DNA of 42,500 nucleotides, from positions 45,001-87,500 of the forward strand of contig JAHBMJ010002075.1 of NCBI GenBank assembly GCA_018398765.1. The letters are read 5' to 3'. Both the position numbers and the translations under genes were made by a program. Of this stretch, positions 1 through 42,500 are shown piece by piece. The notes beneath the pieces were generated by a model, which was given only the letters and a program-made list of their open reading frames with translations, was not told the DNA's origin and did not search any database. Source of the stretch: Chromera velia (Eukaryota; Sar; Chromeraceae). Every line of letters starts with the position of its first letter. The first letter of the stretch is position 1.

Positions 1-3000
1 GAGACGGCAGAAGATGTGAGTGGAAATGGGCGGCGTGCAGTGCGTCGAAGTTGGTTGCCTTGTTATAGGGATTTCATCGCATCAGAAAGCGCCTTTGATG
101 CTCTTCTTGCTGAGTCCGAAAAGGAGGCTCGTGGAATATCCGTCGCTTTGAGGAAGAACGGATTGACAGGGGTGCTTGGAGGGAAAGTGTCTGACGGAGG
201 GATTGCACAGACAGGGGCGACACAGGGAGATGATTTGTTCTCTTTAAACGCGGAGGACAAAGAAGAGAAGAGTCAAGATAATGCGCTGGCGTCCTTGCTC
301 TCACAGGTTGCAATGAAGGAAGGAAATAGGGCGTCATCGAGAGGCAGCACGGCAAGACCGTCTGTCTCACCTATGGCAGCAGCGGCAGCAGCATCAGTGT
401 CACAATCCGAAGTCTCTGCAGTGTCCCGCCAGAGTGGCGTGCAGGTGGCACGAAATCTCAGGTTGACCCCGATGGCATTTTTGCGTGCTCGATTGAGATG
501 TCTGGAAAGTCTGTGTAAGTTCATCAAGAGGGCGGCGGCATGCAAAGAGTCCGAGACCCTACTTGCACTTCCGGAGTGGGAATGCGAACAAGGGCAAGGG
601 GATTTGCCGACCCCTCTAGGACTGCTGGAGGCCCCCTCTGGCTCTTTTCTCAAGAGCCGCAGTCACGCTGTCAAGCTGTGTTGCGTCGGGGGCATTCAGA
701 GAAGGGCTGCGCGTGTCTTTCGAGCTGTGCAGTGGCGTCTGGCGGCTCTCTGTTCGGACTGGCGTCTGGCCTCTCTTTGGCCTAGATCCCTCACGGGCCT
801 CCTAGTGGCACAGGGTCCCTGGACAGAGACCGAGAACGGATCCTCGGTCAGAAAGGGAGACTGCTCCTCTCTACACAGACAACCAACGCTACCTGTGTGT
901 TTCTGCGGGAACGTCTATCAACTCTCACACGCACAGACACTGGACATTTTGGGGCCGCCCCGTCCCGACGACGGAGCGGAAACCCTTCGTTCTGCTGGGT
1001 CCACGATGTCTCTCCTGAACAGCACATTCACTGCCAAAGCAGAGCCAAAACGTCGAAATCGTCCGGCCTATGGTCGAGCAAAAAGCTTCTTTCCGGAAGA
1101 AAAGACAATCGATCAGCAGTTGGATGAAGGGAAGAAACAGCCCGGCTCGCAGCCGCCACGTGAGTCACATCCGCACCAAAGATTTGTGTCTGACCTTGTT
1201 TGTGATGGATCTGGCACAAATCTTCTTCTTTCCTTCTTCAGCGGGCATGTTGAACTCTGGAAACGAAGCGAGACCTCAGGTACGGTTGGAGCCTCTTTCG
1301 GTCTGCCGGTGGAGAAGAAGGCAGACGGCGTGAACAGTATCAACGAGAAAGAAAAGAAAAAGGAAAGGGTGCGGGGGGGCAAACAGGAAAGTGTCCCGAA
1401 ACGAAGGCAGGGAGATGCAGGGGTCGAGATGGGAGGAGACTTCACGAAGCAGTGGACCATCCTCGCACATCCAGGGGAAAGTCCAGACACCAGATTTGCT
1501 CCTGCTGCCTCCAAAATGAGTTCAAAAGCCCCGACTACAACTATTCGAATGGACTCCATCCCAACGAGTCATTACGGCGTTTCTGTCCCCGAGGGATCCT
1601 CTGGGGTTCTCTTGGCTTGCGGGGCTTCTGCCCGTTTGTTTGCGTCTGCCTGTAGAAGGCTGGTCTTGTGGACTGCTGGGGAAGGAAGAAGACTGACGAC
1701 TCTCAGGTTGGTTCCGTCAGTGATCGTTTGACCGAATGTAGAAAGAGAGATAAGCGTGAAGGGGGCCTGACATAACCAATCCAGTCACAGCACAGATACA
1801 TAATGTCAGGCAGCGAGACATAGGCAGATAGATCCATGGCGTGTCATGGTCTTGATTTTTCATGGAAGAGAACAACCGCGGAAGGATTGAAGAGAACAAG
1901 AACACTGATCTCCCGACTGCCTACATGGAACTGAAGTTGTTGTTTCTCCGTTCATGTGGGTGCAGGTGGAGTCAGAGAGACGCCGGGGACGATGTGGAGT
2001 CTTCCACCTCTCGTCCTTCTGGAAACACCAACAAAGGATACTCAACCATCGAGGTGGCGCCAGAATGGGCGGACTCATTCGCACGAGGTCTGGTGGCTAC
2101 AGAGGACATGCAGACCATCGCGCTGCACTCGGACACATGTGTCTTTGTGTGGCACCGAACAGTACTTGTCTCTGCCATTCCTGTCACGGGCATCCGGGCA
2201 TTCTTTTTCAATGCTAAGCCGTCAAGCCATCAGACAGCGAAAAGTAATGTGGACGGAGATGCACCGTCGCCTTTGAGGATGCGCAGGGCGGGAGAACCGG
2301 CAGCCAGCGGTGCTGCTGCCGCCCTCGCTGCCCTTGCGGCCTTTAGTCCCGCCATTGGAGGGGGGGATAGTCCGCGAAGACGCACAAGTCTTAGCCCCAG
2401 CAGGAGACGTCCAAGTTTATTCGGTCCATCTGGTTTGGATCCCTCAAGTCTTCCCGGTGGAAAAGGGAAGTCCTTCAGTAGGGGGGCGAAGAAGATCGCA
2501 GACGCCTTCAGATTCCGAGAAGAGGATTGGAACGTGCCCGCAATTGAGGAGAGTACCCGTCAGATCTCTGCAGTCTCCCTCAGCCCCTCAGGCCATGCCC
2601 TGGCTGTCTGCACATCACAAAAAAGGATCTGCATCTTCCTGAGGGATCTGTTCCCCGGGTTGAATAACAGAAATGAGTTTCTTTCCGAGGCCCATCTCTC
2701 GGAAGCTTCCTCAGCAACCGTATCCGCTCTCTGTCTAGCAGGAGCTGCACGGACACCTGCCAGCGACTCACAGACCATCACCCGTCTCTGTGCGCTGACC
2801 TTTGGAAGAACCCCGCCCTCAGTTGAACGAGCAGACTACTGTGAATTGTTGGAAGCAAACAAACAGCTGGACAGTGGAGCTCCTGTACATCCACCAGAGA
2901 CCCAAGGAAGTCAACGGAAGAAGGAGGCACTGGAGGCGGAAGTGTCAAACCGCTCTGTGCCTTTCTTCCTCTCCTGCCTTCTGCTGAATCCCACCATTTT

Positions 3001-6000
3001 CGCTTCCACTGCCCCCCTCCGCTGGCTTTTTGTTTCCGACGCGGAACTACTCGTTCATGCAGGGAACACATTGCATTGTTGGCAGCTCCGCAATCTGCTG
3101 TCGTCTCAACGAATGATGGCAGTGAAGCTGAAGCAGACTGAAGTATCAGGCAGGCCCCCTGCAGAGGACCAAAATACATCTATACGGGACCGTCGACGAT
3201 CATCTGCATCGATTATGACCGCACTTGAAAGTTTGAGAGAAGGCTCTGGCAGGATCTCTCCTAATATTCTGCCTTCTCAATTTGATGGTGGAAGGGGAAT
3301 AGGATCTACCCGCTCTTCAGTCTCATTCCAACCTCAACCACCCGGTGACGGATTAACGGCCTATCCCATCAGGGACTCGGGGTCTCCTTTCGGTTCCCAG
3401 CAGATGGAGGGACTCAAGAGTCTCGTGCAGGCCCTCTCTGCTTCACAGCAACAAATCCTCAGCCCCCCAGGGTCTCCCAGACGGAGGAGCCTGGCTGGCC
3501 CGAGGGGGAGCGTGAGTATGAACGCTCGGGAGAAGACACAGGGAGGGCCGAGGTCTCGGTTGCGGGCACGCTCTCTTTCTCCCTCCCCTCCCCCAAGTAA
3601 TGAAGCCTCCGCTCCTGCCTCTCCAGAGCCGCACCTAGGACTTATGAGGCGCTCAAGTGCCGCTAGACGTAGCATAGTGACTCTCTACGGGAATGCGGCA
3701 AAGAAAGCCGCCAGACGGAAAAGGAGCAAAAGCGTTGGAGGGGTATTGATGGACGCTGCGAAGAAATTTCACCGGGGGGAAATGGATGAGTCTTCCTTAT
3801 TTGAGCACATGAGAAGAGGATCTGCCTCCGGAATGCTCACTTTGAAGAGGCGCCAGTCTCTTCTGTCCTCCTGGTCAGTTAATTTTTTCCCCTGTTACTT
3901 TACAGTGATACGCGGTTCCACTTATGTTTCACGAGAAAAAAATCGCATGCTTTGTGAAAGATAAAGAAGGACTAGAGCTGTGTTTGAGTCAGTTAGTCCA
4001 GCGATCAGTCATGTGCCTACGAATATGTTGTGACACCGGATACGAAGAATTCATGCGAAGTTCAAGTTTTCTTTCTCCTGTAAACGTGTCTTCGTTCTTA
4101 TTCCATGCGCTCTTCTCCAGAGAACCTCCCAGTGTGTGGGCATCTATGCTCCTGTGTTTTGTGTGTGTTTATTTCAGTGTGTATATTTATTTACAGACAT
4201 GCGCATCTGCACTTGTCTGTTTGCGAATGCGTGCGTGTGTGCAGTTACATAGACAAGATAGAAGAGGACAGAAAGATGAGAGAAGAGGGCGAAAGGAGGC
4301 TTGCGAAAATACAGAGCGAGCTGTACGTCGCAGAAGACGAGGAGTCCCTCCGGGACCATCAGGCTGAACCCAAAATGGAGAAGGAGAAAGATCCACTCAA
4401 CCAAAGTCAGCAGAATCAGACAGAGGGGGGGGCGATCGCGGCATTTTTGGGAGGCACAAGAGGAAGAGAGTCTATTTCTGCAGGAGGGGGAGCAAGAGGG
4501 AGAGGTTCCATTTCTGCAGGAGGAGGAACAAGAGGGCGAGGCAGAGGATCCGTGTCTGCAGGAGGAGGAGGGGGCAGAGCTTCCATTTCGGCAGCAGCGG
4601 GAGGAGGAGATGTGGCAGCTGTATTCGCTCAGACACCACCTGGAGGGCTCGACGCCCCCGCGGGATCTCCTCGTGAGAATCCCCTGAAGTTCATTGCAAG
4701 GAAGATATCTGTATCTGCGGCCTCTCCGAGAGGAGGGGAGACTGCATCCCAACCTGTGAGAAGAGGTAGGACGGGTTCCATTGCCCCTGTGGGAGGAGTG
4801 CCGGGAGGATTCTTCAAAGGAGGGGACCCTGAGGAGGACGCCGCCTCCCGGGTTGTCTCCCGATTGACAGGCAGACTGCAGAAGACTTCCGTCAGGCTGG
4901 TTCTGGAGGAGGCAGACAGATTCTTTCTGCTGAACCTCAATGATCAAAACTCGGCAGCTCCTTCAAGCATCAAGTCAGTCCAGCAGTAGACATGCATTAA
5001 AGAATATCCACGAAAGAAATCGGGTTCGTCATTCTTTCGGTTGCTTGTGCGACTCTCACGACACCAACAATCGATTCAATCGATCCACCAAATTGCATTG
5101 TCCTTCTCTTGTGTGATTGGTTATTTGTAAACTTGGGACGGTGCGGGAGGGTATCAATGTCTGCTTTCATGCAACGAAGATTTAATGCCTATGAGAAGTG
5201 TGTGTACTGCAATTGCTATGCCAATCTGCTCATGTGGATATTCTCCCCTCATCCTTCATATCGGTCCTTCCATGCAGATACCTGCCCTCCCAGGCCTTGC
5301 TGATGACTCTGCAAAGGGAAGCCGTGACCTCCCACACAGCTGTAGGAGGAGACAGCAAGAGCGGGATTCTGACCTTCTACCAGCTGCCCCCCGTGACTGA
5401 TCCGAAGAAGAACCCCCTTCTAAACACTCTCTGGGAGGCAGTTGCGTACTCCTCAAAGAGACGCCAGCGTCTCTCTTCGTCACGGAAGAAGAAAATCAAA
5501 AAAAGAGGACCAGGTGCAAAGGGGGGGAGAGGAGCACCTCTAGCCCTCGCGTCTTCCCCCTTCAACGCAGCCTGTCTGAATGACGAGAAAGCTTTGGCGT
5601 TCTGGACCCCCAAGCTGTTCGAAGCATCCACCGCCCATCTCCATGCGGGGTGCGCCAGGCCCTACCCTTCCCTCCTTCCTGTGGTCTTTCGGACAACCGC
5701 ACGGGGTGAGTCATTCAGCAAGTACGTGAATGAGTGAGTGAGTGAGTCACTTAGTGACTCCATCTTTCAGAAATGATGTCTTTGTTTTTTCTTTTTCGCG
5801 CTTTCTCTCTCTTGGGCTTTCAGGTTTGGTGACAGTCTTGCTCTTCGCATTTTGCCGTTGCGAATTTCTTCAGTGGGAGTACGTCATCAGTGAATCTCTG
5901 GCTGAATGAACCGTCTGTGCAATCAATTGTCTCACCTGCATGTCCCCTTATTGGTCGGTCCATGTACATGCATGCAGACCTGACCGATTTCCTTCTGGTC

Positions 6001-9000
6001 CCTTCTGCGGATCTCCTGGTGACCGTTCGATTGACCGCCTTGCCTCGAATGTTCTTCCCTCTCGCTCGGGAGAACAGCGGAGGGACCACAGGCCCTCCGG
6101 GTGTCAGAGGGAGTGGCGGGGTGTCTGTGGCCAATGTGCCGAGAAGCATCGAGACTTTGGGCATGGACAGAAGTTTCAACAGGGGAATGAGTTCGCAACG
6201 GACTCCCAACAACGCAAGCGGGAGTGTGTGGTCACCCCGGTCCATTTCTAGCAGGACGCCTCAGGGTGCAGCGTCTGTTTCAAGACGCATGAGTTTGGGC
6301 AGTCGGAGCAAGAGCAAGTTAATGGGAACAAGCAGACAGTCGGAGGGAAAGTCAATCCTCCTGGGGGGCACATCTGCGACTGGGGGGCTGAACGCAAGCA
6401 TGAGGATACTCGCAGAGGGATCCCGAGACCAAGCGGGGGGAGACGGAGGTTTCTCTGAAGTGTTTGCAACTAGCGAGGTTGAGCTGTCCTTCGTTCTTTG
6501 GGATTTCTCTGAGGTGCGTGCGTCACGTCAATGAAACATCAGACTTTTCCCTGTTCATAAGATCGTTTTACGTACTTGTCACGCGCAGTGAAGAGAAAGG
6601 AGCGTCGGGCTTTGACCATCTACGAATTGACTTCAAACGCTTGTTGGTCATTCGAAGTCTTGAGTCATCCACAAACCTGCATGTGCCCATGATCCCTCTT
6701 TTCCCTCTTGTCCCGTCTGTTTGTTACAGTTCGTGCTTGCTGCTCGTGATGGTTTGGCGCGTCTTGTGGCCTGGCTGAACGCCCTCGAAAGCCAGAAAAT
6801 CCCGGCGATAGGGGGGATCCTCAGAGACGCAAAGGCCCCCTCAGGAGGTCGATTCCTCTCTGCATCTCCACACAGGGGGGTAGGATTTCTAGTGGACGAG
6901 ATTCTGCACATTTTGCAGAGTGAACAGAATGCAGCCAGGAGGGAAGAGGGAGAGGGCAGCAGAGCTGTGGAGATTTTTGGGAAGAAAAATGCCGATGAGA
7001 GAGCAACAGAAATTCTCGGTCAGTCGACGCACGCACTCACACACCTTGCAAGCACTCGTGTCTAGCTGTGTAATTTAATTTTGCACTTCATATATTCATT
7101 TATTCATTTTTCAGCTTTTTTCTCTTCATGTATTGTTTGTCGCTTTGAAAAATCTTCCTTCACCATGAAGGGTGGAGTCTGTCTGACGTCAACCTGGACT
7201 CGGCATGAAATGCTGACCTTTCCATCTCTTTACTGCATGCTCTGCCGTTACACGCTGAGTGCACCAGTCCCGCTTAATTCACAGTGCATGGCTCTTTCTG
7301 GTGAGTTTGATCATCCTTTCCCTTCTACCTCTCTGCATGTTTTCGTGTGCATGCATGCAGTGTCTGAGCTGAAGGACGAGGGTTTCCGTTCCATGCATTT
7401 AGTTTCATTTATTTCTGTATGAAAGTAAATGCATGAAACGTGTGTATGCAGTGTCTGAACTGAAGGACGAGGGTCTCCGTTCTATCAGAGCCTGGCACCT
7501 CTCCCAGCAGAGCGCTCTCGCAAAGGGACGACAGCAGGGAACGGAAGAGACGATGGTGACGCCTCCCAGCAAGATTCTTCATTTGCTCACAGGCCCCAAT
7601 AGGGTGTCGCCCTTCTTTCAGAACCTTCTCACGACCGTAGCCACCGATGTGAAGGTCAAAGAGGTTGAAGACTCCGATTCCGATGACAGCAGTAGTGAGG
7701 GAGACGAAACCAAAGCTGAACCACAAAACGCAAAACCACTCATGGAAGTTCTCGACCGAAAGCGAAACCGTTCAGTCCACCAAAAACCAAACCCAGCAGA
7801 ACCCATGACGGCCATGACCCCCACTCTCGCAGTCATGGACTCTCTCTTCAAAGGAATCGCACCCCTCGGGTGCACAGCTTCTTTTCAGAAACTGGGCGTG
7901 AGTCCCCGAAGAGGGAGGACAAAAAGTGACGCACGCATTTCCCCCCCCTCTGCAACAGCAACAGCTCCAGGAGGAGAGAGAACGAATCTACCTGGGAACC
8001 GGAGGACACAGAGGGACCCTCTAATTAAGGAGCAGGCCCAACCAGTCACTGCCCTGCAGCCCGCGCCCTGTCCTGCCCTTGCATCTTCTCACAAGAGCTC
8101 TCGGAGCGTTGCGGCCGCAATGAAGTACATGCCCTCAGACGCAGTCGCAGAGGAATGGATCCCTCTACCACCCGTCAACCCGCCCTTCGAGGTTCCTGAA
8201 CCCCACATAAATCCATCATCTCCACCTGCCCTCAACTTCTCCTCCCGTCCATCCTCCCCTTCCATGAGAGGGAGCAGACCCGGAACAGCAGAGGCCAACG
8301 AGGGGAGGGAATCGAAAGGGCTGCCCCCTTCCCCCCGCTGTTTCCACCTATCACCCAGCCAACGCCATAGAGCCGCCTCCGTCTCTCTAGACGCCAGGCC
8401 GAGGTCCGAAGCCATGCACCCCCCCTCAGAGATAGACGACGAGCTCAGCCGAAGCGGGTCTGCCGAAATGGACCCTCATGTGCTGCCTGAAGAGGACAGC
8501 AGACACGGGTGGGTACAGGAAGGGCGGGAGAGAGGGGAAGCAAGGATTGGAGGGAAAAGTCCCCCAAGAGCCTCAACCACTGCAGAAGGACGATCTGAAG
8601 AAAGGGGATTGCTGCTTCCCGAGACTGGAGAGGACGGGGGTGGGGTTACTGTTGAAGAGTGGGTCCGCACTCAGACACGGGACGAGAGGTCAGAGGGGCA
8701 GCCGAGGGAGGAGAGCAATGAGAGAATGGAGGCGAAAGGAACTGATCAGGAAAGGAAGAGGGAAAGCAGTGGAGAGATTGAACGAGAACAGGATCCCGAC
8801 GAGAATCAGTATTCTCCTTACCCTTCACACAAAGAAGAGCACGAGAGAGACTGGGAGGGCGATGACCAGACGGAAGAAATGAGAATAAGGAGACGGCAGC
8901 AGACCCCTCCTAGAACCGCACCTTGTTGCTCTAGAACAGCAGCAAGCCAGACGTTCAGACATGGAACATGCGGAACTGCCACCCGAATCGAATTTCCCTT

Positions 9001-10630
9001 TGCCTCTCTCCCCGGTCCCCAGTCTCCGTCCTCTCTAGCCCCCTTCGTCAACTTGAGACCTCCACCCACCGCCCCTCCCCAGAGACCAGGCACCCCCCGT
9101 GCACAGCTCGTTCGTTCCTTCCGACGCAGCCAGATGTACCACCGTCTCAACAACCAAGCTGAGAGTATCCGAATGAGATCCCCCCCCGCCTGTAAATACG
9201 AAAACGAAGACCAAGAAGATTGTCAGTCAGAAGCAGAAGGGCCTGTAGCCGTCGATGAAGCCATCACCCGAACAGGGACGGGAGGACCAACCCCAGCATC
9301 CCAAACGGGCTGGAGAGCCATCAGCACTGCGGGGGGGCGTTCAACTGCTGGTGCAGTTGGAGGAGCGGAGGCGCTCCACAGTAGTCGCGCAAGCCGCACC
9401 CCCATGCTTCGAGCCCTAATGCTCAACCACCTTTACGCCACCCCCCCTGCAAGCAGAAGCAGACACACACAGCTGATTGAAAGGCGCGGCCACACGTCCC
9501 GCCCCCAGACAACGGGAGGTCCAGGCGCCGCCGCACGAAGTCGACGGAGGGACCTCGGCAGGTCACATCCGGACTCCTTCCGATCCCCCACCGCCCCGCA
9601 CGAGAGTGCCCAGAGCCCCGGTGCCGTTCCTTCCCCTCACGAACAATTCATGCAGACCCGCATGCCTAGTGTGGCCTTCCGACTGCCTCAAAGAGAGAGG
9701 GGCAGTCAAGAGGGGGAAGCATCCTTGTTGCAGTCTGTAGGAGCGTGCGAAGGGAATGGGCAGAAAGAACGGCCTGGACATACGGGGGCACAAGGAGTTT
9801 CAGAAGCAGAGCAGAGAGACTCCCCGGCAAGCGGACGTGCACGGAGTCGCACAAAAGAGAGGATGGTGAAGCAAACGTCACACCGTCTCTTGCAGCGTCT
9901 CCGGGGAAATCGGGTGAGGCGGAAACAACAGGTTCGAGGGAAGGTAGAGGGAGGAGGGGGGGAGTCTGACAGACAATCTATTGTCACAACCCCTTTCCGA
10001 CTGTATGCAGCCACACCGCCATGGCTGTCCCCCGAGAAGATGCGCACAGACGGAATAGACACCCCGCCAGAGGGAATTCTCCTCTCTCCCCAAGAGTCGG
10101 TCTCAAAGAGCCACAGGGATGTGCCTCCGTCTTCTCCTCTTCCAGCGTCACTTGCTCCTTCAGAGAGACCACCTTTGATAGAGACGGGGAGGGACCCAAA
10201 GGGTGGTTCGATAGTCTGGCGAGAGAAGGGGGGAGGGCAGAAGCTCTTGCGTTTTGGAACATTTGAGCGTGCAAGGTCTCTCGGGTGCAAGCGTCCACCT
10301 CCACGCACCACCCCTGCATTTGCATCCCACAGAGGTGGAGAGAACGCAGACAGGAGGCGCGCCTTTGACGGGATGATGCCTTCGTGCAAGGGAGCTTTGA
10401 GTCCACTGTCAGGAGGCTGGAGGGAAAACGGAGACGGTATGACGAGACATGAGGCGGAGTTCCAGAAGAGCCAGAGTCCTGGACTGGACCCAACTGCTTG
10501 TGCCCCTGCTTTTAGCCAGAGAGACTCGAGACCGAAACCCGGGAGGCGTGTGGCGGCGGTTTCCCTTATTGGAGCGTCTGGGTCTCAATTCTGTGTTTCA
10601 GTGCCTGCTCGTGGGAGGTCATTGATCTGA
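1..10630 (+). CDS. Giant WD40-like, low-complexity protein (5'-partial, 7 exons)
   Basis: I do not recognise the family. Exons by GT-AG and phase continuity: <1-1706, 1966-3873, 4245-4973, 5278-5705, 5978-6513, 6730-7018, 7452-10630; the sum is 8,775 nt, giving at least 2,924 aa plus a TGA stop. The reading frame is open from base 1, so the true start lies upstream. WD40-like strands are seen, such as GTNLLLSFFSGHVELWKR (about nt 1206-1265), CVFVWHRTVLVSAIPVTG and ISAVSLSPSGHALAVC in exon 2, GILTFYQLPP in exon 4 and VELSFVLWDF at the end of exon 5. They suggest one or more degenerate beta-propellers. Between them lie Ser/Arg/Pro-rich segments, a short charged coiled-coil-like stretch at the start of exon 3, and a Gly/Arg repeat. 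Exon 7 (about 1,058 aa) is almost wholly low complexity, rich in P, S, R and E, and probably disordered. Exon 5 is the least certain because alternative acceptors exist at 5824 and 5891. It could be two fused genes, but the phases argue for one. Confidence 0.65.
4447..4620 (+). repeat. In-frame tandem RGRxSISAGGG repeats in the giant gene
   Basis: Five imperfect copies of a Gly/Arg/Ser unit (RGRESISAGGG, RGRGSISAGGG, RGRGSVSAGGG, GGRASISAAAGGG and a degenerate edge) are encoded in exon 3. The DNA is a purine-rich GGAGGA/AGAGGC array. The unit resembles RGG-type low-complexity tracts and also gives periodic serine phospho-acceptor sites next to arginine. The function is unknown. Confidence 0.8.
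7344..7485 (+). repeat. Palindromic mini-element between duplicated acceptor junctions (copy P1)
   Basis: In intron 6 of the giant gene, a direct repeat covers the intron 3' end and the first part of exon 7: left copy 7344-7394, right copy 7439-7485, differing by a few transitions and a 4-nt gap. Between the copies is a 42-bp inverted repeat, arms 7393-7408 and 7419-7434 (15/16 complementary). The right copy is the usable acceptor (exon 7 begins at 7452). The left copy reads the same VSELKDEG peptide but runs into a stop within about 16 codons, so it is a decoy acceptor or pseudo-exon. The core TTCTGTATGAAAGTAAA (7413-7429) recurs exactly in the carrier gene at 27090-27106. Confidence 0.75.
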
Positions 10631-11706
10631 CCAACCGATCTAACTAACAGAGACTAACACACCATATGAAAAGCATGAAGATGTTATTACGGGGGCCAGA
10701 GAAACCATCTCGAAGACAACATGCATACACATGACAATGATGATGGCATGCATGTTCTTAATTCTAGGCAATTTCTAGCTAATTCAAGCTAGAATTCTAA
10801 ACTGGCTCGATGGTAGTTATACTAGCAAAGTGAATGTCAATAAATGTAAAATAAAATTGGAGTAAAAATCTGTAAGATTCCTTCTTAAAATGGTTATTAT
10901 TCTAACTTACTAAAGTAAGATATAATTTAAAAATTTAAATTAAAATTCTATCAATTAAATTTAATTAATTTAAATTAAATTGATTGTTAGTTAGATTGCT
11001 AGCTAGACTGATTAAATCTCAGTCTTCTCAGATTAAATTCATTTGAGTATCACTGCATGACATGATTATCATTATGTATAATTGTCTGCTAAGATTACTA
11101 AGTAGCGAAACGTTCGGGGCTTTCAATTTTGAACGGTCAGCAATCAAAAGAGAAGCTTATATACCAACCCTCTCCTATAAAGTTATATCAAGTAAAACTC
11201 AATTTAATAATATTATGAGCATTGAGCAAAGAGATACATTACTATCAGTAGTCTAATACTAGTAGTAGCCTAGATAGTAGGCTAGTAGCTAGAATAGTAG
11301 AAAAACGAATTATACCGTTACCAATTACGGTACATTCTATATTATATTACTTCACTATTAATTATGTACGTGTAGTATGTTCATGTAAATCAATGTAATA
11401 AAAATATGATACTTAGCTTCTATATCTAGCTATAATTTACTTTATATTTATAGTAGCAACTTTGAATCTTATGTCACCCTACTAGACTACCCTAGGAGCT
11501 ATATATTACCTGTCATATTATCGTATTTCCTAGCGTATTTCTGGTATTTTTATATAGATGATGGAAATTCATGGGGTTAATTTCTTCCATTGCGGTTTGT
11601 ACGTTTTGACAGTTTTTTATACCAACAGGACAGACATTGTCACTAGGCTAAGAGTCTCAAGTTTACAGTTCAGTATGACACCATCTATGAATATCAACTG
11701 TGCAAG
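10631..11706. other. AT-rich intergenic island
   Basis: About 1.08 kb of AT-rich DNA separates the stop of the giant gene from the stop of LRR gene A; the two are convergent. No gene is supported. It contains a near-perfect AT palindrome at about 10950-10984, an 8-bp stem (TTCTAGCT/AGCTAGAA, 10773-10794), and many CTAG tetramers, including TAGTAG/CTAG runs near 11260-11300. The composition shifts abruptly at the stop codons of both neighbouring genes. Confidence 0.8.
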
Positions 11707-14700
11707 TTACAGCGTGTACGGAAAAAAGTTTTTGAGCACTGTCTGCATGTTGCCGCTGAGGCTGCTGAACAAGGCTCCCACCCGCACGTCCCCTAAGATA
11801 GGGACCCGCCCCGTCCCTGCCAGCCCTATCAGTGCCAACACCCCCTCATCTGTGACTCCCACAAAGGATCCCGACAAATCCAGTTTCTCTAGAGGGGGGG
11901 GGTTTGCCTCACACCATGCTTTGACCATTTGTTTCAGGCCGGCATCATTCACGCCGCCGAGTTTCAGACACCGCAGCTCTGGCAGCTTCTCTGCCGACAG
12001 AGCCTGACACAGAGCGGTTGTCCCTTCGTCATCATGCAGTAGCACTCTCTGCAACTCCAGAGAACGGAGAGACCGCAGCTTCCCACTCCCCAAACCCACA
12101 CACAGAGCAGAGACGCTCTCTGTAAAGAGCTCACCCTCTAGGCTGAGCTCTTCCAAAGCTGTCAGCTGACCAGAACTGAAAGCGACAGCAATGGTGGCCA
12201 TCTGAGCAACCTCGGCTCCCACAGCCTTCCGGTCGTTCCCCGTCTCTTCCGACCTCAAGGTCAGACTGCGCAGAGATTTGGCGTGGGGGGAACAGAGGGC
12301 GAGCGCGAGAGCTTGCATACCCTCTTGCCCGAGGGAAATAGGATTGGACTTGGAGGAGAAGTGCAGATTCCGCAGTTTGGGAAATTTGCCCTTCGTGATG
12401 CATTCGGCTAGGGGGGGGGCAGCGGGGGTATCACGCTGACGGAGTCTGTTGATATGAAGGTTGTGGAGGGAAGGAAGACAACCCCCCCCGGATGCTATGC
12501 CGCTGAGGAGACCAGATAGTCCCTTCTCTGTTTCAAAACCGTCACTGTCTATCCAAAGCTCTTCAAGAGCCGGCGAACTGAGTGAAGCTGTTCTTCCCTC
12601 CCCTGACACATGGACCAATGCTTCCCCCAGATCTCGGGCAGCACCCTCCACGATGAACCCCTCGTCGTCAGGCCGAGCCTCCCCAATTTCAAGCTTTCGA
12701 AGCCCCGGCACCTTCCTGTCACGGATGATAGCAGCGAATGCTTTTAGAGCGGCGTCCCCCTCCTCAGTGGGCCAGAGGCGGAAGTCCACTGCTACATCTG
12801 GAGACAGTGAACCCACCCCCAACCCCTGTGCTAATTTCTCCAGGCTTTCGTCAAGCCACCACGTCAACTCTAACTTTCGGAGAGACGGCACCTTCCCAGT
12901 GCTCAAAACTTCTCCCAACGATTTGCACTCCTCTTCTTCCCCACACCCGACACTGATACACAGCTCTTCAAGGGACACAAGGACCCCCGACCCCAAACTC
13001 TCTGCAAGGGCCCCCACCACTTCATCCGAATCTTCCGACCACTCGAGCGACAGCCTTCGCAGAGAAGACAACGCCCCTGCCCCTAAAGCCCTCGCAAACT
13101 CACGATTTGGCTCAGTTGGAAAATCATCTTCATCATATCGAAAGGACAAATCTAGGTCTTCAAGGGACCCCAACCTCCCTCCCCTTAGCCCTGCTGCCAA
13201 CCCCTCCCAAATGTCATCGACGTGTGTGTTCGGATCAGTGGAGTAGGCTACTTCCATTTTCAGCACAGAGAGAGCGGGAGCCTTACCGCTTGCGATGCTG
13301 CGTGTGACAACACCCATTCCCTCTGAGAGGGTGTCGTCCTGTGCTACCAGCTCCCTCAATTCAGGCAGACGATCGGAATCTAAAGCAGCGGCAAGGGCCT
13401 CACCTGCAGGAACGTCTACTCGACAAAGGTGGAGTACCCGGAGGGAGGGTACGCTGCCCGTTCCAAGGGCACTGCACACAGCAGTCACATCTGTCTGTCG
13501 CATTTGGGTGCCAGAAAGGTTCAGTCTTTCGACTGACGGCAACCTCCCCCCCCCAAATGCTTCACCAACCATCGAAGCTGCGGTGGCAGCGTCAGCAGAG
13601 CCTTGAAGCTGGTTCTCACTAAAGTCCAGCTCCTGCAAGGCAGGAAACTGATGAGAGAACAGAGTGGCCAAACTACTGAAATTCCATTCATCCCCCTTGG
13701 ATTTCTTTGCAAGACAATTAGCCCTCAAAATGAGGACTCTCAGGGACGAGAGGGTCCCCGCCCCCACCGCCCCCGCCAACCCACCCACACCCTCTGCCCT
13801 CATGTCGTTGCCCCCCAAGTCCAACACCTGCAGAGAGGGTGCTTTCCCTTCCTTCAAAGGCGCGCTCAGCGCCTTCACCCCCTCTGCCTTGGCTGCTGTT
13901 TTGCTCAGTTTGAGGGACTGCAGGGGAAGTGCCCGCTCGGAAGCGGACAGTCCCCTTGCCAGCGTCGCCACTCCAGAGGGGCCCAGAGGGTTGTTGCTGA
14001 CATCCAAGCCCAGAAGCTTCGAGAGAGTACCCTGACTAAAGGCGGACCTCACGGCTTCCATGCTCAGTGACCGGAGTCGGTTCTCTGCATCCATGCACAA
14101 ATTAAAAAAAGCGAATCCAGTCAAAAGAGTATGAAGAGACTGCCGGAGGCTGCTTTCTGTACTGAAAGCCAGACTTTTTTTTAGTTTTGTTATGTAGGTC
14201 CAGTTAGGATCCATGCATGAGGAAGGAAACGACTGGGAGAGCGAGAGGTGCCACACACAGAGGAAGCGGAGGAGAAGAACCAGAGAGGCTCTGAACTCTC
14301 AAAGAGAGGAAGTCTATCCACTAACCGCTCACATCCAGATATTCCAGAGAAGGCGGAAGAGAGTGCAGAAGGGTCCCCCCCGCAGAGTCACTCATGTCAC
14401 ATTCTGCACTCAGACAGAGCAGGCCTTCCTGAAGTTTCGCTGGCTTGCTGGTTTTCTCAAACGAAAAACAGAAAGCCAGGTCCTAGCGGGAGAATTGAGA
14501 GGAAGAAAGGGAAGGAAGGAAGAAAGGGAAGGAAGGAAGGAAGGAAGGAAGGAAGGAAGGAAGGAGAAAGACACAGAGAAGGAATCTAATTGGAAGAAAT
14601 ACAGGTGGAAAGATGTGCAAGCGGGCACGCAGACAGCCGTCACATAAAAAATCTGCGGTCACAACATAAACAGAGAAAACAGAGCGCTTAAAGCTTCAAG

Positions 14701-16473
14701 GGCGAGCACTTGCGAGGACCCCCGTCACGTCTTGAGAGGCCTGACAGAGGACCCAAAAAGAGAAAAAGGCTTCAAGTAAAAAGATTGCGGAGCGTTCAGA
14801 GGCGCAGTCCTCATTATTTCGCCAGTGGCCGGACCGACTTGAAAGGTTGAGAGTCTTCAAAGACACAGAGGCCGCTCCCCTGAGGAATTTGTTGAGCACA
14901 GATAGACAGGGGCCCTTGCACACGTGTGGGCCTGCAAGGGGGGTAAAATGGAAGATTTTTGACGACGACCTTTGACCCTCTCTCGTTTTCCCCTACATTC
15001 ATTTCTTTTGTGGCGCACAGGCATCGGCGAAATGCGAAATGAGCCGAAAGAACAACAAAAAACTTCTGAGAGTGCAAGAACAAGTGTAGCGGCAGGGGTA
15101 GGCCAAATTTAGAGTGAACGGCCTGGTTACTCACCCCCCTTGAGAGTCTCCAGAAAGTCAGGCCCCGCGGGAAGAGAGGACAGAAGGAGACCCAGCTTCC
15201 CTGCATCAAGCGAGAACTCTGCACGCACAGACCGACAGAGGAGCGGGCGGGCATACACGCACATATACAGGGGAACAGCCACACAGACCTGTGCGAACAC
15301 ACACTCACAAACGCACAAATTCACGGACGGACACATAACCCCTTTCCTCCTTTGCATGCATGAACTTTATCCTCTCAGCAGTCCCCACGCTAAAGGTCCT
15401 CAGAAGGTGGCAAGAGAAACTTTGCATGGCGTCTCCGTCATTCGCCGAAAGTTTTTGAAAAAGAGATTGGGATCAGAAGAGAGGCTTGCACCTCATCGCA
15501 TTCATTTCTGTTTCCCATTCTCAGTCGCTGATTTTCTGCTTTCCGCTCATCCCAGCTGCACTTCTGTACTCTCTGCTTCTCATACGCCATTCTCCCCTTC
15601 TTCCTCTTTGCCAAAGAAGGTTTCTGTCGGGAGCGGTCACGCCTCATCCATTTCGCTTTCCGTTCGCTCCCCAGAAGAGAAACAGAGAAACAGAGAAAGA
15701 AAAAAACAACAGAGAAAGAGAGAAAGAACTGAGAGACAGAGAAAGAACAAAAAGAAAAACTCACCTGAGAGGTCCAGACTCGAGATGGGCCCGCCGATTT
15801 GCATCTGCATGCGAGAAAAAGAAAGTTTTCGCGTACAATGTCATGTTTGTGTGCACATGATGAGGATGCACACTTGGTATCTCCTCTCTAGACATCTTGA
15901 GGAAGCTGTCTCGATGTGTCGTGGCTACCTTTCCTGTTCCCTCCCTTTTGACTCTCCTCTCTCATCGGAGCCCCTCCACCCCTGTGAAGCAGCATTCATG
16001 TGACTGACCTGTTTGATAAATTGCAGGACCAGCCATCCTGTCCCGAAGCCCGCCTTCTCTGACGCCAGCTTTGAAATCAGCTGCAGCAATTGAGAGAGCC
16101 GAAAGATCTTAAAACTCGAAGAATTTTGGTGGAAGACGAGAAGAGCAGAGATGGCAAGGTGGAAAGACTGCGTGGAAGAAGGCAAACAGTACCAAAGGAT
16201 CCAAACGAGAAAGGTGACGCAGAACCCTGACTTTGCGTGAACTCACGATTCAAACATCAAATCGTGTCGGTCCATACAAGTGCGCACCGTATTGAAATAG
16301 AAAGCAGGAAAGCACTTCTCGGAGATGGAGAAGCGTGAACAAGCAAGCTCCTTCAGCGGAAAGCACCAAACGCTTCAGCCATCACTCACCTCAGCAGGCG
16401 CACTGGTGTGAGTGAAGATGGCAGAGAGCGCAGGAACGCAAATTCCCATCGAGGCATCGTCTGCAGTCTCCAT
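11707..16473 (-). CDS. LRR protein, paralogue A (7 exons, 942 aa)
   Basis: Ribonuclease-inhibitor-type leucine-rich-repeat protein, probably a cytosolic protein-interaction scaffold (inferred from fold; partner unknown). Exons in transcript order: 16473-16390, 16080-16009, 15804-15765, 15218-15135, 14931-14839, 14403-14326, 14084-11707; sum 2,829 nt. The start is METADDASMG at 16473. All introns after exon 2 are phase 1, and exons 3-6 each carry about one LRR (SLDLS, LLLSSLPAGPDFLETLK, LKTLNLS, PPSLEYLDVS). Exon 7 alone encodes about 790 aa of 28-30-residue repeats with LxxLxLS-type cores (LLGLDVSNNPLG, LQVLDLGGNDM, LEKLDLSGS). A TTTTCAG lies 10 nt before the ATG, so a 5' UTR intron is likely. 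There is no signal peptide or membrane segment. The gene is divergent from paralogue B. Confidence 0.82.
14500..14570. repeat. GGAA microsatellite in an LRR-A intron
   Basis: A run of GGAA/GAAG tetramers lies in intron 5 of LRR gene A, between exons 6 and 5. It reads as a pyrimidine tract in transcript orientation. Confidence 0.9.
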
Positions 16474-17476
16474 TTCTTGTCTCCTGAAAATAAGAAATCA
16501 GACGAAAACAGAACGGGGTGTCGTGAGGTTTAGAAAATCCCAATGATCGACTTCTCTTCTGAGTCATTCTTTTCCGTGCAGTACACACCGGATGAAGTGA
16601 TAGAACGCCACACTCACGGGTTTGCAGAGTGAAGTCGTCAGCGGAAATTTTCCTGCGCTTCCTCAAAAACCTTTCAGAAAGTCACAGAAGATGGAGAGAT
16701 GGAGACGGGAATCCACCAGAGAGAACAAGTCTGAAAAGGGTTGACAACTGCGAGGGGGGAAAAGGGTTGACAGAGGCAGAAGGATGAAATATTAATATGG
16801 GAAACTGTGTACGCAGCCGATCGACACTCTTGCACAACGTCGTTGACAAAAATGTCTTTTAGACTCCCCCGAGGCACTCATGCCATCTTTTGCCACTGAA
16901 ATCTCTTTTTGGCTGTTTGGCCATGCACTGCGTGGCATGTTTGGCGCGGAATGGCTCATGCAGGGCACATGCATTCGCTGCACATGCATGAATCATCCAA
17001 CCAATTCCAACCATGCATGCATCCTCTTAGCTTAGATTCCTCTAACCTCAGAGTATTCCAACGCTGCAGAAAATGGGCAGTAAGCTGCCGAACTACTACT
17101 ATCGCCGAACTGAAGGACGAGGGTGACGTAGAAGTCACGCGCTCCAGACTACTCAATTATGACTTATTGATGCGTTGGGACTTCCCCTTTCTCGCGTCTC
17201 TACAGCACTCTCTGAGTGCCGTCTCCTCCTCGAGATTCTCCTCCAGCCTGGTGGAACCCGTCTCTCCTCTCTTTTTTTTTTTCTTGGCTCGCACCCGATT
17301 CAATAGGGAAGAGTTCTGTAAAGATTTTGTACTCGGAACAAGGTGTGTCCTTCACTTGCTCTGTCGCCTCCGCATTGTACGGGCAGTTCGGTGGAAATTA
17401 AATTTCGACGAGAAATAATTCTCAGCGCGTTTCTCTACGTTCTCTGAGGTTGTTTCTGCATGTGTGTGTTCAGGCC
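16474..17476. promoter_or_regulatory. Shared intergenic region between divergent LRR genes A and B
   Basis: About 1 kb separates the two start codons. Both genes have an acceptor just before the ATG, so 5' UTR exons and the actual promoter(s) should lie here. The region holds a cluster of TGCATG/ATGCATGC motifs (about 16960-17022, including ATGCATGCAT at 17013-17022). This resembles a cis-element known from apicomplexan promoters and bound by AP2-family factors. No TATA box or transcription start can be assigned. The 18-mer at 17107-17124 matches the start of exon 7 of the giant gene. Confidence 0.45.
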
Positions 17477-18539
17477 ATGGAGACTGTGAGTGACGAGCCG
17501 GTGGACGTTTGTGCCTCTGCGCTCTCTGCCATTGTATCCCACGGCAGTCCACCTGCAGAGGTGAGTGGGGGGGGGGCGACTGCGTTCTTTGCGTCTGTCT
17601 ATACGTTTCCGTTTCTTCGATCCTGTGCAGGTCTTTCATTTTTTCTTCTTCGTGACTGGATTGGAGTGTCGGAGCATTCCCCCCTCACTGCCACTCTCCC
17701 ACCAACCCCTTCTTGCTGCTTCGAGTGCGCCTTAGCAGTGGACGAAGCCCGGCAGCCTTCAAGTTAAATTCCATTCAATATCATTCCATGCCTCTGTGAT
17801 CTGATGCAGCTGATTTCAGCGTTGGCGTCACACAAAGATGGCTTCGCAACGGGATGGCTGGTCGTGCATTTTATCAAACACGTGAGTCACAGAAAGCTTG
17901 CATACTTGGCTTCACCCGCGTGCTCAAGTGAACGACTACGAGAAAAGAGAAGTCGTGCGGGAAGAGTCGAGGCGCCCTCTTCGATTTCAGCCAGTCTGAG
18001 AAAGGTGCCAGATCGACACAGAGCCCATAGTTTCTGTCCCTCCCTCTCCTGTGGTGTTTTTACCCCGGGCCCCCTCCGGCCCCCTTTTTCTTTCTTTCTC
18101 TCCCCACCTCTCTCGTTTTCTCCTTCTCGTGCGCCCTTCACCCCCACACACACACACGCATACATTTTTGAAGCTGCATTCTGTTTTCGCCTCTGCAGAT
18201 GGAAGCCGGCGAGCCCCTCCGGAGCCTGGATCTCTCAGGTGGGTGGGTGGGGGGTCTGTGTGGACAGACAGGAAGAGAAGGGGCAGGGGAGACAGGGTGC
18301 TGGAAAAGACGTGTTAGACCGAGTGAGGAGAAAAAGAAGCAGAGATGGGAGGAAGAGGGGCAGACACATAATAGAGACAGAGAAGAACCAAGGGTGTGGG
18401 AAAAGAGGCAATAGAAAGGCGCAGAAAGTCAGTGCAAAAGGACATGAACCTCTCCCGTTCCAGCAAGGCGGGAAACTTTTCATGCAGGGAAGGCGAAAAA
18501 CCCACCCTTACCTTTCCGGTCTTCTCAGTTCCAGTCTTC

Positions 18540-18629
<90 letters not shown>

Positions 18630-18791
18630 GTCTCAGTCTCTGTCTCTGTCTCTGTCTCCCTCCCGCCCTCCCTCCCTTCCTCTCCCTCTCCCTCTCCGTG
18701 TGCCTGCTTCTTTGATTTGTCACTCTGTTGCACTCTTGACAGAACTGAAGGAACGAAATTGGCGTTTGTTCTTGGGTAGACATGAGAATGA

Positions 18792-18847
<56 letters not shown>

Positions 18848-21800
18848 AGTTCTCGCTTGATGCAGGAAAGCTGCGTCTCCTTCTGTCCTCCGTTCCTGTG
18901 GGGCCTGATTTTCTGGAGACTCTCAAGGGGGGTGAGTCGATCGAGTGCTATTGTCTCCCGAACACGCTTTGCTCCCACGCTCTCTGTCCGTCCGTCTGTC
19001 AAGGCCCCCACATCCGTTCCCTCCTCGTCCCTTCAGTGCGTGCCATCTTTGGTTGTTTCTGTCTCTCATGGTTGAATTTCCCTTTCATTCTGATCCTCGG
19101 TTCTGTATGGCACACAGCCTTCAAGGACACGGAGCTTTGTAGAGGTGCACGCCTAATTCACCTTTCTTCTCTTCCCTCCTGGTTGCAGGGCTGCATGTGT
19201 GCACGGGTCCCTGTTTGTTAGCTCTCAAGCGATTTCTTCAGAGAGCAACCTCAAGCTCACCTCCAAGTTCTTTGAAGAATTTGAATCTCTCAAGTCGGTC
19301 GATGGCGTGATAAGGAGCTAGCCGCAGTCGCTGATTCAGAAGCGTATTTCTCTTCAAATTGCTGCGTGAGGCACGCGGGTGATGGATGCCATTGGGATTG
19401 TTTATGGAGCAACCTTCCTTTCTGCAACTTTCTTTGGCATGACCGATTTTGTGTTCAAAGGATGGAAGTGCCTGAAATTAGTTGTAGCCGCCGCCATCTG
19501 TCCATTCAAGTGTCTCTCTGTCATGACCGTCCACCTGTCTATCTATCTGTCCTGACGACTCGGAGGGCAAAGAAAGAAACATGTGATCTATCTCCCTCAC
19601 CTCAATCGCGATATGCCTTCAAGTGTCGGCGGGACCTCATACTGATTTATTCTCTCTGAGCAGGCCGCCGTGTTTCCTTCGTCTGGCCGGACAGATCCCA
19701 AATCGTTCGTTCTATCTTGTCTGCAGAGTGTGACCTGAGTGACTCTGCGGGAGGCACTCTTCTTCACTCTCTGCCGCCTTCTCTGGAATACCTGGAGTTA
19801 AACGGTGAGGGTCGGAGTTCCGCTTTTCTGAACTTCTCCATTCATTTTTTTCAACCGTCTTTCGGCTCTGTCTTTGTGTCTTTACTGTCCGCCGTCACTC
19901 CCCTTTCCCATTTCTGAAGAGAGAGAGGGAGCTGACCACCGGAAAACGATCCTCACAATAACCCTCCTCTCTTTGTGAATTTTGTGCATGGATGCAGAGA
20001 ACCGACTCCGGTCGCTGACCATGGAAGCCCTCAGGTCCGCCTTCAGTGAGGGTACTCTCTCGAAGCTTCTGGGCCTGGATGTGAGCAACAACCCTCTGGG
20101 CCCCTCTGGAGTGGCGACGCTGGCAAGGGGACTGTCTGCTTCCGAGCGGGTACTTCCCCTGCAGTCCCTCAAACTGAGCAATACAGCAGCCAAGGCAGAG
20201 GGGGTGAAGGCGCTGAGCGCGCCTTTGAAGGAAGGGAAAGCACCCTCTCTGCAGGTGTTGGACTTGGGGGGCAACGACATGAGGGCAGAGGGTGTGGGTG
20301 GGTTGGCGGGGGCGGTGGGGCCGGGGACCCTCTCCTCCCTGAGGGTCCTCATTTTGAAGGAGAATCGTCTTGCAAAGAAATCCGGGGGGGAGTGGGAGTT
20401 CAGTGATTTGATCGCTCTGTTGTCGAATCTGATTCAGTTCTCTGCCTTGCAGGAGCTGGACGTGAGTGAGAACAACCTTCTCGGCACCAGTGATGACGAA
20501 AGCCCTGCTCCTATGATAGGTCAGGCTTTGGAGGGGGGAAGGCTATGGGCACTCCGCACCCTGAATCTGTTGAACACCGGAATTTGTCAAGAAGACCTGA
20601 CTGCCGTCTGCACCGCCCTGGCAGGAGGTACAGCGGCGTCTCTGCAGGTTTTGAAGCTGTGTCGGGTTGACGTTCCCCCAGGACAGATCCTCGCCTCTGC
20701 TTTCGATTCCAATCACCTCTCTCAGTTAAGAGATCTGACGTTTGAGGATGACGCCGGGTGGTTGTCAGAGGGACTGGGGGTCGTCACTCGTTGTCTTGCA
20801 AATGGCAAGGCACCTTCCCTGATCCGATTGAAGATCGGGGTAATTCATTCGACTGATCCGAACACGCACGTTGATGAGATTCTGGGGGGGTTAGCAGAGG
20901 GACTGAGGGAAAAGAAGTTCAGTTCCCTTGAGGACCTTGATTTGGAATTTTGGCCGGACTCGGAGCATGATTTCGCGCCAACCGAGCCGCTGTGCGAGTT
21001 CGGAAGGGCACTCGGAGAAGGGGGGTTGTCTTCTCTGCGAAGACTTTCGCTGTTTTGGTTTGAACAGTTGAGTGCGGGGGTGGGGGCACTGGCAGAGGGT
21101 CTGGGGTCGGGGGGCCTTGTGTCCCTTGAGGAGCTGTGTCTTCAAGTGTCGTGTGGGGGTGGAGAGGAAAACGGTTGCAGAGAGTTGGGGGAAGTGTTGA
21201 GCACTGGCAAAGTACCCTCCCTTCAAAAGTTGCTGTTGGAGTGTAATGTGAACAGTAGCCTTCAGAGATTTGCAGAGGGGTTGGGGTTGGGGTGTCTGTC
21301 TCCAGAGGTGGGAGTGAACCTCATTTTGCACACTGCCTATGCTGATTCCACTTACGAGGCGTCAGCAGCTGTGAAAGCTGTAGCTGCCCTCATCCGTGAT
21401 GGGAAGGTGGCGGGGCTCCGAAAGATCGCGTTTGAGGATGGCGATCAATCTAGCGATCCTAGCGATCAATCAGGCATTGTGGGGGGTGCTGCACAGGATC
21501 TAGGTGAAGCCTTGGCCCATGTTGGAGATTGGGGAGGCAGTCAGAAGGGGATAGAAGAGCTGAAAATCGACTGTCAGGTGTTTAACAGTGACTGTCCCAT
21601 GGGACTGTCCGGCCTCTTTAGTGGCATCGCATCTGGGAGGGGTTCACTACCCTCCCTCCACACAATCTCTATCCCAAACTTATTACCAATTAACGTTTCG
21701 GCTGTCCGCCCCCTTGCCGAATGTATCACAAAAGGAAAGTTTCCGCGTCTCCGAAATATGCAGTTTTCCTCCTCCGAAGCTATTTCCTTCGGACAGGAGG

Positions 21801-22408
21801 GCATGCGAGCCCTCTCCGTCGCACTCTGTTCCCCACATGCAAAGTCTCTCAGAAGTCTGACCTTGAGGTCAGAAGAAAGAAGTGACAACGTGGAAGCTCG
21901 GACAGCCGAAGCTGCTCAGATGGCAGCCCTTTCAACCGCTTTCAGTTTCGGGCAGCTGATAGGTCTGAAAGAGCTATCGTTTCGCGGTGAGCTCTTCCCC
22001 GAGAGTGTCTCTGCTCTGTGTGTTGGGTTGGGGAGTGGGAAGCTGCGGTCTCTCCGTTCTTTGGAGTTGCCGAGAGTGCCCGTGGGTGACGACGAAGGGA
22101 CCTCCGCTCTCTGTCAGGCTCTGTCGGCAGAGAAGATGCCAGAGTTGCGCAGTCTGAAACTCGGCAGTGTGAATGATGCTGGGCTGAAGAAAATGATCAC
22201 AGAATGGGGTCAGATAACCCCCCCCCCTCTCGAAAAACTTGATCTGTCCGATGCTTCAGTCGGAGATGAGGGGCTGGCAGCCTTGGCATCTCTGGCTGGG
22301 GCCGGCCGGCTCCCTTTCCTGTGGGAGTTGCCACTTCCCAAGAGGAATGGGGATGCGATTAGTAGCAACACGCGAGCGATGCTGCAAGCCTTTTCCCTTC
22401 TAGCTTGA
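17477..22408 (+). CDS. LRR protein, paralogue B (7 exons, 957 aa)
   Basis: Ribonuclease-inhibitor-type LRR protein, paralogue of A and C. Exons: 17477-17560, 17810-17881, 18199-18238, 18848-18931, 19189-19293, 19727-19804, 19998-22408; sum 2,874 nt. The start METVSDEPVD lies in a near-ideal GCCATGG context, three bases after a TTCAG acceptor, so an upstream UTR exon is likely. Exon 2 encodes LISALASHKDGFATGWLV, conserved in all three copies and not LRR-like, perhaps an N-terminal cap. Exons 3-6 add one LRR each through phase-1 junctions. Exon 7 holds the remaining roughly 800 aa of LRRs without an intron. The exon-5 donor is taken as GTCGGT at 19294 because it keeps phase 1; GTCGAT at 19298 would break it. 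The gene ends in the LRR-like segment ASVGDEGLAALASLAGAG, and no frame break is visible. Confidence 0.83.
18539..18660. repeat. TTTC / TC / TCTG compound microsatellite in an LRR-B intron
   Basis: Intron 3 of LRR gene B contains about fifteen perfect TTTC units followed by a TC run and TCTG/TCTCTG units. It is a long pyrimidine tract on the coding strand. Confidence 0.95.
18791..18845. repeat. TG dinucleotide repeat abutting the exon-4 acceptor of LRR-B
   Basis: A perfect TG run of about 27 units ends two bases before the AG acceptor of exon 4 (exon starts at 18848), so the usual pyrimidine tract is replaced by TG. The corresponding introns of A and C hold CA/TG, GA and purine-rich simple sequence at about 15220-15330 and 36820-37090. 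Confidence 0.95.
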
Positions 22409-22814
22409 GAATAGCAGCATATAAAGACTAGCGTGAGGAGGGCTGTCCTAGGGGCTGTCGTCCGGATTAACTTGATGAGAATCCACAGTAACCTGCTACT
22501 AGTATAAAATGTATGCATGTTGTACACTGAACTGCGTGGGCTGGCGCTGTCACCAAACGCCAGTATGATGGTACATATACTAGTAGTACAAGAGTACAAA
22601 GAAGGCTATACTACCGCTTTGATCAAGAAGCATCATTAATTCAAGCATGCAGACTAACAATCACTTTAAGCTAGACCTTAAGAATGATTGAAGTTATATT
22701 ACACACTGCTATAAGAAATCTTTGAACATATCTTCCGTTTGGTGTACGTCTTTCAATCTAGAAAGGCGTGTTTATTACACTGTTTAATGCGTGTTGCTAG
22801 CTATAGTTTTCTAT
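22409..22814. other. AT-rich intergenic, no gene seen
   Basis: AT-rich sequence downstream of LRR-B with CTAG-rich patches and a TACTAGTAGTA stretch. I see no coding potential. It ends at an ATC trinucleotide run that I take as the 3' tail of the minus-strand LINE-like relic. Confidence 0.6.
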
Positions 22815-24540
22815 ATCATCATCATCATCATATGCGTTACATAATGCGTATAATTAAGACTAGTGTTTAGTGATTAGTGATTGGTGGTGCCCTAAAGCAC
22901 TGTCGCCGTTTTGTCTTATAGTGATTAGTGATTAGTGGTGCCCTAGAGCACTGTCGCCGTTTTATCTTATAGAGGTCGCCCCCATAAACGGCAGGGGGGT
23001 GTACCTCATCGCTGAGGCTTAGACCACACCCCGTGGCCTGCCTGGTTTCCCAGGCCGCTAACAAACAACAATCTATCTGCGCTTTGCATGTTTTGGTCTA
23101 TGGGCTACTCAGAAGGGACTGCTCCAAAAATCGATCCAATAACATAGGACGAAAGGACACTTTGGCTTTGTGCACGCCCTCTCTCCATTCTTCTCTCAGC
23201 GATTTCTCCTTTTCCGTCCCTCAGCTGTCTTCCTGCTTCCATTGCTTCCAGGATGGTCTTGTATTCTTCTTTTTTTCTTTCTGTAACAGTCACTTCAACT
23301 TCCTCCCTTTCTTTTTGTGATCACTCCGTGTCTTTGTGCCAGCACTGTTTCATCTAACGAGCTTCCAGGTACGTACCTTCCTGGGCTTTCCTTGAACACT
23401 CTTCTTCTGAACGCTGCCCTCCTCAGAAACTTATCCACCGTACTATGCCCTTCGTTCATCAAGAATTTGAACAGAGCCTCAGTGTGCAGTCTTCCTCTTT
23501 ATCCTTCTCTTTTCTCTCTGCAAACTTCTCTTGCTCTCTTTTTTCTTCCCTCGTTCCAGTCTGCTCGCAATGTTCTATATATGTGCGCTCTTTCTCTATC
23601 ATAAATCAGACACTCAGTCAGCAGATGGATCTCATCCTCCAACACCTCTGTTTCCATCAATCATTTGCAAAAAGGGCAGAGTCTCTCTTCCAATAGCACT
23701 CTCTGCCCTCCTCTTTCTGGCACTTTTTTCTTTGTTCCCGCTAACGTCCTGTTTCCTACTCTGCAGGCTGCTCTCCTTCTGTGTTCTCCTCTTAGTGCTA
23801 CCCTTCCATAACAAAAGGACACCCATCCCAGTTTTTCTTTCTCTATTTTCATTCCCTCTCTTGGTCTTTCTTCTGACGCCTTTTCAAACAAAATGAGCTG
23901 CAATCTGTTTCCGTTTGCTTTTGTTCGGTGTATGTGTGCCATATGGAGTTTTCTTCCTTTTTCTCTCTCTCTTCTATCTCTCTCTCTCACCCTCTTCTCA
24001 ATTCTCTACCTGAAGATTTCTTTCTTCCTCTCTTTTATTTCTTTATCTGTCTTGCTTATAATCCATCTTTCCATCCTATCTATTCTTTCATTCACTGCGT
24101 GTGTCCCTATCTCTCCTGGCTGGCCTGCGGGCTTCTCTTTTGAAAAAGGATGAAGGCCTCTCTCTGTGAATAGTGCGTGTGTGCATTTTTTTAAGTGCAG
24201 AAAGAAGTGAAAGGGGTGTAACTCTATTCTTCTTCCCCTCTTTAGTTCATCCTCCACTCCTCCTTTCAAGCAATGAATGACAGCCTGCCCAATCGCCTCC
24301 TTCCTCTTTTCTTTCAGTACCTTTCTTGCCCATCTGATCGTCCTCTCTGCCACTTCAATATCAATTGGAAACATCCCTCCCTCCATCAATGTAGTGTCTG
24401 CACTTTCTGTCTTCCTTAGCCCTAAGACCCACCTCATAAAGCGTCTTTGTTTTTTATTGAATTCTGCACAGGCCCTGTCTGTGCATAGGTATATCTTGCA
24501 TGTATACATCCACACTGCATGCACCGTCTATCGGGTAAAA
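22815..24540 (-). mobile_element. 5'-truncated LINE-like retrotransposon relic
   Basis: Minus-strand coding remnants resemble the C-terminal part of a non-LTR reverse-transcriptase polyprotein. The segment 24524-24009 reads FNKKQRRFMRWVLGLRK then a GGMFPIDIEVAERTIRW stretch, like the region after the RT domain. Further along, in the same frame, comes LCPFCK (about 23680) followed by DEIHLLTECLIYDRER (about 23640-23590). This is a CxxC...HxxxxC zinc-finger-like tail typical of many LINE ORF2 proteins. In-frame stops at 24006 (TAG), 23661 (TGA), 23499 (TAA) and 23295 (TGA) break it, with no frameshift needed between the first three. Homology starts abruptly at about 24540, at an AT-rich boundary, as expected for 5' truncation. 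An (ATG)n tail at 22815-22831 may mark the 3' end. No intact protein is possible. Confidence 0.6.
22870..22971. repeat. 51-bp tandem duplication
   Basis: Two head-to-tail 51-bp copies (22870-22920 and 22921-22971), each with GTGATTAGTGATT and GCACTGTCGCCGTTTT cores, differ at three positions. They lie in what would be the 3' region of the LINE-like relic. Confidence 0.9.
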
Positions 24541-24790
24541 GGTTTAAAACTCGGGTTGGCCACGAACTTGGCCTTCAAACTCTAGTTCAAACTAGGCTAA
24601 ATTTAGTTGCTAGTCTTAGTGCTAGTCTTAGTGGCTTGGTATGGATGGCAGACTACATCCCATGAATCAGCATATCATTCATACGCAGCACAAGCATACT
24701 GCTCTAGAAGTAGAAGAGCTAGTAGAAGAGTTTAAAAAGAAGCATCCTGTCATGATCTTAGTTGAATTAAGTATAAAATTATGTATATTC
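24541..24790. other. AT-rich spacer, no gene seen
   Basis: Short AT-rich spacer between the LINE relic boundary and the outer inverted-repeat element, with AGTCTTAGTGCTAGTCTTAG direct repeats near 24613. No coding signal. Confidence 0.6.
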
Positions 24791-25874
24791 AGGGTTGTTA
24801 ATCACCGACAACCGGAAGTACCGAAAAACGGAACTGACTATCAATTTCATTTTTTTTTGTAGCTTTCGGTGCTTTTTCGGTGCTTTCATCACTGGTAAAA
24901 ATTTTATATACACTGTGCTGTTAGGAGTAACCACCGGCCCTTCTTAGAAAGCTTTTGGTTACCATTAAATTGGTAATCAAAACTTAATTAATTGGTAACT
25001 AAGGGGGTCTGAGGGGATTACCACTACCGTGGTAATCTGGCTGTATCTGCCCATAAATGTGTTGCATCAAGATCTAATATAGGAGAAAGGCATCTTTAAA
25101 AACTATGTACGAGTATACAGTATAACATAAAAAAGATCATTTTTAAACTTTTTTTGTCTAAGTTGTTTCTATATAATATCAAGAACTTGACTTTAACTTA
25201 CATATACTTACACATATTTCTAGACATAAGGGAACTTTACAATAAATCTATCTTTGGTACTCGATTTACCCACTAATTTGTTTTGCTTAAAAGAACGATT
25301 ACCACTAGCTGTTTTGCTTACCGAAACAACAGTAATCAATGTGACTCTGCAGGATTACCGTAACCATGAAAATAGTTACCGAGCGGCCTAACGGCCGCCT
25401 TGGTAACCAAACTAAGTTGGTTACTCCTAACAGCACAGTATAATTTTATAAGATAAAGTAAAGATAAAGCCTTAGACTATTGCATCTATAGTTGGGCCCG
25501 ATGTGGAAAACTGGCTGTTCTGGAGTCAAAACTCTAGAAAGAGAGCCATGGCGGGCCCGGCGATGAGCGGGGCAGAGCAGGGCAGGCCTGCGCCGGCCCG
25601 CGTGGCGCGATGTCGATTTTTTAATTTTTTCTATCGTTTTTGACTCATTGTTAGTCTATGTTAGATGAAATTGAACTTTAACCCAGGCTTTAACTAAGTT
25701 TGTTTTTAGTGAAAAATCCTAGAATCCAGTCATTGTAACGTTATAAAGCCTAGTAAAGCCTAGTTTAAGCAAAATTTTTAAGATACCGAAAGTACCGGAC
25801 CACCGGTACCAAAAAACGGAACCACTCCCCCTTAAAGTACCGAAGTACCGAAAGACACGGTACTTAACAACCCT
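24791..25874. mobile_element. Outer inverted-repeat element (host of a nested insertion)
   Basis: The left end AGGGTTGTTAATCACCG (24791) is matched by an inverted copy ending at 25874 (reverse complement AGGGTTGTTAAGTACCG). The first 11 bp are perfect, and both ends are followed by clusters of ACCG / CGGTACTTTCGG-type motifs. No ORF for a transposase is seen, so this would be non-autonomous. A clear target duplication is not visible. Removing the nested 533-bp insertion leaves about 540 bp. The right half includes a short GC-rich patch (about 25540-25615) that contrasts with its surroundings. Confidence 0.55.
24909..25441. mobile_element. Nested 533-bp TIR element (MITE-like) with 9-bp target duplication
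   Basis: The terminal inverted repeats share TGTGCTGTTAGGAGTAACC at both ends (left from about 24914; right, inverted, at about 25419-25437), with only one mismatch and one extra base near the very tips. Identical 9-bp AATTTTATA flanks occur at 24900-24908 and 25442-25450, consistent with a target-site duplication. The interior is AT-rich, with many GGTAAC/GTTACC and GGTAATC/GATTACC motifs in both orientations, and has no ORF. A 9-bp duplication fits Mutator-like elements, but the superfamily is not certain. Confidence 0.75.
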
Positions 25875-26823
25875 CAGGCTGTATAATATATTTTTTACTA
25901 TAAATCAAAGTGAACGGCTGTTATAAAAAACCAAACTGCCTCGTATGTTACCACCAAACGCTAGACGCTAGGCTAGACGCCTATTTACTAGCCTATCTAT
26001 CATAGGCCGAGGGCGATGACGTATAATGATGATGATAAAAATCTAGTAAGTGAATCTAACATACGGTTTTTTACTTTAATATGCTTCCATCACAGTGATG
26101 ATCACACCGTCAATTCCACGGTACCAGGAATTACTTTCAGCAACATTCAAATCTAAAGTTAAAAATTGACTAACTAGTTGATTAAACAGCTTATAGTTGT
26201 CTGCATGGCTTCTATAGACTGTACGTATGTGTTCTAATTGAGGCATCTAAGGCCCAGCTTCCGATATTCGAGGAAACTGAACAATCTGCATGGTGGCCCG
26301 TGGTGGGCAGAGGACTTTACCCAAATCACCCCGATCCATCGATCGACTCGGACAAACTTGAGTCACGCTTTTCGAGCAACACACAAGGTAACACATGTTA
26401 TACGCTTCATATGCTGGCATGCACACATACATGAATGCATTGACTCTTGCGTCACTCCTCTCCTGTACATGTCGGGTGCATGCAGCACAGAACCAAAAAG
26501 ACTTTTCACACATGAATTTTTCATCAAAAAGAAAGAAAAACAGTCTGCCGAACATGAACTTCAACAGTGATCGAGGGCAAACAAACATGAGTCCATGCAG
26601 CTCCCTAATACACAAGGTGCTTCCTTCATCCAAGCCCTCAATGCGGATTCGCACAAAACACAAACAAGACACGAAAACAGGCAGACACGCTTGAAACCTG
26701 CCAGCAGGCCCCACCGTTTGGTTGGACCCGACTTTCAATCACTATCAGTTTTCGAATTTTGAAAAGCAAACACTTATGCACATTCACATAGTCACCAAAA
26801 ACCTCGCACCCCCCCTTTCTCTG
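25875..26823. other. Intergenic 3' flank of the carrier gene
   Basis: The first half is AT-rich with an ATGATGATGAT tract at about 26026 and CTAG motifs. From about 26240 the composition becomes gene-like, but open frames on both strands show no recognisable domain. The part next to 26824 is probably the 3' UTR of the minus-strand carrier gene. No gene is called. Confidence 0.5.
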
Positions 26824-27658
26824 CTATCTTGGTAGTTCTTCCCGCTGTCTTTCTGCCTTTGAGTCTGCGTATCTTTTCTTGAGGCCCTCCCAGACGACCA
26901 GAGTAATGGAGGCATGCGGAAGGAACCGCATGAAGAACGCAGTGGCACCACTCCAGAGAGTCAACACGCCTTCGTGTCTGACTACTTTCTGCAGGAGGAC
27001 GCAAACACATCCACAAGACATGCGTTTACTTCCATACAGAATTCTTTTCATATTGTATGAAAATTCTGTATGAATTCTGCATGAGAGAATTCTGTATGAA
27101 AGTAAACGTCTGACTACTTTCTGCAGGAGGACGCAAACACATCCACAAGACAAAAGGGACAGAGGGGATGGAAGCGGGATGGAATAAAGTCAGATGGAGA
27201 AGGTTTTGCGGCTCCCTTTCCTGATTTTGTCCGAGATGCCCGACGAGGAGGGCAAGTTTCACCTTTTTTTTTAGCATCGGCAGACACTTCGTCACTCAAA
27301 GACAGCTACAGGAGTGGAACAAGACACCGACCGCCGCATGCCGAGAAAAGAACAAAAAAAAAGATTCCATTCGTACGATCAAACAAACACACAAACAACC
27401 AAACGGACAGACCCACCCACCTGCACGCAGTCCACAGCGGAGGAGTAGTGATGGGTCCCTTGAAACCCCTCAGCAGCCCCTTGAGGAAGCTTCAACACAT
27501 CCGACAACGCCCCTCTTTGTCGCTGCAGACAGACAGACAGAAACCACACGACAGATGAGCGTTGAAGAAAATCACAAGACAACATGTCTGATCAATACAA
27601 ACACAGAAACACAGAAACACTCACACGCGCGCGCACACACACAGAGAGAGAGCGAGAG

Positions 27659-27701
<43 letters not shown>

Positions 27702-28072
27702 CCGACAGACAGACAGACAAATACAGACACAGACGGACAAAACAAAAACACCTCTCAGCCTCTCGACAGTCTCTCTCGAGAGACGCAAAACTGTGAGTAA
27801 CCCGATCTGCTTCCCCATCCTAACTTACTTGAAGTCTGCTCATGACCAAATCAAACGGCGTTGAGACTAGAGTCAGGACTGAAATCGCAACCACGCTCGC
27901 GACCCCTTGAGAAACGTGGTCATCCTTCATCCCCATCTTCTGCGTTAAATACTCCTTTGCCGTTCCGTAGACGGTCAGCTGGACCCCTGCACACATACAG
28001 ACGGACGCACACAAATGTGATCAGAAAGAGACGTATGCAGAGTCACGGGATGCACACACACACACACGCGCG

Positions 28073-28126
<54 letters not shown>

Positions 28127-29335
28127 CAGACACATACACAGACACATACACAGACACATACACAGAGACGTGCACCCTCGATCGTCAGAAATCCAATGAA
28201 CTCAGGACCGTCGAACAATTTTGCCAGACAGACTCAGATACCACCCCTCAACTCTACCGATGCACCAAGCGTCCCCTGTCCGTTCTTCTGAAACCAACCG
28301 ACCGGAGCCAATCATCACTCGTGGCACTGCAACAGACGCGCCTCGCAAAAGCCCCGGGACGCCCTCTCCTCTCAGAATTTCTCGCAACTCTGTTCCCATG
28401 CTCTTCCCTGCACTGGCTGCTGCTGCTGCTGGTGCTGCAGGGGCTCCCCCGACGGCCATGGGTTTCCTCCCGCTCGATTTATTTTCGAACACGTTCGGCA
28501 ATTCGTCCACAGAGTACACGGCCTGCTGGCGGTTCTTGATCACTGCCAGCGGGTTTGCTGCACGCATATAAATGCCGCAAGGCGAAGAAACACACACACA
28601 TATATACATGTTTGCAGACTGGGAAAACGGTAGTCAAGCAACACCCAGACGGGCAGGCAGGGACGGATAGACGGAGGGAGGACCCACTCACCGGATCAGA
28701 AAAGCAGAGGTACAGTGCAGCCTTTTCTCTAAGGATCGGTCCATGCCACGAACCGCCAACCTGCCTGCCTGCCTGTGCCTGCCCTTCTGCCTGCCTGTCT
28801 GACCTACTGACCCAGAACGGATCCACAGATTCCTGCCATCATGCCGGCAGCCATTCGGTCCTGCAATTTGATCACGCGGGTACAGGCATGCCCGTAAGGA
28901 AAGACACAGTGTCTTATATTCATCCAGCATCAGGGGAGGTGGGGAGGCTGCCTGACTGACCAGCACGCCCCCATCTGATTCGTTAGCGGCTCTGAGGGCC
29001 CTTATTTGTGCATAGAAGAAGTCGAAGGAGGCCAGTCTGACTCCATTGAAGGCAAACTGGTAGCTCAGAAAGCTCCAGGCCCCTTTGTAGAATGCATTCG
29101 GGCCTTCATTTCGAAGAATGGAAGAGGCTACACTCAGGTACCCTTCCGGCCTGACGCCCACTGGCTGAACGACCCCCCTTGTCTGAATTCGTGTCTTGAT
29201 GACCTCTAAAGGATTGGTGAGAAGACCGGCGAAAGAGGCGGCACAACCGCCCAGAATTACGTTCTCCCCAAAGGAGACGCCTACTGCATCAGTAGGAGAC
29301 GAGGAAGAGGAAGACGACCCTGTCACTGCAGGCAT
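26824..29335 (-). CDS. Mitochondrial carrier (SLC25), OAC1/SLC25A34-35-like, 367 aa
   Basis: Inner-mitochondrial-membrane solute carrier, three tandem repeats of about 100 aa. Exons in transcript order: 29335-28961, 28860-28812, 28557-28303, 27986-27829, 27522-27421, 26988-26824; sum 1,104 nt including TAG. Signature motifs: repeat 1 NPLEVIKTRIQ (P42, E44, K47, canonical); repeat 2 NPLAVIKNRQQ (acidic residue replaced by A146); repeat 3 TPFDLVMSRLQ (P270, D272, final K/R replaced by M275). The repeat 2 and 3 departures, plus HHYSSAVDC and HEGVLTLWSGATAFFMR, match the oxaloacetate/sulfate-type OAC1 and SLC25A34/35 branch (family knowledge). Substrate is therefore inferred to be a dicarboxylate or oxaloacetate-like anion. 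Ser-rich N-terminus, no obvious cleavable presequence. It is divergent from TVP23, with 562 bp between start codons. Confidence 0.8.
26976..27152. repeat. Palindromic mini-element between duplicated acceptor junctions (copy P2)
   Basis: Perfect 45-bp direct repeats (26976-27020 and 27108-27152) each span the 3' end of carrier intron 5 and the first 13 bases of exon 6. Between them is an 86-bp palindromic element, arms 27023-27045 and 27086-27108 (22/23 complementary), with smaller GAATTCTGTATG repeats inside. In transcript (minus) orientation the distal copy at 27152-27108 is a decoy acceptor, and the 27020-26976 copy leads into the real exon 6. The arm core TTCTGTATGAAAGTAAA (27090-27106) is identical to that of copy P1 in the giant gene. 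Confidence 0.85.
27621..27720. repeat. CA/CG then GA microsatellite in the carrier intron
   Basis: Intron 4 of the carrier gene holds CACACGCGCGCGCACACAC followed by a long GA run and GACA units. In transcript orientation it is a TC-rich tract ending in TGTG. Confidence 0.95.
28051..28170. repeat. CA/CG, TA and ACACAGAC microsatellite in the carrier intron
   Basis: Intron 3 of the carrier gene contains CA and GCGC alternation followed by a TA run (about 28108-28126) and four copies of CAGACACATACA-type units. Alternating purine-pyrimidine stretches like this can adopt Z-DNA or cruciform structures. Confidence 0.95.
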
Positions 29336-29897
29336 CTTCTTCTTCGGAAAGCAAACACGGACAGGTTCATCTAGACACAGAGACGGTCTTTGACGAAGTG
29401 AGGTGATCTAGTGGCAGAGGGGGAGCTCTGCACTGTACTCGGCAGACACTTCAATGGAGAGTCAAGGCCCCATGCATCTATATGCATCTTGCGTCTCTGA
29501 TTACGGCCTGCACTCTCGCACGGAGTTTTTCGGCATGCTTGGGGGGCACGTTTGAAAAAGAAGTTCCACTCCAATTTTGCTTCGCCCCTTTTCTTTTTCA
29601 CTCCTAGCTTCTCTGATTCAAACTCCCTTACCGCAAGTTACCGGTCACCTGCCCTCCACATTGATGCAGGTGTTTCCACAGTATGCCTTCAGCAGCCCTG
29701 TGAAAGCGATTGTCTCTGTTTCGCCTGTGTATCGATAAATCGTCGGCGATGTTGTCGGCAGCAACACAAGGAACGGACAGACCGAAGTGAGCACCTGGGT
29801 TGAAAAAAGCCGTCTGTCGGTGTGTCACTTTCCCTCCCCGTATTTAAAGAAACACTAAATTCGAATCTAAGTGAACGTCTGAAAACAACCTGTGAAG
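29336..29897. promoter_or_regulatory. Bidirectional intergenic region, carrier / TVP23
   Basis: 562 bp between the two divergent start codons. A TATA-like TATTTAAA at 29841-29848 sits about 50 bp upstream of the TVP23 ATG. No comparable box is obvious for the carrier. TGCATC/ATGCATC motifs occur at about 29470-29490. Assignment as a shared promoter is inferred from position. Confidence 0.45.
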
Positions 29898-30548
29898 ATG
29901 GGGGACGATTTGAAGTTTATAGACACAGGGAAGGGGTACAGTAATGTGCCCCCAAGTGCCCCCGAAATGGATGTGGAGAGCCAACTGCCTGCGGGTCCGG
30001 AAACCGACGGGGCCGCCAGGGAATCTGCGCTTGCACCTGGTTTTCTGAAAACGGCCAAGCACCCTGGGATCTGTATAGCACACTGGGGGTTTAAGCTTCT
30101 GGCCTTGTTTACCTTTCTCTTTGGAGACTGGTTTGCAGGGTACATCACGACATTTGTGTTCACGACTCTGTTTCTCTCTTTTGACTTTTGGACGGTGAAG
30201 AATGTGACGGGACGAATTCTGGTGGGGATGCGGTGGTGGAACGACATCAAGGAGGATGGCACGTCAGAGTGGTTGTTCGAATGTGCCAATGACGAGAGGG
30301 TGATCAATAACACCGACAAGATCGTGTTCTGGTCGGGGATCTATGTGTGGCCCATTATCTGGGTGGTTTTGTTTCTTGCATACATCATTTCCTTCCAATT
30401 CAAGTGGGCCCTTTTGATTGCAATGGGAATCGCCCTCTCGACCTCGAACACCATCGGGTATATGCGGTGTTCGAAAGACCAGAAAAACCGCGTGCAAGAG
30501 TGGGCAAAGGGGCAAGCCATGCAGGCGGTATTGGGTCGGTTCATCTGA
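29898..30548 (+). CDS. TVP23: TVP23/FAM18-family Golgi membrane protein (216 aa, single exon)
   Basis: Small multi-pass membrane protein of the Golgi/late-endosomal system; family members are implicated in vesicle traffic with YIP proteins. Family signatures are clear: DWF (77-79), FLSFDFWTVKNVTGRILVG (92-110) and MRWWNDIKEDG (111-121), followed by an acidic-aromatic stretch and the second hydrophobic pair. Four membrane segments are expected at about 62-80, 82-98, 143-163 and 166-186. The roughly 55-residue N-terminus is acidic and low complexity, and the C-terminus after YMRCSKDQKN is short and polar. Start chosen at ATG 29898 (an in-frame GTG six bases upstream is not needed). The length is normal for the family and no intron is required. 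Confidence 0.92.
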   Translation: MGDDLKFIDTGKGYSNVPPSAPEMDVESQLPAGPETDGAARESALAPGFLKTAKHPGICIAHWGFKLLALFTFLFGDWFAGYITTFVFTTLFLSFDFWTVKNVTGRILVGMRWWNDIKEDGTSEWLFECANDERVINNTDKIVFWSGIYVWPIIWVVLFLAYIISFQFKWALLIAMGIALSTSNTIGYMRCSKDQKNRVQEWAKGQAMQAVLGRFI

Positions 30549-30852
30549 CAGCGACCGGAAGGGTCGTTCTTCTTTGTTCCTCTCTGAAAATTGGAGAGAG
30601 GAATCTGGGAGACGGAAAGAGGGAGGAGAGACTGTCCCTTTTGATGAAATTTTCCGTCCGTACAGTGACAATGAACTCTTGTTCTGTAACATGACATGAT
30701 TTGTTTGGTTCTTTTTGATGCGTGAGCTTTGTTTGACCCTTGTCTGTAGTGCTTGGCGCGCCTTGCTCCGTTTCTCCTGTGGCCTATGCTTATGAAGCTT
30801 CTGCATTCCTTCCCATCTCTGCCTCGCTCCCACTTCCTTCCCCATGCCACCT
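30549..30852 (+). other. TVP23 3' flank
   Basis: Directly downstream of the stop. Contains GGAGAGAGGAATCTGGGAGACGG-like purine-rich sequence, then becomes increasingly pyrimidine-rich toward the minisatellite. Likely 3' UTR; no polyadenylation signal was identified with confidence. Confidence 0.4.
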
Positions 30853-31360
30853 CTTTTCTTCTGGGCTCTTCTCCCCTTTCTTATCTCTCAGCTTTGTTAC
30901 TTTTGTCCCATTCTCTCACCTCTTTTCTTCTGGGCTCTTCTCCCCTTTCTTATCTCTCTGCTTTGTTACTTTTGTCCCTTTCTCTCACGCCTTTTCTTCT
31001 GGGCTCTTTTCCCTTTCTTATCTCTCAGCTTTGTTACTTTTGTCCCTTTCTCTCACGTCTTTTCTTCTGGGCTGTTCTCCCCTTTCTTATCTCTCTGCTT
31101 TGTTACTTTTGTCCCCTCCTCTCACGTCTTTTCTTCTGGGCTCTTCTCCCCTTTCTTATCTCTCTGCTTTGTTACTTTTGTCCCTTTCTCTCACCTCTTT
31201 TCTTCTGGGCTCTTTTCCCTTTTCTTATCTCTCTGCTTAGTCACTTTTCTCCCCTGGACTTCTTTCATCTCTGTTTTTTTGGGTTCTTCTCGCCTTTCTT
31301 ATCTCTCTGCTTTGCCAATTTTCTCACCCTCTCTCAGCTCTTTTCTTCTGGCCTCTCGAG
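30853..31360 (+). repeat. 69-bp pyrimidine-rich minisatellite, about 7 copies
   Basis: CTTTTCTTCTGGGCTCTT begins units at 30853, 30922, 30991 (variant), 31059, 31128 and 31197, spacing 68-69 bp. Degenerate units continue to about 31360. Each unit includes CTTTCTTATCTCTC and GCTTTGTTACTTTTGTCC. Because the unit is nearly a multiple of three and almost stop-free on this strand, several forward frames stay open. I treat these as by-products, not genes. Confidence 0.9.
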
Positions 31361-32190
31361 TCTCAGTGAGTCATCACCCTTATATTTCTCTGCGCATCAC
31401 TTTGCTTCCCGTATCCCTTCTCCCTTCCTCTACCATGCAGGGGAGTCTACCTGGCCCCTCGCCTCTTTCTCTTTCTTCCTACCTAAGTGAAGACTTGTCT
31501 GCCCCTCTCTCTTCTCTTTTGCCTTTGCTCCGGCGCCCGCTTCCCTAGCCGCTTCCCATCTGATATCTCTGCTTTGTGTCTAATAGCTTTGTGTATGTTT
31601 GTTTCTCAGTGAAATTCTCACTGAAGGAGATTGAAGGAACTTCCCTCTGATCTGTGGCCTCTGCAGCATGACGTGCTTTCTTTTTGCCCTTTAGCCGGGT
31701 CAAATCCCCCGGGAATTTCTAAGGGAATTTAATGGAATGTACCCGTGAAATTTATAGTGGCCCACTGGCCCGAATCTAACTTAGGAATTTCAATAGAATT
31801 TACATCAAACTACATGATTCGATCGTAACATGAATTTACCGAAAATCTTATATAGTACTTTCGATTCAATTATTTTGATTGATTGATTCATTGATTGGTT
31901 GAATTGGTTCCAATTGATTGATTAGTTCCGCGTTGAGCCTCATGCTCCCCGCTATGTCAATTGAGGTGTTACCACCATTAAGAAGGCCCGAATATCTATA
32001 GCCGAATATAAAGAATACTACGTAAAACCCCTAGGGGTATCATAGAAAAAAAAAAACTAAATAACTCTCTTTGCTAACCTCTTTGTCAGGTACTTTTTTT
32101 TTCTTTTTTTTTTTGGTTAAAAACAACTGTCAACTGTTGTTTAATGTTATTTTAACTTGTTTATAGCTGTTGCACCGTAACTTGCACAGG
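31361..32190. other. AT-rich intergenic island, no gene seen
   Basis: The left part is still pyrimidine-rich. From about 31690 the DNA turns AT-rich, with repeated GGAATTT / GAATTTA motifs (31710-31800), GATTGATTGATT runs (about 31875-31925) and A and T homopolymers (about 32046-32115). No coding frame is supported. Confidence 0.6.
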
Positions 32191-32400
32191 TGATGATGAT
32201 GATGATGATTGACGGTTAAATCCTAAATTTAGCGACGCCAAATCCCAAGCCACTAGCAAGGCTTTGAGGACAACCCAGAGCACACATTCATGGGGGAAAG
32301 GATGAGGAAGCGTGCATGCCAATCGGATTGATTCGCCTCAACTTGCCTTATCGACAGAATGGACCTTCTTGAGACAGTCGGCTATAGCTTTGAAACCGCT
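32191..32400 (-). mobile_element. Dispersed repeat copy 1, LINE-like 3' end with TGATGA tail
   Basis: A TGATGATGATGATG tract (32191-32209) is followed by about 190 bp that aligns with 40713-40932: shared blocks include AAATCCTAAA, GACAACCCAGAGCAC, AGCGTGCATG and CTTGAGACAG / CTTGTTGAGACT. Read on the minus strand, the element ends in a (TCA)n tail, as many LINEs and SINEs do. A minus-strand open frame extends upstream to 32904 (ending KKMKDMVLLLCTILPRSGF then about 17 more residues); its family is not recognised. Confidence 0.6.
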
Positions 32401-33388
32401 TCTAGGCAGGATTGTGCACAACAGTAACACCATATCCTTCATTTTCTTCTCATTATCAGAAGTGCCCCTCCTGGTTGCACCTGCAACGCGTTGTGCGATC
32501 TGTATTCTTATGTTGCAAGGTGTTGCAGGGTTACATAAGTGTTGCAAGGTGTTACAGTCTTGCAGACCGATTATATAGCAAAGCAGATAGATGGCTTGGC
32601 GCGCTAAGCAGCTTACAATAGACTGCCAAATCGAAGCTGGTGTTTGAAGTAAAAAGGCTGTAAGGTCAGACAAACCACTGCAGGCGTTCGACTGAATTTG
32701 AGCGAAGTTGCCGGCTGAGGATGCACGCATACAACCAGCTGGTTTCCATGTATACGACCGGCTGGTTTGCATGCATGCGCGGCACGCGGCGTGCGGAGGT
32801 CCTGCAGTGGGGACTCGATCGAGTACCCATGGGCCGCTGGCCACGGCGTGCGGCATAATCATACACATGCATACAGAACTTTCAAAAAAAAAAAAGAAAA
32901 CCAAAAATGAGATTTTAGCATTTTTTTTTCTTTGGTAGTGGTCACCTAGACGCTATTCCATCATAGAACCTTGACGACTAGCTATATAGCGCGTTTGACT
33001 ACTAGCTATAGCTCGGAGCGCGCTAGCTAATTCCTATATTATTACCTACAAAAACTACTCCGCTTAAAAAACTATGACAGATCTGGTTTAATTAAGTTAA
33101 TTCATCTAAAGTTTAAAAAATTGATTTCATATTCTTCATATACATAGTTTTTGATTTTAATCTTAAAAAAAAAAAAAACAATTATATCATAGTGGTATGT
33201 AGTGGTACACTTTAGAGCCGGTAACGCTTAAAAGTTGCTTAACAGATTTGTTTACAAACTTGGTCCGCTTTGCGAGGGTGGTTCATGAAGCAGCTAAAAA
33301 ATTTATAGCTACATTCAAAAGTGCGGCGGTTAGAGTCAACTGAGTATTTAATGTGAAATCAACTACACTTCAGGCTTATCAACTAACC
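32401..33388. other. Repeat-derived AT-rich region
   Basis: Contains TGTTGCAAGGTGTTGCAGGG-like short repeats at 32513-32570, a duplicated GGCTGGTTTSCATG motif (about 32738-32775), a 14-A run at 32884, and CTAG-rich AT DNA from 32940. The minus-strand open frame 32904-32338 may be a retroelement fragment. No host gene is supported. Confidence 0.5.
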
Positions 33389-33539
33389 TCACTGTCCTTC
33401 AGCAGCAGCGTCAACAGTCTCAGCAAAGACACCTCGAAGCACTCTCTGCATATTGCTACTGACTTCATTCCCAACCCGCACATCTCCTAACAGGGGAAGC
33501 CGCCCCGTTCCTGCCAAAGAAACTAGGGCTGACACCCCC
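33389..33539 (-). pseudogene. Out-of-frame C-terminal remnant of LRR gene C
   Basis: Directly after the premature TGA of gene C, another frame continues the alignment with the last LRR and C-terminal tail of gene A (GDEGVSALVSLAGTGRLPLL compared with A's TDEGVLALIGLAGTGRVPIL) and stops at 33389. So the DNA for the ancestral C-terminus is still present but not in frame with the upstream exon. Confidence 0.75.
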
Positions 33540-36500
33540 TCATCCCCCAGGAAGGATCCTGACATCGAGTCTCTCCAAAGGGGGAGGGGCTGTAGCGCCC
33601 CATGCTGTGATGATTTTCTTCAGCCCAGCGTCATCCACGCTGCCGAGTTTCAGACTGCGCAGCTGTGGCAGCTTCTCTGCCGACAGAGCCTGACAGAGAG
33701 CAGACGTCCCTTCGTCAACTAGAATCGCATCTGGCAACTCCAGAGAACGGAGAGACCGCAGCTTCCCACTGCCCAAGCCAACACAAAGAGAAGAAACGCT
33801 CTCCATGAAGAATGCCCCCCCCAGGCTCAGGTCCTGCAGCCCTGCCAGCTGCCCGAAACTAAACGCGACCGCAAGTGCCCCCATTTGGGCACATTCTGCC
33901 CCTATAGCGGTCAGGTTTTCATCGGATTCGTTCTCTACCGACCTCAAGGTCAGACTTCTGAGAGACTTTGCGTGGGGGGAACAAAGGGCGATAGAAAGGG
34001 CCTGCATGCCCTCCCGTCTAATGGAAACGTCTTCATCACAGGCGAAGTGCAATTTTCGAAGTCGGGGAAACTTCCCCTTTGTGATGCATTCGGCAAGAGG
34101 GGAGGCAGCAACAAAATCCTGCTCAAGGAGGTTTGGGACACAGATTGTGTCGAGAGAAGGGAGACAACCCCTCCCCGATGCAATACCATTAAAGAGGCCG
34201 GACAGTCCCTCCACAGTCTCACAGTCGATTTGTATCTCCTCAAATGCATGTGGACCAACCAGACGTGTGCTGACTCCACCATCATCGCTCTGAGTTAATG
34301 CTTGACCTAAATCAGATAGACTGCCCTCAATCCGTCCTCCCCCCTCAAAGGCAATCTTGCGGAGCCCCGCTACCTTCCTGTTGCGGATGAGGGCGGCCAG
34401 AGCTTGCACAGCTGCTCTGCCGTGGTCATCCACCTCATCTTCGCCCGGGTCGACACGGAGGTCTACTGCCACCTCTGGAGACAGACACCCCATCCCCAAT
34501 CCCTCCACCAACCTCTGGAGGCTGCTGTCAACCCACCCCAACTCCAACTTTCGGAGAGACGGGACCTTTCCAGTGCTCAAAACTTTCCCCAACTCTCTGC
34601 AACCGTTTCCCTCCTCACCCCCACACGATATTTGCAGAAACAGCTCCTCAAGGGACACAAGGCCCCCCGACCCCAGACCCTCTGCAAGAGCCCCCACCCC
34701 CGCATCCAACTGTTCATACCAAGACAACGAAAGTCTTCGCAGAGAAGACAACCCCCCTTCTCCGAGTGCCCTTCCGAACTCGCACAGCGGCTCGGTTGGC
34801 ACGAAATCATCATCCTGCCAAAATTCCAAATCAAGGTCCTCAAGGGAACTGAATCTCTTTTCCCTCAGTCCCTCTGCTAACCCCCCCAGAATCTCATCAA
34901 CGTGTGTGTGGGGATCAGTCGAATGCCCTACCCCGATCTTCAATCGGATCAGGGAAGGTGCCTTGCCACTTGCAAGACAACGAGTGACAACCCCCAGTCC
35001 CTCTGACAACCACCCGGCGTCATCCTCAAACGTCAGATCTCTTAACTGAGAAAGGTGATTGGAATCGAAAGCAGAGGCGAGGGTCTGTGCTGGGGGAAGG
35101 TCAATCTGACACAGCTTTAAAACCTGCAGAGACGCCGCTGTACCTCCTGCCAGGGCGGTGCAGACGGCAGTCAGGTCTTCTCGGCGAATTCTGGTGCTCA
35201 ACAGATTTAGGGTGCGGAGAGCCCCTAGCCTTCCCCCCTCCAAAGCCTCACCTATCATGGAAGCAGGGCTTTCGTTATCATCGGGGCCTTCAAGGCTGTT
35301 CCCACTCACGTCCAGCTCCTGCAAGGCAGGAAACTGATGAGAGAACAGAGAAGTCAAACCACTGAAATCCCATTCACCCCCCTCGGATTTCTTTGCAAGA
35401 CAATTCTCCTTCAAAATGAGGACCCTCAGGGACGAGAGGGTCCCCGCCCCCACCGCCCCCGCCAACCCCCCCACACCCTCTGCCCTCATGTCGTTGCCCC
35501 CCAAGTCCAACACCTGCAGAGAGGGTGCCTTCCCTTCCTTCAAAGGCGCGCTCAGCGCCTTCACCCCCTCTGCCTTGGCTGCTGTCTTGCTCAGTTTGAG
35601 GGACTGCAGGGGAAGTGCCTGCTCGGAAGCGGACAGTCCCCTTGCCAGCGTCGGCACTCCAGAGGGGCCCAGAGGGTTGTTGCTGACATCCAGCCCCAGA
35701 AGCTTCGAGAGAGTGCCCTCACCAAAGGCGGACCTGAGGGCTTTCATGGTCAGCGACCGGAGTCGGTTCTCTGCATCCGCACACGAAGTTTACGCAGCGT
35801 GGGAAAACCAGAAATTTTCCTTCCTGACCAAGAAGAAGACACACACCTCGACTTGTTGCCAGCTGCCTTACGGGAAGAAACGGCCAGAAAATAAAGGCAC
35901 AGTAAGAAGATTGAGATGGCCAGATTCAGAGCAACCAGAGGCACAAAGAAGAAAGAAGTTCGGACGAGACAAAAGGCAAAGACGGCAAGAAAACCGCCTC
36001 CCACCTTTCAAATACAAGTATTCCAGAGACGGAGGCAGAGAGTGAAGAAGGGTCGCTCCCGCAGAGTCACTCAGGTCACATTCTGCACACACACAGAAAA
36101 ATCTGTCACCCAGGGGGACCAGCCAGCCACAAGCTCTGAATTCAGAACGCAACATATATACGCCTTTCCATGTCATCAACATCGTCAATCTCTATGCCTT
36201 TTTTTTGTTGTCGTCAGGAAGGAAGCAGCAGACGGAGGGAAGGACGGACTGACTGACTGACTGATTTGAGAGATCCAAATTCTTTAGGGAGGCAGAGACG
36301 GCACCTCTCCGAAGAAACCGGTCGAGAACGAAGAGGGAACGGCCGTAGCAAACGGATGCTCCTGCAAAGAGACGGAAAGTGAGGAAGACAGCGGACAGCA
36401 AAAATTCCGCATTTCCTCTGTCAGAAACATTCATTACAGGAAGGACGAAGAAGAGAGGTCTTTTTGAGGTCATCCAAAGAGAAAGAGAAGAAAACAAGAG

Positions 36501-36871
36501 GAGATATGTTCTGGACGAAAGACTGGGGGGGACGAGAAAGATCGGAGCCTCTCAAAAAGTCGACAAGAACATTCACGCCGAGGGAGGGAGGGAGGGAGGG
36601 AGGGAGAGGCACTCCGGGCATGCAGAGAGCAAGAACGAGCAAAGCGAGTGAGGGTGCATCCGAGAACAGAGAAAAACGCAACCACAAAAAGAGTGAGAGA
36701 CATGTGGCAAGGAAGCCCATGGATCAACTCACCCCCCTTGAGTCCCTCCAGAAAGTCAGGTCCCGCGGGAAGAGAGGACAGAAGGAGGCCCAGCTTCCCT
36801 GCATCAAGCGAGAACTCTGCACACACAGACGAACAAGGACATACACACATATACCCACATACACACACACA

Positions 36872-36949
<78 letters not shown>

Positions 36950-38348
36950 CAAAGAGAGAAAGAGAGAAAGAGAGAAAGAGAGAAAGAGAGAAAAAGAGAG
37001 AGAGAGAGAGAGGGAGAGAGAGAGAGAGAGGGAGAGAGAGAGAGAGAGACGCACACACACGTACACGCACACGCATACGCACACACACGCGCGCACGCAC
37101 AGTCACAAGCCGGAGACAGCCACAAGAGCGTCTGAGAGACAGCCACAAGGCAAGAGACAGTGGCAACGGAATGGGATCGGGATACAGGGCATCTCCGTAT
37201 CGCATGCACTCTCCGTGTCTCACACCGTCATGCACTTACCGAAGGTTTTCCTTCCCTCCCTCCCGTCCTTCTCAATCAGATCTCCCTAAGCGTCTCTTTG
37301 CCTGTCTCATTTCCCTCTAACGTCTCTCATTGTCTCTCTGTGCACGCCGTTCTATGAATTGATCTTTGTCCAGACCTCTTCGAATGAAATCTGTCTCCTG
37401 TCTCAGTCGACCATTACACCTCCCTTTGCGTTGTCTCTGTCGCGTTGAGAAAGAGAAGAAAATGCAGGGAAAGAAAGAGAGAAAAGAGAAGAGAAACCGA
37501 CCCGAGAGGTCCACACTGGAGACAGAAAGCCTGATGTGCTTCTGCAACGAAGGAAAAACAAAACAGCAACCCAGAAATAACGATAGATGGCCTCCGCGAG
37601 TTACTCGACAGGCAGGTGTGTGCATGCCCGCCTGCCTGCGTGCGTACGCGCGCGTGGGTGTGGGTAGGGATGGGCTGTGGCCGAGCGACGCCGGTTTTGC
37701 CCAAATTTGAAAAGGAGTCTTGAACATTCACCTACAACCCTGGCAGCATTTCTTTCCTTTCTTTTGGGAGTGTACGTTCCTAGTGTACGTTCGAGTATAC
37801 GACGCATGCGAGCAGAATTTTATTCATGACTCACCTGCTTGATAAATTGCAGGACCAACCATCCTGTCCCAAAGCCCGCCTTCTGAGACGTTAACTCTGA
37901 AATCAGCTGCAATCACCATTCATTGAACGGAACCGAACGACAGATTTCAAATTAAGCTCGGACACAAATTTAAAGTGAAAAGGTTGATCTGGTGCATAAG
38001 AAGCCGAGTCCATGAAAGTGGCCCGACTCTGTAAGACACCGACACGATAAAGAGCAGCCACCAGCACGAACAGATTTGGGTGGGAACGAGGGGCGAGAAT
38101 AGTGTATGCCTTTGATTTTGCAGAAACGTGAACCGTCGGTAAGGCGTCCGCTCGAAAAAACAAAACCATCCATTAGCAGAGAGAAGAAAGCAGAAATGTC
38201 GAAGTAGACGGACGGGCAACCAAGCATTCTTTCAGCAGATGCCCCGAGCACCACGCACCTCTGCAGGCGCACTTGTATGTGACAAAATGGCGGAGAGCGC
38301 AGAAGCACAAAGTCCCACGGAGGCATGTGCACTTCCCGCAGTCTCCAT
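33540..38348 (-). CDS. LRR protein, paralogue C (7 exons, 900 aa, C-terminal frameshift)
   Basis: Third copy of the ribonuclease-inhibitor-type LRR gene. Exons in transcript order: 38348-38259, 37906-37835, 37541-37502, 36816-36733, 36361-36254, 36082-36005, 35770-33540; sum 2,703 nt. The start METAGSAHAS lies 12 bases after a TTTTCAG acceptor. Exon 2 (LISELTSQKAGFGTGWLV) and the phase-1 LRR exons match A and B. The exon-5 donor lies in a TCAG repeat, and the choice at 36254 keeps phase 1. Exon 7 is closer to B than to A in its middle part. Relative to A and B, two bases are missing near 33560 (after LERLDV), giving RILPGG and a TGA and losing the last LRR. The protein may still fold, since LRR solenoids tolerate end loss, or the copy may be decaying. 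Confidence 0.75.
36584..36605. repeat. GGGA microsatellite in an LRR-C intron
   Basis: Five to six GGGA units lie in intron 4 of LRR gene C (CCCTC on the coding strand). Confidence 0.85.
36871..37093. repeat. TC, TG, GA and CA/CG compound microsatellite in an LRR-C intron
   Basis: Intron 3 of LRR gene C carries a TC run (about 36877-36905), a TG run (36909-36932), a long GA/GAAA purine tract (to about 37050) and CA/CG alternation to about 37100. It sits just upstream of exon 4 in transcript terms, the same place where B has its TTTC and TG tracts. Confidence 0.95.
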
Positions 38349-39141
38349 TTTTGCAGTCTCCTGAAAACAGAGAAAGAGACGAGGGGGGTTCTTTCTGTCC
38401 CACTTCATCTTCATCGCCGAAAGTGGGTAAAATCAAAACGGGCAATACCTGTGCGTCAATTCAGCAGTCCTTCACCGAGGTTGTCCCGCTCGCTTCTGAA
38501 GCCAGAGAAACCTTGCACGGAAACCGTCACGAGACGAGACGTGACGAGATCAGACACGAGTCAGACTGACTTTGATCCGGATTCACAGTCACAATTGACT
38601 TCTCAGGAACAGATGTGTGCACAAATCGAAGGAGTCGATCGATCTCAAGACGCATGACTTCGGTGGCAGGGGTAGGGAGCGTGTGCAGTCAAATGGCGGA
38701 GCAGTGCGCCGTTGAATGTGGAGCTGCACTATGCTGCACTGCATCTGCACTGCATGGCCGGAGCATGATCCGCGATGCACTATACATATACAGCTGAGTC
38801 AAGTCTGAACATGCATGCACCCTTCTCCGCGCGCGCGCGAATGCGCGCGAAATCACTAGCTTATGTATAGTCTGATCGATGTCTGACCGCGATACAGCTC
38901 TATATAATTTTGCATGTTTGCAAGCTAGGTTGACACTTATTCTAGCACTTATTAATACATACATTTAGGTACGTTGTTGTACGTAGCTGTCGGTCATTGT
39001 TTGTTCGAAGACTGTTTGAAGTGTCAGACCATGCAGTTGTACATGGGCCTCGATGTCGTGCTGAGGATACACCGGACTCTCTCTCTATCGCTTTTCACTC
39101 AGTCTTCAGAAACACATTTTCGGCCACCTTTTCACTACAGA
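38349..39141. promoter_or_regulatory. Intergenic region between divergent LRR-C and the Cys-rich gene
   Basis: 793 bp between start codons. Features: ACGAG-type direct repeats (about 38530-38560), TGCACTGCATCTGCACTGCA repeats (about 38732-38756), ATGCATGCA at 38811, and a CG alternation CGCGCGCGCGAATGCGCGCG at about 38829-38848 with Z-DNA potential. TTTTCACTACAG just before 39141 could be an acceptor, implying a 5' UTR intron for the Cys-rich gene. Promoter function is inferred from position only. Confidence 0.4.
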
Positions 39142-39579
39142 ATGAAGCTCGTCACGATGCTTGGCCTTGTCCTCGCGACTTTCGCTCTTCTTCACCCTTT
39201 TGATGCGGCCGCCGTTTCCCCGGCGTCTTTCACCCAAAAGCGAAGAGAGTTGACACAAGCATCCAAGGAGGACTCCGGGGATTACGAAGGCAAACCGTGC
39301 ACTATGTCTTGCTGGGCTCCAAGCACATGGTCAGATTGGAAGAAGGACCACTACAATCTGAATTGCTGTGGCGGGCGTTGTAAGGAAGTCAGCAAACTTG
39401 ACAACGATCAATGTCCGGAAGACAGAGAAGGCAGCCCTTGCAGAGTAATGTGCCTCGCTCCCAGTTCCTGGTACACAAACCACAACGGCAGAGAGCGTAC
39501 CACAGCTGACAATTACGACCTCAACTGCTGCAATGGGCGCTGCGTGAAAAGACGCACCACCCAATCCCGCTGTCCCTAA
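39142..39579 (+). CDS. Small secreted protein with two tandem six-cysteine modules (145 aa)
   Basis: Start at ATG 39142 gives a clear signal peptide: Lys at position 2, hydrophobic core MLGLVLATFALL, then small residues DAAA (cleavage near residue 24). The mature part has about 25 polar residues, then two modules of about 40-46 residues. Module 1: PC-TMS-C-WAPSTW, 11 more residues, LNCCGGRC, 10 residues, C. Module 2: PC-RVM-C-LAPSSW, then LNCCNGRC, 9 residues, C. The order C..C..CC..C..C resembles the cystine-knot framework, but the loop between Cys2 and the CC pair (17 and 22 residues) is longer than usual. I do not recognise the family; an extracellular or vacuolar disulfide-rich protein is inferred. 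An in-frame upstream extension to 38974 lacks a signal peptide and is not preferred. Confidence 0.75.
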   Translation: MKLVTMLGLVLATFALLHPFDAAAVSPASFTQKRRELTQASKEDSGDYEGKPCTMSCWAPSTWSDWKKDHYNLNCCGGRCKEVSKLDNDQCPEDREGSPCRVMCLAPSSWYTNHNGRERTTADNYDLNCCNGRCVKRRTTQSRCP

Positions 39580-40665
39580 AAGTCAAAGACCAGTGATGGT
39601 GACTGACGATCCCGATCATACAGGATCGAATTGCCGAGACAGGATAGGTCCAATGGCATGACACAGATTAAGAGTTGACGTGTCATTTTGTATTTTGTTG
39701 CACGCCTTTGATTTCGAGCCTTTGGACGACCAGCATCACCCAGTGCTGAGTAATGATGATCAAAGATTCTGCCTGCAGGCCCTCCCACTCCCAACACATC
39801 AACAGCAAGAGCGGGCTGCAGAGGGAGCAGAAACAAAAAACATAAATAATCGTTCACAATTTAAGCTCGATCGATAAGCCGCACGAGGAGAGTGGGTGCA
39901 TGCATTGAGCCGGAACAGAAAAATAATAATCAGAAGAGACTCAAGCAACAATGTGATTGAAGATTTACTTCCAGATCAGGTCGGCCTCTGGTAGACCAGC
40001 CCGGGCAACCATGCAGCCATCCCTTACAAGCTCGGATCGTTCCTTCGACGTTTGCACAGATGCGCTTCCTTGCGAGCAACTGTGTCACCGTCTTCTAAAT
40101 GCCACTAGCCTCGACAAGGTATGAACAGGGCGACAAACTTGAAGCACGGTGACACGTAAGGATATGTATGGCTTCGGCAGAAAAAGACCCTCAAAGCACT
40201 GCATCATACACTTGACGGCGAAGTTGACGCACGCATGCAAGTGTGCGAAGTAACTACTAAGACGGTCACGGTGTATAATTAGGATTAGGATTAGGAATTT
40301 AAGATAAGATGCAATCTACTAATAGGAATCAGACTAGGATGCGATGTATGTCCTGCGTGAAACAGTCGTATACTACAGTCACTGGCATAGTACCAGTGAC
40401 TAGACTAGTGATTAGCATAGTGGTGAAACCTGGGTTAAAACAAACTACTAAGGCCTAGAACCGGCCTAGAACTATAGGCACTAAACTAATATTGCAGAAA
40501 AATTTAATCGTATGAAAACTTAGAAATAAACTAAAGTTGAATTGAATTTGAATTGAATTGAATTGAGGTGGTTATATAGTGCTGTAAACTTATGGTTTGA
40601 GTTAGATCGAGGATCATCTGAAGATGGTCCCAACTCCACTTGGAGCGCTAAGCAGCCCTTGTATC
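39580..40665. other. Intergenic, grading into AT-rich DNA
   Basis: The first roughly 350 bp is probably the 3' flank of the Cys-rich gene. From about 40260 it becomes AT-rich. It contains three ATTAGG units (40279-40296), a perfect 8-bp stem GTCACTGG/CCAGTGAC at about 40379-40401, and a GAATTGAATTGAATTG run (about 40538-40565). No gene seen. Confidence 0.6.
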
Positions 40666-41248
40666 TACCCTACAAAAAATGTTAGAAAAATGATAGAAAG
40701 GTTGTTAGAAAAGTGATGATGATGATGAGTGAGGTTTAAATCCTAAACCCAACGACGCTAGATCCCAAGCTAATAAGAAGGCTTTGAAGACAACCCAGAG
40801 CACCCATTCATTGGGGAGGGGGGAGGATAAAAAAGCGTGCATGGTAATCGGATCCTAGATCAGATCGATTCAACTCACTGTGGCAACTTGCCCGATCAAA
40901 ATAATGAACCTTGTTGAGACTTTGCTAACTCGGCGGAGTGATAGAAAACTGACAGAAAAGTGATAGAAAAGTAATAAAAATTGAACTTAAAAAAATTGTC
41001 AGAAAAACGATCGAAAACTAAGAAAAGTGCATGATAGAAAAATGATAGAAAACTAATAGAAAAGCCTGAGTAATAAAAAATTGATAGAAATTCAGACCGC
41101 TAATTCTTGTCACTTTTCTATCATTTTTCTACCATTTTTCTACACTTTTCTATCAGTTTTCTATCACTTAAATTTCTATAATTAACAAGTTTTTTATCAC
41201 TTTTCTATAACAAGTTTTCTATCACTTTTCAATATTTTTTGTAGGGTA
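40666..41248. mobile_element. Foldback element built from TGATAGAAAA repeats
   Basis: Perfect 15-bp terminal inverted repeats TACCCTACAAAAAAT (40666-40680; inverted at 41234-41248) enclose arms made of degenerate TGATAGAAAA(G/C) units. These run in one orientation at about 40681-40712 and 40940-41090, and inverted (TTTTCTATCA) at about 41105-41230, so most of the element can fold on itself. No ORF. The left half is interrupted by the dispersed repeat at 40713-40932. Confidence 0.75.
40713..40932 (-). mobile_element. Dispersed repeat copy 2, LINE-like 3' end, nested in the foldback element
   Basis: Starts at a TGATGATGATGATGAG tract and aligns over about 200 bp with 32191-32400, with scattered substitutions and small indels. 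The minus-strand orientation matches that of copy 1. The foldback repeats resume on the right side immediately after the homology ends. Confidence 0.65.
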
Positions 41249-42050
41249 CCCTCATACTAAGAGGAAGATATATTTGATGCATAGTTATGCAGATTTTCAT
41301 TGATTTGTTTGGTTTGAACAATCGATATTACACTAGAGCTCTGGCCAGAGGAGACTGGCCTCCTGGGGCGTTCTTACAGCCGTTTGCACAATATTTTTTT
41401 TCGGTTGTCATACATAAAATATGTGCATGCCAATGCATAATAGTTCCGGATAGTTTCCAAGAACTGTTTCTTATTAAATTATTTCTGCATCTCCATTACA
41501 ATTGCAAAAAAAAAAGCCTAGAGCTAAAGCGTTTTTGCTTTTTTATTTAAAAATGACCCCTGTTTGACTGCTTATATGGAGAAAAGTGAATTGAAAAGAG
41601 TCAGAGCGCACTAGAGCGTTTTTGTTTTTTTATTTGAAAATGACCCCCAGTTCGATTGCTTGCATGGGAAAAAAGTAGATGTAAATATACATTAAGGAAA
41701 AAATACAGACGTACGTACATGTAGCGATGTTCACGTAGCTAGACTTATATATGTCATACAACAGTTTGACCTTCCGGTGTATTCCGGTGCGCTGTGGCTG
41801 TAGCTTCAGGATTCACATTAGATTAGTTGATACCAAAATGTCGCGAAGTCCAAAGAATGAAATCATTTGTTCAAAGATGCGCCATTGGCCTCGACCTCCG
41901 AGCCCCTCTCTCCAGCTCCCGTAGTGGAGATGCTTTAGCACTGCGTCTGTCGACTCTTTTGAATGGATCATTACCTGCAGTGACGCCGAGTAGCGCAGTT
42001 CATTGCAAGAAGAAACAGGAAATAGATATTAGGTAGGGAGTGGCAATTTA
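41249..42050. other. AT-rich region with a tandem duplication, no gene seen
   Basis: Includes two diverged head-to-tail copies of about 75 bp spaced about 92 bp apart (about 41517-41590 and 41607-41681), each with GAGCGTTTTTGYTTTTTTAT-like and AAAATGACCCC cores. Open frames here are short and show no recognisable motif. Confidence 0.6.
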
Positions 42051-42215
42051 GTGAGTGCCCCCGACGGGAAAGCTGTTCTCGCCTGTGTCGTCTTTCTTCG
42101 AGGGAGAAGACTGCCCTAGCAGTGTGTGCAGCTGTATATTCATTCATATCGAAACTGCCAAATGCTAGATGCCCATTTATGGGCCGATGGCGACATTGAA
42201 TGATGATGATGATGG
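42051..42215 (+). mobile_element. Possible LINE 3' end with ATGATG tail
   Basis: A plus-strand frame ending AVYSFISKLPNARCPFMGRW then RH and a TGA is followed immediately by an ATGATGATGATGATGG tract (42200-42214). An ORF ending directly at a trinucleotide tail is the layout of a LINE 3' end, but I cannot confirm homology. The sequence after the tail (42216-42500) has no supported gene and a 13-A run at 42366. Confidence 0.3.
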
Positions 42216-42500
42216 TGTTAGGGACGGCTCTCATTGCAGAGAGGATCTCTTTCATTGCACCTTTGCTGACTGCTGGCTGTCTAACATACAGGGACAGCAC
42301 AGGACTACTGAAGGACAAGCAGATTCCACCACTCATGAGGGCCTTTCGGAAGGGACTGATTTCTAAAAAAAAAAAAACACGGAGCCATGCGATGTATGCG
42401 TGCCCTCTCTCTGCTTTGTTGCCTGCATGACGCAGCTCTCTCGGCCTTGACACGACTGACTGACCTCTTCTTGCGGCTCGAACTCGTGCACGGCATTTGT

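Follow-up and report, generated by a model that had tools for sequence, protein, structure and literature searches.

Short inserts with inverted arms and long target duplications are dispersed in the genome of Chromera velia

A splice acceptor duplicated around a short insert

How does a gene come to carry the end of its last intron twice, with a short hairpin-forming sequence between the two copies? The question is raised by a mitochondrial-carrier gene in the window, i.e., the 42,500-nt stretch of Chromera velia DNA analysed here (contig JAHBMJ010002075.1, positions 45,001 to 87,500). The gene lies on the minus strand at 26840-29335 (both ends approximate; ATG near 29335) and was recognised by Pfam Mito_carr (PF00153). 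Its first coding piece matches PF00153 with an E-value of 6.8e-17, and the translations of exons 5 and 6, joined across the acceptor, match with an E-value of 9.6e-10 over a stretch that spans the join; a 53-amino-acid exon piece gave no PF00153 match (two of the three scanned pieces match). The minus-strand acceptor reads TCCTCCTGCAG and is followed by the exon, starting at 26988.

It is this last intron/exon junction that is duplicated. Two identical 45-mers are located at 26976-27020 and 27108-27152, at a start-to-start spacing of 132 bp, and confirm the perfect 45-bp direct repeats that the earlier note had described around an insert. In the orientation of the gene, 26976-27020 is the downstream copy, the acceptor of which continues into the exon, and 27108-27152 is the upstream copy with a second, possibly decoy, acceptor (first exon base 27120). 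With exon starts at 26988 and 27120 and the PF00153 match, the claim of a duplicated splice acceptor in a carrier gene holds on the minus strand. Should the upstream acceptor be used, read-through of the duplication plus insert (26988-27120, minus strand) would add 132 bp, or 44 codons, free of stops.

The 87-bp insert between the copies (27021-27107), supported by repeat finding, folding and flank scoring, consists of an arm, a mosaic centre and an inverted arm. The left arm, TGCGTTTACTTCCATACAGAATTCT (27021-27045, plus strand), has one mismatch with the family arm described below; the right arm (27086-27107, minus strand) is the left-arm sequence inverted and contains the 17-mer TTCTGTATGAAAGTAAA. 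As delimited by repeat finding, the arms measure 30 nt, are 87% complementary and extend a few bases into the target copies. The centre is composed of pieces of the same sequence as the ends. The minus strand of the insert folds at -34.9 kcal/mol (z -10.1), and none of 200 shuffles folds as well. An 86-bp palindrome had been announced here: its inverted ends are confirmed, but the length is 87 bp and the palindromy is confined to the outer ends.

A dispersed family of inserts with long target duplications

In the genome (177.8 Mb in 4,040 contigs), the 17-mer TTCTGTATGAAAGTAAA has 622 exact occurrences (303 + 319), as compared to 0 for the reversed 17-mer used as a control. The 29-mer arm with up to three mismatches occurs 770 times and the 15-mer core 1,086 times; all three numbers count arms, not insertions. 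The genome also gave 58 matches to light-harvesting proteins and 11 to alveolin-type repeats (a family that matches a Caulobacter control as well), which, together with its size, suggests a photosynthetic alveolate and agrees with C. velia; one light-harvesting protein compared to the PDB had 660 relatives, without indication that any was from the same species.

It had been proposed to inspect other occurrences of the 17-mer for long flanking duplications, and the outcome is strongly positive. Of 95 arm clusters, 92 have a flanking direct duplication with an alignment score of at least 15, as compared to 23 of 285 points taken at random in these loci (medians of 35.5 and 8.5, respectively); a second target copy lies within 160 bp in 92 of the 95. 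These clusters are of different sequence and were taken, with up to one mismatch in the 17-mer, from the matches listed (about 100 per search); several are members of the same tandem array, and two sites at gaps or edges (L028 and L038) were dropped. Three clusters scored below 15, namely L027, L050 (13.5) and L057. Six more places, none of them used before, were selected by nothing but the 15-mer core, and all reached a score of at least 15, two of them narrowly (16.0 and 17.5). They came from the top of the 15-mer list and had one hit each, multi-hit places being left out.

At single sites, 73 of 75 score at least 13. Their duplications measure 15-68 bp (median 39, interquartile range 29-46) and their inserts 30-106 bp (median 60). 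This set remains after 62 of 137 clusters were set aside as possible arrays, by a flag that is raised, too, by palindromes in which another arm lies close. The insert at 27021-27107 belongs to a dispersed family of non-coding, ultra-short sequences with long target duplications, and the family members bear out the idea of a mini-element with an exceptional target duplication.

By flank scoring, the window contains a second member. Its 43-bp target copies at 7352-7394 and 7443-7485 (91% identity) enclose a 48-bp insert, GCATTTAG...AAATGCATGAAACGTG, at 7395-7442. Many assembly k-mers exceed some 45 bp, which would speak for an artefact of short-read assembly; nevertheless, such an artefact is so improbable as to be negligible, given that duplications occur in many independent places, with two members in the window alone, and that the target copies have diverged (median identity of 0.947 at single sites).

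Nine clusters in 125,922 flank bases would extrapolate to about 12,700 insertions per genome, an estimate good only for "thousands, rough", as at least two of the nine (L017 and L049) were on the locus-selection list. Flank and insert are repeated together in tandem in 15 of 74 loci, in up to eight copies with a 68-bp spacing.

Structure of the inserts and how they may have formed

From the outside inwards, the common arm reads (TG)TGCATGC[A/G]TTTACTTTCATACAGAATTCTTTTTCAGGGAGCG(CTC), about 42 nt. It is often shortened, is present at one or both ends of most inserts and is inverted between the two ends. By the criterion used, and with array members included, the arm both begins and ends the insert in 37 of 128 cases, is found at one end only in 66 and at neither in 25. 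Outer starts lie within 13 nt of the arm, and inner extents vary from position 14 to 44. After GGGAGCG, CTC comes next in 20 of 39 arms and is then continued as CTCT (12) or CTCC (8), suggesting a template that ends near there; five of the 39 arms that reach the GGGAGCG end are from L116 and three from L123. The internal join GCGCTCTGTAT recurs in 7 of these 39 arms, and other shared internal 14-mers in up to 9 of 73 inserts; recurrent joins could reflect either repeated jumps at the same microhomology or inheritance from a parent insert.

End-to-end siblings are rare: among inserts of 28-130 bp, compared in pairs with a length ratio of at least 0.75, 2 of 115 have a sibling at 95% identity or above and 8 of 115 at 90% or above. 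The sibling pairs shown at 0.90 or above consist of inserts with a single arm and a length of about 30 bp. Since the arms form much of each insert, many inserts (86 of 115) have a sibling at 0.75-0.90. Rather than being copies of a single fixed element, the inserts have the arm as their constant part. Some are built of several units. The insert in contig C836 (L116) carries the 26-mer core five times and is flanked by 25-bp target copies with a single mismatch, a duplication that was read from the sequence directly, since the automatic alignment, its bounds too wide, scored 8.0; head-to-tail joins also occur in L120 and L127. A subgroup (L118, L128, L129, L141 and L143) has a different outer arm, ATTCATTTTCATACAG, with the inner core in common. 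In the one-armed inserts of L021, L025 and L018, the other side is a run of at least 10 A or T.

The two arms of one insert tend to agree. Of 29 inserts with a readable A/G variant, 27 have the same one in both arms (Fisher p 5.5e-6), and the dinucleotide next to the core agrees in 36 of 64, with 26.5 expected, which implies that, in many inserts, both arms stem from one template variant or one arm was copied from the other. Variants common to both arms, inverted arms with conserved outer ends and the recurrence of some internal joins also speak for a MITE, moved by a transposase with an unusually wide and variable staggered cut, the internal variety being due to later decay or internal deletion. 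Like MITEs and foldback DNA transposons, the inserts are short, often with inverted ends, and have many dispersed copies and a target duplication. MITE target duplications are fixed and short, unlike the variable ones of 15-68 bp found here, and the scarcity of end-to-end siblings, the many inserts with an arm at one end or neither and the several-unit insert of L116 are further departures; we regard a MITE as unlikely.

Microhomology is evident where insert and target meet. At the outer junctions of single sites it averages 1.51 nt (63 sides), as compared to 0.51 (sd 0.11) after permutation, with none of 5,000 permutations as high; with array members included, the mean is 1.87 nt on 109 sides versus 0.76 permuted (0 of 2,000). 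Where the arm is shortened on the outside, 1-4 nt of its missing end tend to be provided by the adjoining target. Beyond the arm, 117 of 249 positions match the inverted target, against 67.7 after permutation, a significant excess that is confounded with the junction microhomology. In the second member of the window, the right end of the insert (7433-7442) reads ATGAAACG, a near inverse of the adjoining target end CGTTCCAT; fold-back copying predicts this, but it is a single case and the general test is confounded.

Our best reading of this structure, which we put at about an even chance, combines a staggered break of about 40 nt, priming on a short template, a jump or fold-back, and end joining. 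A nuclease or paired nicks would cut the two target strands about 40 nt apart. One of the 3' ends of the target would then pair, through a few nucleotides, with the terminus of a short RNA or single-stranded DNA template that resembles 5'-GAGCGCTCCCTGAAAAAGAATTCTGTATGAAAGTAAATGCATG, and be extended; a template species of about 42 nt would end in GTAAATGCATG. The polymerase may next jump to further copies of the template, or the new strand may fold back at a short palindrome, GAATTC or GAGCGCTC, and copy itself, and thus produce the inverted second arm. Finally, end joining across the break and fill-in of the overhangs would give rise to the long target duplication. Duplicated flank and insert may later expand as a tandem array. 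The copy of the splice acceptor in the carrier gene would be a by-product of insertion, and an insertion spanning the junction would be survivable because the whole junction is duplicated. The hairpin-primed template switch envisaged earlier comes close to this scheme without being identical to it. Counting against the scheme, a transposed palindrome would likewise account for the agreement between arms, and this agreement is incomplete (see the dinucleotide).

The duplication step has a parallel in breaks with complementary 3' overhangs, which yield small tandem duplications by fill-in and end joining (PMC8355091) and so support it. The same paper describes small duplications from paired-nick breaks, and these would equally suit pure host repair, where a polymerase-theta-like pathway mends staggered breaks with filler from the abundant genomic arms and no dedicated element exists. 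Junction microhomology and mosaic centres are in keeping with such repair. Scanning of 301,661 bases (overlapping loci counted twice, and the loci chosen for holding an arm) revealed 70 duplication-plus-insert events with an arm versus 12 without. Read by eye, the 12 comprise five tandem repeats, three family variants or array members and four with unexplained filler, i.e., without a recognised arm or tandem repeat. These four events (L036 at 1866, L037 at 1191 and 1661, and L072 at 831), whose duplications measure 24 to 82 bp, favour host repair; the excess of events with an arm goes against it, as does the outside of the filler, where one particular end of one particular sequence is found in most cases. 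Host repair alone appears decidedly unlikely to us.

A further point against the staggered-break reading is that, among the matches listed and the loci fetched, we found no enzyme, template RNA or autonomous partner. Reverse transcriptase (RVT_1) is abundant in the genome, with 1,759 first-look candidates, 150 of which were scored; no reverse transcriptase match in the fetched loci is tied to the arm family. Several candidates were rejected. A 2.8-kb pair at C1386, considered as the two ends of an autonomous element, resolved into a couple of small inserts, distinct from each other and both flanked by a duplication of their own. A 20-mer gave 0 exact matches in viral_contigs, searched for a viral source. 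The three loci compared to known RNA families returned mostly hairpin-like microRNA matches, none of them at the Rfam gathering score, and a search for a GIY-YIG (Penelope-type) endonuclease returned one weak match.

Tentatively, and with more doubt than confidence, we suggest that the arm is a mobile unit at the lower size limit: a gene-less template of about 42 nt, spread by broken ends that prime on it, jump or fold, and are re-joined. Each insertion made by such a cycle would have a centre of its own and would duplicate about 40 bp of the target. If this were the case, minisatellites and duplicated splice junctions would be seeded continually.

Splice junctions in the targets and comparison with known systems

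Does the family seek out splice acceptors? We compared 100 targets, as reconstructed empty sites, with 1,823 control windows located 80-480 bp away. The most enriched 5-mer is TGCAG, present in 42 of 100 targets versus 15.7% of the windows, and in 30 of 98 versus 12.0% after 6 bp were trimmed from each end. The second-most enriched (untrimmed) is CAGGT (20 of 100 versus 7.1%). ATGCA is enriched as well (32 of 100 versus 16.3%), so that priming, or the end of the arm, may contribute part of the TGCA signal. Acceptor-like sites are present in 35 of 100 targets versus 18.0% of the windows, an approximately two-fold enrichment. The acceptor pattern without TGCAG shows no significant enrichment (12 of 100 versus 10.9%). 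Among three donor patterns, a single one is enriched (11 of 100 versus 4.7%, p 0.008); in the same targets and windows, neither the other two donor patterns nor three control motifs are significantly so. Altogether, 78 of 115 duplications contain neither an acceptor nor a donor motif. An earlier splice-site score was uninformative, its thresholds too high (0-9 hits per 100).

The sites were also placed relative to coding sequence, with a rough classifier that is weak: the last exon of the carrier gene scores 0.11 and an intron 0.06. At its lowest threshold, 15% of 75 sites have coding sequence on both sides, versus 30% of 444 controls, and 45% on one side, versus 35%; at the three higher thresholds, the one-sided share of the 75 sites is not above that of the 444 controls. 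Among places not inside exons, the share at exon edges is 0.53 for the sites and 0.50 for the controls (lowest threshold, weak classifier), so tolerance of junction-spanning insertions may suffice and targeting, though conceivable, is not needed. As far as this weak classifier can tell, loss of insertions in exon bodies can explain a similar enrichment of junctions. No significant bias towards lengths in multiples of three was found (13 of 28 acceptor sites); the 132 bp at the carrier locus do not represent a family rule.

These data bear on an introner, or an acceptor-targeting element, that creates or lengthens introns. The predominance of TGCAG in the targets favours it, as does the acceptor-like TTTCATACAG within the arm itself. 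The enrichment is only about two-fold, however, 65 of 100 duplications are without an acceptor-like site, and neither exon edges, nor one-sided coding contexts at higher thresholds, nor insert lengths single out acceptors. Introners (of Micromonas, Aureococcus, Symbiodinium and Amoebophrya) resemble the family as short repeats, some with inverted ends, in algal or alveolate genes. They are introns themselves and have short flanking repeats, of 3-9 bp in the earlier-described families (PMC9860276) and of 3-5 nt in Amoebophrya (PMC7789003). The insert at 27021-27107, by contrast, adjoins the acceptor, present twice, of an intron that already existed, and a junction motif is missing from most targets of its family. 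We consider an introner or acceptor-targeting element highly improbable. The earlier proposals that the element targets or copies acceptors, and that the locus is an early step in intron gain or lengthening, find no support: a donor pattern is enriched along with the acceptor-like sites, and the sequences give no sign of intron creation.

There is also a likeness to non-LTR retrotransposons and SINEs that insert by target-primed reverse transcription (TPRT), above all those with a restriction-like endonuclease (CRE/SLACS, the R2 group and rotifer R9). There, as in our reading, the target primes the copy; target duplications are variable and sometimes exceptionally long, and one end is conserved with the other variably shortened. 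For rotifer R9, an "exceptionally long target site duplication" is named in the title of a work cited in PMC3636483; end-to-end template jumping by the R2 reverse transcriptase is the subject of a work cited, by title, in PMC2881922, which itself treats microhomology at retroelement junctions; and 15 recent SINEs of Entamoeba have duplications of 21 +/- 5 bp (PMC2996970). The insert family differs in its template of only about 42 nt, its copy often present at both ends in inverted orientation, its dispersed targets and differing centres, and in having no reverse transcriptase or endonuclease linked to it.

The small tandem duplications by CST/Pol alpha-primase (PMC8355091) share the fill-in of complementary overhangs that is expected under the staggered-break step; they are plain tandem duplications, whereas the inserts have a specific sequence between the copies. 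The bacterial IS1202 group also makes unusually long target duplications, of 16-28 bp in one subgroup of the family (PMC10132070), but consists of coding insertion sequences with a transposase, unlike the non-coding inserts of C. velia. The published C. velia genome (193.66 Mb in 5,953 scaffolds) contains about 30 Mb of transposable elements (PMC4501334); the string "palindrom" is absent from the main text of that paper. We found no title describing the insert family in the literature covered, most subscription journals being outside its scope.

If the staggered-break reading is true, a single genome preserves hundreds of natural insertions, or more, as a record of the filling and joining of breaks with a stagger of about 40 nt, in which the length of the overhang can be read straight from the target duplication. 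The family would then place the size limit of a selfish sequence very low, would constitute a source of minisatellites (flank-plus-insert arrays in 15 of 74 loci) and would show duplication of a splice junction without evident gene loss.

Other repeats were observed in the window. At 22868-22972, a tandem duplication (period 51 bp) has its copies side by side, without an insert. A pyrimidine-rich minisatellite is located at 30847-31213; its spacings of 138, 143 and 207 bp indicate a unit of about 69 bp. At 24778-25887, inverted repeats are nested: an inner pair of 25-nt arms (24909-24933 and 25418-25442; 96% complementary) is enclosed by a weaker outer pair (24778-24807 and 25858-25887; 73% complementary), a nest that looks like one DNA transposon within another.
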